From Acidovorax sp. (GTDB lineage: Bacteria; Pseudomonadota; Gammaproteobacteria; Burkholderiales; Burkholderiaceae_C), in the NCBI RefSeq assembly GCF_027492855.1, contig NZ_JAPUDY010000034.1, positions 1-64,000 on the forward strand: a DNA stretch of 64,000 nucleotides. Reading direction: 5' to 3'. A program made the translations under genes and the position numbers. A model generated the notes under the pieces. It was not told where the DNA came from, made no database searches, and saw only the letters and a program-made list of their open reading frames with translations. This document shows positions 1 through 64,000 of the stretch, in pieces (positions within the stretch are counted from its first letter, which is position 1; each line of letters starts with the position of its first letter).

Positions 1-560
1 AGCAGGTAGTTCAGGTCCCACTGCAGCTCGGGCGCGGTGCGGCCAATGCCAGCGGTGCGCGCGATGATGGACATGCCGTTGGGGTATTCCAGCTGGTCCA
101 TCGCCTCCTTGAGCTCGGCGCGGTCCTCGCCCTCGATTCGGCGCGAAACGCCACCGCCACGGGGGTTGTTGGGCATCAGCACCACGTAGCGGCCGGCCAG
201 CGAGACGAAGGTGGTCAGGGCCGCGCCCTTGTTGCCGCGTTCTTCCTTTTCGACCTGGACCAGCAGTTCCTGGCCTTCCTTGATCACTTCATTGATGCGC
301 GCCTGGCCGGGCGAGACGCCGGGGGTGAAGTAGCTGCGCGAGATTTCCTTGAACGGCAGGAAGCCGTGGCGGTCTTCGCCGTAGTCCACAAAACAGGCTT
401 CCAGCGAAGGCTCGACGCGCGTGACGACGGCCTTGTAGATGTTGCCCTTGCGCTGTTCGCGCCCCTCGATTTCGATTTCGTAGTCGAGGAGCTTTTGTCC
501 GTCGACGATGGCCAGGCGCCGTTCTTCGGGCTGCGTGGCGTTGATGAGCATCCGCTTCAT
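1..560 (-). CDS. rne: Ribonuclease E, N-terminal part (cut by window edge)
   Basis: Reads leftward off the window, so only the first ~186 residues are present. The N-terminus [18 protein letters not shown] and the following S1-type RNA-binding segment ([21 protein letters not shown], split by a normal S1 fold) are typical of RNase E/G. RNase E is the essential endonuclease that scaffolds the degradosome and processes rRNA, tRNA and mRNA. The first ATG of the frame is at 560. It is divergent from rluC with a ~600 bp gap, the same arrangement as rne/rluC in E. coli, which favours RNase E over RNase G. The catalytic half and C-terminal scaffold cannot be judged here. Confidence 0.93.
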
Positions 561-1159
561 GATGCGATTCCTTCAGTGTTTCGCGGACAGCAGCGGGGCA
601 ACCCACCCCATCATCAGGGAGGGCTGCGCGGGCTGCTGCCCACAGTTTCCAAACCAATACAACAAGCTCTACAGGAGCTGTGAATGCCTGGACTGACGCA
701 TCGAAACGAAGGGAATTGCCGGGGATGCCAATGATCTGCCGCGCTCTAGCGCAGCATCGGGAGGCAGGGGCGCGTGGATGGGGGCGAGTGGTAGGAGTGC
801 AGTTTTGCTATTAAATTAATAGCTGATTGCGCTTGCTGGCTGTGCGCTGAAGGCGATTTTGAGCGTGCAGCCGGAGGCCGTAGCCTCCGCCACAAGGTCA
901 TCATCCATGCCATCAACAACCACATGCTCGCTTTGATCCGCTGGCAGCTTGCTCCCGGGTAGGGTGCCATCTGCCAGCTTGGGGGATTCCGTATCAGTGT
1001 TTCAATCTGTCAGCCCGCCGCACGGCGTGCGGGCCACCACAGGCATCTGGCCTGCAATCTGCGCGCACGACGCCCGCTGGCATCGACCTTCCTGCGCCAG
1101 TGCAAGGGTTGTGTGGACTAAACTCCAGACAAATCAACCACTTACATAACAACGCGCAG
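561..1159. other. rne-rluC divergent intergenic region / long rne leader
   Basis: About 600 bp with no convincing gene. It must hold the promoters of both divergent genes. On the rne side a long 5' leader is expected, because RNase E of enterobacteria autoregulates through its leader (family knowledge, not shown here). Visible structure: a copy of the palindromic repeat family at ~803-861 and a hairpin GGAGGC-CGTA-GCCTCC at 873-888. No clear sigma-70 promoter could be fixed by eye. Confidence 0.5.
803..861 (+). repeat. Palindromic intergenic repeat, family A, divergent copy
   Basis: Contains the flank GCTATTAAATTAATAGCTG followed by a degenerate GCGCTTGCTGGCTGTGCGC core and a GGCGATTTT tail. 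The order of parts matches the better copies at 10093 and 25040. It lies in the rne/rluC intergenic region. Confidence 0.6.
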
Positions 1160-2170
1160 GTGAAACACATTATAGGGGCCAAACCACCATCCGACCGCAC
1201 CACGGCGGCAAGCCCTCCGGCGGCCCGCCTGGTCGAGGTCGACGAAGACTCTGCAGGCCAGCGGTTGGATAACTTTTTGATACGCCACCTGAAAGGCGTG
1301 CCCAAAACGCATGTCTACCGCATCATCCGCAGCGGCGAGGTGCGCATCAACAAGGGCCGCGCCAGCGCCGACACCCGTGTGGAGGCGGGCGACCAGGTGC
1401 GCCTGCCGCCCGTGCGCATTTCCGACAAGGTGGCCGAAAGGGCCGAGCGCCCGGCGCCCGCGCGCGAATTCCCCACCCTGCTCGAAGACGAACACCTGAT
1501 CGCCATCGACAAGCCCGCTGGTGTGGCCGTGCATGGCGGCAGCGGGGTGAGTTTTGGCGTGATCGAACAATTGCGCCAGGCGCGGCCGGGCGCCAAGTTT
1601 CTGGAGTTGGTCCACCGGCTCGACCGCGAAACCTCGGGCATCCTGCTGGTGGCCAAGAAGCGGTCAGCGCTCACTCACTTGCAAGACCAGTTCCGTGAAC
1701 GCGAGACAGGCAAGACCTATCTGGCGCTGGTTACCGGCACCTGGCCCGCCAACAAAAAGGTCATCGACCTGCCGCTGCACAAATACCTGCAGGCCGACGG
1801 CGAGCGCCGCGTGCGCGTGACCACGGCCGACGACCCGGACGGCATGCGCTCCATCACCCTGGTCAAGGTGCGCAGCACGGTGGCGGCCCGGCCGGAACAG
1901 GGCCTGCCCGCGATGTCCTTGCTGGAGGTGACCATCAAGACCGGCCGCACCCACCAGATCCGTGTGCACCTGGCGAGCCAGGGGCACGCGATTGTGGGTG
2001 ACGACAAATATGGCGACTTCGACCTGAACAAGCGCCTGCAAAAGCAAGGGATGAAGCGCATGTTCCTGCATGCATGGCGGTTACAGTTCAACCACCCCGC
2101 CTCGGGCGAGCGGGTGGCGCTCCATGCCGAGCTGCCGCCCGATCTGGCCGATTTTGTTCCCATCGCCTGA
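1160..2170 (+). CDS. rluC: 23S rRNA pseudouridine synthase RluC
   Basis: RluA-family pseudouridine synthase, expected to modify U955/2504/2580 of 23S rRNA. An N-terminal S4 RNA-binding domain (QRLDNFLIRHLKGVPKTHVY) is followed by the catalytic domain with the HRLDRETSG motif, whose Asp is the nucleophile, and the RTHQIRVHLA motif near the end. The start is uncertain: GTG at 1160 gives V-K-H-I-I-G-A-K, while the frame is open back to 1100; I prefer 1160 because homologues begin near there. About 336 residues. Divergent from rne as in E. coli; the next gene starts 14 bp downstream, so they probably share a transcript. Confidence 0.93.
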   Translation: MKHIIGAKPPSDRTTAASPPAARLVEVDEDSAGQRLDNFLIRHLKGVPKTHVYRIIRSGEVRINKGRASADTRVEAGDQVRLPPVRISDKVAERAERPAPAREFPTLLEDEHLIAIDKPAGVAVHGGSGVSFGVIEQLRQARPGAKFLELVHRLDRETSGILLVAKKRSALTHLQDQFRERETGKTYLALVTGTWPANKKVIDLPLHKYLQADGERRVRVTTADDPDGMRSITLVKVRSTVAARPEQGLPAMSLLEVTIKTGRTHQIRVHLASQGHAIVGDDKYGDFDLNKRLQKQGMKRMFLHAWRLQFNHPASGERVALHAELPPDLADFVPIA

Positions 2171-2183
2171 GTGTTTTCCTCCA

Positions 2184-2855
2184 ATGCGCCCCACGTCCCG
2201 CCCCCGCCGCTTCGACCTCATCGCCTTTGACTGGGATGGCACCCTGTTCGACTCCACCGCCATCATCGTGCGCTGCATCCAGGCGGCGGTGCGCGACGTG
2301 GGCGGCACCGTGCCCACCGACAAGGAGGCGGCCTACGTGATCGGCATGGGCCTCATGCAGGCCCTGGCCCATGCGGCCCCCGACGTGCCGCCCGAAAAGT
2401 ACAACGAACTGGGCAACCGCTACCGCTTTCACTACATCCAGCACCAGGACGACCTGAGCCTGTTCGACGGCGTGTTGCCCATGCTCGACGAACTGCGCGA
2501 ACGGGGCCACTTGCTGGCCGTGGCCACCGGCAAAAGCCGGCGCGGGCTGGATGACGCGCTGCACACGGTGGCGCTCAAAGGCGTGTTCGACGGCTCGCGC
2601 ACCGCCGACCAGACCGCTGGCAAGCCCCACCCCCTGATGCTGCAAGAGCTGATGGCCGACTTCGACGTGGTGCCCGAGCGCCTGCTCATGGTGGGCGACA
2701 CCACCCACGACCTGCAGATGGCCGTCAACGCCGGTTGCGCCAGCGTGGGCGTGAGCTACGGCGCCCACGAGCCCGATGCGTTCCATGTGCTCAAGCCCTT
2801 GCATGTGGCCCACTCGGTGCGCGAATTACACGACTGGCTGCTGCGCGAGGCCTGA
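2184..2855 (+). CDS. HAD-superfamily hydrolase, phosphoglycolate phosphatase-like
   Basis: All four HAD motifs are visible: DWDGTLFDS (nucleophile and acid Asp), AVATGKS, the GKPHP lysine, and MVGDTTHDLQMA with the Mg-binding Asp pair. The insert between motifs I and II is an alpha-helical cap, as in Gph-type phosphatases. 223 residues from the ATG at 2184; the frame is open upstream inside rluC but has no better start. The substrate cannot be told from sequence; phosphoglycolate or another small sugar phosphate is likely. It sits 13 bp after rluC and 24 bp before the Rieske gene. Confidence 0.88.
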   Translation: MRPTSRPRRFDLIAFDWDGTLFDSTAIIVRCIQAAVRDVGGTVPTDKEAAYVIGMGLMQALAHAAPDVPPEKYNELGNRYRFHYIQHQDDLSLFDGVLPMLDELRERGHLLAVATGKSRRGLDDALHTVALKGVFDGSRTADQTAGKPHPLMLQELMADFDVVPERLLMVGDTTHDLQMAVNAGCASVGVSYGAHEPDAFHVLKPLHVAHSVRELHDWLLREA

Positions 2856-2879
2856 CGCCGCTTGCCCCGCGAATGCCCC

Positions 2880-3263
2880 ATGACAATGGAAAACCTCCCA
2901 GAACAGTCGATTCCCCTGTGCAGCAGCGCCGACCTGGTCGATGGCGGCCTGGCGGTGGGGTTTGATGTGCATTACGCGGGCCAGGCCTGCCGGGCCTTTG
3001 CCATCCGCTACCGGGGCCTGCCCCATGCTTACCTGAACCGCTGCACCCACGTGCCGATGGAGATGGACTACCAGGAAGGCCGGTTTTTTGACGACACCGG
3101 CCAGTGGCTGCTGTGCGCCACCCACGGGGCGGCCTACCTGCCCCACACGGGCCAGTGCGCGGGCGGCCCGTGCCGGGGCGGGCTGGTGAAAATCGCCTTG
3201 TCGGAAAGCGATGGCATGGTGCACTGGCATACTGCCACCCATCTGCGGCCCGTAGAGTTCTAG
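2880..3263 (+). CDS. Rieske [2Fe-2S] domain protein
   Basis: Small stand-alone Rieske protein of 127 residues. The cluster ligands are visible as CTH (RCTHVP) and CATHG, in the C-x-H...C-x-x-H arrangement, although the spacing around the second pair is longer than in classical dioxygenase ferredoxins. It probably acts as a cytosolic electron carrier or nitrite-reductase-small-subunit-like redox protein; the partner is unknown. ATG at 2880 chosen, with ATG 2886 and TTG 2862 as alternatives. It sits between the HAD phosphatase and the S49 peptidase, likely in one operon. Confidence 0.82.
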   Translation: MTMENLPEQSIPLCSSADLVDGGLAVGFDVHYAGQACRAFAIRYRGLPHAYLNRCTHVPMEMDYQEGRFFDDTGQWLLCATHGAAYLPHTGQCAGGPCRGGLVKIALSESDGMVHWHTATHLRPVEF

Positions 3264-3323
3264 AAACCCCAGGCTGATTTGATCGACTGACCGACGCCCG
3301 GCGCAGCGCCCAGGACGCATGAC

Positions 3324-4370
3324 ATGACAGACCCCCAGCAGCCCGGCTCTCCGGGTTATGACCCAAAAACAAATCCCGCGCCCGATCTGTGGGCGCAAGC
3401 AGCTACAAATTCAGGAGCAACCGTGAGCGATTCATCGCGTGAACCCGGCTGGGAACGTGCCACGCTGGAGAAGCTGGCCTTCGCCGCCCTCAATGAACAA
3501 CGCAGCACCCGGCGCTGGAAGATCTTCTTTCGCCTGGCCTGGCTGGCGCTGATTGCCGCCATTGCCTTCGTGGCTTTGCGCCAGGCATCGCCTAGCGCCA
3601 GCGCGAGCGCCCCACACACGGCGGTGGTGGACATCAAGGGCGAGATCGCCAGCGGCGCCGAGGCGAGTGCCGAGTTCGTCGTGGCCGCCATGCGCAGCGC
3701 GCTGGAGGACGAAGGCTCGCAGGCGCTGGTGCTGCTCATCAACTCGCCGGGCGGCAGCCCGGTGCAGGCGGGCATCATCAACGACGAAATCATTCGCCTC
3801 AAGGCCAAACACGGCAAGCCGATCTACGCTGTGGTCGAGGAGACCTGCGCATCGGCCGCGTATTACATCGCCGCTGCCGCCGATGACATCTACGTGGACA
3901 AGGCCAGCATCGTGGGCAGCATCGGTGTGCTGATGGACGGCTTCGGCTTCACCGGCACCATGGAAAAGCTGGGCGTGGAGCGCCGCTTGCTCACCGCTGG
4001 CGAGAACAAGGGTTTTCTCGACCCCTTCAGCCCGCAGACCGAAAAGCAGCGCGCCTATGCGCAGACCATGCTCGACCAGATCCACCAGCAGTTCATCGCC
4101 GTGGTGAAGGCCGGGCGCGGCGATCGCCTCAAGACCACGCCCGACACCTTCAGCGGCCTGTTCTGGACCGGCCAGCAGGCCGTGGAGATGGGCCTGGCCG
4201 ACAAGCTGGGCAACCTCGACTACGTGGCCCGCGAGGTGGTGAAGGCTGAAGACATCATTGACTACACCCGCCGCGACAACGTGGCCGAGCGTTTGGTCAA
4301 GCGCTTTGGCGCGGCCATGGGTGTGGGCGCGGTGAAGTCGCTGTCGGTGGCGGGGCCTCAGTTGCGCTGA
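3324..4370 (+). CDS. S49-family signal peptide peptidase (SppA-like), membrane-anchored
   Basis: 348 residues. One transmembrane segment at about 67-85, then a single S49 protease domain with VLLINSPGGSP, Ser177 in EETCASAAYYIA and Lys229 in AGENKGF as the likely Ser/Lys dyad (compared with short SppA). It would degrade cleaved signal peptides or membrane fragments in the periplasm. Start is ambiguous: ATG 3324 gives a polar 66-residue leader, while GTG 3423 has a stronger ribosome site (AGGAG, 5 nt spacing) and would begin SDSSREPGWERATLEK. The stretch just before that GTG resembles a fragment of the local palindromic repeat. Last gene before a terminator. Confidence 0.88.
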   Translation: MTDPQQPGSPGYDPKTNPAPDLWAQAATNSGATVSDSSREPGWERATLEKLAFAALNEQRSTRRWKIFFRLAWLALIAAIAFVALRQASPSASASAPHTAVVDIKGEIASGAEASAEFVVAAMRSALEDEGSQALVLLINSPGGSPVQAGIINDEIIRLKAKHGKPIYAVVEETCASAAYYIAAAADDIYVDKASIVGSIGVLMDGFGFTGTMEKLGVERRLLTAGENKGFLDPFSPQTEKQRAYAQTMLDQIHQQFIAVVKAGRGDRLKTTPDTFSGLFWTGQQAVEMGLADKLGNLDYVAREVVKAEDIIDYTRRDNVAERLVKRFGAAMGVGAVKSLSVAGPQLR

Positions 4371-4409
4371 CGTCCTCCGGCCTGGCCTGCGGGCCATTCA
4401 CAACAACCG

Positions 4410-4445
4410 ATGCCCCGGGTGGAGATTCCTTCCGGGGCATTTTTG
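4410..4445 (+). terminator. Rho-independent terminator after the S49 peptidase gene
   Basis: ATGCCCCGG (4410-4418) pairs with CCGGGGCAT (4432-4440), followed directly by a short T run. It closes the rluC-to-S49 peptidase block. Confidence 0.8.
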
Positions 4446-4519
4446 CGTATGGGCGTGTGTGGCGTGATGCGGCTGACCGCGGCGGCCCCCCGAGGGCTGG
4501 CAGGAGGGTGATTGATTCT

Positions 4520-5704
4520 CTAGCTGTCCAGCCCGCCAGCCCCGGCCTTGCGCTGGCGCGAGCCGTCTTCGAGGATGGTGTCGTCTGCCAGGAGCTTGCC
4601 CGTCTCGTCCCACTGCTTGCGAGCTGTGAGGCGCGCGCGTCCACGGGCCTCGGGTGCGGAATACTGTTCCTCTACGGCCAGCCGCCCGTTGTCATGAAAG
4701 GTCTGTTGGGTGCCCACGGGCCATTGATCGGCATTGAGCTGTTCGCGCCGCGCCAGCTTGCCATCGTCGCGGTACGTCTCGCGCTGCAGGCGCGCCTGCT
4801 CGCCGGTGCCGCTCCAGATGCTGCGTTCGCGCACCGATCCGTTCAAATACCAGCGCTCCACCTGCACTTCGCGGCCGTCGGTAAAACTGCGCTGCTCGAT
4901 GAGCTGGCCTGACGCGCCATAGCGCTTGGTGCTGAGCAGCGGGCCGCGTGTATCGCGCAGCGTGCGTTCGTCCGGCGCAAAGATGCGTTCCTCGCGCAGC
5001 ACGCTCTTGCCGCCCTCGGCGGTGAAGCTGCGGTGCACACGCCGCCCGTCCACCACAAGCTGCTGGGCGGAGACAACGCCATCGTTGGTCCATTCGGTCG
5101 CGCTCAGCAGGCGGCCCTGGTCGTAGCGCAGTTGTGCGGTCTTGGCGCCGTTTTCAGCGTAGAGCAGGGTGTCGGTGGCACCGTCAAAGCCGCAGAGCTT
5201 GCGGTCTTCGGGCAGCACGCTGGTGCGTGGGCAGCGCAGGCGTGTGGGTTGGCCCTTGCTGTTGGTTTCCATGGAGAACAGTTCCTGCCCATCGCCATGG
5301 AAGGACACGCGCTCCATGCGCCCCGTGGCGTCAAAGCGCCGCGCCGCGCCCTGAGTGCGGCCGTTGTCTGCGGTTTCCTCGCTCCGCACCTGGCCGTTGG
5401 GCCAGAACTCGGCCACCCGGCCGTGGCTGTTGCCGCGTTCGTTGACTGTGCGCTCGTGCTGCAGGCGGCCTTCGCGGTCGAACCTGCGCTCCAGGCCCAC
5501 GAACTTGCCGCCGCGCAGTTCCTGCTCGCGCTGGAGGTGCCCGGTGTCTTCTTCGCGGCAGCGCACCAGCCCAGACTGGCCAGCGGTTTCGGCACCGTTG
5601 TTGGTATTGACGGATTTGCCATTCAATTCACAACGAATAATGGCCTCAGCGCTTGATCCATAAGCGCTTATTGCTATTAAAAATATAGCTAATGGGTGAT
5701 TCAT
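4520..5704 (-). CDS. Secreted YwqK/MORN-2-type repeat protein
   Basis: 394 residues from the ATG at 5704, which lies 2 nt after the stop of the RsmI-like gene. After a signal peptide (hydrophobic LAIFLIAISAYG, likely cut near SSAEA) the protein is built of many ~20-residue repeats of the type 'FDREGRL..ER' / 'WPNGQVRSEE' / 'FHDNGRLAVEEQY', the pattern of YwqK-like (MORN_2) proteins. Such repeats form beta sheets and their role is mostly unknown. The signal peptide is encoded by a copy of the genome's palindromic repeat (5641-5690), which is unusual. Last gene of the maf operon. The function is not inferred beyond an envelope protein. Confidence 0.8.
   Translation of the reverse strand: MNHPLAIFLIAISAYGSSAEAIIRCELNGKSVNTNNGAETAGQSGLVRCREEDTGHLQREQELRGGKFVGLERRFDREGRLQHERTVNERGNSHGRVAEFWPNGQVRSEETADNGRTQGAARRFDATGRMERVSFHGDGQELFSMETNSKGQPTRLRCPRTSVLPEDRKLCGFDGATDTLLYAENGAKTAQLRYDQGRLLSATEWTNDGVVSAQQLVVDGRRVHRSFTAEGGKSVLREERIFAPDERTLRDTRGPLLSTKRYGASGQLIEQRSFTDGREVQVERWYLNGSVRERSIWSGTGEQARLQRETYRDDGKLARREQLNADQWPVGTQQTFHDNGRLAVEEQYSAPEARGRARLTARKQWDETGKLLADDTILEDGSRQRKAGAGGLDS
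5641..5690 (-). repeat. Palindromic repeat family A, inside a signal-peptide coding region
   Basis: Core AGCGCTTGATCCATAAGCGCT with the flank TTGCTATTAAAAATATAGCT, closely matching copies elsewhere in the window. Here it is coding on the minus strand: it specifies about residues 5-21 of the YwqK-like protein. Confidence 0.8.
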
Positions 5705-5706
5705 GA

Positions 5707-6486
5707 TCAGCGGCCTAATGCAAAAACCACGGGCGTGCGGTTGTCTGGTGCTGCGGGCTGCTGGCGCCATTGGCGCACCAACTGGCTCTCTGTGCGCGCC
5801 TCGGGCAGCGTCAGCCCGCTGGCCAGCGCCAGGCGGGTGTGGGGCTGCAGCGTCTGCACCAGTGCCTGCCACAGGGCGGCGTTGCGGTAGGGGGTTTCGA
5901 TGAAGAGCTGGGTCTGGCCTGTGCGCAGCGCGATGCTCTCCAGTTCCTTGATGCGCTGGGTGCGTTCCTGTGCGTCTTGCGGAAGGTAGCCCACGAAGGC
6001 GAAGTTCTGCCCGTTGAGGCCACTGGCCGCCAGGGCCAGCAGCAGCGATACCGGCCCCACCAGGGGCACCACGCGCAGGCCCAGGTCGTGCGCTGCGCGC
6101 ACCACCGACGAGCCGGGGTCGGCCACGGCGGGCATGCCCGCCTCGCTCACCAGGCCGATGTGGTGGCCTACCAGCGCGGCCGCCAGCAGCGGACGTGCGT
6201 CGAATGGGGCCGAGCCTTTGTCGCCGTGGTCGCCTTTTTTGTGCACCTCGCGCGGCAGTTCGGTGATCTGCTGCTGCTGCAGGGGCGCGGCCAGGGGGTG
6301 CAGGGCGTCGATGCGCTTGAGGTAGGCGCGTGTGCTCTTAGCGTTCTCGCACACCCAATGCGTCAGGCGGGCGGCGGTTTGCAGCGTGCTGGTGGGCAGG
6401 GCGTCCTGCAGCGGGGCCTGTGTGTCGCAGCCGAAATCGAGGGGCGCGGGCACCAGGTACAGCGTGCCGAGGGTGACGGTGCTCAT
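5707..6486 (-). CDS. RsmI-like SAM-dependent methyltransferase (tetrapyrrole methylase fold)
   Basis: 259 residues with the order of motifs of the RsmI family: LYLVPAPL near the start, a GLVSEAGMPAVADPGSSVV segment (here split: SEAGMPAVADPGS) where RsmI has SDAGTPLINDPG, and FVGYLP. RsmI methylates the ribose of C1402 in 16S rRNA, but this protein departs from the canonical motifs and lacks the usual early 'AEDTR' segment, so it may be a paralogue with a different target; true rsmI could be elsewhere. It overlaps maf by 4 nt (ATGA) and is followed after 2 nt by the YwqK-like gene, indicating one operon. Confidence 0.82.
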   Translation of the reverse strand: MSTVTLGTLYLVPAPLDFGCDTQAPLQDALPTSTLQTAARLTHWVCENAKSTRAYLKRIDALHPLAAPLQQQQITELPREVHKKGDHGDKGSAPFDARPLLAAALVGHHIGLVSEAGMPAVADPGSSVVRAAHDLGLRVVPLVGPVSLLLALAASGLNGQNFAFVGYLPQDAQERTQRIKELESIALRTGQTQLFIETPYRNAALWQALVQTLQPHTRLALASGLTLPEARTESQLVRQWRQQPAAPDNRTPVVFALGR

Positions 6487-7082
6487 GGCAACACCAGGCC
6501 CGCTGCGCGCAGCATGCGGCAGGTGCGGATCAGTGGCAGGCCGATGAGGGCGGTGGGGTCGTCGCTGTGGATGGCGTCCAGCAGGGCGATGCCCAGGCCC
6601 TCGCTTTTGGCGCTGCCCGCGCAGTCGTAGGGCTGCTCTGCGCGCAGGTAGCGCTCGATTTCGGCGTCGGACAGATCGCGAAATAACACTTCTACGGGGG
6701 CCAGTTCCACTTGCTCGAAGCCGGTGGCGCGGCAGACCACGGCCACGGCGGTTTGGAAAATCACAGTCTGGCCGCGCATCTGGCGCAGTTGCTGCACCGC
6801 ACGCTCATGGTGGCCTGGCTTGCCCAGCGGCTCGCCTGCAAGGTCGGCGACCTGGTCCGAGCCGATCACCACCGCTTCGGGGTGTTGCCGGGCCACGGCG
6901 TGCGCCTTGGCCAGCGCCAGCCGCAGGGCCAGTGCGCGGGGGGCTTCGCCGGGCAGCGGGGATTCGTCCACGTCGGGGGCGGCGACGTCAAAAGGCAGGT
7001 TCAGCCGCTGGAGCAATTCGCGCCGGTAACGCGAGGTGGAGCCCAATACCAGAGGGCGTTGCTGGGAGGGGGATTGAAGCAT
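6483..7082 (-). CDS. yceF: Maf-family nucleotide pyrophosphatase (YceF type)
   Basis: 199 residues. The N-terminal phosphate-binding segment GSTSRYRRELL, the GSDQV motif and the C-terminal EQPYDCAGSAKSEGLGI are those of the YceF subgroup of Maf proteins, which hydrolyse 7-methyl-GTP and remove non-canonical nucleotides. The neighbourhood (beside yceD and rpmF) also matches the E. coli yceF-yceD-rpmF region, although here maf is divergent from yceD. First gene of a three-gene minus-strand operon. Confidence 0.9.
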   Translation of the reverse strand: MLQSPSQQRPLVLGSTSRYRRELLQRLNLPFDVAAPDVDESPLPGEAPRALALRLALAKAHAVARQHPEAVVIGSDQVADLAGEPLGKPGHHERAVQQLRQMRGQTVIFQTAVAVVCRATGFEQVELAPVEVLFRDLSDAEIERYLRAEQPYDCAGSAKSEGLGIALLDAIHSDDPTALIGLPLIRTCRMLRAAGLVLP

Positions 7083-7107
7083 GCGCCGATTCTCTTACAC
7101 TGCCGCC

Positions 7108-7659
7108 ATGACCAAGGAATTCTCCCCGCAGCGCCTGGACGTGAAAGCCTTCGCTCAGGCGGGCGGACGGCTGTCGGGCCACGACTCGCTGCTCAAGTAC
7201 AAACGCCTGGCGCAAGAGGCCAAGGGCCTGCACCCGGACCTCCTGGTGGACTGGGAAGCCACGGGCGAGATGCGCACGGCGCTTGGCGGCATGGGGCAGG
7301 TGTGGCTGCACCTCAAGGTGCGGGCCAGCTTCCCCATGGTGTGCCAGCGCTGCCTGACTCCCGTGGATGTGCCGCTGGAGGTGGACCGCGAGTTTCGTTT
7401 TGTGGCGGACGAGGCCACGGCCGAGGCACTGGATGACGATAGCGAGGAAGACCTGCTGGCCATGAGCCGCGAGTTCGACCTGCACGAGCTCATCGAAGAC
7501 GAGCTGCTGATGGCCCTGCCCGTGGTGCCAAAGCATGACGAGTGCCCCACGGCCGTGCCGCTGGCTTCGTCGGATGACGATTTCGAGGAAGCCAACACCG
7601 AAAAGCCCAACCCCTTTGCCGCGCTGGCCGCGTTGCGCAAGGATGACAAGAAGAAGTGA
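7108..7659 (+). CDS. yceD: YceD/DUF177 protein, 23S rRNA accumulation factor
   Basis: 183 residues from the ATG at 7108 (MTKEFSPQRLDV). It contains the conserved CQRC pair, an acidic middle region and a late C-P segment, as in the DUF177 family. YceD is linked to 23S rRNA levels and is almost always next to rpmF, as it is here. Divergent from maf with a gap of only ~25 bp, so the two promoters must overlap or be embedded in coding sequence. It heads the rpmF-plsX-fab cluster. Confidence 0.92.
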   Translation: MTKEFSPQRLDVKAFAQAGGRLSGHDSLLKYKRLAQEAKGLHPDLLVDWEATGEMRTALGGMGQVWLHLKVRASFPMVCQRCLTPVDVPLEVDREFRFVADEATAEALDDDSEEDLLAMSREFDLHELIEDELLMALPVVPKHDECPTAVPLASSDDDFEEANTEKPNPFAALAALRKDDKKK

Positions 7660-7662
7660 TTG

Positions 7663-7691
7663 GGTAGTCCAAAAATCATTTGGGTTATAAT
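7663..7691 (+). promoter_or_regulatory. Possible sigma-70 promoter for rpmF
   Basis: A perfect TATAAT at 7686-7691 lies 79 bp before the rpmF start. The -35 region at the right spacing is poor (GGTAGT), so this is a suggestion only. Confidence 0.35.
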
Positions 7692-7769
7692 CGTGGGCTT
7701 CACGCGAATCCCATCGTGTCTTATGGGCTGATCGCGTTTTTACCAACCTATTCAAGATCAGGAGCCATC

Positions 7770-7952
7770 ATGGCCGTTCAGCAAAACAAAAAGTCCCCTT
7801 CCAAGCGCGGCATGCACCGCTCGCACAATGCCCTGAACGTGCCAGGCATTGCTGTGGAACCCACCACCGGTGAAACGCACCTGCGTCACCACATCAGCCC
7901 CAACGGTTTCTACCGTGGCCGCCAGGTGCTGAAGAACAAGTCTGAAGCCTGA
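7770..7952 (+). CDS. rpmF: 50S ribosomal protein L32
   Basis: 60 residues beginning [20 protein letters not shown], the invariant N-terminus of bacterial L32, rich in Lys/Arg. The C-terminal part reads [18 protein letters not shown]. The start at 7770 is preceded by AGGAG at good spacing. The zinc-binding cysteines of some L32 proteins are absent, so this is the Cys-free form. It lies between yceD and plsX as in most proteobacteria and is followed by a strong terminator. Confidence 0.97.
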
Positions 7953-7966
7953 CTTTCGCCCCATCC

Positions 7967-8009
7967 AAAGGCCCGTTGCTACGATAAATGTAGCGCGGGC
8001 CTTTGTTTT
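7967..8009 (+). terminator. Terminator or attenuator between rpmF and plsX
   Basis: AAAGGCCCG (7967-7975) pairs with CGGGCCTTT (7996-8004), with an inner GCTAC/GTAGC stem and a following T-rich stretch. It would separate ribosomal protein output from the fab genes. Confidence 0.8.
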
Positions 8010-8059
8010 GACCGTCGTATTTATCTTTCGGCCTGTTTGGCCGGCCGGACAAGTCGCCC

Positions 8060-9121
8060 ATGATCACACTGGCTGTTGACTGCATGGGGGGCGACCACGG
8101 CCCCCGCGTCACGCTCGCGGCGTGCCGCCAGTTTCTCGAACACCACCCTGATGCCCGCTTGCTGCTCGTCGGCCTAGCGGGTGAGTTGCAATCGTTCTCC
8201 CACGACCGCGCCACCATCGTTCCCGCCTCCGAAGTGGTGGCCATGGACGACCCGGTGGAGGTGGCTTTGCGCAAGAAGAAGGATTCTTCGATGCGTGTGG
8301 CCATTCAGCAGGTCAAGGACGGCGCCGCGTCGGCTGCTGTCTCTGCCGGTAACACCGGCGCGCTGATGGCGATTGCCCGCTATCTCCTCAAGACGCTGGA
8401 GGGCATCGACCGCCCGGCCATCGCCACCCAATTGCCCAATGCCACAGGCGGCGCCACCACGGTGCTGGACCTGGGTGCCAATGTGGACTGCTCGGCGGAG
8501 CACCTGCTGCAGTTCGCCGTGATGGGCTCTGCCCTGGTGTCGGCCCTTCAGGAGACGGGTGAGGGCGGCGAGCCCACCGTCGGTTTGCTCAATATTGGTG
8601 AAGAAGTCATCAAAGGCAGCGAAGTCATCAAAAAAGCGGGTGAACTGTTGCGATCTGCGGCCAGTTCTGGCGATTTGAATTTCTTTGGCAATGTCGAAGG
8701 CAATGACATTTTCAAAGGCACCGTGGACATCGTGGTGTGTGACGGATTTGTGGGCAATGTGGCACTGAAGGCCAGCGAAGGTGTCGCTGCAATGATTGTT
8801 GGCACGCTCAAGGCTGAGTTCTCACGCAACATCTTCACCAAAATGGCGGCGATCGTTGCCTATCCGATCCTAAAAGCGCTCATGAAGCGCATGGATTACC
8901 GCCGTTACAACGGCGCGGCACTTCTGGGCCTGCGCGGGCTGGTGTTCAAGAGCCATGGGTCGGCGGATGCCGTGGCGTTCGAGCAGGCTTTGAACCGGGC
9001 GTATGATGCAGCCCGCAACAACCTGCTCGACCGTGTCCGGACCCGGATTGCGCATGCGGCGCCTCTCCTGGTGCCTGCAGATGCCCAGCCCCAGCCTGGC
9101 GTTGCGGCGACGACACATTGA
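8060..9121 (+). CDS. plsX: Phosphate acyltransferase PlsX
   Basis: 353 residues beginning [15 protein letters not shown], the signature N-terminus of PlsX. Other conserved pieces include [11 protein letters not shown] and [10 protein letters not shown]. PlsX converts acyl-ACP to acyl-phosphate at the membrane surface, feeding PlsY and phospholipid synthesis. The stop codon overlaps the fabH start (TGATG), so the two genes are translationally coupled. The C-terminal ~25 residues are poorly conserved tail. Confidence 0.96.
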
Positions 9122-10098
9122 TGAGACGCTACTCCCGCATTACCGGCACCGGCAGCTATTTGCCCCCTCGCCGGTTGACCAACGCTGATCTGGTGGCCGA
9201 ACTGGGCCAGCGCGGCATCGAGACTTCCGACGACTGGATTGTGGAGCGCACGGGCATCCGGGCACGCCACTTTGCGGCCCCCGACGTGGCCGCCAGCGAC
9301 CTGGGCGTGGAGGCTGCGCGCAATGCCTTGCAGGCGGCTGGCTTGCTGCCGACGGACATCGACCTGATCATCGTGGCCACGTCCACGCCGGACATGGTGT
9401 TTCCTTCGGTGGCCTGCATTCTGCAAAACAAGCTCGGGGCCAATGGCTGCCCGGCGTTTGATGTGCAGGCGGTATGCAGCGGCTTTGTGTATGCGCTGTC
9501 GGTGGCCGATGCGATGATCCAGACGGGGGCGGCCAACCGCGCGTTGGTGATCGGCGCAGAGGTTTTCAGCCGCATCCTGGACTTCAACGACCGCACCACC
9601 TGCGTGCTGTTTGGTGATGGCGCTGGCGCCGTGGTGCTGGAAGCGTCCGAAACCCCCGGCATCCTGTCGAGCGACCTCCATGCCGACGGCAAGCACGTGG
9701 GTATCCTGTGTGTGCCCGGCAACGTGGCGGGCGGCCAGGTGCTGGGCGATCCGCTCCTCAAGATGGACGGCCAGGCCGTCTTCAAGTTGGCTGTGGGGGT
9801 GCTGGAGAAGGCCGCCCATGCCGCCCTGGCCAAGGCCGGGCTGACCGAGGCGGACATCGACTGGCTGATTCCGCACCAGGCCAACATCCGCATCATGCAG
9901 GGCACGGCCCGCAAGCTGAAGATGTCCATGGACAAGGTGGTGGTCACCGTGGACCAGCATGGCAACACGTCGGCGGCATCTATCCCCCTGGCGCTCGACC
10001 ATGCGGTGCGCTCCGGTCAGGTCCAAAAAGGCGAGACCCTGCTGCTGGAAGGCGTGGGCGGTGGCTTCACCTGGGGTGCGGCGCTCCTGAAGTTATAG
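9121..10098 (+). CDS. fabH: 3-oxoacyl-ACP synthase III (KAS III)
   Basis: 325 residues from ATG 9121. The Cys-His-Asn triad is visible: Cys119 in DVQAVCSGF, His in [10 protein letters not shown] and Asn in [10 protein letters not shown]. FabH starts fatty-acid synthesis by condensing acetyl-CoA with malonyl-ACP. The terminal [13 protein letters not shown] is normal. Its last codons and TAG stop lie inside the palindromic repeat that starts at 10093, so the repeat supplied the stop codon. Part of the plsX-fabH-fabD-fabG-acpP-fabF cluster. Confidence 0.97.
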
Positions 10099-10147
10099 CT
10101 GCTTGCGCTTGATAGATAAGCGCTAGGGCGATATTTCGATCAAATTT
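10093..10147 (+). repeat. Palindromic repeat family A
   Basis: TTATAGCTGCTTGCGCTTG followed by ATAGATAAGCGCTAGGGCG and an ATTTCGATCAAATTT tail. It is the same module order as 25040-25094. It overlaps the fabH stop codon and fills most of the fabH-fabD gap. Confidence 0.85.
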
Positions 10148-10162
10148 CTGGATGATGAATTC

Positions 10163-11113
10163 ATGACGTCTTTTGCATTTGTCTTTCCCGGCCAGGGATC
10201 GCAGTCCGTGGGCATGCTCGACGGTTGGGGTGACCACCCCGTGGTGGCGCAGACCCTGCAGGAAGCCTCGGATGCCCTGGGTGAAGACGTAGGCCTGCTG
10301 ATCAAGCAAGGCCCCAAGGAGGCGCTGGCCCTGACCACCAACACCCAGCCGGTGATGTTGGTGGCCGGAGTGGCCGCCTGGCGCGTCTGGCGTGCCGAAG
10401 GTGGCGCCGCCCCGGTGGCGGTGGCTGGCCACTCGCTCGGTGAATATTCGGCCCTGGTGGCTGCGGGTGTACTGACACTGGCGCAGGCCGCGCCGCTGGT
10501 GCGCCTGCGCGCTGCGGCCATGCAAGAGGCAGTGCCTGTGGGCACGGGCGCCATGGCGGCCATCCTGGGCATGGACGCCGCCAAGGTCATCGCAGGCTGC
10601 GCCGAGGCCGTGGCTTCGTTTGGCCCCGGCACGGCCGAGGTGGTCGAGGCCGTCAACTTCAACGACCCCATCCAGACCGTGATCGCCGGGACCAAGGCCG
10701 GGGTGGACAAGGCCTGCGAAATGCTCAAGGCCGCGGGCGCCAAACGCGCCCTGCCATTGCCGGTGTCGGCGCCTTTCCACTCCAGCCTGATGAAGCCCGC
10801 CGCCGAAAAGCTGCGCGTGGCCTTGGCCGACGTGGCGCTGGCGGCGCCCCAGATTCCGGTGCTGAACAACGTGGACGTGGCCGTGCAGCAGGATGCCGAC
10901 GCCATCCGCGATGCGCTGTACCGCCAGGCCTTTGGCCCGGTGCGCTGGGTGGAGTGCGTGCACGCGCTGAAAGGCCGTGGAGTCACCCATATTGTTGAAT
11001 GTGGCCCCGGCAAGGTGCTGGCGGGCCTGACCAAGCGCATCGACCCCGAACTGGTCGGCGCTGCATTGTTTGATCCGGCCACGCTGGCCGAAACCCGGGA
11101 GTTGTTGGCATGA
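10163..11113 (+). CDS. fabD: Malonyl-CoA:ACP transacylase
   Basis: 316 residues with the N-terminal FVFPGQGSQSVGM motif, the nucleophile elbow GHSLGEYSA and the later catalytic His in SAPFHSSLM. It transfers malonyl from CoA to acyl carrier protein. It overlaps fabG by 4 nt (ATGA). Confidence 0.97.
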   Translation: MTSFAFVFPGQGSQSVGMLDGWGDHPVVAQTLQEASDALGEDVGLLIKQGPKEALALTTNTQPVMLVAGVAAWRVWRAEGGAAPVAVAGHSLGEYSALVAAGVLTLAQAAPLVRLRAAAMQEAVPVGTGAMAAILGMDAAKVIAGCAEAVASFGPGTAEVVEAVNFNDPIQTVIAGTKAGVDKACEMLKAAGAKRALPLPVSAPFHSSLMKPAAEKLRVALADVALAAPQIPVLNNVDVAVQQDADAIRDALYRQAFGPVRWVECVHALKGRGVTHIVECGPGKVLAGLTKRIDPELVGAALFDPATLAETRELLA

Positions 11114-11865
11114 CGCAATCTTCATCGGCCGCGCAGACGGCGCAAGTGGCGCTGGTCACCGGCGCATCGCGCGGCATTGGCGCGGCGATCGCCCTGGAAC
11201 TGGCGACGCGCGGCTACCAGGTGGTGGGCACTGCCACCACGGACGAAGGCGCCGAGCGCATCAGCCAGGCCTTGTCGGCCTACCCTGGCTGCCGGGGCGC
11301 CAACCTGAACGTGAACGACGCTGCGGCGGTCGAGGCGCTGATGGACGCCATCGTCAAACAGCAAGGCGGCCTGCATGTGGTGGTGAACAATGCGGGCATC
11401 ACCCGCGATACCCTGGCCATGCGCATGAAGGACGAAGACTGGGATGCGGTGCTGGACACCAACCTCAAGGCCGTGTTCCGCGTGAGCCGCGCCGCGATCC
11501 GTCCGATGATGAAGCAGCGCTATGGGCGCATCATCAGCATCACCAGCGTGGTGGGTGCATCGGGCAATCCGGGCCAGGCCAACTATGCGGCGGCCAAGGC
11601 GGGTGTGGCGGGCATGACGCGCGCGCTGGCGCGCGAGCTGGGCAGCCGCAGTATCACCGTGAACTGCGTGGCGCCGGGTTTCATTGAGACCGACATGACC
11701 TCCGGGCTACCCGAAGACCAGCAAAAAGCGCTCAATGCGCAGATCCCATTGGGCCACATGGGCAAGCCCGAAGACATCGCACATGCGGTGGCTTATCTGG
11801 CTTCGCGCGAGGCAGGCTATGTGACGGGGCAGGAGTTGCACGTCAATGGCGGCATGTACATGTAA
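11110..11865 (+). CDS. fabG: 3-oxoacyl-ACP reductase FabG
   Basis: 251-residue SDR enzyme: NADPH-binding TGASRGIG, NNAG, catalytic Ser-Tyr-Lys (SVVGASGNPGQANYAAAKAG, read as S...YAAAK) and the C-terminal VTGQELHVNGGMYM typical of FabG. Performs the first reduction in fatty-acid elongation. A short N-terminal extension (MTQSSSAAQTAQ) precedes the fold. Translationally coupled to fabD. Confidence 0.96.
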   Translation: MTQSSSAAQTAQVALVTGASRGIGAAIALELATRGYQVVGTATTDEGAERISQALSAYPGCRGANLNVNDAAAVEALMDAIVKQQGGLHVVVNNAGITRDTLAMRMKDEDWDAVLDTNLKAVFRVSRAAIRPMMKQRYGRIISITSVVGASGNPGQANYAAAKAGVAGMTRALARELGSRSITVNCVAPGFIETDMTSGLPEDQQKALNAQIPLGHMGKPEDIAHAVAYLASREAGYVTGQELHVNGGMYM

Positions 11866-11932
11866 TTGTTGAAAGATAACGCCGGTTCATCCGGACGGCG
11901 GGTTGCTGAGGGGATTCTCCTTAAGCAGCTAG

Positions 11933-12208
<276 letters not shown>

Positions 12209-12260
12209 GCGGCGCCCTGCGCCTGACTCAAGCGATTTCCAAGCAGAAGGTTTTTTACGC

Positions 12261-13505
12261 ATGAGCCGTCGTCGCGTTGTCGTGACCGGCCTGGGTTGCG
12301 TCAGCCCCGTGGGTAACACGGTGGCCGAATCCTGGGCCAACATCCTTGCCGGAAAGTCCGGTATTGATCTCATCACCAAGTTCGATGCGTCGAACTTCGC
12401 CTGCAAGATCGCAGGAGAGGTCAAAGGCCTGGACCTGGAGTCGTACATCAGCGCCAAGGATGCGCGCGCGATGGATACCTTCATCCATTTCGGCATTGCC
12501 GCCGCCGCGCAGGCTGTGCAGGATGCGGGTCTGCCCACGGGCGAGGCGCTCAGCGAAGAGTTCGCCACGCGCATCGCCTGCGTGATCGGCTCTGGCATCG
12601 GCGGTCTCCCGCTGATCGAAAACACCCATGCGGAACTGGTGAGCCGTGGACCACGGCGCATCACGCCGTTTTTTGTGCCTGCGTCCATCATCAACATGGT
12701 GGCGGGCCATGTGTCCATGCGTTTCGGCTTCAAGGGGCCGAACCTTGCTGTCGTGACCGCCTGTACCACGGGCTTGCACTGCATTGGCGAGGCGGGCCGC
12801 ATGATCGAATACGGCGATGCGGACGTGGTGGTGGCTGGTGGTACGGAATCCACCGTCTCGCCTTTGGGCATTGGTGGCTTTGCGGCCATGCGCGCCCTGT
12901 CCACCCGCAACGACGACCCCCAAACCGCCTCGCGCCCCTGGGACAAAGACCGTGACGGTTTTGTGCTGGGCGAAGGTGCTGGCGTGATGGTGCTCGAAGA
13001 GTACGAACACGCCAAGGCCCGTGGCGCCAAGATTTATGCCGAGCTCAGTGGCTTTGGCATGAGCGCGGATGCCGGCCACATGACGGCACCCAACATGGAC
13101 GGCCCGCGCCGTGCCATGCTCAGCGCCTTGCGCAACGCGGGTATCAATGCCGACCAGGTCGATTACCTGAATGCCCACGGCACATCCACCCCGTTGGGTG
13201 ACCTCAACGAGACCAATGCGATCAAGGCGGCCCTGGGCGAGCACGCTTACAAGACTGTGGTCAGTTCCACCAAATCCATGACGGGCCATTTGCTCGGTGG
13301 CGCCGGTGGCATCGAGAGCGTGTTCACCGTGCTGGCCTTGCACGAGCAGAAGGCGCCGCCCACCATCAACCTGTTCAACCAGGACCCGGAGTGCGATCTG
13401 GACTACTGCGCCAACACGGCGCGTGACATGAAGATCGATGTGGCTGTCAAAAACAACTTTGGTTTTGGCGGCACCAACGGGACGCTGGTTTTCAAGCGCG
13501 TCTGA
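12261..13505 (+). CDS. fabF: 3-oxoacyl-ACP synthase II (KAS II)
   Basis: 414 residues beginning [19 protein letters not shown]. The active-site Cys is in [11 protein letters not shown], and the two catalytic His residues lie in [11 protein letters not shown] and [13 protein letters not shown]. It elongates acyl-ACP chains with malonyl-ACP and is directly downstream of acpP, as in most proteobacteria. This closes the fatty-acid block. Confidence 0.97.
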
Positions 13506-13574
13506 TCCCGCTGACCGCACTGTTTCCTTTGCGGCCCGTCCTGTTGGCCTTCTTGGTCGGGATGTTGTGATCCG

Positions 13575-14075
13575 ATGACCCGGCTTGCACGGCGCCCGCC
13601 TGCGGTGCAGTACCTTCTGCGGCGCAGCCGTGCCCTGGGCGTGGTTTTGGTCAGTCTTTTGCTGGCGGGGGCTGGTGTGTTGGTGGCCTGGGTGGCTTGG
13701 GGCGTGAGATCCCCTGGGGTTGCCGGGGTTGCTGCAGCTTGCCTGTGGTTGGCCGCTGCGGCATGCGCATTGCACTTCTGGCTGCGGCAGTTTGTGGGTG
13801 TGTTGCGCTGGGATGGGCAGGGCTGGGTGCTGGAAGGTGGCCCCAAGGGGCAACTATTCTGGGCACTTTCCCGTCCGCCAGAAGTCATTCTCGACCTGCA
13901 ATCCCATCTTTGGGTGTGTGTATTCCCCCTGGGGCAGCATCGCACTTGGCTTTGGCTGCAGCGTTCAAGCCAGCCCGAGCGCTGGATGGACATGCGCCGT
14001 GCGGTATATTCGCGCGCCAAACCGGGCGCTGACAACGCTGACGACACCGCCCCGGCCAGCAGCCGTGGGGTGTGA
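13575..14075 (+). CDS. Unrecognised small membrane protein between fabF and rpoE
   Basis: 166 residues. Two hydrophobic segments at about 20-44 and 46-68 form a hairpin, followed by a soluble domain rich in Trp (LRWDGQGWVLEGG, LWLQRSSQPERWMDMRRAVYS). Topology and the Trp/Arg-rich tail recall the YgfX/CptA-type inner membrane proteins, but I cannot confirm homology. It starts 70 bp after fabF and ends 14 bp before rpoE, so it is probably co-transcribed with the sigma-factor operon. Coding status is supported by position and codon pattern. Confidence 0.65.
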   Translation: MTRLARRPPAVQYLLRRSRALGVVLVSLLLAGAGVLVAWVAWGVRSPGVAGVAAACLWLAAAACALHFWLRQFVGVLRWDGQGWVLEGGPKGQLFWALSRPPEVILDLQSHLWVCVFPLGQHRTWLWLQRSSQPERWMDMRRAVYSRAKPGADNADDTAPASSRGV

Positions 14076-14088
14076 ATCCTGAGTATCC

Positions 14089-14715
14089 ATGACTGTAATT
14101 TCGCCTTCCCCTTCCGAAGACAGCGATCTCCAATTGGTGGAGCGCACGGTGGCGGGCGATCAGCGCGCCTATGAATTACTGGTCATCAAGTACCAGCGCC
14201 GCATCGAGCGCCTGATCGGGCGCATGGTGCGTGACACCGATCTCGTCCAGGACATCGCCCAGGAGACCTTCATCCGGGCCTACCGGGCGCTCCATCAGTT
14301 CCGGGGCGACGCGCAGTTCTACACCTGGCTGTACCGCATTGCCGTCAATACCGCCAAAAAAGCGCTGATGGACATGAAGCGCAATCCGGTCATTTCAGAG
14401 AACGCGTTCCGGGGCAGTGAAGACGAGGATGAAACTTCCAGGCTCGGACATGAACTAACCAGCGACGAGACCCCCGAAACCGTGCTGGCCGCCCGTGAGA
14501 TCGCGCAGGTCGTGAACGCGGCGATGGAAGCGTTGCCTGACGATTTGCGCCAGGCGGTGACGCTGCGCGAGATCGAGGGTCTGAGTTACGAAGAGATCGC
14601 GACCGCCATGGGGTGCCCCATCGGTACGGTGCGGTCGCGGATCTTTCGGGCGCGCGAAGCCATATCAGCCAAGGTGCGCCCCTTGCTTGAAAACCAGTCG
14701 GGCAAACGGTGGTGA
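14089..14715 (+). CDS. rpoE: RNA polymerase sigma-E factor
   Basis: 208-residue ECF sigma factor. Region 2 (QRAYELLVIKYQRRIERLI ... DIAQETFIRAYRAL) and region 4 (LREIEGLSYEEIATAMGCP, IGTVRSRIFRAREAI) are complete. The operon rpoE-rseA-rseB-mucD directly downstream identifies it as the envelope-stress factor (AlgU/RpoE). It should be held inactive by RseA at the membrane. The ribosome site is weak. Confidence 0.95.
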   Translation: MTVISPSPSEDSDLQLVERTVAGDQRAYELLVIKYQRRIERLIGRMVRDTDLVQDIAQETFIRAYRALHQFRGDAQFYTWLYRIAVNTAKKALMDMKRNPVISENAFRGSEDEDETSRLGHELTSDETPETVLAAREIAQVVNAAMEALPDDLRQAVTLREIEGLSYEEIATAMGCPIGTVRSRIFRAREAISAKVRPLLENQSGKRW

Positions 14716-14724
14716 GGTGATGAA

Positions 14725-15393
14725 ATGAACAAGGCTGCAACAGGTATCAACGGATTGGCAGGTGACCCCATGGCGAATGATGTGAACCATCGAGAGCGAT
14801 TGTCCGCCCTGGCCGACGGCCAGCTTGAGGGCGAGGAACTCGCGGCTGCGCTGGCTTTTGCCTGCGAGGATGAAGACGGGGGCAAGACCTGGCAGCTTTA
14901 TCACCTGGTGGGTGATGTGCTGCGTTCCACGGACCTGGCCCAGCCTGCCCATCCTGCGTTCATGTCCCGCTTGCGTGAGCAACTGGCCCAGGAGGCGCCG
15001 CCGGAGCGCCCCACCGTTCCAGTGCAAGTGGCAGTGGTTGCTGCGCAGATGCCAGAGGCCGCCAATGCATCCGTCTTCCGCTGGAAGATGGTGGCCGGAT
15101 TTGCATCGCTGGCTGCCGTGGCGGCCATCGGCTGGACATCTCTTGCCAGCCTGCAGGGCGCCGGGCCGTCGGGTGTTGGCGCTGGCGCACAACTGGCCGC
15201 AGCGCCCGAACGCGCCCCCGCCCAGCGGGCGCCCGTTGTTGCGGTGGCCGATGCCGATGGGCAGCAGGTCATGATCCGCGACCCCCGCCTGGATGAATTG
15301 CTGGCGGCCCACAAGCAGTTTGGCAGCACGTCGGCATTGCAGATGCCTGCGGGCTTCCTGCGCAATGCAACGTTTGAAGGCCCCAGCCGCTGA
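14725..15393 (+). CDS. rseA: Anti-sigma-E factor RseA/MucA
   Basis: 222 residues. The N-terminal cytoplasmic domain (RERLSALADGQLEGEEL, WQLYHLVGDVLRST) matches the RseA sigma-binding domain; a single transmembrane segment follows at about 115-135 (WKMVAGFASLAAVAAIGW), then a periplasmic tail. It binds RpoE until cleaved by DegS/RseP-type proteases. A downstream in-frame ATG at 14770 is an alternative start. It lies 9 bp after rpoE. Confidence 0.92.
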   Translation: MNKAATGINGLAGDPMANDVNHRERLSALADGQLEGEELAAALAFACEDEDGGKTWQLYHLVGDVLRSTDLAQPAHPAFMSRLREQLAQEAPPERPTVPVQVAVVAAQMPEAANASVFRWKMVAGFASLAAVAAIGWTSLASLQGAGPSGVGAGAQLAAAPERAPAQRAPVVAVADADGQQVMIRDPRLDELLAAHKQFGSTSALQMPAGFLRNATFEGPSR

Positions 15394-15438
15394 GTGGAAG
15401 ATGGGGATGATGCCCGTTTCTGGCATTGAGATCGCGTG

Positions 15439-16521
15439 ATGAACACATTGGGTTTGGGGGGCGTAGCCGGAATCCTTTGTCATCGACGGCTCATTGCCGT
15501 GCTGATGGCCGCCGTGTGTGGTTTGGGTGCTTCCCTGGCCATGGGAGCGCCGCCGGGTGGCGCCGCTTCTACGGCTTCATCGTCTGCCGAGGTGGTTTCC
15601 GCGCCCGCTGAGCGTGATGTGGCGCAGTGGGTCGAGCGCATGCACAGTGCGCCTTGCAGGCGGTCGTATGCAGGGGTGTTCGTGGTGATGTCCGCCAATG
15701 GGGCGATGTCCAGCTCGAAGATCTGGCACGCTTGCGATGGACAGCAGCAGGTGGAGCGGGTGGAGTCCCTCAGCGGCACGCCGCGCACCGTGTTCCGGCG
15801 CAATGACGAGGTGCGCACTTTCCTGCCGCAGGCACGCATTGTGCGCACGGACCGCCGCGATGCTGCGGGGCTTTTCCCCCGCGTCCCCTTGGTGAGCGGT
15901 ACATCCATTGCCCAGTTCTACGGTGCCCATCTGGCGGGGCAGGAGCGGGTGGCGGGGTTCGTGGCCGATGTTGTGTTGTTCAAGCCGCTGGACACGCTGC
16001 GATTTGGCTACCGCCTGTGGGTCGAGCGTGAAACGGGACTGGTGGTGAAGCTGCAAACGCTGGCATCGGACGGCCGGGTGCTGGAGCAGGCGGCTTTTTC
16101 CGAACTCGATCTGAATGCGCCGGTGCGGGTGGAGCAACTCGCCCGCTTGATGGAGGCCACGGCTGGCTACAAGATGGTGGCCCCGGCGGTGGAGAAGACA
16201 AATGCTCAGGCCGAAGGCTGGACGCTGCGCCAGCCGGTGGCGGGGTTTGTTCCGGTCAGTTGCCACCGGCGGGCGGTGTCGGCGGCGGAGGATGCGCAAA
16301 GCGTTTTGCAGTGCCTCTATTCCGATGGCCTGGCGTCCGTGTCGCTGTTTCTGGAATCCTTTGATCCGCAGCGCCACCCGGCGCAGACCCAGGTCTCCGG
16401 CATGGGGGCCACACAGTTGCTGGCCCAGCGCGTACCGCCAGACGCCTGGCTCACGGCGGTGGGTGAGGTGCCGCTGCAGACGCTGCGCCTCTTTGCGGGG
16501 CAGTTGGAGCGCCCGCGCTGA
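15439..16521 (+). CDS. rseB: Sigma-E regulatory protein RseB/MucB
   Basis: 360 residues with a signal peptide (LIAVLMAAVCGLGASLAMGA) and the MucB/RseB two-domain periplasmic fold: an N-terminal lipoprotein-like domain (WVERMHSAPCRRSYAGVFVV) and a C-terminal domain ending near GATQLLAQRVPPDAW. It protects RseA from proteolysis and senses envelope lipids/LPS. ATG 15439 overlaps a possible GTG at 15436. Confidence 0.92.
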   Translation: MNTLGLGGVAGILCHRRLIAVLMAAVCGLGASLAMGAPPGGAASTASSSAEVVSAPAERDVAQWVERMHSAPCRRSYAGVFVVMSANGAMSSSKIWHACDGQQQVERVESLSGTPRTVFRRNDEVRTFLPQARIVRTDRRDAAGLFPRVPLVSGTSIAQFYGAHLAGQERVAGFVADVVLFKPLDTLRFGYRLWVERETGLVVKLQTLASDGRVLEQAAFSELDLNAPVRVEQLARLMEATAGYKMVAPAVEKTNAQAEGWTLRQPVAGFVPVSCHRRAVSAAEDAQSVLQCLYSDGLASVSLFLESFDPQRHPAQTQVSGMGATQLLAQRVPPDAWLTAVGEVPLQTLRLFAGQLERPR

Positions 16522-16559
16522 GAAGGCGGGGGTGGCGCAGAAACTCGCGCGCTGCTGTG

Positions 16560-16587
16560 GGAACCAATTGACGGCACACTCTTCACA
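16560..16587 (+). promoter_or_regulatory. Weak sigma-E-like promoter before mucD
   Basis: GGAACC at 16560-16565, 16 nt, then TTCACA at 16582-16587. The -35 fits the GGAAC core of sigma-E promoters but the -10 is poor, so this is tentative. Confidence 0.25.
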
Positions 16588-16635
16588 GTTACACACAGTT
16601 GATTGACAGCGTTCGACACAATTCACGAAAGGTCG

Positions 16636-18108
16636 ATGATGCCGAAGTTTGATGGGAATAAGCTGCGCTCCATAGCGTTGGCGTGCATGTTTACCGGGGT
16701 TGCCAGCGTCATGGTCGTACCCCACGCGGTGTCGGCCCAGCCTGCGGCAGCCGTCCGTGGCTTGCCGGACTTCACGGACCTGGTGGACCAGGTGGGCCCC
16801 TCGGTGGTCAATATCCGCACGGTCGAAAAAGCCGCAGGCCGCTCCAATGCCAATGGCATGGACGAAGAGATGCTGGAGTTCTTTCGCCGGTTTGGCGTGC
16901 CCATCCCCAACCTGCCTCGCCAGCAGCGCCCCCAAAGGCCGCAGCAGGAAGAAGAACCACAACCACGCGGCGTCGGCTCCGGGTTCATCCTGACGGCAGA
17001 CGGTTTTGTCATGACCAACGCCCATGTGGTGGACGGTGCTGACGAAGTCATCGTCACACTGCCGGACAAGCGCGAGTTCAAAGCCAAGATCGTTGGCGCG
17101 GACAAGCGCACCGATGTGGCAGTGGTCAAGATCGAAGCCACGGGCCTGCCTGCCGTGAAGGTGGGCGACGTGGGCCGCCTGCGCGTGGGTGAATGGGTGA
17201 TGGCAATCGGCTCGCCCTTTGGGTTGGAGAACACGGTTACGGCAGGCATCGTGAGCGCCAAGCAGCGCGACACGGGCGACTACCTGCCTTTCATCCAGAC
17301 GGACGTGGCTATCAACCCCGGCAATTCGGGTGGCCCGCTCATCAACATGCGCGGCGAGGTGGTGGGCATCAACAGCCAGATCTACTCCCGCTCGGGCGGC
17401 TTCATGGGCATCTCGTTTGCCATCCCCATGGACGAAGCGATGCGAGTGAGCGAGCAGTTGCGCGCATCGGGGCGCGTGACGCGCGGCCGCATCGGCGTAC
17501 AAATCGGTGCGGTCACCAAGGATGTGGCGGAATCGATTGGCCTGGGCAAGGCGCTGGGCGCGTTGGTGACGGGCGTGGAGGGCGGGTCGCCTGCCGACAA
17601 GGCGGGCGTGGAGGCCGGCGACATCATCACGCGTTTTGACGGTAAACCCATCGAGAAAGTGGCAGACCTGCCGCGCCTGGTGGGCAACACCAAGCCGGGC
17701 AGCAAGAGCACGGTGACCGTGTTCCGCCGCGGCACCTCGCGCGACCTGGGCATCACCATCGCAGAGATCGAGCCGGACAAGCCAGCGACCAAAGTAGCCG
17801 AGCGGGAAGAAAAGCCCAAAGTCTCGGCTGCAGGGCAGCAGGTCGGTTTGTCTGTGACGGAGCTGACGGAAGCGCAGAAGAAGGAGTTCAAGGTCAAGGG
17901 CGGGGTGCTGGTGGCTGCCGCCACCGAGGCAGCGGCCCGTGCGGGGCTGCGTGAAGGGGACATCATCCTGTCCATTGCCAACACCGAGATCACAGGCGTG
18001 AAGGATTTCGAGTCTGTGCTGGCCAAGGCAGACAAGAGCAAGTCCATCAACGTGCTGTACCGGCGCGGAGAGTGGGCGCAGTACGCGCTGATCCGTTCAA
18101 GCCGCTGA
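16636..18108 (+). CDS. mucD: Periplasmic Do-family serine protease (DegP/MucD)
   Basis: 490 residues: signal peptide, trypsin-like domain with His130 (TNAHVV), Asp160 (KRTDVAVV) and Ser231 (NPGNSGGPL), then two PDZ domains (about 270-360 and 395-485). It degrades misfolded envelope proteins and belongs to the sigma-E regulon. A Gln/Pro-rich loop (RQQRPQRPQQEEEPQP) precedes the catalytic core, like the Q-linker of DegP. ATG 16636 follows GAAAGG; ATG 16639 is an alternative. Last gene of the rpoE operon. Confidence 0.95.
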   Translation: MMPKFDGNKLRSIALACMFTGVASVMVVPHAVSAQPAAAVRGLPDFTDLVDQVGPSVVNIRTVEKAAGRSNANGMDEEMLEFFRRFGVPIPNLPRQQRPQRPQQEEEPQPRGVGSGFILTADGFVMTNAHVVDGADEVIVTLPDKREFKAKIVGADKRTDVAVVKIEATGLPAVKVGDVGRLRVGEWVMAIGSPFGLENTVTAGIVSAKQRDTGDYLPFIQTDVAINPGNSGGPLINMRGEVVGINSQIYSRSGGFMGISFAIPMDEAMRVSEQLRASGRVTRGRIGVQIGAVTKDVAESIGLGKALGALVTGVEGGSPADKAGVEAGDIITRFDGKPIEKVADLPRLVGNTKPGSKSTVTVFRRGTSRDLGITIAEIEPDKPATKVAEREEKPKVSAAGQQVGLSVTELTEAQKKEFKVKGGVLVAAATEAAARAGLREGDIILSIANTEITGVKDFESVLAKADKSKSINVLYRRGEWAQYALIRSSR

Positions 18109-18233
18109 AGACGCGGTTGTTCTGTGCCAAGGGGATGGGCCGCCAAGTGGCCGATGCCCCTGATTTGGCTGGGTCTTTTGGTGGGGACTTTTTTTTGTGG
18201 GGTTTTGCCAGCGTCCTGACGCAAAGTCTAGAT

Positions 18234-18249
18234 GTTAGCTTTTGCTAAC
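18234..18249. repeat. Perfect inverted repeat GTTAGC/GCTAAC
   Basis: Six-base arms around TTTT. It could be a dimer-binding operator or part of a weak hairpin upstream of the AT-rich region. Confidence 0.4.
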
Positions 18250-18411
18250 TTTTTGGACCTCTATCAATCAGATTCGATAGAATAGAGGCTTCCGTTCAAC
18301 GCTTATCTGCATATTGACTGGCGTCGGGTTCACGATGCGGGATGTTGTTGTGCAATGCACAGCCGATCCACAGCTCACCCACAAGTTGTCCAGCGTTGTT
18401 GTTGTGTCAAC

Positions 18412-18431
18412 TGTGAATAAACTGTGCATAA
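18412..18431. promoter_or_regulatory. Two tandem DnaA-box-like sites
   Basis: TGTGAATAA (18412-18420) and TGTGCATAA (18423-18431) both fit the DnaA consensus TGTGNAWAA exactly. They have the same orientation and start 11 bp apart, about one helical turn. Nearby degenerate matches (ATCCACAG at 18366, CCCACAAG at 18378) add weak support. Confidence 0.45.
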
Positions 18432-18548
18432 AATCCTCGTTGCAGACCAACAACTCTCTTTGGATGCAGTCGAGCGGGCTTTCCCCGGCAGCCTTTTTGC
18501 CTACAATGAAGTTCCAACTATCGCAGTTGCCAATGATTGTTGGTTCAG

Positions 18549-18580
18549 GGCGCGTCGCCACTCGACGCGCCCTTTTTTCT
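18549..18580 (+). terminator. Strong Rho-independent terminator upstream of lepA
   Basis: GGGCGCGTCG (18549-18558) pairs with CGACGCGCCC (18564-18573), followed by six T residues. It lies just 43 bp before lepA, so it ends a transcript from mucD or an independent RNA, not lepA. Confidence 0.85.
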
Positions 18581-18622
18581 TGTGGGCGCCGTTTTAATTC
18601 AATCACTTGACGCTTTCCGTTG

Positions 18623-20431
18623 ATGAACAACATCAGAAATTTTTCCATCATTGCGCACATCGACCATGGCAAGTCGACGTTGGCCGACCGCCTGATCCAG
18701 CGATGTGGCGGGCTTGCAGAGCGCGAGATGGAGGCCCAGGTTCTGGACTCGATGGACATCGAAAAAGAGCGTGGGATAACCATCAAGGCGCAGACCGCGG
18801 CGCTGCAGTACAAGGCCCAGGATGGGCAGATCTACAACCTCAATTTGATCGACACGCCAGGGCATGTGGACTTCTCGTATGAGGTGAGCCGTTCGCTGTC
18901 TGCATGCGAAGGCGCGCTGCTTGTCGTCGATGCCTCGCAGGGCGTGGAAGCACAGACCGTGGCCAACTGCTACACGGCGCTGGACCTCGGTGTGGAAGTG
19001 CTGCCCGTGCTCAACAAGATGGATCTACCCAATGCCGATCCGGACAACGCGAAGGCCGAAGTTGAGGATGTGATCGGTATCGACGCGACGGATGCCATTC
19101 CCTGCTCGGCCAAGACTGGCATGGGCATCGACGAGATTCTCGAAGCCATCGTGGCCAAGGTGCCTGCGCCGCGCGGCAATGCCAGTGGCCCGCTGCGCGC
19201 GATGATCATCGACAGCTGGTTCGACAGCTACGTGGGTGTGGTGATGCTGGTGCGTGTGGTCGACGGCCGGCTGCTCAAGGGCGAGCGCATCAAGATGATG
19301 GCCAGCGGGGCTGTGTACAACGCCGACAACCTCGGTGTGTTCACCCCGGCCAACGAGCCACGCAATTCGCTCGATGCGGGACAGGTGGGCTACATCATCG
19401 CTGGCATTAAAGAGCTGCAGGCCGCCAAGGTCGGCGACACCATCACGCTTGAAAAGAAGCTGCCCAACAACGCGGGTCCAGCGGCCGAGGCGCTGCCTGG
19501 CTTCAAGGAAATCCAGCCCCAGGTGTTCGCGGGCCTGTACCCGACAGAAGCCAGCGAGTACGACTCGCTGCGCGATGCGCTGGAAAAGCTCAAGCTCAAC
19601 GATGCGTCGCTGCACTACGAACCCGAGGTCAGCCAGGCGCTGGGTTTTGGTTTCCGCTGCGGCTTCCTGGGCCTGTTGCACATGGAGATCGTGCAGGAGC
19701 GCCTGGAGCGCGAGTTCGACCAGGACCTGATCACCACCGCGCCCAGCGTGGTCTACCAGGTGGTCAAGGCCGATGGTGAAGTCATCATGGTCGAAAACCC
19801 CTCCAAGATGCCCGACCAGGGCCGCCTGGAGGAAATCCGCGAACCCATCGTCACGGTGCACCTGTACATGCCCCAGGACTATGTGGGCCCGGTGATGACG
19901 CTGGCCAACCAAAAGCGTGGTGTGCAGATGAACATGGCTTACCACGGCCGCCAGGTGATGCTGACGTATGAAATGCCGCTCGGCGAGATCGTGCTCGATT
20001 TCTTCGACAAGCTCAAATCCGTCTCGCGCGGCTATGCCTCCATGGACTACGAGTTCAAGGAGTACCGTGCCTCCGACGTGGTCAAGGTGGACATCCTGCT
20101 CAACGGCGAAAAGGTAGACGCGCTGTCGATCATCGTGCACCGCTCGCAGTCGCAGTACCGGGGCCGTGCGGTGGTGGCCAAGATGCGCGAGATCATCAGC
20201 CGCCAGATGTACGACGTGGCCATCCAGGCGGCCATTGGTGCCAACATCATCGCGCGCGAGACCATCAAGGCCCTGCGCAAGAACGTGCTGGCCAAGTGTT
20301 ATGGCGGTGACATTACCCGCAAGCGCAAGCTGCTCGAAAAGCAGAAGGCGGGCAAGAAGCGGATGAAGCAGATCGGTTCGGTCGAGGTGCCCCAGGAGGC
20401 GTTCCTGGCCATTTTGCAGGTGGAAGATTGA
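18623..20431 (+). CDS. lepA: Elongation factor 4 (LepA)
   Basis: 602-residue translational GTPase. G-motifs are visible: [22 protein letters not shown]. The C-terminal LepA-specific domain ends [20 protein letters not shown]. It back-translocates ribosomes under stress. ATG 18623 ([16 protein letters not shown]) is the standard start. It is directly upstream of lepB and overlaps it (TGATG), as in many proteobacteria. Confidence 0.97.
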
Positions 20432-21405
20432 TGCAGTTCATGCAAATTCTCACGTCGTTGGTGCTGGCCGGGTTCGCTGGCTATGTGGGCGCCTGGTACT
20501 TTGGCGCCATCGAGGGCAACTTTGCGTTGCTGCTGTTCCTGGCCACGGTGATCACCGGCGCCTACTGGCTGGGAGAGCGGTTTTATTTCCTGCCGCGCCG
20601 CCGCCGTGCGGCGCAAGCGATTGAAGATGCCGCCGTGGCGCGCCGCGCAGAACTCGATCGCATGGGCATTCAGAAGGTTGATGTGGATGTGCAGGAGGCC
20701 AAGGGCCAGATCCTCATGCAGCCCTGGTGGCTGGACTGGACCGCCGGGCTGTTCCCGGTGATCGCGGCGGTGTTCTTCCTGCGCTCGTTCCTGTTCGAGC
20801 CCTTCAAGATTCCGTCGGGCTCCATGATTCCGACCTTGCTGGTGGGCGACTTGATTCTGGTGAACAAATTCACCTATGGCGTTCGGCTGCCGGTCATCAA
20901 CACCAAGGTCATCGACGGCAACAAGCCCGAGCGCGGCGATGTTATGGTGTTCCGCTACCCGCCCCAGCCCAACCTGGACTACATCAAGCGTGTGGTGGGC
21001 GTGCCTGGCGACGAGGTGGCCTACATCAACAAGCGCCTCACCATCAATGGCAAGGCCATCGATACCAAGGCTGTGCCGGACTTTTTTGAAGAAGACGTGA
21101 TGCGCTACTTCAAGCAGTTCGAGGAGCAACTGGGCGACAAGCCCCACCGTTTGCTGAACAACCCCGACGTGCCCGCTTTTGTGCAAGGTGCCAGCAATTT
21201 TGCCTATCGCGAAAACTGCCGCTACAGTGTGGAAGGGGTCGCTTGCAAGGTCCCTGAAGGTCACTACTTCATGATGGGCGACAACCGCGACAACTCGCTG
21301 GACTCCCGCTATTGGGGTTTTGTGCCAGAGGGCAATATCGTCGGCAAGGCCTTTTTTGTCTGGATGAATTTCGGTAATCTCAAGCGCATCGGCTCGTTCC
21401 ATTGA
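20431..21405 (+). CDS. lepB: Signal peptidase I
   Basis: 324 residues. An N-terminal membrane helix and a second one before the catalytic domain; motifs FKIPSGSMIPTLLVGD (catalytic Ser), YIKRVVGVPGDEV (catalytic Lys) and MGDNRDNSLDSRYWG. It cleaves Sec and Tat signal peptides at the membrane. The start is coupled to the lepA stop. Confidence 0.96.
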   Translation: MQFMQILTSLVLAGFAGYVGAWYFGAIEGNFALLLFLATVITGAYWLGERFYFLPRRRRAAQAIEDAAVARRAELDRMGIQKVDVDVQEAKGQILMQPWWLDWTAGLFPVIAAVFFLRSFLFEPFKIPSGSMIPTLLVGDLILVNKFTYGVRLPVINTKVIDGNKPERGDVMVFRYPPQPNLDYIKRVVGVPGDEVAYINKRLTINGKAIDTKAVPDFFEEDVMRYFKQFEEQLGDKPHRLLNNPDVPAFVQGASNFAYRENCRYSVEGVACKVPEGHYFMMGDNRDNSLDSRYWGFVPEGNIVGKAFFVWMNFGNLKRIGSFH

Positions 21406-21441
21406 GCCGTGGCCGCTGCACACAACACTGAGGGGTAATTT

Positions 21442-21804
21442 ATGAAGATGTATCGCACCGCAAGCCGCTCGCGCCAGCGCGGGCTGTCTTTTATCGGCTT
21501 GATCTTTATCGGTCTGATTGCGGTGGCCGCATTCGCCATCGGCGGGCAGTCCGTCCCCATCTTCCTGGAGTACACCTCCGCGAAGAAGGCCATTGAAAAA
21601 GCCAAGGTGGAGACCACGGTGCCGGGCGTGCGTGCAGCGTTCGACCGCGCGGCGGCGATTGATGACATCCGGTCCATCCAGGGCAAGGATCTGGAAGTGA
21701 CGAAACGTGGCGACAAGGTGGTGGTGTCGTTCAAGTATTCGCGCGAAATCCCTTTGGCGGGCCCGGCCTATCTGGTTTACCGCTTTGAAGCGCAGACCAA
21801 CTAG
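21442..21804 (+). CDS. DUF4845 small membrane protein
   Basis: 120 residues with an Arg-rich N-terminus and one transmembrane segment (LSFIGLIFIGLIAVAAFAIG), then a small soluble domain. The N-terminus (QRGLSFIGLIFI) resembles prepilin-like N-termini, but the family (DUF4845) is simply a conserved gene between lepB and rnc in beta- and gammaproteobacteria. Function unknown. The ribosome site GAGGGG is good, and rnc begins immediately after its stop. Confidence 0.85.
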   Translation: MKMYRTASRSRQRGLSFIGLIFIGLIAVAAFAIGGQSVPIFLEYTSAKKAIEKAKVETTVPGVRAAFDRAAAIDDIRSIQGKDLEVTKRGDKVVVSFKYSREIPLAGPAYLVYRFEAQTN

Positions 21805-22488
21805 GTGCAGCCCGGCCTTATTGCGTTGCAGGGCCGCCTGCAGCATGTTTTTTCCGATCCTTCGCTGCTCCAGCGTGCCACCACGCACCGCAGTTTTTCT
21901 GCGGACCACAACGAGCGGCTTGAATTTCTGGGCGACTCTGTCCTGAACCTGGCGGTGGCCAGCCTGCTGTACCAGCGGCTGTCCGCCTTGCCGGAAGGCG
22001 ACCTTTCGCGGGTGCGCGCCAATCTCGTCAAGCAGGACACCTTGCACCAGCTCGCCCTGCGGATCAAAGTCTCCGAGGTGCTGCGCTTGGGTGAGGGAGA
22101 GGCCAAGTCCGGCGGGCAGCAGCGCCCGTCCATCCTGGCCGACGCGCTGGAGGCTCTGATTGGCGCCGTGTATCTGGACGCGGGCTATGCCAGCGCTGAA
22201 GCACTGGTGCACCGCCTGTTTGAAAGCGTAGAAATCAACCCCCAGATGCAGGCGGCGTCCAAGGACGCGAAAACCGCGTTGCAGGAGTGGCTCCAGGGCC
22301 GCAAAATGAAGCTGCCGCAGTACAAAGTGGTGGCGACCGTGGGCGCGGCCCACCGCCAGACCTTTGATGTCGAGTGCGATATTCCCGAACTGAGCCTGAC
22401 CGAACGCGGTATCGGTGGCTCGCGCCGGGCGGGCGAGCAGGCGGCTGCGGCAGCCATGCTGGCCACATTGAAAGCAAAGAATTTATGA
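21805..22488 (+). CDS. rnc: Ribonuclease III
   Basis: 227 residues, GTG start directly after the DUF4845 stop. The RNase III signature [15 protein letters not shown] is complete and the catalytic Glu region [13 protein letters not shown] follows; the C-terminal dsRNA-binding domain ([20 protein letters not shown]) is intact. It cleaves double-stranded RNA, including rRNA precursors. The stop overlaps the era start by 4 nt. Confidence 0.96.
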
Positions 22489-23489
22489 ATGATGCTACTA
22501 AAAATGTAGCTGGTGACGGTGGCGCAGAAAGCACCTCCGTGCAAAATGACCTCGAAGCCATGCTGGCCGCAGCTGCGGTGCCCGCGGCGGTTCCGGGCCA
22601 GCGTTGTGGCGTGATCGCCATCGTGGGCAAGCCCAACGTGGGCAAATCCACGCTGCTCAACGCCCTGGTGGGCCAGAAGATCAGCATCACCTCGCGCAAA
22701 GCGCAGACCACGCGCCATCGCATCACCGGCATCCGCACGCTGGAACAGACGCAGTTCATTTTTGTCGATACGCCGGGCTTTCAGACCCGCCACGCCACGG
22801 CGCTCAACAAGTCGCTGAACAAAACCGTGATGGGCGCGATTGGCGATGTGGACCTGATCCTGTTCGTGGTCGAGGCGGGCAACTTCACGCTGGCCGATGC
22901 CAAGGTGCTCTCGTTGTTCAAGCCCGGCATCCCCACGCTGCTGGTGGCCAACAAGCTTGATATGGTGCACCGCCGCGCCGAGCTGGCGCCCTGGCTCAAG
23001 AGCATGCAAGAGCGCCACCCGTTCGCCGAGTTCGTGCCCATGTCGGCCAAGAACAAGGGCGACATCGAGCGCCTGTTTGGCATCTGCGCCAAATACCTGC
23101 CTGAGCAGGGCTGGTGGTATGCCGAAGACGAGCTCACCGACCGCAGCGAGAAGTTTTTGGCCAGCGAGACCGTGCGTGAAAAGCTGTTTCGCTTCACGGG
23201 CGATGAGCTGCCCTACACCTCCACCGTGGTCATCGACAAGTTCGATGAGGAAAAGAGCAAGCAGCACAAGCGCCTGGTGAAAATCGCTGCCACCATCGTG
23301 GTCGAGCGTGACAACCACAAAATGATGGTGATCGGCGACAAGGGCGAGCGCTTGAAGCGCATTGGCACCGAGGCCCGCCAGGAGCTGGAAAAGCTCATGG
23401 ATGCCAAGGTGTTCCTTGAACTGTGGGTCAAGGTGCGCTCCGGCTGGGCCGACGACGAGGCACGCGTGCGCTCCTTCGGCTACGAATAA
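22485..23489 (+). CDS. era: GTPase Era
   Basis: 334 residues. G-motifs [17 protein letters not shown] and NKLD are present, followed by a C-terminal KH domain ([19 protein letters not shown], read as the Era KH signature). Era binds the 3' end of 16S rRNA in 30S assembly. Relative to E. coli Era there is an extra ~40-residue N-terminal stretch; its first codons resemble part of the local repeat (GCTACTAAAAATGTAGCTG). The ATGA overlap with rnc supports this start. Confidence 0.95.
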
Positions 23490-23501
23490 ACCTGAGCTTC
23501 C

Positions 23502-24269
23502 GTGGCTGCCGCCAAGCGCATTTCCGATGAACCGGCCTTTGTGCTGCACAGCTACGACTGGAGCGAGTCCAGCCTGATCCTGGAGGTGTTCTGCCGCCGC
23601 CAGGGCAGGGTGGCGCTGGTGGCCAAGGGTGCCAAAAAGCCCACCTCCAACTTCCGCCCCGTGCTGCTGCCGCTGCAGCCCTTGCACCTCACCTACACCC
23701 TGGCAGGTGATGGCAATGCCGATATTCACACCCTCAAGGGGGCAGAGTGGGTGGGTGGCCATGTAATGCCCACGGGCGATGCCCTGTTGTCGGGCATGTA
23801 CCTCAACGAGCTGCTGCTGCGCCTGCTGGCGCGGGCCGACGCCCACACCGCGCTGTTCGATGCCTATGCGGGCGTGGTGCGCGTGCTGGCCAGCGAGCAT
23901 GGCGATGCGCTGGAGCCCGTGCTGCGCAGCTTCGAGCTGCTGCTGCTGCGCGAGATTGGCCTCTTGCCCAGCCTGGACGCACAGACCATGACGCTGGCCC
24001 CGCTGGAGCCCGGCACACGCTACGTGCTGGTGCCCGAGGGCGGCCTGCGTGTGGCTTCGTCCGCTGATCGGGCCGCGTTGCCGGGCAGCCAGTGGCAGGC
24101 CCTGCAGTGTGCGCTGGATGACGATGCCGAAAGCTACACCGCCACACTGCGCGCCTGCGCACCCGTGGCCGCCGAACTCAAGCCCCAACTGCGTGCTGTG
24201 CTGCAATACCATTGCGGCAGCCCTACGCTGCGCACCCGCCAGCTCATGATCGACCTGCAGGCCCTATGA
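23502..24269 (+). CDS. recO: DNA repair protein RecO
   Basis: 255 residues, GTG start. N-terminal OB-fold ([35 protein letters not shown]) then a helical domain. The usual zinc-binding cysteines of RecO are not obvious in the C-terminal part, which is common in betaproteobacteria. RecO loads RecA with RecR. It follows era by 12 bp and overlaps pdxJ by 4 nt. Confidence 0.93.
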
Positions 24270-25039
24270 ACCCACATCCACGCACCGCTTTGTCCGTCAA
24301 CGTCAACAAGGTCGCCCTGCTGCGCAACACGCGCCACCTGGGCATCCCCAGCGTCACCCGCGCGGCCGAGTTGTGCCTGCAGGCGGGCGCGCAGGGCATC
24401 ACCGTGCACCCCCGGCCCGACGAGCGCCACATCCGCAGCCAGGACGTGTTCGATTTGGCTGCGCTGATGAAGGCCTGGCCCGACCGCGAATACAACATCG
24501 AGGGCAATCCGTCGCAGAACCTGATGGATTTCATCCGCCAGGTGCGCCCCCACCAGGCCACCTTTGTGCCCGACAGCGAAGACCAGTTCACCAGCGACCA
24601 CGGCTGGAGTTTTCCGCAGGATGCCGAGCGCCTGGCGCCTCTGGTCGCCGAATGCCGCAGCCTGGGCGTGCGCGTGAGCCTGTTCATGGACCCGGTGCCC
24701 GAGCAGATGGCTGCCGCCAAGGCCGTGGGCGCCGACCGGGTTGAGCTGTACACCGAGCCCTACGCCGCCGCCTGGGGCACGCCCCAGCACGCCATCGAGC
24801 TCGCGCACTATGCGGCCGCAGCGCAGGCCGCGCTGGACGCGGGCCTGGGGGTGAACGCAGGCCATGACCTCAACCGCGACAACCTGGCGGCCTTTGTGCG
24901 CGGCGTGCCTGGTGTGCTGGAGGTCTCGATCGGCCATGCCCTGATCGCCGATGCGCTGGAGCTGGGCTATGCCGCCACAGTGCAGGCCTACCTGGGCTGC
25001 ATCGAGGCGGGGTTTGCAGGCAAGGTCAGTAGCTCCTGA
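24266..25039 (+). CDS. pdxJ: Pyridoxine 5'-phosphate synthase
   Basis: 257 residues: [63 protein letters not shown] and [11 protein letters not shown] are the conserved PdxJ segments (TIM barrel). It makes pyridoxine 5'-phosphate for vitamin B6. Followed by a near-consensus family A repeat before acpS. Confidence 0.97.
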
Positions 25040-25094
25040 TTTGATAGCTGCTAGCGCTTGATAGATAAGCGCTAGAGGCCAATTTCATTCAAAA
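25040..25094 (+). repeat. Palindromic repeat family A, near-consensus copy
   Basis: Order of parts: TTTGATAGCTG, then CTAGCGCTT-GATAGAT-AAGCGCTAG, then AGGCCAATTTCATTCAAAA. The two 9-base arms pair perfectly. It is the best copy in the window and fills the pdxJ-acpS gap. Confidence 0.9.
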
Positions 25095-25100
25095 TTCACC

Positions 25101-25517
25101 ATGATCTACGGCATTGGTACCGACATCTGCGACGTGCGCCGCATTGCCGCCAGCCTGGAGCGCCATGGCGAGCGTTTTGCCCATAAGGTGCTGGCCGATG
25201 GCGAGTTGGCCACCTGGCGCGAACGCAGTGCGCGCTGGCCTGACCGGGGCCTGCGTTACCTGGCCACCCGCTTTTCCGCCAAGGAGGCCTTCAGCAAGGC
25301 CATTGGCCTGGGTATGCGCATGCCCATGACCTGGCGCCACTGCGAAGTGGCCAAGCTGCCCACAGGCCAGCCAGTGATCGTGCTGCATGGCGATCTCAAA
25401 GATTGGTTCGAGGCCCGTGGCCTCACGGTGCACCTGAGCGTGACCGACGAGACCGATTACGCCGCCAGCTTCTGCGTGGTTGAGAAAATTGAAGCGAAAT
25501 TGGCCTCTGGCGCTTGA
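25101..25517 (+). CDS. acpS: Holo-ACP synthase AcpS
   Basis: 138 residues: [15 protein letters not shown] (metal-binding Asp) and [13 protein letters not shown] (Glu) are the AcpS motifs. It attaches phosphopantetheine to ACP, linking this gene to the fab cluster. The last residues (EAKLASGA) and the stop codon are encoded by an inverted copy of family A, so the C-terminus has been redefined by the repeat. It is between pdxJ and nagZ. Confidence 0.95.
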
Positions 25518-25552
25518 TGGATAAGCGCAAGGCGCTATTGTTTTTATAGTAA
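25491..25552 (-). repeat. Palindromic repeat family A overlapping the end of acpS
   Basis: GCGAAATTGGCCTCTGGCGC, then TTGATGGATAAGCGC, then a CGCTATTGTTTTTATAGT flank. It is inverted relative to the copy upstream of acpS, so the two copies bracket the gene. Confidence 0.85.
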
Positions 25553-25569
25553 TTTCATTGTTGAAACCC

Positions 25570-26661
25570 ATGATCGAACACGCACCCCTGATCCTTGACG
25601 TGGCTGGCACCACGCTGACTGCCGCCGACCGCCGCCGCCTGGCGCACCCGCTGACTGGCGGCGTCATCCTGTTTGCCCGCAACTGGGAGAACCGCGCGCA
25701 GTTGCTGCAGCTCACCTGCAGCATCAAAGCCGTGCGCGACGATCTCTTGATCTGCGTGGATCACGAGGGCGGCCGCGTGCAGCGCTTTCGCACCGATGGC
25801 TTCACGCACCTGCCGCCCATGCGCGCGTTGGGCGAGATGTGGATGGATGACGGCAAGGGCGCCAAGGCTGTGCCGGGCAGCGGTGCGCTGCGCGCCACCA
25901 ACGCGGCCACGGCCGCGGGCTATGTGCTGGGCGCCGAGCTGCGCGCCTGTGGTGTGGATTTCAGCTTCACGCCCGTGCTGGACCTTGATTGGGGCGAAAG
26001 CGGCGTGATCCGCGACCGCTCCTTTCACCGCGACCCGCGTGTGGTCGCGCTGCTGGCCAAGAGCCTTATGCATGGCCTGCTGCAAGCGGGCATGGCCAAT
26101 TGTGGCAAGCACTTCCCCGGCCATGGTTTTGTCAAAGCCGATTCGCACACCGAGGTGCCGGTGGACAAACGCAGCCTCAAGGCCATCCTGGCCGACGATG
26201 CCGCGCCATACCCCTGGCTCAGCAGCACGCTCACCAGCGTGATGCCCGCCCATGTGATCTACCCCAAGGTGGACAGCCGCCCCGCGGGTTTCTCGCAGCG
26301 CTGGCTGCAAGATATCCTGCGCCGCCAGATGCGTTTTGACGGTGCCATTTTTAGCGACGACCTCAGCATGGAAGGCGCGCGCCGCCTCGAAGGCCAAGTG
26401 GTCAGCTACACCGACGCCGCCGTGGCCGCGCTGGACGCGGGCTGCGACCTGGTGCTGCTGTGCAACCAAAGCCTGGGCGATGGCCGGGCGGTGGACGAGT
26501 TGATCGAAGGCCTGGAAAAAGCCCGCCAGCAAGGCCGCTGGCAGCCCAGTGTGGACAGCGAATCCCGCCGCGTGGCGCTGCTGCCCGAGACGCTGCCCCA
26601 GGCCTGGGACGACCTGATGTACCAGCCCGCCTATCTGCAGGCGCTGGATTTGCTGCCGTGA
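25570..26661 (+). CDS. nagZ: Beta-N-acetylhexosaminidase NagZ
   Basis: 363 residues from ATG 25570. GH3-family barrel with LTGGVILFARNW, VDHEGGRVQRF, NCGKHFPGHGF (catalytic His region) and FSDDLSMEGA (nucleophile Asp). It removes GlcNAc from muropeptides in cytosolic peptidoglycan recycling. An in-frame TTG at 25558 is less likely. Last gene of the rpoE-to-nagZ series; convergent with the MscS-like gene. Confidence 0.95.
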   Translation: MIEHAPLILDVAGTTLTAADRRRLAHPLTGGVILFARNWENRAQLLQLTCSIKAVRDDLLICVDHEGGRVQRFRTDGFTHLPPMRALGEMWMDDGKGAKAVPGSGALRATNAATAAGYVLGAELRACGVDFSFTPVLDLDWGESGVIRDRSFHRDPRVVALLAKSLMHGLLQAGMANCGKHFPGHGFVKADSHTEVPVDKRSLKAILADDAAPYPWLSSTLTSVMPAHVIYPKVDSRPAGFSQRWLQDILRRQMRFDGAIFSDDLSMEGARRLEGQVVSYTDAAVAALDAGCDLVLLCNQSLGDGRAVDELIEGLEKARQQGRWQPSVDSESRRVALLPETLPQAWDDLMYQPAYLQALDLLP

Positions 26662-26695
26662 GCGGAAAGCGCAGCCACCACGCCGCGCTCCTCCC

Positions 26696-27460
26696 CTATG
26701 GCTGAGGTGGTGTAGGGGTCGCCGCTATCCCCGAACCGGTGGTTGGCGGCAGGGCGGCCGGAGCACTTTGTGCGGCGTCCGCCGGGCTGGCAGGGGAGTT
26801 TGGTGCGGTGGGTGCTGCAGGAGGAGCCGGAGGGGTTGGCACCCCCTGGAACCTGCGCACCACCCGCTGGAACATCAGCGTATTCGGAATCTGCAGCCAG
26901 GCGTGGCCATGCTCGGACGTCCGGTCTTCCAGCGTGGTGTAGAGCAGGTTGATGTCCACCACGCGCCCCATGGCGCCCACTTTGTCGGCGGTGTCCAGCA
27001 CCTCTATGTATTCCCCCAGGCGGAAAGGCCGCACGGTAAAGATCAGCAGCGCGCAAAACAGGTTGGAGAGCACGCTCCAGGCCGCAAAGAACGCCACCGC
27101 GCCCACCGTGGCAAAGCCGGTGAACGCCGTCCACAGCACCGTGGCTGACACCCCCATCCGTTCCAGCACCAGCAGCAAGGCACTGGCGACGATGATCCAG
27201 CGGATCAGGCCATTGATGGGCGCCAGCATCTCGTCGGGCAACTGGTAGTGCACGCTTGCGCGGCGCACGATGCGGCGCAGCAACTTTTGCAGCAGCCAGG
27301 CCACAAACAGGATCAGCAGGATCTGTGCGCCTGGGACGATGACTTCCAGCCAGTCCTGAACCCAGTCGGGCAGGCGGGCTTTGAGGGCTTGCATGCGGTA
27401 CGCGGCGGTGCGGGCGCTGCGCTCCGTGGCGTCGAATGATAAAAATTGCAGAAAACTCAA
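26696..27460 (-). CDS. MscS-family mechanosensitive channel
   Basis: 254 residues. Three hydrophobic segments (about 42-62, 88-106, 115-145), the last being a pore helix rich in Ala/Gly (FTGFATVGAVAFFAAWSVLSN, split here), then the MscS beta-domain (FRLGEYIEVLDTADKVGAMG). The C-terminal ~50 residues are a Pro/Ala-rich tail. The TTG at 27460 overlaps the cyclase stop (TTGA); ATG at 27394 is an alternative start. Likely protects against osmotic downshock. Coupled to the upstream REC-GGDEF gene. Confidence 0.85.
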   Translation of the reverse strand: MSFLQFLSFDATERSARTAAYRMQALKARLPDWVQDWLEVIVPGAQILLILFVAWLLQKLLRRIVRRASVHYQLPDEMLAPINGLIRWIIVASALLLVLERMGVSATVLWTAFTGFATVGAVAFFAAWSVLSNLFCALLIFTVRPFRLGEYIEVLDTADKVGAMGRVVDINLLYTTLEDRTSEHGHAWLQIPNTLMFQRVVRRFQGVPTPPAPPAAPTAPNSPASPADAAQSAPAALPPTTGSGIAATPTPPQP

Positions 27461-28491
27461 TTGCGCAATTGCTCCAAGGTGTCCATTTGCATTTCAAAGC
27501 TGAAAAAGCGATTGCGGCCCTGCGCCTTGGCGGCATACAGCGCCTGGTCGGCACGCATGATCATGCTTTCAGCATTGGTGTTGTCGTCGGGCACGCAGGT
27601 GGTGATCCCCCCCGACAGCGTCAGCAGCCTGCCCAGCGGCGAATTGGGGTGCTCAATGGAGCGCACCTTCAGCAGCTGCCCCAGGGCCCGGGCAAAGGTC
27701 ATGGCGCCCGAGCGCGGCGTGTTGGGCAAAATCAGTGCGAATTCCTCGCCGCCGTAGCGCGTCGACACATCGCGGGGCCGCACGCACACATCACGCAACA
27801 GGCGGCCCACATCCCGAAGGCAGGCATCGCCCTTCAAGTGCCCGGCGGAATCGTTGAAAAGCTTGAAATGGTCCAGGTCGCACAGCATCAGCGTGAGCGG
27901 CATGCCCTCGCGGCGCGCGGCCAGGATCTCGTTGTGCAGAATGCGGTCAAAACCACGGCGGTTGATGAGCCCCGTGAGGGCGTCGATCTCCACCATCTCA
28001 TTGAGTCGCTGGTTGGCCGTGTGCAACTCGGCAGACATCTGCACCAGTCTGCGGCGCATGTCCCGCAGGCGCTGCATGGCGCGCAGCTTGGCCATCATGA
28101 CGATGGGCTTGACGGGCTTGACGAGATAGTCATCGCCACCCACTTCAATGCCGCGCCACACGTCCAGTTCGTTGTCCAGGCCCGACAGGAAGATGATGGG
28201 AGTCCAGTCCCCGGCCTCGCTCTCGCGCATCTGTTGGGCCACCCAGTAGCCGTCCTGGCCGGGCAGCCGGATGTCCAGCAGCACCAGGTCCGGGCGATGG
28301 GTCTTGAACAGCTCCAGTGCGGTGATGCCCTCGGATGCCTCAAAAACGTCGGACACCCCGGCCCGCCGCAACTCGGCCACCAGCGCAGCGCGCACGGAGC
28401 GCTGGTCCTCGACCACCAGTACCGAGAAAGCACTGCCCGGAGGCAGGGGCTCGGAGGGCGGGGTGGGCGTGTTGGTGGGTGTGAATGGCAC
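27457..28491 (-). CDS. REC-GGDEF diguanylate cyclase response regulator
   Basis: 344 residues. An N-terminal receiver domain (VLVVEDQRSVRAALVAELR; phospho-acceptor Asp in DLVLLDIRLPG; Lys in YLVKPVKP) is joined by a helix (about 130-180) to a GGDEF domain with intact RYGGEEFALILP. An RPRD inhibitory I-site lies just upstream, so the enzyme should make c-di-GMP and be feedback-inhibited. GTG 28491 chosen because AAGGAG precedes it with 7 nt spacing; a TTG at 28515 is possible. No cognate kinase is nearby. Between lysS and the MscS channel. Confidence 0.92.
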   Translation of the reverse strand: MPFTPTNTPTPPSEPLPPGSAFSVLVVEDQRSVRAALVAELRRAGVSDVFEASEGITALELFKTHRPDLVLLDIRLPGQDGYWVAQQMRESEAGDWTPIIFLSGLDNELDVWRGIEVGGDDYLVKPVKPIVMMAKLRAMQRLRDMRRRLVQMSAELHTANQRLNEMVEIDALTGLINRRGFDRILHNEILAARREGMPLTLMLCDLDHFKLFNDSAGHLKGDACLRDVGRLLRDVCVRPRDVSTRYGGEEFALILPNTPRSGAMTFARALGQLLKVRSIEHPNSPLGRLLTLSGGITTCVPDDNTNAESMIMRADQALYAAKAQGRNRFFSFEMQMDTLEQLRN

Positions 28492-28573
28492 GGTGTGTCT
28501 CCTTGGGGCCGTCAAAAGGCGGGGGCTGAGGCACCGGGGAGGGCATCGTCCCCGGCAACTGGCCCCATAGGCC

Positions 28574-30124
28574 TCAGGATTCGCGGCGCAGAGCCGGGAA
28601 CAGGATCACGTCGCGAATGCTGGGGCTGTCGGTCAACAGCATCATGAGGCGATCGATGCCAATACCGCAACCCCCCGTGGGCGGCATGCCGTATTCGAGC
28701 GCGCGCACAAAGTCGTGGTCGTAGAACATGGCTTCGTCGTCCCCGCTGTCCTTGGCGGCCACCTGGGCGTGAAAGCGCGCGGCCTGGTCCTCGGCATCGT
28801 TCAGCTCGCTGAAACCGTTGCCGAACTCTCGGCCCGTGATGTAAAGCTCGAAACGCTCTGTGACCTCGGGGCGGGTGTCGTTGGCACGCGCCAGGGGCGA
28901 GATCTCGGTGGGGTGCTCCATGATGAAGGTGGGCATCCATAGCTTGTCCTCCACCGTTTCCTCAAAGTACAGCACTTGCAGGCTGGCCAGGGTGCGGGCC
29001 GAGAGCTTGTCCTTCTCTTCCGTCATCCCCAGCTTCTTGAGCGCGCTGATGAGCCAGGCGGCATCGTCCACATGGGCGCCGGCCTCGGTGTACTGGAAGA
29101 TTGCTTCGCGGATGGTCAGCCGGGCAAAGGGCTGCGACAGGTCTACCGCGCGGCCTTGGTAGGTCAGCTGCAGCGATCCCGTGGCCTTCAAAGCCACCTC
29201 GCGGATCAGCGTCTCGGTGAAGTCCATCAGGTCCAGGTAGTTCCAGTATGCCGCGTAGAACTCCATCATGGTGAACTCGGGGTTATGGCGCACCGAGATA
29301 CCTTCGTTGCGGTAGCTGCGGTTGATTTCGAACACCCGCTCGAATCCGCCCACGATCAGGCGCTTCAAATACAGCTCGGGCGCAATGCGCAGGTACATCT
29401 CCTGTTCCAGCGCGTTGTGGTGCGTCACGAACGGCTTGGCATTGGCCCCGCCAGGGATCGGGTGCAGCATGGGCGTCTCGACTTCGAGGAAGCCGTGGCT
29501 CACCATGAACTCGCGCAGGCCGCTCACCGCCTTGCTGCGCGCCATGAAGCGCTTGCGCGCCTGCTCGTCGGTGATCAGGTCCACATAGCGCTGGCGGTAC
29601 TTCTGCTCCTGGTCGGCCATGCCGTGGAACTTGTCAGGCAGCGGGCGCAGGCTCTTGGTGAGCAGGCGCAGGGAGGTTACCTTGATCGACAGCTCACCCG
29701 TCTTGGTCTTCATCAGCGTGCCCTCAGCACCCACGATGTCGCCCAAGTCCCAGTGCTTGAAGGCGGCATACAGATCTTCGCCCACGGCATCGCGCGTCAC
29801 ATAGAGCTGAATGCGTCCGCCCACGTCACCCAGCGAACCATCCTGCACCGTGGCAAAGCTGGCCTTGCCCATCACACGCTTGAGCATCATGCGGCCGGCC
29901 ACGCTGACGCTGACGGGTGTGGCTTCCAGCGTTTCATTGGCGGTTTCACCGTGATCCAGGTGCAGCTGCGCCGCCTTGTGCGCGGGTTTGAAGTTGTTAG
30001 GGAAGGCCACACCGCCGCCGCTGGCTTGCACTTCGCGCAAGGCACGGAGCTTTTCGCGACGCTCGGCGATGAGTTGGTTGTCGTCTTGGGAAGGGGCGGG
30101 TAGGGGTTGGGATGTGTCTGACAT
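28574..30124 (-). CDS. lysS: Lysyl-tRNA synthetase (class II)
   Basis: 516 residues: N-terminal OB-fold anticodon-binding domain ([19 protein letters not shown]), class II motif 2 ([20 protein letters not shown]) and motif 3 ([14 protein letters not shown]). Charges tRNA-Lys. First gene of the likely lysS-cyclase-MscS transcript. Divergent from the aminotransferase gene. Confidence 0.97.
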
Positions 30125-30440
30125 GGATGTCGCGGCCGGTTTTGGGGGGCAATATGGAAGGCCAAAACCCTCAATTCTAGTTTTTATGAACGGCCTTGTT
30201 GAGAGGGGGTGTCACCAGGGCTGCTTTGGCGCAGCAGCAGATCTTCGTTTTGCAATCCATCGAATCATTGAGTGTGTCTGTCATGGTTCGATACGATTTG
30301 AGAAAAACAGCCTGCTGTTTTGGCCGTGCGAGCCAATTTTTGGCTCAGTTGTAGGGACTGAATTCCAGAAGCAAGGTCGCAGCATTAGGGGCTGCGTTGC
30401 CTCCGCAGCCGCTTCACGCGGCGCACGTCAGAATAGGGGC
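30125..30440. other. lysS / aminotransferase divergent intergenic region
   Basis: About 316 bp, less GC-rich than the genes. It should contain both promoters. I see no repeat, convincing small gene or terminator in it. Confidence 0.4.
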
Positions 30441-31346
30441 ATGAGCACCTTACCCGATTACTCCCAGGGCGTCGCCTATGTGCGGGGCCAGTATGTGCCC
30501 ATTGGCGAGGCCGCGATACCGATCACCGATTGGGGTTTTCTGCGGTCCGACGCGACCTATGACGTGGTCACGGTGTGGGACGGCGCGTTCTTTCGGCTCG
30601 ATGCGCACATGGAGCGTTTTTTGGCCAGTTGCGCGCGTTTTCGCCTTGATCCGGGGCGCACGGCTGCCGAGATCGCGGCGGTGTTGGAGCAGTGCGTACG
30701 CCTGTCGGGCCTGCGCAGTTCGTATGTGGAGATGATCGTCACGCGCGGCCAGCCGCCCTGGGGCTCGCGTGATCCGCGCCAGGCCGTCAACCAGTTCTAC
30801 GCTTTTGCTGTGCCCTATGTGTGGATCGCCAACGAGGCGCAGCGCGCGCAGGGGCTGAACCTCATCGTCAGCGATGTGCAGCGCATCCCGGCCAGCAGCG
30901 TGGACCCGCGCGCCAAAAACTACCACTGGAACGACCTCACCATGGGGCTCCTGGGCGCGCTCGATGCCGGGGGCGACACGGTGGTATTGCGTGATGCGGC
31001 GGGCAACGTGGTGGAGGGGCCGGGCTTCAATGTGTTTTGCGTGAATGCGCAAGGCCGCATCGTCACGCCCGCGGAGGGCGTGCTGGAGGGCGTGACGCGG
31101 CGCACGGTGATCGAGATGGCCGCCGCGCTGGGCCTGCCACTGGATCTGCGCGCGCTGCCTGCGGACGAACTGCGGGGTGCGCGCGAGGTGTTCTTGTCCA
31201 CCTCGGGCGGTGGTGTGCTGCCGGTGACGCGGGTGGACGGCCAGGCCGTGGGTAACGGCGCCGTGGGCCCGGTGGTGCGCCAACTGGTGCAGACCTATTG
31301 GGATTGGCACCGCGACCCGCGCTACAGCCAGCCGGTGCGGTACTGA
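30441..31346 (+). CDS. Class IV PLP-dependent aminotransferase (D-alanine/branched-chain type)
   Basis: 301 residues from ATG 30441. Fold type IV features: N-terminal ITDWGFLRSDATYDVV, the catalytic Lys in RAKNYHWND, and the phosphate-binding EGPGFNVFCV segment, with GVTRRTVIEMA after it. The family includes D-amino-acid and branched-chain aminotransferases and 4-amino-4-deoxychorismate lyase; sequence alone does not decide which, though the lack of typical BcaT motifs makes IlvE less likely. It is followed after ~150 bp by an SDR gene. Confidence 0.85.
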   Translation: MSTLPDYSQGVAYVRGQYVPIGEAAIPITDWGFLRSDATYDVVTVWDGAFFRLDAHMERFLASCARFRLDPGRTAAEIAAVLEQCVRLSGLRSSYVEMIVTRGQPPWGSRDPRQAVNQFYAFAVPYVWIANEAQRAQGLNLIVSDVQRIPASSVDPRAKNYHWNDLTMGLLGALDAGGDTVVLRDAAGNVVEGPGFNVFCVNAQGRIVTPAEGVLEGVTRRTVIEMAAALGLPLDLRALPADELRGAREVFLSTSGGGVLPVTRVDGQAVGNGAVGPVVRQLVQTYWDWHRDPRYSQPVRY

Positions 31347-31498
31347 CCACGGGTGGGCGCCTGGTGGCGGCGCGGCGCAGTCGCGCGCGCAACCGTCGTT
31401 ACGCGGCGGGTGGCTTACAGTGCCACGCGCAGGTTTTTTTCCCTCGTCCATTTCTCAAACACAACCAATTAACTCACCAATCAACAGGAGAAGCATCC

Positions 31499-32407
31499 AT
31501 GGGTATCGACTTCCAAGGCCGCGTGGCCATCGTGACGGGCGCAGGCGGTGGCCTGGGCCGCCAGCATGCACTGGCGCTGGCGGCGCGGGGCGCCAAGGTG
31601 CTGGTCAATGACCTGGGCGGCGCGGTGGACGGCAGCGGCGGCACCGCGGTCGCGGCGCAGGCCGTGGTCGATGAGATCCGCGCGGCGGGCGGCGAGGCGT
31701 TGGCCAATGGCGCGTCCGTCACCGATTTCGCGGCCGTCGAGGCCATGGTGCAACAGGCGATCGACGCCTGGGGCCGTGTGGACATTCTGGTCAATAACGC
31801 GGGCATCCTGCGCGACAAGTCGTTTTCCAAGATGGACATGGCAGATTTCCGCCTGGTGGTGGATGTGCACCTGATGGGCGCTGCCAACTGCTGCAAGGCC
31901 GTGTGGCCGCACATGGTGGCCCAGCAATACGGCCGCATCGTGATGACGACCTCCTCCACCGGCCTGTACGGCAACTTTGGCCAAGCCAACTACGGTGCGG
32001 CAAAGCTGGCCCAGGTGGGGCTGATGCAGACGCTGGCCATCGAAGGCGCCAAGTACAACATCCATGTGAACGCCCTGGCACCCACGGCCGCCACCCGCAT
32101 GACCGAAGGCCTGATGCCACAAGAGGTGCTGGACGCCTTGAGGCCCGAGGCCGTGGTGCCCGCCATGCTGGTATTGGCGCACGAAAGCGCCCCCAGCCGC
32201 ACCATCCTGTGCGCGGGCGCGGGCACCTTCGAGGCCGCCCACATCACGCTCACCCAGGGCATCCACCTGGGTGTTGGCGCCGATGTGCCCGAGCAACTGG
32301 CGGCCCGCCTGGCCGAGGTGACCGAGCGTGCGGGCGAGCAAGTACCACAAAGTGGTGCAGCCCAGGGAACCAACGAGGTCGGAAAGGCCATGGCGGCCAG
32401 GGTTTAA
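31499..32407 (+). CDS. SDR-family dehydrogenase, (3R)-hydroxyacyl-CoA dehydrogenase-like
   Basis: 302 residues, good ribosome site (CAGGAGAAGC). NAD-binding TGAGGGLGRQHALALA, NNAGILRDKSF, Ser in TTSSTGLYG and catalytic Tyr-Lys in NYGAAK. The long GAGGGLGRxHAL and IHVNALAPTAATRMTE pieces resemble the dehydrogenase domain of multifunctional enzyme 2, suggesting a role in acyl-CoA metabolism. It has a longer C-terminal tail than FabG. Confidence 0.85.
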   Translation: MGIDFQGRVAIVTGAGGGLGRQHALALAARGAKVLVNDLGGAVDGSGGTAVAAQAVVDEIRAAGGEALANGASVTDFAAVEAMVQQAIDAWGRVDILVNNAGILRDKSFSKMDMADFRLVVDVHLMGAANCCKAVWPHMVAQQYGRIVMTTSSTGLYGNFGQANYGAAKLAQVGLMQTLAIEGAKYNIHVNALAPTAATRMTEGLMPQEVLDALRPEAVVPAMLVLAHESAPSRTILCAGAGTFEAAHITLTQGIHLGVGADVPEQLAARLAEVTERAGEQVPQSGAAQGTNEVGKAMAARV

Positions 32408-32482
32408 GCCAGGTCCACACACGCCAGCCTGCTCCGTGCTAAGTTCCGGGCCGATAGAAGGACGTTGGATCGGTACAAAGAC

Positions 32483-34012
32483 ATGAGCACATTGCAAGAG
32501 AGACTGGCCGCCGCCTACCCGGTGGATGCCCTGGCAGGGATCCGCCGCGGCATCGAAAAAGAAGGCCTTCGGGTGCTGCCCAAGGGCGGCCTCGCCCTCA
32601 CGCCGCACCCGCTGGCGCTGGGCTCGGCGCTCACGCACCCGCTGATCACCACCGACTACAGCGAATCGCAGCTTGAACTCATCACCGGCGCCCACAAGGG
32701 CGTGTTGGCCTGCCTCAATGAGCTGACCGAGGTGCACCAGTTCGTGCAGCGCACGCTCAAGGACAGCGGCGGCGAGCTGCTCTGGGCCTCCAGCATGCCC
32801 TGCGGCCTGCCCACGGACGAGACGATTCCGATTGGCCGGTATGGCAGCTCCAACGTGGGCCGCGCCAAAAGTGTGTACCGCATGGGCCTGGGCTACCGTT
32901 ACGGGCGGCGCATGCAGACCATCTCGGGCATCCACTACAACTGGTCGCTCCCGGGCGTGACGAGCGAGCAGTATTTTTCGCTCATCCGCAACTTCCGCCG
33001 CCATGCGTTCGTGCTGCTGTACCTGTTTGGGGCCTCGCCCGCGCTGTGTTCGTGTTTTGTAGAGGGGCGCCAGCACGGCCTGCAATCGATGGAGGGCGGC
33101 GAGGCGCTGTACCTGCCACACGCCACCTCGCTGCGCATGGGGCGCCTGGGCTACCAGAGCGACGCGCAGGCCACGCTGGCCGTGAGCTACAACGGCCTCA
33201 CGGGCTACGCCAACTCGCTGCACGAGGCACTGACCAAGCCCTATCCAGCCTATGAAGCCGTGGGCGTGCGCAACCCTGGCGGTGACTACAACCAGCTTGG
33301 CACCAGCCTGCTGCAGATCGAAAACGAGTTCTACGGCACCATCCGCCCCAAACGCACCGTGCGCACGGGCGAGCGCCCGCTGCACGCCTTGCGCGAGCGC
33401 GGGGTGGAATACGTCGAAGTGCGGCTGATGGACCTGGACCCGTTCGTGCCAGTGGGCATCACGGCGCCCACTATGCGTTTGCTTGACGTGTTTTTGCTGC
33501 ACTGCCTGTTGTCTGACAGCCCGCCCGACACACCCGCGGAGATCGCCGAACTCAAGCACAACCAGCACCTCACGGCAGAGCGGGGCCGCGAGCCGGGCCT
33601 GCACCTGACGCGCAACGGCCAGAGCGTGCTGCTGACCGAATGGGGCGCCGAGGTGCTGGCCGAGTGCGCGCCCTTGGCGGCGGCGCTCGACGCCACCCAC
33701 GGCACGGATGACTACAGCGCCGCGCTGCGCGACGCTCAAGCACTCCTGGCCGCCCCCGAGCGCACGCCATCGGCCCGTGTACTCGACCGCATGGCGCGCG
33801 AGCACCACCACAACTTTGAGGTCTTTGCCCGCCAGCAATCCATGGCCGCCCGCGATGCACTGCTGGGACTGCCCTGGATGGCTGAGCAGCAGGCGCGTTA
33901 CCTGGCCATGGCTGACGAGTCGATTGCCGCGCAAAAAGCCATCGAAGCTGCCGATACGCTGCCTTTCGAGGAGTGGCGCGAGCAGTACATGGCGGTGAAA
34001 GAGCTGGGTTGA
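32483..34012 (+). CDS. gshA: Glutamate-cysteine ligase
   Basis: 509 residues. Proteobacterial type GshA: GIRRGIEKEGLRV, TTDYSESQLELIT, SGIHYNWSLP, ENEFYGTIRPKR and YVEVRLMDLDPF are typical. It makes gamma-glutamylcysteine, the first step of glutathione synthesis. ATG 32483 preferred; a TTG at 32465 is in frame. A family A repeat begins right after the stop. Confidence 0.95.
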   Translation: MSTLQERLAAAYPVDALAGIRRGIEKEGLRVLPKGGLALTPHPLALGSALTHPLITTDYSESQLELITGAHKGVLACLNELTEVHQFVQRTLKDSGGELLWASSMPCGLPTDETIPIGRYGSSNVGRAKSVYRMGLGYRYGRRMQTISGIHYNWSLPGVTSEQYFSLIRNFRRHAFVLLYLFGASPALCSCFVEGRQHGLQSMEGGEALYLPHATSLRMGRLGYQSDAQATLAVSYNGLTGYANSLHEALTKPYPAYEAVGVRNPGGDYNQLGTSLLQIENEFYGTIRPKRTVRTGERPLHALRERGVEYVEVRLMDLDPFVPVGITAPTMRLLDVFLLHCLLSDSPPDTPAEIAELKHNQHLTAERGREPGLHLTRNGQSVLLTEWGAEVLAECAPLAAALDATHGTDDYSAALRDAQALLAAPERTPSARVLDRMAREHHHNFEVFARQQSMAARDALLGLPWMAEQQARYLAMADESIAAQKAIEAADTLPFEEWREQYMAVKELG

Positions 34013-34070
34013 TGCTATTGAATTGGTAGCTATTGGCGATTGTCTATCAAGCGCTAGAGGCTGTTTTTAT
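34013..34070 (+). repeat. Palindromic repeat family A, divergent copy
   Basis: TGCTATTGAATTGGTAGCTA, then a core with TGTCTATCAAGCGCTAG and a GGCTGTTTTTAT tail. It begins at the gshA stop codon. Confidence 0.7.
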
Positions 34071-34091
34071 CTGGAATCACTTCTGCGCCCA

Positions 34092-34163
34092 CTGTTCGGG
34101 CTGAGCGTGTTGAAGCTTGGGTATTCCCCCACCCGTTCGGGCTGAGCTCGTCGAAGCCTGGGT
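34092..34163. repeat. Two direct copies of a REP-like unit (family B)
   Basis: TTCGGGCTGAGCGTGTTGAAGC at about 34097-34118 and CGTTCGGGCTGAGCTCGTCGAAGC (begins 34134) are close copies in the same orientation. The pattern TTCGGGCTGAGC-TGTCGAAG is a widespread proteobacterial REP motif. Confidence 0.7.
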
Positions 34164-34195
34164 TTGTTGGCTGATTTGGATGTATGCCTGGGTTC

Positions 34196-34318
34196 GGGGC
34201 GGTTGCGGGGTGCGCCGTGGAACTCGCTGTGCGCTGCGCGCGCCGCTCGGACAACCACGGCGAGTCAGATGACGAGGCATGCGCGCACTAGCGCGCATGC
34301 TCACCCCACAACCGCCCC
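34196..34318. repeat. Nested stem-loop block
   Basis: Outer arms GGGGCGGTTGCGGGGTG (34196-34212) and CACCCCACAACCGCCCC (34302-34318) pair with one mismatch. Inside are GCCGTGG/CCACGGC (34214-34220, 34255-34261) and a perfect 10-base hairpin GCATGCGCGC-ACTA-GCGCGCATGC (34277-34300). Confidence 0.75.
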
Positions 34319-34487
34319 GCCGCAGGCGCAGCCAGATGGGGTGGACAGCCGAACATCCAAACAACCACACGGGCCATCGCTGCGCTCGGCCCCCATCTCG
34401 CTGGCGCAAGCGCCACGCGCTGCGCCGCCGGGCGCACACCCCGGCTCCCGTCCTCAGCCCAGGCATGTGGCTTGATGAGCGCACGGT

Positions 34488-34513
34488 TTCGACAAGCTCA
34501 GCCCGAACGGTAG
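34488..34513. repeat. Inverted copy of REP-like unit (family B)
   Basis: TTTCGACAAGCTCAGCCCGA and the next bases form the reverse complement of the units at 34092-34163. With them it brackets the nested stem-loop block. Confidence 0.7.
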
Positions 34514-34520
34514 GTGTAGA

Positions 34521-34575
34521 AGTTTTGCTGCACAATTAATAGCGCTTGATAAATAAGCGCTACAGCCCAAATTGC
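34521..34575 (+). repeat. Palindromic repeat family A
   Basis: TTTTGCTGCACAATTAATAG, then TAGCGCTTGATAAATAAGCGCTA, here split as TAGCGCTT and AAGCGCTA arms, then a CAGCCCAAATTGC tail. It lies just before the stop of the oxidoreductase-like gene on the other strand. Confidence 0.85.
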
Positions 34576-34582
34576 TAGAAGA

Positions 34583-34804
34583 TCAGCCCTGAAGCTGCAG
34601 CAGCGCTTCCTGCCGCCAGTATTCGGCGGCGTCCAGAAACCCCTCCCACACGCAGCCATTGCAGCCGCGTCCGCAGCAGGTGGTGGGTTCGGGCGGCGGC
34701 TTGCGCAGGGGGATGCCCGCATCGGCCGCGCGCTGCTGCAGGGCCTGGAACATGGACTGGGCCGAGGCGCCGTCCACGGCGCGGACCTCGGATGCCGTTG
34801 TCAC
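34583..34804 (-). CDS. Small oxidoreductase-like domain protein
   Basis: 73 residues from a GTG start that overlaps the previous stop by 4 nt (GTGA). The conserved core TTCCGRGCNGCVWEGF with four Cys in a CC-x4-C-x2-C arrangement is the 'oxidoreductase-like' short domain, often seen near larger oxidoreductases or alone. It probably binds a metal or forms disulphides. Function unknown. Coupled to the upstream two-helix membrane protein. Confidence 0.8.
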   Translation of the reverse strand: MTTASEVRAVDGASAQSMFQALQQRAADAGIPLRKPPPEPTTCCGRGCNGCVWEGFLDAAEYWRQEALLQLQG

Positions 34805-35052
34805 GGCTGGCTGCGCCCGGCCTTGGCGCGGCGCACGCCGTATTGCACCCCGAACGCAATGCCCAGCACCAGCGCAAACCAGCCCACCAGCGCCGCCTGG
34901 GCCATCAGTTCGCGCACGCTGGCAGAGCGGGCCACATAGGGCGCCAGCAGGATGACCAGGCCGATCAGGGCGCAGGTCACGCCCTTGAACAGCAGCTCCT
35001 TGTCGGCCTTGCTGGCGGCTGTTTTGCGCGGGGTGTCGATGGGGGTGGGCAT
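34801..35052 (-). CDS. Small two-helix inner-membrane protein
   Basis: 83 residues. Two hydrophobic segments (LIGLVILLAPYVARSA, LVGWFALVLGIAFGVQYGV) with a basic cytoplasmic N-terminus (RKTAASKADKELLFKG) and an Arg/Lys-rich tail. Not assigned to a known family. It overlaps the Cys-rich protein gene by 4 nt and is divergent from rbgA. Confidence 0.7.
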   Translation of the reverse strand: MPTPIDTPRKTAASKADKELLFKGVTCALIGLVILLAPYVARSASVRELMAQAALVGWFALVLGIAFGVQYGVRRAKAGRSQP

Positions 35053-35145
35053 GAGGGCAAAAAACGCTGTGGTGCGGAGCAGGGAAGACCGCGATTATCC
35101 TTGCCACCCTCAGATCGTCTAGAAAACAGAAGAAAGTACCCCCGC

Positions 35146-36120
35146 ATGGCCATCCAGTGGTTCCCCGGTCACATGCACCTGACCCGCAAAGCGATCACCG
35201 AACGCATCAAGGACATCGACGTGGTGATCGAGGTGCTGGACGCGCGCCTGCCCGGCTCCAGCGCCAACCCGCTGTTGGCCGAGATCACGGGCCACAAGCC
35301 CACGCTCAAGGTGCTCAACAAGCAGGACGTGGCCGATCCCGAGCGCACGGCGCTGTGGGTGGACTGGTACAACGCCCAGAGCGACACGCGCGCCGTGCCG
35401 CTCGATGCGTCCGACCCCGCGCCCGCGCGCAAGCTCATCGACGCCTGCCACCTGCTGTCGCCCAACCGGGGCGGCATGGCCAAGCCCATGCGGGTGCTGA
35501 TCTGCGGCGTGCCCAACGTGGGCAAGTCCACGCTGATCAATACGCTCAGCAACAAGCGCCAGGCCAAGACCGGCGACGAGGCGGGCATCACCAAGCTGGA
35601 GCAGCGCATCACGCTGGCCGACGATTTTTACCTGTGGGACACGCCCGGCATGCTGTGGCCGCGCATCGTGGTGCCCGAAACCGGCTACAACCTGGCCGCC
35701 AGCGGCGCCGTGGGCCGCAACGCCTACGATGAAGAACTGGTGGCGCTGGAGCTGCTGCGCCGCCTTCAGCAGAACTACGCCCCGCTGCTGGAGGCGCGCT
35801 ACAAGCTCGGCCTGCCCGCCGGTGCCATGGCCAGCATGCACGACGAAGAACTGCTCGAAGCCATTGGCAGAAAGCGTGGCGCCATGCTGGGCGGCGGCCG
35901 GGTGAACTTGCAAAAAACGGCCGAAATCGTGATGACGGACTTCCGCTCCGCCATCCTGGGCCGCATCACGCTGGAGACGCCCGCTGAGTTCGAGGCCTGG
36001 CGCGCCGCCGGCCTGGCCGAGGACGCCAAGCGCCAGGCCAAAAAGGACGCACGCGCCAAGGCCAAAGGCAAGGGCTCCGGCGTGCGCGAGCCCGCGCCGG
36101 GCAGCGACAACGCGGACTGA
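35146..36120 (+). CDS. ylqF: Ribosome biogenesis GTPase (YlqF/RbgA)
   Basis: 324 residues. The circularly permuted G-motif order is visible: VLNKQD (G4) precedes [12 protein letters not shown] (G1) and DTPGML (G3). The N-terminus MAIQWFPGHMHLTRKAI is the YlqF signature. It acts in 50S subunit maturation. The C-terminal ~35 residues are a Lys/Ala-rich tail. Confidence 0.94.
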   Translation: MAIQWFPGHMHLTRKAITERIKDIDVVIEVLDARLPGSSANPLLAEITGHKPTLKVLNKQDVADPERTALWVDWYNAQSDTRAVPLDASDPAPARKLIDACHLLSPNRGGMAKPMRVLICGVPNVGKSTLINTLSNKRQAKTGDEAGITKLEQRITLADDFYLWDTPGMLWPRIVVPETGYNLAASGAVGRNAYDEELVALELLRRLQQNYAPLLEARYKLGLPAGAMASMHDEELLEAIGRKRGAMLGGGRVNLQKTAEIVMTDFRSAILGRITLETPAEFEAWRAAGLAEDAKRQAKKDARAKAKGKGSGVREPAPGSDNAD

Positions 36121-36321
36121 TGGATTGACACCCATTCGTGCTCAGTTGGCAAAAGCTTCTCAGGCTGGTGCCGAAGGGTTGTGTCATTTTGTAAAAATAT
36201 GTTTGCGCGTGGCGCTGCGCGGATAGGCGTTGCTGTTGTAGGCCTGCGGCAGTGCGCATTTTGTGAGTAGGTATTTGGCTGCGCTGCGGTTACGATAATT
36301 TTTCGTTTGCTAACCCATCCC

Positions 36322-38625
36322 ATGGCCGAAACCTCTGTTGTATCGTTGCCTGACCACGAAGATGCCACCACGCGCCATCTGGTGTGGGTGGCGGGCTGGG
36401 CTGTGATGCTGATTGGCTGCACCATCGGTGTGCTGCTGATTTTTGAGGAGCCCCTGCTGCCCACGATGGTGGCCCTCAATCTTGCAGGGGGCCTGGCTGG
36501 CGGCGCGGCGCTGCTGCTGGCGCGCCTGAAGTGCTGGACCGCGGCTGCCTACGTGCTGGTGTTGGGTGCGTGGGTGGTGGTATCGGTGGTGGCGGCGCTC
36601 AACGGCGGTGTCAACGGGCCCAATATGCTCAGCTACCCCGTGATCATCGTGCTCGCTGGCTGGCTGCTTGGGGTGCGGGCCACGCTGGTCCTGCTGGGGT
36701 TCACGGCACTGTTGTTCCTGGGGTTCATCGGGGCAGATGCGCTGGGTCTGATCGCGCCGCCGCGGGCTGTCAGCCGCATGACAGAGGGGGTGTTCCTGGG
36801 AGGAATTCTGATACTCACGGGGATAGCCACGCTGCTCTCTCGCCACAACTACATGGGCAGGGTGCAAGAGGCGCTGCAGACCGCCGCCCACCTGGCCACC
36901 AGCGAGGTGGCGCTGCACAAGCTGCTGCGGGCCGTGGAGCAAAGCCCCGAGAGCATTGTCATCACCGACCTGGAGGAAAACATCGAGTATGTGAACGAGG
37001 CCTTCGTACACCGCACGGGCTTCGCGCGCGAGGAGGTGATCGGCGGGACATCGGCCAGCTATTCGAGCAATGGCCTGCTGGTGACGCAGCGCGAAGGCCT
37101 GCGCGCGACCCTGGCGCGGGGCGAGAGCTGGGCGGGCGAACAGGTCAACTACCGCAAGGACGGACAGGCGCTGACGGAATCGGTGGTGGTGGCGCCCATC
37201 CGTCAGCCCGATGGCCGCGTGAGCCACTATGTGGAGCTCAAGCAGGACATCACCGAACGCAAGCGCGCGGCCGATGAAATCCATCGCCTTGCACATTTCG
37301 ACAGCCTCACCAGCCTGCCCAACCGCTCCACGCTGGTGGAGCGCCTGCATGCGCTGCGCGAGCGCGCGGGCCACGCGCCTTCCATGCAGCATGCCCTGTT
37401 GCTGCTGGACCTGGACCGGTTCACCACCTTCAACGACGCGCGGGGCAGCGAGATGGGCGACCGCCTGCTGTGCGCGGTGGCGCTGCGCCTGTCCGAGATG
37501 CTGCCCGCCCAGGGCCTGCTGGTGCGTGTGGCGGGCGACGAATTTGGCGTGGTGCTGCATGGGCTGGGTGTGGATGTTTCGCTGGCCGGCCGCCATGCGC
37601 TGGCCTTTGCCGAGGAGCTGCAGACCGTCTTGCTGCGCCCCCTGCGACTGGAGGGCGATGTGCAGGATGCCCAACTGGGTGCCAGTGTGGGGATCACCCT
37701 CTACCCGCAAAGTGCTGGCGACGGCGCGCATGACGCACTGCGGCGCGCGGGCATGGCCCTGCACAGGGTCAAGCAGGCGGGCGGCGGGCGTGCCGCGTTC
37801 TTCGAGCAGGGCATGGGCGAAGCGGCGGAGCAGCGTTTTCGTGTGGAGCGCGAGTTGCGCCATGCGATTGGCGCGGGGGAGCTGCGGCTGCACCTGCAGT
37901 CGCAGGTGGACGCACAAGGCGAGATCACGGGGGCCGAGGTGCTGGTGCGCTGGCAGCACCCGCTCGACGGCCTGGTGCCTCCCAGCGTTTTTATTCCGAT
38001 TGCAGAAGAGTCAGACCTTATCGTGAGCCTGGGTGAGTGGGTGCTGGCGCATGCCTGCACCCTGCTTGCCCAGCCTGTGTTCGGCGAGCGGCAATTGCGG
38101 CTGTCGGTCAACATCAGCGCGCGGCAGTTCAGGCAGCCGGGTTTTGTGCCGCAACTGCGGGCGCTGCTCGCGTCCACGGGCGCAGACCCCCGGCTGCTCA
38201 CGCTGGAGGTGACCGAGGGATTGGTGATCGATGATTTCGACGACGCCGTGGCCAAGATGCGAGAGCTGGCGATGTTGGGCGTGGACATCTCGCTCGACGA
38301 CTTTGGCACCGGGTACTCGTCGCTGGCCTACCTTAAGCGCCTGCCCATTCAGGAGCTCAAGATCGACCGCTCCTTTGTGCACGATGCGCCCACCAATGCC
38401 GACGATGGTGTGCTGGTGGAGGGCATCCTGTCGGTGGCCCGCCACTTTGGCCTGCGCGTGGTGGCCGAAGGGGTCGAAACCCAGGCCCAGGCCGATTTTC
38501 TGAGCCAGCGTGCCCCGGACATCGTCTACCAGGGCTATCTGTTCGGCAGGCCCGAACCCGATGTGCAGTGGCTGGACCGCCTGGCGTCCACGGTGCGTCC
38601 ACAGCAACACGCAGCTGGCGGCTAA
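36322..38625 (+). CDS. Membrane PAS-GGDEF-EAL protein, probably a c-di-GMP phosphodiesterase
   Basis: 767 residues from ATG 36322. About five to six transmembrane segments occupy residues ~20-175, followed by a PAS domain (~200-310; AVEQSPESIVITDLEENIEY), a GGDEF domain (~325-490) and an EAL domain (~500-755). The GGDEF signature is degenerate (VAGDEF) and the RxxD inhibitory site is missing, so cyclase activity is doubtful. The EAL domain is well preserved: GAEVLVRW in place of EALLRW, NISARQF, LEVTEG, DDFGTGYSSLAYL, KIDRSFV, VVAEGVET. It likely degrades c-di-GMP in response to a membrane or PAS signal. Confidence 0.9.
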   Translation: MAETSVVSLPDHEDATTRHLVWVAGWAVMLIGCTIGVLLIFEEPLLPTMVALNLAGGLAGGAALLLARLKCWTAAAYVLVLGAWVVVSVVAALNGGVNGPNMLSYPVIIVLAGWLLGVRATLVLLGFTALLFLGFIGADALGLIAPPRAVSRMTEGVFLGGILILTGIATLLSRHNYMGRVQEALQTAAHLATSEVALHKLLRAVEQSPESIVITDLEENIEYVNEAFVHRTGFAREEVIGGTSASYSSNGLLVTQREGLRATLARGESWAGEQVNYRKDGQALTESVVVAPIRQPDGRVSHYVELKQDITERKRAADEIHRLAHFDSLTSLPNRSTLVERLHALRERAGHAPSMQHALLLLDLDRFTTFNDARGSEMGDRLLCAVALRLSEMLPAQGLLVRVAGDEFGVVLHGLGVDVSLAGRHALAFAEELQTVLLRPLRLEGDVQDAQLGASVGITLYPQSAGDGAHDALRRAGMALHRVKQAGGGRAAFFEQGMGEAAEQRFRVERELRHAIGAGELRLHLQSQVDAQGEITGAEVLVRWQHPLDGLVPPSVFIPIAEESDLIVSLGEWVLAHACTLLAQPVFGERQLRLSVNISARQFRQPGFVPQLRALLASTGADPRLLTLEVTEGLVIDDFDDAVAKMRELAMLGVDISLDDFGTGYSSLAYLKRLPIQELKIDRSFVHDAPTNADDGVLVEGILSVARHFGLRVVAEGVETQAQADFLSQRAPDIVYQGYLFGRPEPDVQWLDRLASTVRPQQHAAGG

Positions 38626-38632
38626 TTTTTTG

Positions 38633-38692
38633 AAAGAAATTGGCTGCTGGCGCTTTATTTGTAAGCGCTAGCAGCTATGTATTTGATAGCGA
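38633..38692 (-). repeat. Palindromic repeat family A
   Basis: GAAATTGGCTGCTGGCGCTT, then TATTTGTAAGCGCTAGCAGC and TATGTATTTGATAGC. It lies between the GGDEF-EAL gene and a small convergent gene. Confidence 0.85.
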
Positions 38693-38735
38693 ATGCGCTA
38701 TGCCGTGCGACCGGGGCACGTGCCACGCAGGCTAC

Positions 38736-38879
38736 TTACTTGTTCTTGTCTTTGCCCCTGGGGATCACGGCGGTGATTGGCGCCATGGGGCGGTCGGAGC
38801 CACTGTGTTCCTTGGGGGGCGAAGTGTCCTTCTTGGGTTTCTTTGCCATCTTGTTGCTGCGTTGTTCGCCTTTGGCCAT
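38736..38879 (-). CDS. Small basic protein, 47 residues
   Basis: Starts at 38879 behind a perfect AGGAGG ribosome site with 7 nt spacing. The protein is very Lys/Arg/Pro-rich: MAKGEQRSNKMAKKPKKD at the N-terminus and MAPITAVIPRGKDKNK at the C-terminus. Similar short proteins occur in related genomes in my recollection, without known function. The composition suggests nucleic-acid or ribosome binding, which is inference. It is convergent with the GGDEF-EAL gene and divergent from the OmpA-domain gene. Confidence 0.75.
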   Translation of the reverse strand: MAKGEQRSNKMAKKPKKDTSPPKEHSGSDRPMAPITAVIPRGKDKNK

Positions 38880-39099
38880 AGGGCCTCCTTAAAAGGTCTC
38901 GGGATGGGACCGCGTGCCGGATGGTACGTCACAAATCGGGTGTTTTTCAGCGGGGCGGTGTCTGCCTTTTGCGGCCATTTCGTGATTTTCTTGGCGCCGT
39001 AACTTTTGACCCCCCGCCTATGATGGCCTGCGCCCAAAAGCCAGTGCACGCATTTGTGCCGCAGCGATTCTTCATTTTCTGATTCAAGGGACAAACACC

Positions 39100-40122
39100 A
39101 TGGCAATGCTGAGCTTTCGTCGGTGGGGGAGCGTTTTCTGTGCGGGCTTCGTGGCCCTGGCGTTCGGGGGGGCTGCATGGGCGCAGGACATGGCGGGCAG
39201 CAAGGACCATCCGGCCGTCAAGCGCTTCGGGGGCAGTTCCATCGTGGGCTACGAAGTCCGCAACTTCGATGAGATCGAATTCCAGACCTCCACGTTCAAG
39301 GAATACGACCTTGCGGCCAGCGCTCGCCGTTATGTACAGCCACCGCTGAAGCTGGAAGGCAAGCTCACGCGCCTGTGGTACGAGGCGCCCGGCGAGACCC
39401 GTTCGCTGGAGATCTACCGCAACTACGTGAATGAGCTGGTAGCGGCCGGTTTTCAGCCGCTGTACGACTCCACGGGCGACACGGCCGTGCGCCGCTGGAA
39501 CAACTTCATGGCCACCTTCAGCAAGGGCAAGAAGGACTACATCAAGAACAGCCGCACCGAGTTCGTGATGTACGCGGCCAGCGTCGGCAGCATTCGCACC
39601 GGCACGTTCCAGAAAGACAACACCACGGTGCGCCTGCTGGCGATCGACTGGCCCAAGAGCGACAAATCCTACAAGTCCCGCGAAGGCGCCTACATGGCCG
39701 TGGACGTGATGGAGACAAAAGCCATGGAGCAGAACATGGTGGTGGTCAGTGCCTCGGACATCAGCAAGTCCATCACAACCAATGGCAAAGTCGCCATCTA
39801 CGGCATCCTGTTTGACACCGGCAAGGCCGACGTCAAGCCCGAATCCAAACCCTCGCTCGACCAGATCGCCGCCTTTCTGAAAGCCGAGCCAGGAGTGAAG
39901 CTGCATGTGGTTGGGCACACCGACGGCGTGGGCGGCTTTGACAGCAACATGGCGCTGTCCAAGCGCCGGGCCGATGCGGTGGTGGCCGTGTTGGCCAAGG
40001 ACTACGGCATTGCCGCCAACCGCCTGGTGGGCAACGGTGTGGCGTCGCTTGCGCCCGTGGCGAGCAACATCAGCGATGAGGGCCGGGCGAAAAACCGGCG
40101 GGTGGAGTTGGTGCCGCAGTAG
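39100..40122 (+). CDS. Secreted OmpA-domain protein with DUF4892-like N-terminus
   Basis: 340 residues: signal peptide (VFCAGFVALAFGGAAWAQ), a ~200-residue N-terminal domain of the DUF4892 type (VKRFGGSSIVGYEVRNFDEI), and a C-terminal OmpA peptidoglycan-binding domain (ILFDTGKADVKPESKPSLDQ, HTDGVGG, LSKRRADAV). The OmpA domain anchors proteins to the cell wall, so this is likely a periplasmic or outer-membrane-associated protein. Single gene. Confidence 0.88.
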   Translation: MAMLSFRRWGSVFCAGFVALAFGGAAWAQDMAGSKDHPAVKRFGGSSIVGYEVRNFDEIEFQTSTFKEYDLAASARRYVQPPLKLEGKLTRLWYEAPGETRSLEIYRNYVNELVAAGFQPLYDSTGDTAVRRWNNFMATFSKGKKDYIKNSRTEFVMYAASVGSIRTGTFQKDNTTVRLLAIDWPKSDKSYKSREGAYMAVDVMETKAMEQNMVVVSASDISKSITTNGKVAIYGILFDTGKADVKPESKPSLDQIAAFLKAEPGVKLHVVGHTDGVGGFDSNMALSKRRADAVVAVLAKDYGIAANRLVGNGVASLAPVASNISDEGRAKNRRVELVPQ

Positions 40123-40230
40123 GCCAAAGGATGACGGATTGCCGGATGGCCGTGCCGTAGGTGGGTGCGCGGGCGGCAGGTACTACCTGTGTTCGAAGGG
40201 GTTTGTGGCGGCAGGGACAAACGGAGCCTC

Positions 40231-40300
40231 AGCGCCTACGTTAAGCGGTGACAACGAGCGAAGCACGTTGGTGTCCGGTTGAATGAACGGGGGGTTAGGC
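40231..40300 (-). repeat. attC-like (59-base element) site
   Basis: Read on the minus strand it begins GCCTAAC (40300-40294), a match to the R'' core RYYYAAC, one base after a stop codon. A GTTCATTCAACCGGACACC-type arm, a hairpin with the loop TGCTTCGCT, and the L'-like CCGCTTAAC follow. The expected R' box GTTRRRY is degenerate (CGTAGGC). Total ~67 bp. The layout is that of an integron recombination site; the weak R' box may mean it is decayed. Confidence 0.5.
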
Positions 40301-40301
40301 C

Positions 40302-40751
40302 TCACCTTGCGGCAAGCGCTGACTCTACTTTTTTACGGTCAATGTGTCGCTCAAAAGATGACATTGCGCGGGCGACGTTTGGATCCGCCATCAGCTCCTG
40401 CATCGCGCCCCGACCAAGGATATCGAAAGCGGCTTGCATCGACTGGGCTCCTTCAGTTTGTATTGCTCTCCGCGCTTCCGAGGGGCAACTCTCGCTAAGT
40501 AGTTTTGTGACAAGAACACCAACAACTTTCGAGGACTGATCAAGATCTTCCGGTGTCGCGGAAGACAGATTCTTAATCTCGGCATGTGTCGAGATTCCCA
40601 CGAACATCCAGCGTGCCAGCGCTTTCCGATCCTTGCCTGACGTATTGTCTGTAAGGCAGTGTCCCAGCGAGTCGGCGTCTGGGCCAGCGGATGCGGTCAA
40701 TGTGGTCATGGCAGTCAGAGCCATGACGAGAAAACTTCTGATTTTGATCAT
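40302..40751 (-). CDS. Small secreted protein of unknown function, possible integron-cassette gene
   Basis: 149 residues from ATG 40751: a signal peptide (IRSFLVMALTAMTTLTASAG) then a helical soluble domain with two Cys (HCLTDN, SESCPSEA) that could form a disulphide. No family recognised. The DNA is visibly more AT-rich than neighbouring genes. The stop codon is one base from an attC-like site, and there is no obvious promoter, both typical of integron gene cassettes. The in-frame upstream extension to 40949 looks non-coding. Confidence 0.65.
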   Translation of the reverse strand: MIKIRSFLVMALTAMTTLTASAGPDADSLGHCLTDNTSGKDRKALARWMFVGISTHAEIKNLSSATPEDLDQSSKVVGVLVTKLLSESCPSEARRAIQTEGAQSMQAAFDILGRGAMQELMADPNVARAMSSFERHIDRKKVESALAAR

Positions 40752-41081
40752 GGTGTCAAAGCATATGAATGAGCGCAGCCATGGTACCTCGGTTGCTCGA
40801 TGGCGGGCGACTATGCGTGGTCCCGGAGTCCTGATGCCTGGCGCAATGTATCCCGCAGATACCTGCGGGATCAACTGGCTGATGCGAGATATTTTGGGCA
40901 CAGATTTCTCCTGAAAGCGGCTTGCAGATTGGGCGTGCAGTCGCTGCACGGCTCAAACAGCCAAGTATAAAAATTCCGCAAAACCCAAAAAATCTGTATC
41001 GCGCAGACTATCGCGGGAGAGCGGGTGGACTGGCGTACCCCACAGCCCCCTTCGCGCCAAGCCGATACGGCGGCCCCCGGC
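40752..41081. other. Intergenic region after the cassette-like gene
   Basis: About 330 bp with a perfect hairpin ATCCCGCAG-ATAC-CTGCGGGAT at 40850-40871 and AT-rich stretches. No gene recognised, and no second attC-like site was found at the other cassette boundary. Confidence 0.4.
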
Positions 41082-42005
41082 CTAGTGGGCCACGTCCCGC
41101 TCGGCCTGGGCGCGAATGCGAGCCTCGACCACGGCGTAGAACTGCAAAAGGCGCACGATGTGGTCGGCCGCGTAGCGGGGCAGGGGCTCGCGGCTGCTGC
41201 TTTGGCGCTGTGTGTAGGTGAACTCGACCACGGCGGGGCCTTCACGGGCTTCGTCCACATGGATCAGGTAGGCGCTGTGGGCGTTGTCTTCGTCGTCGCC
41301 CGGCGCGTCTTCGCCGTTCTTCCAACTGAACTTGAGCGCGCGGCCCCAGGGCTCGCCCTTGTGCATGCAGGGTTGGCGTGCGCCTACCCAGATGTCGCCT
41401 TCCCAATAACCGTTGCGGTCGCTGTTCCACCAGTCGTTGTACCGCTCGGTGAACACCGGCAGGCTGGTGAAGGCTTCGATGTGTTCGGCCGTCAGCGTGG
41501 CCAGCAGGTGCTGGTAGAGCGGGTAGCGGGCGCGGTGCTGGCCTACGGCCTTGCGCGCGTAGTCGAGCACGCCGCGCCAAGCCTGCTGGCATGCCTGCCA
41601 GGCCTCGGGATCGGCATTGGGCACCAGCGCCTGCCATTCACCCGCTTTGCCTTGGCTGTAGCGGCGATACAGCAGCGCGAGCTGCGGGGTGGTGGGTACG
41701 GCGCTGCGCAGCACGGTGGCGGCCAGCCGCTGCCACCAGTTGCTGGGGGCGGGCACCTGTTCGACCCCCAGGTAGAAGTCCCAGGCTTTCCAGACGGTGA
41801 TGAATATGCTGTCGTCGCGCAGGTCGCCTTCATCGTCCACATGCCGTCGGCACAGCGAGAAATCGGTCTGATCGAACCAGCCGTCGGCGGTGTATTCCTT
41901 GTGCGCAATCACCGGCGTGCGCAGCACGGCCAGGATGTTCTCGATGCTGATGGCGCCGTCGGGGCACAGGTCGTCGGCCAGCGGGCAAAGGTGGGCGGTG
42001 GGCAT
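41082..42005 (-). CDS. Conserved-looking protein of unknown function
   Basis: 307 residues from ATG 42005 (GTG 42062 also possible). The protein is soluble and Trp-rich (NWWQRLAATVL, YNDWWNSDRNGYWEGDIWVG, WRGVLDYAR), with an acidic patch ENGEDAPGDDEDN-like near residue 250 and a C-terminal helix (LLQFYAVVEARIRAQAE). No signal peptide or membrane segment. I recognise no catalytic motif. Convergent with nothing; divergent from the deacylase gene. Confidence 0.65.
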   Translation of the reverse strand: MPTAHLCPLADDLCPDGAISIENILAVLRTPVIAHKEYTADGWFDQTDFSLCRRHVDDEGDLRDDSIFITVWKAWDFYLGVEQVPAPSNWWQRLAATVLRSAVPTTPQLALLYRRYSQGKAGEWQALVPNADPEAWQACQQAWRGVLDYARKAVGQHRARYPLYQHLLATLTAEHIEAFTSLPVFTERYNDWWNSDRNGYWEGDIWVGARQPCMHKGEPWGRALKFSWKNGEDAPGDDEDNAHSAYLIHVDEAREGPAVVEFTYTQRQSSSREPLPRYAADHIVRLLQFYAVVEARIRAQAERDVAH

Positions 42006-42124
42006 GGGCGGCAGCGGGGTGGTAGAGCAAAACCCGCGGGCATCGTACACCCCGGCCAGCACGCGGCGGGTTTTGAGCGGACAATGATGTGTTCTCTTAT
42101 TAATGACGGCATGCCCTCGCCACC

Positions 42125-43060
42125 ATGACCCAGAACCCTCCCGTTTTTGAAGTCCTCCCCCGCGACCTTTCGGCCTACCGCCAGGGCAACGTCGGGATCG
42201 ACTATGTGCACCGCTTCGAGTCTGGCAAACCCGGCCCGCATGTGCTCATCAATGCTCTCACCCACGGCAACGAGATTTGTGGCATGGTGGCTGCCACGCA
42301 CCTGCTCGACACGGGGGTACGTCCCCTGGTGGGCACGCTGACCGTGAGCTTTGCCAACGTGGCCGCCTACGAGTCGTTTGACCAAAGCCGTCCGTTCGAG
42401 AGCCGCCAACTGGTGCACAACCTCAACCGCGTATGGTCTGCCGCTGAGCTTGACGGCAGCGAAGACAGCCCCGAGCTGCGGCGCGCCCGCGCCCTGCGCC
42501 CGGTGGTGGCGGCCGCCGATCACATCCTGGACATCCACTCCACCAGCCAGGACGTGCAGCCGTTCTGGGTGTACCCCGGCTACCCGCGCAACGCCGAGGC
42601 CGCGCTGGCCCTGGGCCGCCCGCCCGTGCACCTGGTGATGCCCAGCGGGCTGGGTTCGGGCACGCCGCTCATCCAGCATGGCCGCCATGGGCAGGCCGAT
42701 GGCACGGGAGTGGCGCTGGTGGTGGAATGCGGCCAGCATTTCCGCCAGGCGGCGGCCGACGTGGCCACGGTGGCGACGCTGGACTTTTTGGCGCATTTTG
42801 GGCTGATTGCTCCCGCCGCTGATCGGCCCGCACCGGGTGTGCAGCACCGCTACGAGTTGCTGGAGACCTGCATGGTGCGCACGCCGGAGTTCCGCTTTGC
42901 GCAGCCCGTGCGGGGCTTTGAGGTGTTTGCCAAGGGCGATCTCATCGCCACCGATGGCCCGCATGAGATCCGCGCGCTGTGCGACGACTGCACCGTGCTC
43001 ATGCCCACGCGCGACCCCATCGTGGGGCGCGAGGCGGTGTATCTGACACGCCCCCTTTGA
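42125..43060 (+). CDS. M14-family deacylase (succinylglutamate desuccinylase/aspartoacylase-like)
   Basis: 311 residues. The zinc site of this family is visible: NALTHGNEICG (H-x-x-E) and the later His in DHILDIHSTSQ; a catalytic Glu lies in VVECGQH. The family removes acyl groups from amino acids or small conjugates. The substrate is not determined by sequence. Single gene, divergent from the unknown gene upstream. Confidence 0.85.
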   Translation: MTQNPPVFEVLPRDLSAYRQGNVGIDYVHRFESGKPGPHVLINALTHGNEICGMVAATHLLDTGVRPLVGTLTVSFANVAAYESFDQSRPFESRQLVHNLNRVWSAAELDGSEDSPELRRARALRPVVAAADHILDIHSTSQDVQPFWVYPGYPRNAEAALALGRPPVHLVMPSGLGSGTPLIQHGRHGQADGTGVALVVECGQHFRQAAADVATVATLDFLAHFGLIAPAADRPAPGVQHRYELLETCMVRTPEFRFAQPVRGFEVFAKGDLIATDGPHEIRALCDDCTVLMPTRDPIVGREAVYLTRPL

Positions 43061-43117
43061 GCCGCACGGGCGGGCGGCCCCTAGAGGCTGTTGATACGGT
43101 CTTCAAATGGGCATTGT

Positions 43118-44020
43118 TCAGGGCGGGACCACGGCCTGCATGCGCTCCTGGCGCACCAGGTACAGGCCGCTGCCGATGATGATGGCCCCGCCCAGCAAGG
43201 TGCTGTAGCCCGGAACGGTCTGCCACAGCACCCAGTCCAGGCCCATGCCCCAGGCGAGGGCGGTGTATTCGAACGGGGCCACCACCGAAGCCTGCCCGTG
43301 GCGGAAAGCCTCGGTGATCGCGAGCTGGCCGCCAAACCCGGTAACAGCCAGCCCTGCCACCAGCAACCAGTGCGCCTGGTCCACACCCACCCACTGCGGC
43401 CAGGCCAGAGTGCCCGCGCCCAGCGCCAGCAGGGTGGTCGTCCAGAAGACCAGGCTGGCGCTGGAGTCGGTGCGTGTGAGCAGCCGGCCCGTGACGGCTG
43501 ACACGGCATAACAACCGGCCGCCGCCAGCACCGCCAGCGCTCCGAGGGTGAAGAACGCCTCCTGGTTGGGGCGCAGCGCCACCAGCACGCCCACCATGCC
43601 CAGCGCAATCGCCACCCAGTGGGCGGCGCGCACCCGCTCGCGCAGCACCACGGTAGAGAGTGCCGTGATGAGCAAGGGCGCAATGAAGAACAGCGTGTAG
43701 GCCTCGGCCAGAGCCAGCTCGCGGATGGCAAAAGCAAACAGCGACAACATGGCCACGTTGAGCCCGCCGCGCAGCAGGTGCAGCGGCCAGCGCACCTTGA
43801 GCAGCCGGGTCGCCTCGCCGCGCCACAGCACATACAGTGCCACCAGCGGCAGCGCGGCCCAGCCGCGCAAGGCCGCCACCTGCATGGCCGGGTAATGCGC
43901 TGTGAGGGTTTTGAGCAGGGCGTCCATCAGCGAGAAAAACCCCACGGCCGCCACCATGGCCACGATGCCGCGCAGGTTGCCGGACGATGGCGAGCCCAGA
44001 GAAGAAGATGGCTGCTGCAT
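43118..44020 (-). CDS. EamA-family (DMT) transporter
   Basis: 300 residues with ten predicted transmembrane segments arranged as two EamA repeats (VGFFSLMDALLKTLTAHYP; LVFWTTTLLALGAGTLAW). Short N-terminal tail MQQPSSSLGSPSSGN. Exporter of metabolites or amino acids by family; substrate unknown. Downstream of truC on the same strand. Confidence 0.87.
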   Translation of the reverse strand: MQQPSSSLGSPSSGNLRGIVAMVAAVGFFSLMDALLKTLTAHYPAMQVAALRGWAALPLVALYVLWRGEATRLLKVRWPLHLLRGGLNVAMLSLFAFAIRELALAEAYTLFFIAPLLITALSTVVLRERVRAAHWVAIALGMVGVLVALRPNQEAFFTLGALAVLAAAGCYAVSAVTGRLLTRTDSSASLVFWTTTLLALGAGTLAWPQWVGVDQAHWLLVAGLAVTGFGGQLAITEAFRHGQASVVAPFEYTALAWGMGLDWVLWQTVPGYSTLLGGAIIIGSGLYLVRQERMQAVVPP

Positions 44021-44070
44021 GAGGGGGAAAAAAGAGACTGCGCAAAGGGAGGCGCAGCACGTGCGCGGGG

Positions 44071-44892
44071 TCAAAAAGTGTAGCGCAAGGGGCTTGATTG
44101 TTGGGCGCCGTTGCTGCATTCGGCGGCCTCCCACGGCAGCCGTGCCAGCAGCCGCTGCCAGTCCGCTGCGGGGCTGGCATCCATTGCATCTTCCATGGGC
44201 CCGTTCGGTTCGCTGCCCAGCACCTGTGGCCAGGCCAGTCCGCTGTCGAACACCATGGCAGCGCCCGTCACCGGGTGTGGCACCGTGAGCTGCCAGGCGT
44301 GCAGCCACAGCCTTTGTTGCCCCAGGCGCTCGGCCCACCAGCGGTTGAGGGGGCCCTTGCCGTGTGTGGCGTCGCCAATGATGGGGTGGGCCAGGTGCTT
44401 CAGGTGGCGGCGGATCTGGTGGCGCCGCCCGGTGGTGGGCACGGCCTCAACCAGCGAGGCGCGGGTGGTGGCAAAACGCGCATCGCTGGCCTCGGGCAGC
44501 GTGAGCTGCGCCAGGCGCCGAAAGCGGGTGTGGGCGTCTTGCACGGCGGCGTCGGCCGGGGCGTCGTCAGGCTTGAGCGCATGGTCCACCTCGATGGCGC
44601 CGGGCGCCCAGCCACGCACCATGGCCAGGTAGCGTTTGTGTGCGGCGCCGTGCTCAAAGGCTTGCGACAGCGCACGTGCTGCGTCGCTGTGCAGCGCCAT
44701 CACCAGCACGCCGCAGGTGCCCTTGTCGAGCCGGTGCACGGGGTACACATGCTGGCCCAACTGGTCGCGCAGGGTCTGCATCACGAAGCGTGTCTCGCCT
44801 GCGTCCAGGCCCGTGCGGTGCACCAGCCAGCCTGCGGGCTTGTAGACGGCCACCAGGTGCTCGTCGCGCCAGAGGATGTGCAGTGGGTGCAT
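44071..44892 (-). CDS. truC: tRNA pseudouridine synthase TruC
   Basis: 273 residues, RluA-type fold without an S4 domain: ILWRDEHLVAVYKPAGWLVH at the start, VYPVHRLDKGTCGVLVMAL (catalytic Asp) and TTGRRHQIRRHLKHLAHPI. The start motif and lack of S4 fit TruC, which makes pseudouridine 65 in tRNAs. The C-terminal ~30 residues are variable. Confidence 0.88.
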   Translation of the reverse strand: MHPLHILWRDEHLVAVYKPAGWLVHRTGLDAGETRFVMQTLRDQLGQHVYPVHRLDKGTCGVLVMALHSDAARALSQAFEHGAAHKRYLAMVRGWAPGAIEVDHALKPDDAPADAAVQDAHTRFRRLAQLTLPEASDARFATTRASLVEAVPTTGRRHQIRRHLKHLAHPIIGDATHGKGPLNRWWAERLGQQRLWLHAWQLTVPHPVTGAAMVFDSGLAWPQVLGSEPNGPMEDAMDASPAADWQRLLARLPWEAAECSNGAQQSSPLRYTF

Positions 44893-44974
44893 GGAGGGGC
44901 GAGCAGGTCTGGGTAGGGAAGGCGCGCATTGTGCCGCAGGCTGTGCGGTCTACACTGCCCAGGCCAGCGGCCGC

Positions 44975-45048
44975 CGTGCAAGGGCCGCCCCGCCGCAGGG
45001 GCGGCGTCCCCCCTCGGGGGGAAGGCGCCGAAGGCGACTCAGGGGGGG
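44975..45048. repeat. GC-rich intergenic repeat (family C)
   Basis: A perfect hairpin GCCGCCCC-GCCGCA-GGGGCGGC (44984-45005), then CCCCCC-TC-GGGGGG and a GGCGCCGAAGGCGACTCAGG tail. It is of a type I have seen repeatedly in Comamonadaceae genomes. The stop codon of the terB-like gene lies inside it. Confidence 0.6.
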
Positions 45049-45503
45049 CTTATTTCCTTCGCGCGCATCTTGGCGGCGATGTACTCGCCATGCGTCACGT
45101 GCAGCAGCCCGGCCACCTTGCTGATGGTGTGGTTCTCGTTCGCGTCGACGCGGGCATCGGCATAGGCCACCTGCCACATGGCTTCCACCAGCAGCACCTT
45201 CTGCTCTTGCGTGAAGTGCTCGTTGAGGCTGCTGGTAAAGCGCTGGTAGTCGTAGGCGGTTTTCGACGTGGTGACGGCCAGCTCCAGCAGGCGGTCCAGC
45301 TCGTCGTCGCTCAGCGCGAACTTGCTGCGCAGCGCAGTGACCATGGTGGTGCGCTCGGCGGGGTCCATGGAGACATCGAACCGCACCACTTCCACCAGCA
45401 GCACGGCGGCGGCCAACTGCACGGCGTGGGTGCGCTCCTGGGCGGATGGGGCCGCTGCGGGCTGCATCAGGCTGTCGAGCAGGTCTTTGAGGGTCTGGAA
45501 CAT
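45039..45503 (-). CDS. TerB-like (tellurite resistance family) protein
   Basis: 154 residues, all-helical. TerB-domain features: QLAAAVLLVEVVRFDVSMDP, an acidic metal-binding-like motif, and AMWQVAYADARVDANENHTI, with a repeated 'D-x-x-x-D-x-N-E' pattern. TerB-domain proteins bind divalent metal and act in stress responses; tellurite resistance itself is not implied. The last residues (ISPP) and the stop codon lie in a GC-rich repeat. Divergent from the DHH gene. Confidence 0.83.
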   Translation of the reverse strand: MFQTLKDLLDSLMQPAAAPSAQERTHAVQLAAAVLLVEVVRFDVSMDPAERTTMVTALRSKFALSDDELDRLLELAVTTSKTAYDYQRFTSSLNEHFTQEQKVLLVEAMWQVAYADARVDANENHTISKVAGLLHVTHGEYIAAKMRAKEISPP

Positions 45504-45649
45504 GGTGGGTGGGTGCTTTCGTGTTGTCAGGTTCTCGGCAGGGGTGGATGCAGAACGGGCGGCCTTGGTTCCCGCTGGCGGGCTCAGGCCGGGCTTGGCC
45601 ATATTCCGCTCGCTGCCCGCAATGGGGCGCGCGACAATCGGGGGTGATG

Positions 45650-46585
45650 ATGACGAAAAAAACCATTCTCCCCCTGCAACTGCTGGTTGCCCCCGACGAA
45701 AACGACCCAGCACCGCTGATTCTGTACCACGGGCGCAATTGCCCCGACGGCTTTGGCGCCGCGTTGGCCGCCTGGCTGTACTACGGCGACAGCGCCGAGT
45801 ACGTGGGGCTGGACCACGGCGATGTCACCACCGTGGACGACCTGCCGCCCCTGCAAGGCCGTGCGGTCTATATCCTGGACTTCTCGTTTTCCACCGAGGT
45901 GATGGCCGCCATCGACGAGCGCGCGGCCAAGCTCGTGATGCTGGACCACCACAAGAGCGCCGCCGAAAAGCTCACCGGCTTTGCCTGCCGCTGCGGCGTG
46001 GTGCACTTTGACATGAGCAAGTCGGGCGCGCGCCTGGCATGGGAGTTTTTTCACCCGGACACGCCTGTCCCGGCGCTGCTCCAATATGTGGAGGACCGCG
46101 ACATCTGGAAATGGGAGTTTGCCGACAGCGGCGCGTTTCTTTCTGCACTCGACATGGAGACACAGGATTTCGCGCGCTGGAGCGAGATCGCGGCCTTCGC
46201 GCCCGAGCAGCTTGCGCAGTTCATGGCACGCGGCGCGGCCATGGACGAGAAGTACAAAAAACTCTGCGCCGACATCGCCGAAGGCGCGCAGCCCCTGGTG
46301 TTCAACGGCATCGAGGGGCTGATGGTGAACGCGCCCGGCATGTTCCACAGCCTGGTGGGCGACATCCTCTCTGCAAAGACCGGCACCTTCGCATTGATGT
46401 GGAGCGCGGGCGCCAAGGGCGTGAAGGTGGGTTTGCGCGCGCAGCGCAACTTTGACTGCATCGCGCTGGCCGAAAGCATGGGCGGCGGCGGCCATGCACA
46501 GGCCTGCGGCTTCAAGATGAAGGTGGAGCGCCTGCCCGAATTGCTGAGCGGCACCTTCAACGCGGCGCAGCAACAGCCGGGCTGA
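45650..46585 (+). CDS. DHH-family phosphoesterase
   Basis: 311 residues (ATG 45647 also possible). Motifs: LYHGRNCPDGFGAAL (metal site), DFSFS, LDHHKSAAEKL (DHH), and the C-terminal DHHA1 domain GGGGHAQACGF. Proteins of this type hydrolyse short oligonucleotides or nucleotide phosphates (NrnA-like), including pGpG in some bacteria, so a link to the c-di-GMP enzymes in this window is conceivable but only inferred. Divergent from terB. Confidence 0.87.
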   Translation: MTKKTILPLQLLVAPDENDPAPLILYHGRNCPDGFGAALAAWLYYGDSAEYVGLDHGDVTTVDDLPPLQGRAVYILDFSFSTEVMAAIDERAAKLVMLDHHKSAAEKLTGFACRCGVVHFDMSKSGARLAWEFFHPDTPVPALLQYVEDRDIWKWEFADSGAFLSALDMETQDFARWSEIAAFAPEQLAQFMARGAAMDEKYKKLCADIAEGAQPLVFNGIEGLMVNAPGMFHSLVGDILSAKTGTFALMWSAGAKGVKVGLRAQRNFDCIALAESMGGGGHAQACGFKMKVERLPELLSGTFNAAQQQPG

Positions 46586-46604
46586 AGCGGGGGGCTCGCA
46601 AGGC

Positions 46605-47873
46605 TCAATGGGCGTTGGCGGCCTCTTCAAAGCGGTCCACCTTGCGCAGCGACTGAAAAGCCAGCATCCAGCCGCCCACCACACCCAGCGTGCACAGGCC
46701 GCCCACCACGGCGGCGGGCACCACGCCCAGCCACGATGCGCTGGTGCCTGCGCGGAACTCACCCAACTCGTTGGACGAGCCGATGAACAACATGTTCACC
46801 GCGTTCACCCGCCCGCGCATGGTGTCGGGCGTGGAGAACTGCACCAGCGCCCCCCGGATGTACACGCTCACCATGTCGGCCGCGCCCGCCACCATCAGCG
46901 CTGCGAACGACAGCCAGAACCACGTGGAAAGCGCGAACACCAGATTGGCTGCGCCAAACACCGCCACCGCGATGAACATGGTGCGCCCCACGCGGCGGTT
47001 GAAGGGCCGCATGCTGAGGTACAGCCCCGCGCCCACCTCACCCACCGCCATGGCGCTGCGCAGGGCGCCCAGGCCCGCCGGGCCCACGTGCAGCACCTCT
47101 TGCGCATAGATGGGCAGCAAGGCCACCACGCCGCCGAGCAGCACGGCGAACAGGTCCAGCGAAATGGTGCCCAAAATGATGGGCCGCGAGCGGATGAACG
47201 CAATGCCCGCGCCAAAACGCTGGAACATGGTTCCCTGCGTTGGCCCCGGCGCGCTGGCATAAGCCACCACCACGCGCAAAAGCAGCACCACGCCCAGCAC
47301 AAAACACGCGCAGCACACGGCATAGGTCAGCTCGCCGCCGCCTAGCGCATACAGCAGCCCGCCCAGTAAAGGCCCGCCAATGCTCGCTGCCCGCATGAGC
47401 ATGCTGTTGGCGGCAATGGCCTGCGCCAACTGGCTGCGCGGCACGATCTGGGGCAACAGGCTTTGCATGGCCGGGCCTGAAAACGCGCGTGCGCAGCCAT
47501 ACAGCACCAGCACCGCGTAGATGCCCGCCACGCCGCTGGCCCCATGGCCCGCCAGCCACCACAGCAGCGCGCTGCACACGGCGCCCACCGACCAGGCGAG
47601 CGCCAGGATGCGCCTGCGGTCAAACCGGTCGATCAAATCACCCGCCGGGAGCAGCAGGCACAGCATGGGCAAAAACTGCGCCAGGCCCACATAGGCCAGC
47701 GCCATCGGCTCGCGCGTGAGGTCATACACCTGCCAGGCCACCACCACGGCCTGCACTTGGGTGGCGACCACGGCCACCACGCGGGCGATCAGAAAGGAGA
47801 GAAAGCCGGCATGGCGATAGACGCTGGCCGATTCGGCGCCAGGCGCCGCAGGAGAGGAATGGGGGGTGGTCAT
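46605..47873 (-). CDS. MFS exporter, MFS_3 (EntS-like) type
   Basis: 422 residues with about eleven to twelve transmembrane segments. Markers: [34 protein letters not shown] after TM2, and a conserved [17 protein letters not shown] stretch. The family contains siderophore and drug exporters. Substrate unknown. Divergent from the flagellin gene, with their 230 bp gap holding the flagellin promoter. Confidence 0.88.
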
Positions 47874-47978
47874 GACAACGAGGCGCAGGGCTGGGGAGCC
47901 GGGAAAAGCCCCCAGGATGCTAGCGGTTACCCCGCTTTTGCGCTGGACGCCTGGGCAAAAACCCGCAGAAATGGAGCA

Positions 47979-48005
47979 TCAGGTTTTGCGGTGACCTGCC
48001 GATAT
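47979..48005 (+). promoter_or_regulatory. Sigma-28 (FliA) promoter of the flagellin gene
   Basis: TCAGGTTT (47979-47986), 11 nt, GCCGATAT (47998-48005). The E. coli FliA consensus is TAAAGTTT-N11-GCCGATAA, so the match is 6/8 and 7/8 at exact spacing. It is 100 bp before the flagellin ATG, predicting a ~90 nt leader. Confidence 0.75.
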
Positions 48006-48104
48006 GAAGACAAGAAGCGGGTTTTCCTGGTCTCTATGCCATGGCGTGGGGGCTCCGGAAGCTGTTTGTTCATTCATCTCTCGCCAGGAGTGCACGGGGC
48101 TGTT

Positions 48105-49808
48105 ATGGGGTTGACGATCAACACCAACGTGATGTCGCTGAATGCGCAACGCCGGCTTGGCGGGGCGCAGAACGACATGCTCACGACCGTGCAGCGCCTG
48201 TCGTCGGGCCTGCGCATCAACAGCGCCAAGGACGACGCGGCGGGTCTGGCCATTTCCGAACGCTTCACCGCCCAGATACGCGGGCTGAACCAGGCGGTAC
48301 GCAATGCCAACGACGGCCTGTCGCTCATGCAGACGGCCGAGGGTGCGTTGCAGAGCGTCACCGCCAGCCTGCAGCGCATCCGCGAGCTGGCCGTGCAGGC
48401 CGCCAACGACACCAACAGCGCGACCGACCGGCAGGCGATTCAGGCTGAAGTTTCGCGCCTGGCGCAAGAGATCGACCGCACCGGGATGGCCACGCAGTTC
48501 AACGGCATGGACGTGTTCGACCGCTCCAATGCCAGCGTGGTGGGCGACGAAAACCTGCTGGGCGTGTTTGACGGCCTGACCAGCGCAGGCAGTTGGCTGG
48601 AGAGCAGCGAAAACCTCATCCGCACCTACTATGGCCTGCAGGCCGACGGGGCGGCGTTGAACATTCGCTACACCGGCTACACCGATGGCGCGGGCGGCGT
48701 GGCCGCCTATGTGCAGGCCACGGGTTTTGATGGGCAGGGGCGGGGCACCAACCTCACGCTGCAGGTGGACATGGCCGACTTTGTGCCGCCCAACATGCCC
48801 AACGGCGGCACCGCGCCGTACTACAACGACCGCATCATCGGCCACGAGATGGTGCACGCGGTGATGGCGCGATCCACGAACTGGCAGGACATCACCAGCA
48901 ACCACCTGTGGTTTGCCGAGGGCACGGCCGAATTTATCCAGGGCGCAGACGAGCGGGTGCGCGCCGACGTGGCCAACCTGGGCGCGGCAGGTGTGGTGGC
49001 GGCCATCGGCGGGCCCAGCAATACCAGCGAGTTCTACTCGGCCAGCTATTCGGCGGTGCGCTACATGCACGACCGCATCAAGGCCGCGGGCGGCACGGGC
49101 ATCAAGGACGTGCTCACGTACATGAGCAACAACCCCGGCGCCACGCTCGATGCCGCCATCGGCGCAGCATCGGCAGGGGCCTTTACCAGCGCAGCCGACG
49201 TGCAGACACAGTTCGCGGCCAACGGCGCGGCCTTTATCGGCACGTTCGACTTCAACAATGCCGACACCGGCGCCATTGGCGGCGCCGACGTGGACAGCGG
49301 CATGGTGCGCGATGCCAAGGCCGCCATCCCCAACCAGGGCAGCCGCTCGGGCAAGGACGTGCTGCAGGGCTTCACCGAGACGTACGAGACCATTGCGTCC
49401 TCGGGCGGCGCGCTCAGCACCAAGGTGTTCCAGGTGGGCGCCAACGCCAACCAGACGCTGGAGACCCGCGTAGGTGCCATCGGCATCGGCGCCATGGGGC
49501 TGCGCAACACGCTGGATGTGACGGTGTCAGCCGCGCAGGCCATCGTGTCGGTGGACCGTGCGCTCGACTACGTGAACAGCCAGCGCGCCGTCATCGGCGC
49601 CCAGTCCTCGCGCCTGGAATCCGCCATCGCCAACCTGCAGGTCGGCAGCGAGAACCTCTCGGCCAGCCGCTCGCGCATCACCGATGCCGACTTTGCGGTG
49701 GAAACCGCATCCCTTGCCCGCCAGCAGATCCTGCAACAGGCGGGCAATGCGATGGTGGTGCAGGCCAACCAGATGCCCCAGGGCGTGCTGGCCTTGTTGC
49801 GCACCTGA
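48105..49808 (+). CDS. Flagellin with an embedded zinc metallopeptidase domain (flagellinolysin type)
   Basis: 567 residues from ATG 48105. N-terminal flagellin domains (1 to ~150) carry [18 protein letters not shown] and the [19 protein letters not shown] core; C-terminal domains (~450-567) end with the TLARQQ-like [20 protein letters not shown]. Between them, ~165-440 holds a peptidase domain with IGHEMVHAV (His247, Glu248, His251) and [12 protein letters not shown] (Glu272 as likely third zinc ligand), the gluzincin pattern of collagenase-like M9 peptidases. This is the architecture of flagellinolysins, in which the filament surface is proteolytic. It has its own sigma-28 promoter and stands apart from other flagellar genes. 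Confidence 0.93.
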
Positions 49809-49846
49809 TCGATACCCTCCCCACACGAACAACCAGCGTTGCGCGC

Positions 49847-50284
49847 CTATTGCTTGCTGCGCCGGTGCCGGTAATCCCACGGCGCCAGCGGGCGCCGCTG
49901 CGACCACAGGCCTGTGCCGTTGTTGCGCGCCTGCTGCTGTAGCGGCGCCAAGTGCGGGTGTGCGCTGGCGTAGGGTGTGTACACCCAGGCGAGCCCGGCG
50001 CGCACCTGGGCCGTGGCCACATCGGTGCCGCCGCAGCGCACATTGGCCACGGTGCGGCCATAGCTGTCCTTGTCCACCGGCTGCAAGGTGGTCTGCTGCC
50101 TGAAGCACAGCCGCGCCAGGTTCTGCCGCGACTTCTGGCCGAAGGCCTGGCGAGACTCGGGCGCATCGATGGCGGCCACGCGCACCTTGACCTGCTGGTA
50201 GGCGCCGGGCGTGCCGCAGCGCACGGTGAGGGTGTCGCCGTCGCTGATGGCGACGACCAGGCAGAGCAGGGAGGCAAGGGGCAC
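49847..50284 (-). CDS. Secreted SNase-like (thermonuclease) protein
   Basis: 145 residues from GTG 50284. A short hydrophobic N-terminus (PLASLLCLVVA) suggests secretion. SNase fold motifs: SDGDTLTVRC, VRVAAIDAPESRQAFG (catalytic Arg/Asp region) and DSYGRTVANV. Single-domain; it would degrade DNA or RNA in the periplasm or outside. Convergent with the flagellin gene. Confidence 0.85.
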   Translation of the reverse strand: MPLASLLCLVVAISDGDTLTVRCGTPGAYQQVKVRVAAIDAPESRQAFGQKSRQNLARLCFRQQTTLQPVDKDSYGRTVANVRCGGTDVATAQVRAGLAWVYTPYASAHPHLAPLQQQARNNGTGLWSQRRPLAPWDYRHRRSKQ

Positions 50285-50327
50285 GGGCGGGCAGGCAAAG
50301 AGGCGGTGAGGGGGCGTTTAATCAGCG

Positions 50328-50381
50328 TTTTTTGCCCCTAGCGCTTGATGGATAAGCGCTAAAAGCTATCAATAGTGTAGC
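50328..50381 (-). repeat. Palindromic repeat family A
   Basis: TTTTTTGCCCCTAGCGCTTG, then ATGGATAAGCGCTAAAAGCT and ATCAATAGTGTAGC. It lies in the intergenic region between the nuclease and the DUF2242 lipoprotein. Confidence 0.85.
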
Positions 50382-50537
50382 ATTCGCGGTGCGCATGTAT
50401 GGCGCCGCTGGGCATCGTCAGCGGCCGTGGGCGAGGGCTTTGCGTGGTGTTGCCATGGCATAGATTCATAGAATCCACGGAACCGCGCGCAGCCTGCGCC
50501 GTCAGAGCACCCAGGCCCGCAGCGTTGAGAAAAAAAC

Positions 50538-51131
50538 ATGACCCCGACCGAGAAAAAAATGGAGAACCCATTGCCAAACCCTGCGCAGACCGCGCCAGCG
50601 CCGTCCCTGGCCGCCCTGTTGTGCGCATCGGCACTGCTGCTGGCGGGGTGTGTGGGCACCACGGTCAAGACCTTCGGGGTGCAGGAGAACTTTGGGTCCG
50701 TCACCACCTACTCGCGCCTGTTCGACGCCACGCCCGCACAGACCTGCGAGGCGTCGCGCCGCGCGTTGCTGAGCCAGGGCTATGTCATCTCGTCCAACGC
50801 CGCCGACATGGTGGAGGGCAACAAGAGTTTTCAGCCTGAACCCGAATCGCACCTGCAGATGGTGGTGCGCGTGGTGTGTGTGCCCGAGGCCAATGGCGGC
50901 AAAGTGAGCCTGGGCTTCGTGACCGCCACGCAGGACACCTACGCCCTGCGCAAGACCAACAACTCGGCCAGTGTGGGCGTGGGTGCCATCGGTTCGGTGT
51001 CGCTGCCGTTTTCGTCCAGCAGCGAGTCGCTGGTCAAGGTGGGCAGCGAAACCATCTCTACGGACGCGTTCTACGAAAGCTATTTCGACCTGGTCAAACG
51101 CTATCTGATGATGGACCAGGCGGTGGATTGA
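50538..51131 (+). CDS. DUF2242 lipoprotein
   Basis: 197 residues. A lipobox (LLLAGC) follows a hydrophobic stretch, so it is probably an outer-membrane lipoprotein. The body (ENFGSVTTYSRLFDATPAQT, then VSLPFSSSSESLVKVG) matches the DUF2242 family of Burkholderiales. ATG 50559 is a possible later start. Function unknown. Followed by a palindrome and a T-rich stretch. Confidence 0.82.
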   Translation: MTPTEKKMENPLPNPAQTAPAPSLAALLCASALLLAGCVGTTVKTFGVQENFGSVTTYSRLFDATPAQTCEASRRALLSQGYVISSNAADMVEGNKSFQPEPESHLQMVVRVVCVPEANGGKVSLGFVTATQDTYALRKTNNSASVGVGAIGSVSLPFSSSSESLVKVGSETISTDAFYESYFDLVKRYLMMDQAVD

Positions 51132-51157
51132 TTCGGGTTCGCTCGGCGCCTCATCCC

Positions 51158-51199
51158 AACCGTTCGCGCTCAGCGTGAACGGTTTGGTGTCTGTTTTTT
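51158..51199 (+). terminator. Probable terminator after the DUF2242 gene
   Basis: AACCGTTC (51158-51165) pairs with GAACGGTT (51177-51184). Seven T residues begin 9 nt later (51193). The palindrome also resembles the family B REP motif, so it may be an REP unit used as a terminator. Confidence 0.5.
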
Positions 51200-51247
51200 T
51201 GAATGCCTATCGATCTGGTGGGCCGAGAGCGGGCGCCAACCCTGGCA

Positions 51248-51784
51248 TCACCCCTGCCAGGTGCCTGGCGCCAGTCCTTCCAGCGTGTGCGGCCCGATCG
51301 CTGCGCGGATCAGCCGCAGCGTGGGGTGGCCCACGGCCGCCGTCATGCGGCGCACCTGCCGGTTGCGGCCCTCGCGGATGATGAGTTCAACCCAGGCCGT
51401 GGGGATGGCCTTGCGCTCGCGGATGGGCGGGTTGCGCGGCCACACCTCGGGGGCGGGTTCCATCAGGCGTGCGCGGGCGGGCAGGGTGGGGCCGTCGTTC
51501 AGCACCACGCCCTGGCGCAGCGCGGCCAGCGCGGCGTCATTCGGGATGCCCTCCACCTGCACCCAGTAGGTTTTTTCCATCTTGAAGCGCGGGTCGGCGA
51601 TGCGGGCCTGCAGCTTGCCGTCGTTGGTGAGCAGCAGCAGCCCCTCGCTGTCGGCGTCCAGCCGCCCGGCCACGTACACGCCGGGCAGATCGATGTAGTC
51701 CGCAAGGCCCTGCCACTTGCCCTCGGCGGTGAACTGGCTGAGCACACCATAGGGTTTGTTGAAGCGGATCAGGCGCGAGGTCAT
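51248..51784 (-). CDS. rluE: 23S rRNA pseudouridine synthase, RsuA/RluE type
   Basis: 178 residues without an S4 domain: [34 protein letters not shown] (catalytic Asp) and [20 protein letters not shown]. Lack of S4 and short length fit RluE (U2457), and RsuA/RluB/RluF are longer. The third pseudouridine synthase of this window. Confidence 0.88.
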
Positions 51785-51932
51785 GGGCGGGGCGGCGGCA
51801 TCTTGGGGGCGGGCTGCAGAGCATAGCCGCAGCCAGAGGCTGGCGGCCGGGAAGGGGTTGCACGGGTTTTTGCAGAGTTGGGGTTTTCCCTGTAGAGGTA
51901 AAATCAGCACCTACCGCTACTCGCCATTGAGT

Positions 51933-51954
51933 AAGCAGCTATTTATTCGATAGC
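51933..51954 (-). repeat. Fragment of palindromic repeat family A
   Basis: AGCAGCTATTTATTCGATAG is similar to one flank of the family; the palindromic core is missing. It lies upstream of gltS. Confidence 0.35.
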
Positions 51955-52001
51955 ACTTGAAACTGGGCCGTGTTGCCTGCCCCCCTTTAGGAGACACCGC
52001 C

Positions 52002-53198
52002 ATGCTCACCGTCGAACTCGATATCGCCCAAACCGTTGGTATTGCCGCCGTGTTGCTGGTGCTGGGCGAATTCATCAAAAAGCGCGTCAGCCTGCTTTCG
52101 CGCTATTTCATCCCTGGACCGATCATCGGCGGCGTGCTGTTCTCGCTGGTGGCGCTGGTTGGCCACCAGACCGGCAGCTTCAGCTTTGTGTTCTACGACA
52201 ACATGCGTGCCTTTCTGCTGCTGGTGTTCTTCACCACCATCGGGTTTTCGGCCAGCTTCGAGCTGCTCAAAAAAGGCGGCTTGGGCGTGGCGCTGTTCCT
52301 GGCGGCGGCTGTGGGCCTGGTGCTGATCCAGAACACGATGGGCGCGGCGCTGGCCAGCGTTTTGGGCGTGCACCCGCTGATCGGCGTGGCGGCGGGCTCG
52401 GTCTCGCTCACCGGCGGGCATGGCACCTCGGCCGCGTTCGGCCCGCTGCTGGAGCAGGCCGGTGCCGTGGGCGCGCTGCCTGCCGCCATTGCCGCCGCCA
52501 CCTATGGGCTGGTGGCGGGCTGCCTGATCGGCGGGCCGGTGGGCACGCTGCTGATGCGGCGCAATGGCCTGCACGGCCCGACCGGCGAGGCTGTCGGCGC
52601 GGCGCCGCTGCCCCAAAGTGCACCCGACGCTGGCGACACGACGAGCGACACCGTGATGTACGCCACCATTCTGATCACCGTGGCCATTGGCGCTGGCACC
52701 TTGCTGGTGAATTGGCTCAAGGGCATGGGCCTGACCCTGCCGGCCTACCTGGGGCCCATGCTGGTGGCGGCGCTGGTGCGCAACGTGATCGACTGGCGCA
52801 ACTGGCATCTGCCGATGCGCCAGTTCGAGGTGGTGGGCAATGTCTCGCTGGCTTTTTTCCTGACCATGGCGCTGATGTCGATGAAGCTGTGGGAGCTGGC
52901 CCAGGTGGCCGGTCCGCTGCTGGTTATCTTGCTGGCGCAGACGGCGGTGATGTTCGCCTATGCCTACTGGGTCACCTTCCGCGTCATGGGCGGCGACTAC
53001 GACGCGGCTGTCATTGCCGCCGGCCATTGCGGCTTTGGCATGGGGGCTACGCCTAACGCCATGGCCAATATGCAGGCCTTCACGGCCACCAACGGCCCGT
53101 CGGTGAAGGCGTTTTTCGTGATCCCGCTGGTGGGCTCGCTGTTCATCGACTTCTTCAACGCGGTGATCATCACCGCGTTCATGAATTACCTGAAGTAA
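52002..53198 (+). CDS. gltS: Sodium/glutamate symporter GltS
   Basis: 398 residues, close to the 401 of E. coli GltS. Ten or more transmembrane segments; conserved SLTGGHGTSAAFGP and, in the second repeat, GFGMGATPNAMANM. Imports glutamate with sodium. Good ribosome site AGGAGA before the ATG at 52002. Confidence 0.93.
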   Translation: MLTVELDIAQTVGIAAVLLVLGEFIKKRVSLLSRYFIPGPIIGGVLFSLVALVGHQTGSFSFVFYDNMRAFLLLVFFTTIGFSASFELLKKGGLGVALFLAAAVGLVLIQNTMGAALASVLGVHPLIGVAAGSVSLTGGHGTSAAFGPLLEQAGAVGALPAAIAAATYGLVAGCLIGGPVGTLLMRRNGLHGPTGEAVGAAPLPQSAPDAGDTTSDTVMYATILITVAIGAGTLLVNWLKGMGLTLPAYLGPMLVAALVRNVIDWRNWHLPMRQFEVVGNVSLAFFLTMALMSMKLWELAQVAGPLLVILLAQTAVMFAYAYWVTFRVMGGDYDAAVIAAGHCGFGMGATPNAMANMQAFTATNGPSVKAFFVIPLVGSLFIDFFNAVIITAFMNYLK

Positions 53199-53205
53199 GC
53201 GGGTT

Positions 53206-54156
53206 TTAGGCCGCCACGTTGCCGGGCAGAAACAGCGCCGGGTCCACCATGGCGCGGTTGAGCATCACACCCCAGTGCAGGTGCGGCCCCGTCACGCGGC
53301 CCGTGGCACCCACCTTGCAGAAGGCCTCGCCTGCCTGCACCACGTCGCCCACACGCACATCCATGCTGCTCAGGTGGCAGTACATCGTGAGCAGGCCCTG
53401 TCCGTGGTCCAGCCACACCGTGCCGCCGTTGAAGAAGTAGTCGCCCACATCGATCACCTTGCCCGCCAGCGGCGCCACGACGGGCGTGCCCGTGGGCGCG
53501 GCGATGTCCATGCCGCTGTGCGGGTTGCGCGGCTGGCCGTTGAACACGCGCCGCAGCCCGAACGAGCTGGACCGCCGCCCCGGCACCGGCACTTGCATGC
53601 GCAGCGAGGGCAGCGCGTGGCCTGCGGGTTGGTCGCTGAAGGTCGCCATCACCAGCGCCTGGTGGTCGCGCTCGCGCTCGTAGCGGGCCTGGTCCTCGGG
53701 CGACAAGTCCACCGTGCGCGGCGACACCTTGAGGTGCTGCTCCTTGTACTGCTTGGGCGCCACCGCGTATTTCACCTGTCGCAGGCCGCCGCCATCGGCA
53801 TGCTGCGCCACGCTGATGTGCGCATCGCCCGGCGTTGCCGCCAGCGTTATGCCCACCACCGCCGTCCATTCAATCGCGTCGCCCACCACCAGCACAGGCA
53901 CATCCGCATCGCCCTGGCGCAACTTGGCCCGTGGCCGCGCGGCTGCCGGGCCCAGCGACAAACGCGCCACGCCGCCAGGCACTTGCAGGGCTTGCGGCCA
54001 TACGGCAGGCGCCGGGGGCAAAGGCTTTGCGTGCAACAACCCCAGGGGCGGCAGCGCCAACCAACTGCCCGCGCCCATCACCATCATCAAGGCGCGGCGG
54101 CGGGAAAGAGGGAGCGCAGAAGGGGCGGGAACGAGGGGGAGAGAGGATTCAGGCAC
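53206..54156 (-). CDS. M23 family metallopeptidase with Tat-like signal
   Basis: 316 residues from GTG 54156. The N-terminus has SRRRALMMVMGAGSWLALPP, resembling a twin-arginine signal. The M23 (LytM) domain is near the C-terminus: NPHSGMDIAAPTGTPV (His-x3-Asp), HLHWG. All expected zinc ligands are present, so it is likely an active peptidoglycan endopeptidase or EnvC-type activator. The ~170-residue region before it has no recognised domain. Convergent with gltS. Confidence 0.88.
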   Translation of the reverse strand: MPESSLPLVPAPSALPLSRRRALMMVMGAGSWLALPPLGLLHAKPLPPAPAVWPQALQVPGGVARLSLGPAAARPRAKLRQGDADVPVLVVGDAIEWTAVVGITLAATPGDAHISVAQHADGGGLRQVKYAVAPKQYKEQHLKVSPRTVDLSPEDQARYERERDHQALVMATFSDQPAGHALPSLRMQVPVPGRRSSSFGLRRVFNGQPRNPHSGMDIAAPTGTPVVAPLAGKVIDVGDYFFNGGTVWLDHGQGLLTMYCHLSSMDVRVGDVVQAGEAFCKVGATGRVTGPHLHWGVMLNRAMVDPALFLPGNVAA

Positions 54157-54344
54157 GGCAGAACGGTAACAGCAACAACAACGGCGAAACGTGGCGGGTG
54201 ATGAGGCCAACGAATGTACCCCTCGATTTTGCGCCCCCGCAGCGTCAGCGGTTTCATCGCTATGCTTGCCTTCTTGTTGATGGAGGAGTTCTCTTCTTCC
54301 ATCCTTCGGCCGATTCGATTGTTGTTGTCTTGGAGATTCTGTTC

Positions 54345-54938
54345 ATGCCCCGTCTGTCGCCACTGCCCCCTGAAACCACACCTGCGCTGAAGGAACACTT
54401 CGACTTCTTCCTCGGCACGCTGGGTTTTACCCCCAACAGCGTGCTGACGATGCAGCGCAAGCCCAAACTGGTGCAGGCGTTTGCCCAACTGAACGGTGCG
54501 GTGATGGACCCTGATGGCGAGGTGGATCTCGGCTTTCGAAGGCTCATCGGCCACGTGGTCAGCAAGGTATCAGGCTGCCTGTATTGCCAGGCGCATACCC
54601 TGCTGGGGGCCAAGAACTTTGGCATCAGCGAGGCCAAGCTGGCCGATGTGTGGACGTATGCGAGCAGCCCGCACTACAGCGAGCGCGAACGCATTGCGCT
54701 CGACTTTGCCCTGGCTGCGGCCAGCCAGCCCAATGCTGTGGATGACGAACAATTCGCCCAACTGCGCAAACATTGGAGCGAAGGCGAGATCGTGGAATTG
54801 CTGGGCGTGGTGGCCATGTTCGCGTTTCTCAACCGCTGGAACGACACCATGGCCACGCCCTTGGAGGCCGCGCCCACCGAGGTTGCCGTCCAGACACTGG
54901 GCGCGCAGGGGTGGACGGCGGGCAAGCACTCCAGCTAG
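54345..54938 (+). CDS. AhpD-like (carboxymuconolactone decarboxylase family) protein
   Basis: 197 residues, helical, with the redox motif GCLYCQAHT (CxxC plus His) of AhpD-like proteins. Probably a peroxidase-associated disulphide oxidoreductase, not a decarboxylase. The region from 54157 to the start is AT-richer and carries its promoter. Single gene. Confidence 0.85.
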   Translation: MPRLSPLPPETTPALKEHFDFFLGTLGFTPNSVLTMQRKPKLVQAFAQLNGAVMDPDGEVDLGFRRLIGHVVSKVSGCLYCQAHTLLGAKNFGISEAKLADVWTYASSPHYSERERIALDFALAAASQPNAVDDEQFAQLRKHWSEGEIVELLGVVAMFAFLNRWNDTMATPLEAAPTEVAVQTLGAQGWTAGKHSS

Positions 54939-54962
54939 CGCAGGGGCGGCGCGGCGCCGTCC

Positions 54963-55211
54963 TCAGTGCGTCACAAACTCATAGGTCACGGCTTCGCTCT
55001 CGACCATGTCCAGCACCTCGTGCAACTCGTCCTCGCTCTCGGTGCTGCTCCACATGTCTTCGGGGTCGGTGGCGAACAGGGGCTCGATGGCGATGTCCAG
55101 AAACTTGCCGTCGGCCATCTGAATCACTGGCGTGCCCTCCGAGGTCTCGACCAGCGCCCAGTCGTCGGGCACCGACATTTCGAGCTGGATGGTGACGTTG
55201 AGCTTTTTCAT
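54963..55211 (-). CDS. Small acidic protein of unknown function
   Basis: 82 residues starting MKKLNVTIQLEMSVPDDW, very acidic towards the C-terminus (FATDPEDMWSSTESEDELHE). The start has an AGGAATT ribosome site. No family recognised; the N-terminal strands suggest a small beta-sheet domain. Downstream of the AHSA1 gene and possibly co-transcribed. Confidence 0.65.
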   Translation of the reverse strand: MKKLNVTIQLEMSVPDDWALVETSEGTPVIQMADGKFLDIAIEPLFATDPEDMWSSTESEDELHEVLDMVESEAVTYEFVTH

Positions 55212-55279
55212 GGTGAATTCCTGGGTTGCGAAGAAAGAAAGGCGGGCAGGGTAACCGAGTTTCGCTGGCCGGGGGCGCA

Positions 55280-55735
55280 TCAACCCGGAATCTCGGGCTC
55301 CACCAGCAGCGCCAGCAACTGCAGCGACTCTTGCCAGCCCAGGTAGCACATCTCGGTAGGGATCACGGCCGGAATACCCGCCTGCACGATGGACACCTCC
55401 GTGCCCACCATCACCTTTTTGAGCGCAATGGTGGTGCGCATCTCTCCGGGCAGGTTGGGGTCGTCGAACCGGTCGGTGTGCACGATGCGCTCGCCGGGCA
55501 CCAGCTCCACATACTCGCCGCCAAACGCATGCGTGCCGCCGCTGCTCAGGTTGGTGAACTGCATGCGGTAGCTGCCGCCCACGCGTGCATCCAGGCTCAG
55601 CACCCGACCGGTAAAGCCGTGGGGCGGCAGCCATTTGCACATCGCGTCGGGGTCCAGAAAGGCGCGGTAGATGCGTTCGGCGGGCGCGCGCAGCACGCGG
55701 TGCAGGGTCACGGTACCGGTGGTGTTTGTAGTCAT
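55280..55735 (-). CDS. SRPBCC/AHSA1-like protein
   Basis: 151 residues. START-like fold typical of the AHSA1 family: VTLHRVLRAPAERIYRAFLD, WLPPHGFTGRV, FGGEYVELVPGERIVHTDRF, GWQESLQLLALLVEP. Binds hydrophobic ligands or acts in stress; function unassigned. Start at 55735 behind AAGGAG. Confidence 0.85.
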   Translation of the reverse strand: MTTNTTGTVTLHRVLRAPAERIYRAFLDPDAMCKWLPPHGFTGRVLSLDARVGGSYRMQFTNLSSGGTHAFGGEYVELVPGERIVHTDRFDDPNLPGEMRTTIALKKVMVGTEVSIVQAGIPAVIPTEMCYLGWQESLQLLALLVEPEIPG

Positions 55736-55854
55736 GGCGGTCTCCTTGGGGGGAATCATGGGTGGCTCACAGAGCGAGCCATGAAACCATATCCGCAAAT
55801 CCCCCTGCGTGCGAGGTGACGGCAGCCTGTTGTGGCCGCAGGCTCAGGCAGTCT

Positions 55855-56172
55855 TCAGGCCGAAACCGTGCGCACCACAAAGCTCTCGCCACCCTGCGCC
55901 CAGGCCAGCAGCCGGTCGATATTGGGGTGCTTGCCAGGGAAGGCCCGCGCATCCGCCACATGCTCTGCATACCACTCCAGCCCCAGCCCGGCCGCCGCAG
56001 GCGTGATGTGCCCGCCATACAGCGCCGCCAGCGCGGCATACACCACCAGCGAGCCCGTCTGGCCAGGCTTGTTCTCAATGGTGGCCAGCACCTGGCCGTC
56101 GGCGCCCAGCAGGTGCAGGGCCGCGAGGTGGCTGGCGGAAGGGAGTTGCTGAAGGCGGTCTGCGAAATTCAT
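55855..56172 (-). CDS. DUF2322 family protein
   Basis: 105 residues: FADRLQQLPSASHLAALHLL, GQTGSLVVYAALA and the tail AEHVADARAFPGKHPNIDRL are those of DUF2322. Function unknown. Soluble, no signal peptide. A family A repeat lies immediately upstream. Confidence 0.85.
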   Translation of the reverse strand: MNFADRLQQLPSASHLAALHLLGADGQVLATIENKPGQTGSLVVYAALAALYGGHITPAAAGLGLEWYAEHVADARAFPGKHPNIDRLLAWAQGGESFVVRTVSA

Positions 56173-56189
56173 GGTGGCTAGGGTATAAA

Positions 56190-56246
56190 TTTGAATGAAA
56201 TTGGCCTCTAGCGCTTGATGAGTAAGCGCTAGCAGCTATGAAAAAA
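56190..56246 (-). repeat. Palindromic repeat family A
   Basis: TTGAATGAAATTGGCCTCTA, then GCGCTTGATGAGTAAGCGC and TAGCAGCTATGAAAAAATG. Near consensus, inverted relative to 25040. Confidence 0.85.
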
Positions 56247-56287
56247 TGAGTAACCTCTGATGTTACGGGATCGACGGGAGGCGCGTA

Positions 56288-56617
56288 TCACGCCTGCCAC
56301 ACCCCAAACCCCGCCGAGCGCAGGTCGATGCCGATCTCGATCTCCCGGTCCACCGCCTCTTCGTAGCCCATGGGGTTGAAGCCCTCGTACAAATCGGGCA
56401 GCAGCCGCAGGCCGTACTGCGTCACAAACCGGTTGGCCTGGATGCCCGCCTTGTGCTTGTCAAACCGCACATCCGGGTCCAGGCCGGTCATGCCGACATA
56501 CACGCAGGGTTTGCCGTCGATGTAGCCGGGGTTGTTCTTGCGAAAGCGCGGCTCGTTCAGCACGTCTTTGGAGAGTTCGATGACATAAACGTGGTGATGG
56601 GGCTTTCGGCGGCGCAT
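56288..56617 (-). CDS. GIY-YIG-like small protein
   Basis: 109 residues. The GIY-YIG fold signature appears as HVYVIEL then CVYVGMTGLDPDVRFDKH, with a conserved Arg and His-x-x-G. It is short, with no added DNA-binding domain, as in many stand-alone GIY-YIG proteins of unknown role. Whether it is an active nuclease is uncertain. Confidence 0.7.
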   Translation of the reverse strand: MRRRKPHHHVYVIELSKDVLNEPRFRKNNPGYIDGKPCVYVGMTGLDPDVRFDKHKAGIQANRFVTQYGLRLLPDLYEGFNPMGYEEAVDREIEIGIDLRSAGFGVWQA

Positions 56618-56638
56618 GGAGTGTTCTTTAGAAAAATG

Positions 56639-56687
56639 GCGCTACCGCAAGTGGAACAAGCGCAAGCAGCTACGAAAGATATAGCGA
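56639..56687 (-). repeat. Divergent family A repeat
   Basis: AACAAGCGCAAGCAGCTACG and AAGATATAGCG; only one arm of the palindrome is well kept. Upstream of the GIY-YIG gene. Confidence 0.5.
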
Positions 56688-56765
56688 GGCGCACGCATCG
56701 ATCAGCGCGAGGAGCCAGGCGCACTCATAAACGCCATCCCATCGGCTTGGGACCGTGGTTTTTCG

Positions 56766-56869
56766 ATTCCATTTCCAAATCATTTGTCGTCTCTAGGCGC
56801 GAAGCCACGGGCAGTGCTGCAGTACGACAAGGCGAAACAACAACGACATGGATGATTTAGAAATGGAAT
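56766..56869. repeat. Long inverted repeat with 18-base arms
   Basis: ATTCCATTTCCAAATCAT (56766-56783) pairs with ATGATTTAGAAATGGAAT (56852-56869) with one mismatch. The inner sequence has TGTCGT/ACGACA. It directly follows the stop codon of the next gene on the minus strand. Confidence 0.7.
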
Positions 56870-57186
56870 TACAGCGCGCTTCCCAGCGCCCCCAGAAGCC
56901 GCGCACTCACCTCGGCGGCATCGGGCGTGGCGAACTGCATGTTGTGCTGCTCCGTCAGCGGGCCGTGGCCGGGTTCCATGCCACCGGCAGTGCTGTAGCC
57001 CATGGCCTTGAACTTCCAGGCCCCGCCCACCTTTTTGAGCGAGCCAACATGCGCCCCATTGGCCGTGTGCACCGCCACCACCGCGGCGTTGATGGGCAAC
57101 AACTGTAAGGGGCCGACCACCGGGCCGGGTGGCACATGGGCGAAGGTGGGTGTGAAGGGAGGCGTCAAGGGCTGAGGCAGAGGCAT
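56869..57186 (-). CDS. Small protein of unknown function
   Basis: 105 residues. A Pro-rich N-terminus (PLPQPLTPPFTPTFAHVPPG) precedes a small globular part with a repeated 'GSLKKVGGAWKFKAMG' type beta-strand pattern. No family recognised. The stop codon overlaps a long inverted repeat. Coding status is supported by composition and a proper start, but is less certain than for other genes. Confidence 0.55.
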   Translation of the reverse strand: MPLPQPLTPPFTPTFAHVPPGPVVGPLQLLPINAAVVAVHTANGAHVGSLKKVGGAWKFKAMGYSTAGGMEPGHGPLTEQHNMQFATPDAAEVSARLLGALGSAL

Positions 57187-57362
57187 GGCGTTGTTTGTAT
57201 CTCAAAAGCGGGGCGCCCACCGCCCAATGCCACGCTGCCTCCGGGCCTTGCCATGAACGATGACGCACCGTAGGCCACAGTTGCGGTACGTGGTGTGCGG
57301 ATTCATGGGGCCGCATGGGCTGGCGGGCTTCAAGTAGGCAGGCAGCGATTGAGCATTAAATC

Positions 57363-57412
57363 AGGCGCTTGCGCATGATTAGAAAGTGCTACTAGCTATT
57401 AAAAACGTAGCG
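57363..57412 (-). repeat. Divergent family A repeat
   Basis: AGGCGCTTGCGCATGATTAG, then AAAGTGCTACTAGCTATT and AAAAACGTAGCG. Lies downstream of the DUF924 gene's stop. Confidence 0.6.
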
Positions 57413-57428
57413 AAAACAGTTCAAAATG

Positions 57429-57968
57429 TTAGAACGACGACCCAGGCTCGTTCAAAAACATCCGCTCCTGCGGCGTGGATGTGCGGCCCAAAACGGCGTT
57501 GCGGTGCGGGTAGCGGCCAAAGCGGTCGATGATGGCCTTGTGGCGCAGCTCAAAGTCCAGATTGCCCTCCATGCCCGGCTGCGAGAACAGTGCGACGGCT
57601 TGTTCGTGGACCAGCGCCGATTCACTGTGCATATAGGGCATGTAGGCAAAGATGCGCTGCGCCGTGGGCAGGCTGCGGTCTTGCCCGCTGGCCACCAGCT
57701 CTTGCGCCAGCGCCAGGGCCAAGGCGTCTTGCGCAAAGGCGCGGGGCGTGTCGCGCCACACATTGCGCGAGAACTGGTCCAGCACAAGGATTTCTGCCAA
57801 CCGACCTTCTGCAGTCGTGCGCCACGCATACAACTCGCACCGTGCCGCTGCATCCAGCGTGTCGCCAAAGCGGGTGCGGATGGTTTCGTCCAGTGCGGTG
57901 TCTTTGGCGAAGTGCTGCTTGGGGGTGAGTTCTTCGAACCAGAATTGAAGGATGGGTTGGGGTTGCAT
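57429..57968 (-). CDS. DUF924 family protein
   Basis: 179 residues: ILQFWFEELTPKQHFAKD, LVLDQFSRNVWRDTPRAFAQ and YMPYMHSESALVHEQAV are the conserved DUF924 segments (all-helical, TPR-like). Function unknown. A short, deleted copy of the same gene lies ~570 bp upstream at 58534, with the toxin-antitoxin pair between. Confidence 0.9.
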   Translation of the reverse strand: MQPQPILQFWFEELTPKQHFAKDTALDETIRTRFGDTLDAAARCELYAWRTTAEGRLAEILVLDQFSRNVWRDTPRAFAQDALALALAQELVASGQDRSLPTAQRIFAYMPYMHSESALVHEQAVALFSQPGMEGNLDFELRHKAIIDRFGRYPHRNAVLGRTSTPQERMFLNEPGSSF

Positions 57969-57978
57969 GGGGAGAGCT

Positions 57979-58293
57979 TCAATGCTGTTCTGGCTCCGAA
58001 CTAAACCTTGCTGTCCAGTATCCCGGCTTGCGGTGCAAATGCGCCACGGCGATGACGATGACTTCCTGCCCCTCCTCCACTGCGTAGACCACGCCGTACG
58101 GGAAGCGTTTCAATCTGCAACGGCGGGTGTTTGTACTCAGCGGATGCCACGCTGTGGGGTACTGCTGTATCAGACCAAAGGAATGGACAACCTCGGCCAA
58201 AAAACGCTCTCCCAAACCATCCGCCTGCAGCGCGTACCACTCGTAGGCTTCGTCAAGCTCGATTTGTGCTTCACGCAGAAGCTTGAAATTCAT
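57979..58293 (-). CDS. RelE/ParE-superfamily toxin
   Basis: 104 residues: AQIELDEAYEWYALQADGLG, RFLAEVVHSF, RRCRLKRFPYGVVYAVEEGQ and VIAVAHLHRKPGYW, the usual RelE/ParE fold with the C-terminal basic-aromatic end. Likely a ribosome-dependent mRNA interferase or gyrase poison. Its start overlaps the antitoxin gene's stop by 4 nt (ATGA), the normal TA arrangement, with the antitoxin gene first. Confidence 0.9.
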   Translation of the reverse strand: MNFKLLREAQIELDEAYEWYALQADGLGERFLAEVVHSFGLIQQYPTAWHPLSTNTRRCRLKRFPYGVVYAVEEGQEVIVIAVAHLHRKPGYWTARFSSEPEQH

Positions 58294-58508
58294 GGCAACT
58301 TGTACTTGGCCATAACTTCCGACAAGGGGACGGCCTTGACTTGTCCAGTGCGGTACGCGGCAAGGCGCTTTTCGGCTTCGGCGGCCCAAAGCGCATCCAT
58401 GGCGGTGTCGGGTGCATCAAGACCCTGAAGAATTTCTTCTACCAGCGCGATGCGTTCCAGGGCAGGCAGTTGTGCAATTTGCTGTTGCAGGGCTTGGGTG
58501 TTGTGCAT
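58290..58508 (-). CDS. Addiction-module antitoxin
   Basis: 72 residues, helical: ALQQQIAQLPALERIALVEE and DALWAAEAEKRLAAYRTGQV. Matches the short 'putative addiction module component' antitoxins (sequence of the TIGR02574 type) that pair with RelE/ParE toxins. It precedes and overlaps the toxin gene. It would neutralise the toxin and probably autoregulate the operon. Confidence 0.88.
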   Translation of the reverse strand: MHNTQALQQQIAQLPALERIALVEEILQGLDAPDTAMDALWAAEAEKRLAAYRTGQVKAVPLSEVMAKYKLP

Positions 58509-58533
58509 GACTGCTCCTTACGGAAGGGTTACT

Positions 58534-58638
58534 TTACTGCGCAAGCGCGTCCTGCGCAAAGGCGCGCGGCGTGTCGCCAAACCGCGCACGGATGGTTTTG
58601 TCCAGCGCGGCGTCTTTGACGAAGTGCTGCTTGGAGGT
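58534..58638 (-). pseudogene. Remnant of a DUF924 gene with an internal deletion
   Basis: Minus-strand translation gives SKQHFVKDAALDKTIRARFG, matching PKQHFAKDTALDETIRTRFG of the intact gene at 57429-57968, and then jumps in frame from FGDT to PRAFAQDALAQ before a stop. In the intact gene these pieces are ~35 codons apart and both junctions have a GTGTCGC (minus: GCGACAC) sequence, suggesting deletion between short direct repeats. No start codon or C-terminus remains. Confidence 0.85.
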
Positions 58639-58742
58639 TAGCTAAGGATTGTGAGCGAGTCGATTGTGAGTCGACCACCGCTTTGAGGAATGGCGCTCGT
58701 CGGCAGCTCAGGACTCAAAGCCGCCAGCGGCCTAAAAGTAAA

Positions 58743-58777
58743 GGCCAGCAAACCTCAAAATCTGCTGGCCCTTTTTT
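58743..58777. terminator. Bidirectional terminator between the DUF924 remnant and glnS
   Basis: GGCCAGCA (58743-58750) pairs with TGCTGGCC (58763-58770), followed by CTTTTTTC on the plus strand. On the minus strand the same stem is followed by TTTACTTTT, so it can end glnS transcription. Confidence 0.7.
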
Positions 58778-58792
58778 CTTATTCAAGGGAAA

Positions 58793-60616
<1,824 letters not shown>

Positions 60617-60787
60617 CCAGCCATTTTAGGCGGCGGTTTCGTGATGCATTACGCATTGAAACGAGCGCGTATACGTTCAGACACAACGTAAAGACACTTT
60701 TGTGCCATCCTTTTGGCTACTTGGTGCGTTATGTACCGGTGAGGCGGGTCCGTTTGGCTGGCTGCCTTCACTCACAAGGAGATTTCC

Positions 60788-61141
60788 ATGACGATAACCC
60801 GTTCTATCCGTGCCATGGCCGCCTCGGCTGGCGTGGCGCTGGCCCTGTTGGCCGGTGCTGGCGCTGCCCAGGCCCGTGACGTCCATTGGTCGGTGGGTGT
60901 TGGCGTGCCCGGCGTGGTGATCGGCGCCAGCAATGGCTACTATGCGCCCGCCCCGGTGTACGTGGCGCCGCCCCCTCCGGTGTATTACGCGCCCCCCCGG
61001 CCCGTGTACTACAACGCCCCTCCGGTGTACTACTCGCCACCACCGCCCGTGTACTACGGCGGCTATGGCTACCGGCATCGCCACCATGGTTACAGGCACG
61101 GCCGTGGTTATGGTGGTCGCCACTGGGACCGCGACGACTAG
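60788..61141 (+). CDS. Secreted PXPV/Tyr-Pro-rich repeat protein
   Basis: 117 residues: signal peptide (GVALALLAGAGAAQA) then repeats of the type VYYxPPPPVYY and a His/Arg/Gly-rich C-terminus (YRHRHHGYRHGRGYGGRHW). These 'PXPV repeat' proteins are common in Burkholderiales and are of unknown function. Ribosome site AAGGAG. It may be a small outer-surface or periplasmic protein. Followed by a terminator. Confidence 0.85.
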   Translation: MTITRSIRAMAASAGVALALLAGAGAAQARDVHWSVGVGVPGVVIGASNGYYAPAPVYVAPPPPVYYAPPRPVYYNAPPVYYSPPPPVYYGGYGYRHRHHGYRHGRGYGGRHWDRDD

Positions 61142-61216
61142 CCCGCCTGGCTGATCGGCCACCAACCTCTTGGGCGCGAGTCGCTCACAGGCAGCGTTGC
61201 ACAGGCTGCCTTTTAC

Positions 61217-61242
61217 AGCGGTCCCTCGGGGCCGCTTTTTTA
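61217..61242 (+). terminator. Terminator after the PXPV gene
   Basis: AGCGG (61217-61221) pairs with CCGCT (61232-61236) through an inner TCC/GGG stem, followed by TTTTTT. Confidence 0.6.
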
Positions 61243-61304
61243 TGGGGCACGCATAATCGCGCACTCGGGTCCGCCGGTGTGGCGGGCGCTCAGCCCGGAG
61301 AAGC

Positions 61305-61790
61305 ATGTTGTCTGCAAAAAAAACCGTTTTTGTCCTCAATGGCCCCAACCTGAACCTGCTGGGCACGCGCGAGCCCGCCGTGTATGGCGCCGCCACGCTG
61401 GCCGATGTGGAAAAGCTCTGCGCTGACGCCTGCCAGCGCCACGGTTTTGCGCTGCGGTTTCACCAAAGCAACCACGAGGGCGCGCTGGTGGACTGGATCC
61501 ATGAGGCGGGGCGCCTGCACGCAGCGGGCGAGTTGGCGGGCGTGGTGATCAACGCCGGGGCCTACACCCACACCAGCATTGCCCTGCACGATGCCACCAA
61601 GGGCACGGGCATCACGCTGATCGAGCTGCACATCAGCAACGTGCATGCGCGTGAGGCGTTCCGCCACCACTCCTACATGGCGGCGGCGGCCAAGGCGGTG
61701 ATGTGTGGCTTTGGCGTGCTGGGCTACGGCCTGGCCATCGACGGCCTGGCGCAGTTGCTGGCGGCGCAGCAGCAGCAGCCAGCAGCCTGA
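61305..61790 (+). CDS. aroQ: Type II 3-dehydroquinate dehydratase
   Basis: 161 residues: [53 protein letters not shown] and [18 protein letters not shown] are the conserved AroQ segments including the catalytic Tyr and His. Works in the shikimate pathway. A second aroQ near accB is common in this family (knowledge, not visible). Ribosome site GGAGAAGC. Confidence 0.95.
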
Positions 61791-61803
61791 TCGAGCACCC
61801 AGC

Positions 61804-62217
61804 ATGGCCCTTGTGCCCCTTTTGGTGCCCGAGGCCGAGGTGGAGATCACCGCCATGCGCGCCCAGGGCGCGGGCGGGCAAAACGTCAACAAGGTGTCGA
61901 GCGCCGTGCACCTGCGCTTTGACGTGGCGGCATCGTCGTTGCCCGAGGGTGTGAAGGAGCGCCTGCTGGCCCTGCGCGACACCCGCATCACACAAGAGGG
62001 CGTGGTGGTCATCAAGGCCCAGCAATACCGCAGCCAGGAGCAAAACCGCGCCGATGCGCTGGAGCGCCTGACCGCGCTGGTCAACACCGTGGCCGTGCCG
62101 CCCCGCGTGCGCCGTGCCACCAAGCCCACCTATGGCTCGCAGCAGCGGCGGCTGCAAGGCAAAACCCAGCGCAGCGAGACCAAGGCGTTGCGAGGCCGGG
62201 TGCGCGACGGCTCCTGA
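61804..62217 (+). CDS. arfB: Peptidyl-tRNA hydrolase ArfB (ribosome rescue)
   Basis: 137 residues. GAGGQNVNKV is the GGQ motif of class I release factors; the C-terminal tail is basic (KPTYGSQQRRLQGKTQRSETK) as needed for binding in the empty mRNA channel. Rescues ribosomes stalled on non-stop mRNA. Starts 13 bp after the aroQ stop and is probably co-transcribed. Confidence 0.92.
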   Translation: MALVPLLVPEAEVEITAMRAQGAGGQNVNKVSSAVHLRFDVAASSLPEGVKERLLALRDTRITQEGVVVIKAQQYRSQEQNRADALERLTALVNTVAVPPRVRRATKPTYGSQQRRLQGKTQRSETKALRGRVRDGS

Positions 62218-62334
62218 AACCGGTATCTTTTGGCGCCATATTGGCATTACTGGCGGAACAATCAGTCCGATTAGATGGGCTTTGTCTCGTCGATCGACAG
62301 TTCTACAGTCAAGGCATTCACCGAAGGAGTCGCC

Positions 62335-63186
62335 ATGTCTGCCACTGTTTCCACCTCTGCCCCCGTCACCACGGCGCCTGTTGTGCCAGAAGCCCTGGTG
62401 CCCGCGCTGTTCGTATCGCACGGCGCGCCGCTGTTTGCGCTGGATGCGGGCACCACCGGCCCAGCGCTCACGCAGTGGGGCACCAGCCTTCGGGCGCAAT
62501 ACCCCGGTCTGCGCGGCGTGGTCGTCATGTCGCCGCACTGGATGGCGCGCTCGGCGCAGGTGATGACCGGGCCGCAGCCTGCCACCTGGCACGACTTTGG
62601 CGGGTTTCCGCCTGCGCTGTACCAATTGCAGTACCCCGCCCCCGGCTCGCCCGCGCTGGCGCAAGAGGTGCTGGGCCTGCTGCAGGCGGCGGGCGTGGCC
62701 GCCCAGGGCGATGCCGCGCGCCCCTTTGACCATGGCGCCTGGGTGCCGCTGATGCATTTGTTCCCTGAGGCCGATGTGCCCGTGGTGCAAGTGGCCTTGC
62801 CTGTGGGTGCGGGTCCGGCCGAGGTGTATGCGTTGGGCGCCGCCTTGCGCGGCCTGCGCAGCCAGGGCGTGCTGGTGTTGGGCTCGGGCAGCATGACGCA
62901 CAACCTGGCCGAGTTTTTTGGTGGCGAGCGCGCACCCGCGCCCTATGTGCTGGAGTTCAGCCGCTGGATCGAGGATGCGCTGGCGCGCGGCGACATGAAG
63001 GCGCTGCTCAACTACCGCAGCCAGGCCCCGCACGCCCTCCGCGCGCACCCCACCGAAGACCACTTTCTGCCCATCTTCTTTGCGCTGGGCGCGGCGGGCG
63101 ACGACCTGCATGCCGACTACTTGAGCCGCGAGGTGATGTACAGCATGCTGTCGATGGATGCATTTGCGCTGCATCCCGTGCATTGA
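62335..63186 (+). CDS. DODA-type extradiol dioxygenase family protein (YgiD-like)
   Basis: 283 residues from ATG 62335 behind AAGGAG. LigB/YgiD-type features: VPALFVSHGAPLFAL, VVVMSPHW, ARPFDHGAWVPLMHLFP and VLVLGSGSMTHNL carry the metal-binding His residues. The family opens catechol rings, for example 4,5-DOPA. The C-terminal HFLPIFFALGAAGDD is typical. Its stop is ~40 bp before the esterase start. Confidence 0.88.
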   Translation: MSATVSTSAPVTTAPVVPEALVPALFVSHGAPLFALDAGTTGPALTQWGTSLRAQYPGLRGVVVMSPHWMARSAQVMTGPQPATWHDFGGFPPALYQLQYPAPGSPALAQEVLGLLQAAGVAAQGDAARPFDHGAWVPLMHLFPEADVPVVQVALPVGAGPAEVYALGAALRGLRSQGVLVLGSGSMTHNLAEFFGGERAPAPYVLEFSRWIEDALARGDMKALLNYRSQAPHALRAHPTEDHFLPIFFALGAAGDDLHADYLSREVMYSMLSMDAFALHPVH

Positions 63187-63189
63187 GCC

Positions 63190-63226
63190 TTTTTATCAAT
63201 AAAAACTGCCTCTGGCGCTTATATAT
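63190..63226 (-). repeat. Truncated family A repeat
   Basis: TTTTTATCAATAAAAACTGC and CTCTGGCGCTTATATA match one arm and flank of the family. The esterase start codon begins at its edge. Confidence 0.5.
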
Positions 63227-63896
63227 GCTTCATCTACCGCTCACTTTTTTGCAGCGACCTGCGGCCGCAAACACTCCCCGCCCCTGGCTGCTGGTGCTGA
63301 TGCACGGCGTGGGCAGCAACGAGCAGGACCTGTTCAGCCTGGCGCCGCAGATCCCTGGGCGTTTTCATGTGCTCAGCCTGCGCGCGCCGTATCGCATGGG
63401 GCCGGGCGCGCATGCCTGGTTTGACTTTTCTATCGAGCCCAATGGCGAGCGCACCATCAACGAGCCGCAAGAGGCCCAAAGCCGCGCCCTGGTGGCACAG
63501 GCCGTTGAGTCTGCCGCCGAGCAACTGGGCATTCCGCCCGAGCGCGTGGTGGTGGGCGGCTTCAGCCAGGGCGGCATCATGGCGCTGTCGCTGCTGCTGA
63601 CCCGGCCCGCGCTGCTGCAGGCGGGCCTGGTGTGGCACAGCCGCCTGTTGCCGCAGGTGGTGCCGCTCACGGCGCCTGCCGATGCGCTGCGCGGCAAACA
63701 ACTGTGGCTCAGCCACGGCACACAGGACAACGTGATCCCGCTGGCCAGCGCGCAGGCCATTGCGCGCCACATGGCGCCCCTGCCGGTGACGGTGGCGTAC
63801 CACGAGTTCCCCGGCGCGCACGAGATCCGGCCGGCGGAGCTGGCGGCCACGGTGGCCTGGCTGGAGGCGCTGTCGGCCACGCCCACGGCGTTTTGA
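63225..63896 (+). CDS. Alpha/beta hydrolase (carboxylesterase/phospholipase type)
   Basis: 223 residues from ATG 63225. Features: LVLMHGVGSNEQDL (oxyanion region), VVGGFSQGGIMAL (nucleophile Ser), LWLSHGTQDNVIPLA (Asp) and PGAHEIRPAE (His). It matches the YpfH/carboxylesterase group that hydrolyses short esters; substrate unknown. The start codon lies beside a truncated family A repeat, so its leader comes from repeat DNA. Confidence 0.88.
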   Translation: MLHLPLTFLQRPAAANTPRPWLLVLMHGVGSNEQDLFSLAPQIPGRFHVLSLRAPYRMGPGAHAWFDFSIEPNGERTINEPQEAQSRALVAQAVESAAEQLGIPPERVVVGGFSQGGIMALSLLLTRPALLQAGLVWHSRLLPQVVPLTAPADALRGKQLWLSHGTQDNVIPLASAQAIARHMAPLPVTVAYHEFPGAHEIRPAELAATVAWLEALSATPTAF

Positions 63897-64000
63897 CGGC
63901 GCTCCCGTTAGACTTTTAACCTAGAAACCGCAGTTGGATGCGCTCGCCAGTGCCACGATCGGCGTGCCAGGCAAGGCGCGAGGACGCAGTGGGCTCATGC
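63897..64000. other. Right edge of window, unassigned
   Basis: About 100 bp with no gene recognised. No terminator is obvious, and a new feature may begin beyond the edge. Confidence 0.3.

Follow-up and report, generated by a model that had tools for sequence, protein, structure and literature searches.

Flagellinolysin gene and family

The window, a 64,000-nucleotide stretch of an Acidovorax sp. contig, carries a flagellinolysin gene, i.e., a flagellin gene with a zinc metallopeptidase insert, on its forward strand (48105..49808). The reading frame starts with the ATG at 48105, its stop codon ends at 49808, and the product has 567 aa. The same frame is open farther 5' of the ATG, back to 47544. 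The start was set at 48105 because the relatives begin with the same residues.

The gene encodes three parts, all on the forward strand. The flagellin N-terminal (D0/D1) domain lies at 48117..48530 (residues 5-142) and matched positions 1-138 of the 139 in Flagellin_N (PF00669, 151.6 bits, cut-off 26.6), with the same span in the whole-genome search. The C-terminal (D1/D0) domain lies at 49548..49799 (residues 482-565) and matched positions 3-86 of the 86 in Flagellin_C (PF00700, 78.6 bits, cut-off 23). Both end domains are complete. They enclose a hypervariable-region insert with the metallopeptidase (48558..49457, residues 152-451), delimited by a cut in the alignment and matched by PF01752 below its cut-off. 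Within the insert, the zinc-binding and catalytic motif HEMVH (His247, Glu248, His251) is found at 48843..48857 (residues 247-251). It is followed by WFAEGTAEF at 48909..48935 (residues 269-277), which aligns with the collagenase WxxEGxAE and whose first glutamate, Glu272, is a putative third zinc ligand.

This architecture had been proposed in a sequence-only reading of the same DNA. Its coordinates and frame were right, both motifs and Glu272 were at the positions given, and the flagellin end domains were as complete as claimed. The family named there was also the right one: the NCBIfam equivalog model NF033876, "flagellinolysin", scored 410.2 bits over residues 112-496, twice its cut-off of 205. 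The model exceeded its cut-off in none of 14 named control genomes. Flagellinolysins have been known since 2017, also from Comamonadaceae. The window protein is an ordinary member of the family as already described (PMC5595980, PMC7643111), to which the window gene adds another member. We found no open-licence paper on flagellinolysin genes in Acidovorax, as judged by title and start of abstract. The words "Acidovorax" and "promoter" are absent from the main texts of PMC5595980 and PMC7643111, and in PMC7018530 the term flagellinolysin is confined to the reference list. A family member in Pseudoalteromonas tunicata is mentioned in PMC12153261.

A scan of genome contigs gave 123 stretches encoding a relative, of which the best 80 were kept. 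Among these 80, the seven closest (L005-L011) were from Acidovorax, with 87-91% identity over the whole length. Others were in Nitrosomonas, Massilia, Pseudomonas and Colwellia, and in some Firmicutes and Desulfobacterota. The flagellinolysin-like frame of a Sedimenticola MAG (L072, G488:C62:14973-15383) has an in-frame TAG in its flagellin N-terminal part, possibly marking a pseudogene or a sequence error.

Conservation of the metallopeptidase insert

The window protein was aligned with the proteins of 53 of the 80 loci, chosen by length and spread, with partial and interrupted sequences excluded. His247, Glu248, His251, Trp269, Glu272, Gly273, Ala275 and Glu276 were invariant in all 54 sequences. 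Four of the five HEMVH positions were invariant, and position 250 was valine in 52 sequences and alanine in two. Such identity is far beyond chance, and the earlier claim that the zinc and catalytic residues (His247, Glu248, His251, Glu272) are intact was borne out. HExxH and WFxEGxxE were both present in all 15 other copies from the genus. Purifying selection acts on the insert (median dN/dS 0.246, 120 pairs among the 16 genus copies) about as strongly as on the N-terminal core (0.241); the value for the C-terminal core was 0.158.

Two further features lie upstream of HExxH. The flagellinolysin of C. haemolyticum has a conserved calcium-binding Asp206 in that position, as described in PMC5595980. 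Asp222 of the window protein, aspartate in 48 of the 54 sequences, is a candidate counterpart by region only (Asp225 was left uncounted). A Gly-Gly pair (residues 234-235, 48804-48809), 12 residues before HExxH, was at least 90% conserved. PMC5595980 describes the family as lacking the double-glycine motif of collagenases, to which this pair may or may not be equivalent.

Peptidase_M9 (PF01752) scored 22.1 bits on the whole protein, in a match beginning at HExxH, and 23.7 bits (E 3.5e-5) on the insert alone. Since the curated Pfam gathering cut-off of 26 was not reached, membership in Peptidase M9 was rejected. When the 54 inserts, the window's included, were scanned alone, 46 matched Peptidase_M9, eight Peptidase_MA_2 and two Peptidase_M1 (E<=0.01). 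Flagellinolysins are set apart as MEROPS family M101, cited in PMC7643111.

A profile of the family insert, searched against 177,635 PDB sequences, gave nine matches at E<=1, all weak. The top three were a collagenase (7esi, E 0.041), ColT (4ar8, 0.17) and an M1 enzyme, glutamyl aminopeptidase (4kx7, 0.24). The remainder comprised two puromycin-sensitive aminopeptidases and four unrelated, non-gluzincin proteins, so that five of the nine were gluzincins. WxxEG was aligned in all three top matches and HExxH in two. At these weak E-values, the WFxEG glutamate of the insert falls on the WxxEG glutamate of the collagenases and the WLNEG glutamate of the aminopeptidase, the third zinc ligands of those enzymes. 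This agrees with the earlier proposal of Glu272 as third zinc ligand, and Glu272 would accordingly be expected to bind zinc in the window protein. A phmmer search with the single 289-residue insert found no PDB match at E<=1. Judged by the sequence profiles and the published family model, the insert probably has a gluzincin fold. Its likeness to Peptidase M9 extends to both HExxH and WxxEGxAE for the solved collagenase, and to WxxEGxAE for ColT as well, whereas the protein as a whole stays below the M9 cut-off. For the C. haemolyticum enzyme, cleavage of type I collagen could not be shown, as stated in PMC5595980.

Genomic site and sigma-28-like promoter

The gene is bordered on the left by an MFS transporter gene (46605..47873, reverse strand; PF05977, 131.6 bits) and on the right by an SNase-type nuclease gene (49847..50284, reverse strand; PF00565, 78.2 bits), apart from the flagellin genes of its own genome. 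Flagellinolysins exceeding the NF033876 cut-off were found in 16 of the 47 genus genomes. All 16 carriers have it at one and the same site, flanked by orthologues of this MFS gene and this nuclease gene. One carrier locus (L105, G026) is longer by ~2 kb, most of it separating the MFS gene from the promoter and containing short frames of no recognized type. In 17 other genomes of the genus, the same two genes adjoin, with ~96-323 bases between them, and the site is empty. The rest comprised G031, which has the two genes on different contigs, and 13 genomes without a close MFS orthologue.

A sigma-28 (FliA)-like promoter, TCAGGTTT-N11-GCCGATAT, is found upstream of the gene (47979..48005, forward strand), its first base 126 bases ahead of the ATG. 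It has 13 of the 16 letters of the sigma-28 consensus. None of the shuffled sequences was as good (0/200 and 0/300). Every one of the 16 occupied loci in the genus has a site of 12-15 letters, for which none of 300 shuffles of its own upstream region was as good; these loci are related, so their sites are not independent. As a control, 231-base pieces were drawn at random from the window (some upstream regions are longer); among 1,984 of them, none reached 13 letters and seven reached 12. The best score at the 17 empty sites was 10 of 16. A FliA gene is present in the window genome (283.9 bits, cut-off 189.6). A pattern built from the window site found nine places in the whole genome with at most two mismatches, versus seven for a reversed control. 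The weight of the promoter case is carried by the conservation across species. As predicted from the consensus match, a sigma-28 promoter probably drives the gene along with the late flagellar genes.

A scan of 250 upstream bases, with spacers of 10-12, also took in the ordinary flagellin genes of this genome and loci from beyond the genus. One of the two ordinary flagellin genes on contig C7 has a similar site (13/16), the other only one of 11/16 (14-15 of 200 shuffles as good). Among 13 loci outside the genus, no shuffle out of 200 was as good for L022, L017 and L047, one was for L035 and L038, and 11 were for L036; the other seven loci had at least 40. One carrier of the genus (L104, G017) has a ~200-base insertion with short complementary ends that separates the gene from its sigma-28-like site, which thereby stands at -327; expression may be altered in this strain.

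Probable inheritance and loss within the genus

An unrooted tree of the two flanking genes at 33 sites called for seven changes between presence and absence, five of them forced by well-supported branches. Only 2-3 of 500 label shuffles gave as few as seven changes, and presence is thus clustered on the flank tree. A tree of the flagellinolysins themselves, from the 16 carriers, shares its main groups with the flank tree; some inner branches differ, e.g., in the placement of L104/L106, L116 and L114.

Relics of the promoter side were searched for at 15 of the 17 empty sites (L097 and L098 lack the anchor motif). As reference, 13 of the 16 occupied sites were used (L102, L105 and L108 lack the anchor motif; L109 is short). 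Two empty sites retain sequence that matches the upstream regions of occupied sites outside the part on the MFS side. For L094 the score was 65 (highest shuffle 56, 0/200 as good), and for L085 it was 62, by a small margin (highest shuffle 60, 0/200). L085 has a decayed promoter, TGAGGTTT-N11-GTTGATGG, in register. At the other testable empty sites, upstream relics were not counted (L095 and L099, 9/200; L087, 15/200; the rest at least 23/200). A profile built from the upstream regions of 15 occupied loci (without L105, and with L109 short) matched 13 of the 17 empty sites at E<=0.0025, which is weak as relic evidence because much of it is the MFS side common to all.

The 17 empty sites yielded no convincing coding relic. 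Shuffles as good numbered 0 of 100 for L089, two of 100 for L091 and at least 12 of 100 for the other 15. L089 and L091 were not counted, because 17 tests were made and no gene end was visible. The fixed site, the forced changes and the upstream remnants at L085 and L094 together point to a gene that was inherited and repeatedly lost within the genus. The simplest reading is that it was probably ancestral to these lineages and then deleted in several. Since the tree is unrooted and no coding relic is convincing, the direction of change, i.e., loss, is an inference.

A recent lateral transfer of the entire gene, of the kind that the literature proposes for the family generally, would account for its patchy presence (16 of 47 genus genomes and, counting the window's genome, 20 of the 399 sampled from the order) and for the lack of coding relics. 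Homologous recombination replacing the locus with its flanks would also make the two trees agree, and the flank tree is unrooted. However, recent transfer fits poorly with a single site in all 16 carriers, with gene and flank trees that agree in their main groups and with the upstream sequence left, in decayed form, at L085 and L094. Moreover, the whole protein had no match among plasmid records at E<=1e-60, and the insert had none among phage records at E<=1e-5. We consider such acquisition unlikely, and inheritance with several losses is the reading followed below.

Companion flagellins and the filament

Whether a standard fliC exists elsewhere in the genome had been named as a check in the sequence-only reading. 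Two ordinary flagellin genes, divergently oriented, were found on contig C7 (L133, G000:C7:24900-29000). Their products have 496 aa each and are 93% identical. A divergent pair was also found in the other 14 carriers with a readable region. A weaker flagellin match on contig C33 was read as FlgL-like. The C7 flagellins share the filament core domains with the flagellinolysin, at 66-67% identity to its core, but they are much shorter and neither passes the NF033876 cut-off. Of the 16 carriers, 15 have one or more ordinary flagellins that could be read; the remaining one, G035, has a flagellin-like match at a contig end, fragmentary and unreadable there. Other flagellins in all 16 carriers, one of them fragmentary, fit a role of the flagellinolysin as a minor filament subunit. 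Another carrier (L122, G021:C24) has only a short frame of 202 aa for one member of its divergent flagellin pair, and may thus rely on the other member together with the flagellinolysin.

A wider search with the flagellin N-terminal domain covered 66 genome entries, namely 15 of the 19 other order-level carriers and 51 of the 80 relative loci. These were 62 distinct genomes, as four pairs of entries gave identical places (G260/G453, G438/G458, G140/G491, G400/G468). By place, score and match counts, and among the matches listed, 61 of the 62 genomes have a further flagellin besides the flagellinolysin and FlgL-like matches. The protein is therefore not known to make filaments alone. The exception was G205, an order-level genome in ~680 contigs with only the flagellinolysin and a FlgL-like match. 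The assembly is probably incomplete, but G205 is a candidate for having a filament composed solely of flagellinolysin.

The core of the window protein averages 86% identity to the other flagellinolysins of the genus. It is no closer to its own genome's flagellins than to those of other species, which makes co-assembly with ordinary flagellin plausible, though not visibly tuned to the own filament. Gene conversion of the core with the own flagellins was not supported (62-69% identity to the own flagellins in the 15 genomes with a usable copy, compared with averages of 63-66% for flagellins from other species).

The family was discovered in PMC5595980, where the flagellinolysin of C. haemolyticum was found in filaments beside ordinary flagellin. 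Its filaments are reported to cut protein, with activity that sedimented along with them, and the enzyme's activity was EDTA-sensitive and abolished in a general-base mutant. Like this first described member, FliA(H), the window protein has flagellin ends around a gluzincin-like insert, an HExxH with a downstream glutamate and ordinary flagellin as a companion. Unlike the window gene, the C. haemolyticum gene lies in a flagellar cluster, as reported in PMC7643111. The activity, filament location and surface exposure of the window protein would be those expected by analogy with the characterised relatives.

The protein of Hylemonella gracilis, HgrFlaMP, is a comamonadaceous member of the same family, and its gene likewise lies outside the flagellar cluster (PMC7643111). 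By published description, its HExxH is at residues 249-253, compared with 247-251 in the window protein. The gene neighbors differ: a NUDIX hydrolase and a MarR regulator are given for HgrFlaMP in PMC7643111, against the MFS transporter and SNase nuclease of the window. The same paper reports that the recombinant H. gracilis domain is proteolytically active and that it cuts a flagellin in the test tube.

Alternatively, the window protein could leave the cell by the flagellar route and work chiefly in free form, either as a secreted protease or as an insert set free from it, instead of forming part of the filament. Secretion and release are discussed in PMC7643111, where the recombinant domain shifted by 1-2 kDa, and the core forms a lineage of its own, as its higher identity to other flagellinolysins than to the own flagellins indicates. 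Against this stand both filament domains, complete and under purifying selection, and the C. haemolyticum protein, which was found in the filament with activity that sedimented alongside (PMC5595980). We regard a mainly free protease as very unlikely. That the insert is enzymatically dead and only alters the filament surface (adhesion, antigenicity, drag) is extremely improbable: many other hypervariable-region domains are known, most of them non-enzymes (PMC5595980), and activity of the window protein is a prediction from sequence, but none of the 54 aligned sequences departs from the others at the four metal and catalytic positions, both motifs are present in every copy from the genus, and purifying selection acts on the insert.

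Proposed role and significance

The observations made here are family membership, intact residues, a promoter-like site, purifying selection, a conserved site and companion flagellins. We hold it highly probable that the window protein is a flagellinolysin serving as a minor filament subunit, with a zinc protease insert, sigma-28-driven expression, one inherited site and several losses. In this proposal, the gene would be transcribed with the late flagellar genes from its sigma-28 promoter, despite its separate locus. The D0/D1 ends would direct export by the flagellar secretion system, and the protein would be built into the filament among ordinary flagellins encoded elsewhere. The insert would project from the filament surface and act as a gluzincin-type zinc metallopeptidase, cutting nearby proteins. 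Zinc would be held by His247, His251 and Glu272, with Glu248 as the general base. Within the genus, the gene would have been inherited at one site and lost several times.

The gene itself is an ordinary family member. What is new here is modest: a promoter-like site, one constant position in the genome and a history that probably includes repeated loss. A bolder scenario is that of a sigma-28-wired protease filament directed against other bacteria, e.g., against the flagellins of competitors. Ancestral to the genus, it would be costly or context-dependent and would have been repeatedly deleted, leaving a dead promoter at some sites. We offer it as speculation that is quite unlikely to be right.

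Flagellinolysins make the flagellum a large enzyme carrier, and the text of PMC7643111 calls the biological function of the family unclear. The genus is a natural experiment in this respect, with close relatives that have the gene at one fixed site or the same site empty. The promoter-like site suggests when the flagellinolysin gene is expressed. Together, the occupied and empty relatives and the promoter-like site make the role of the protein testable by strain comparison and gene removal.
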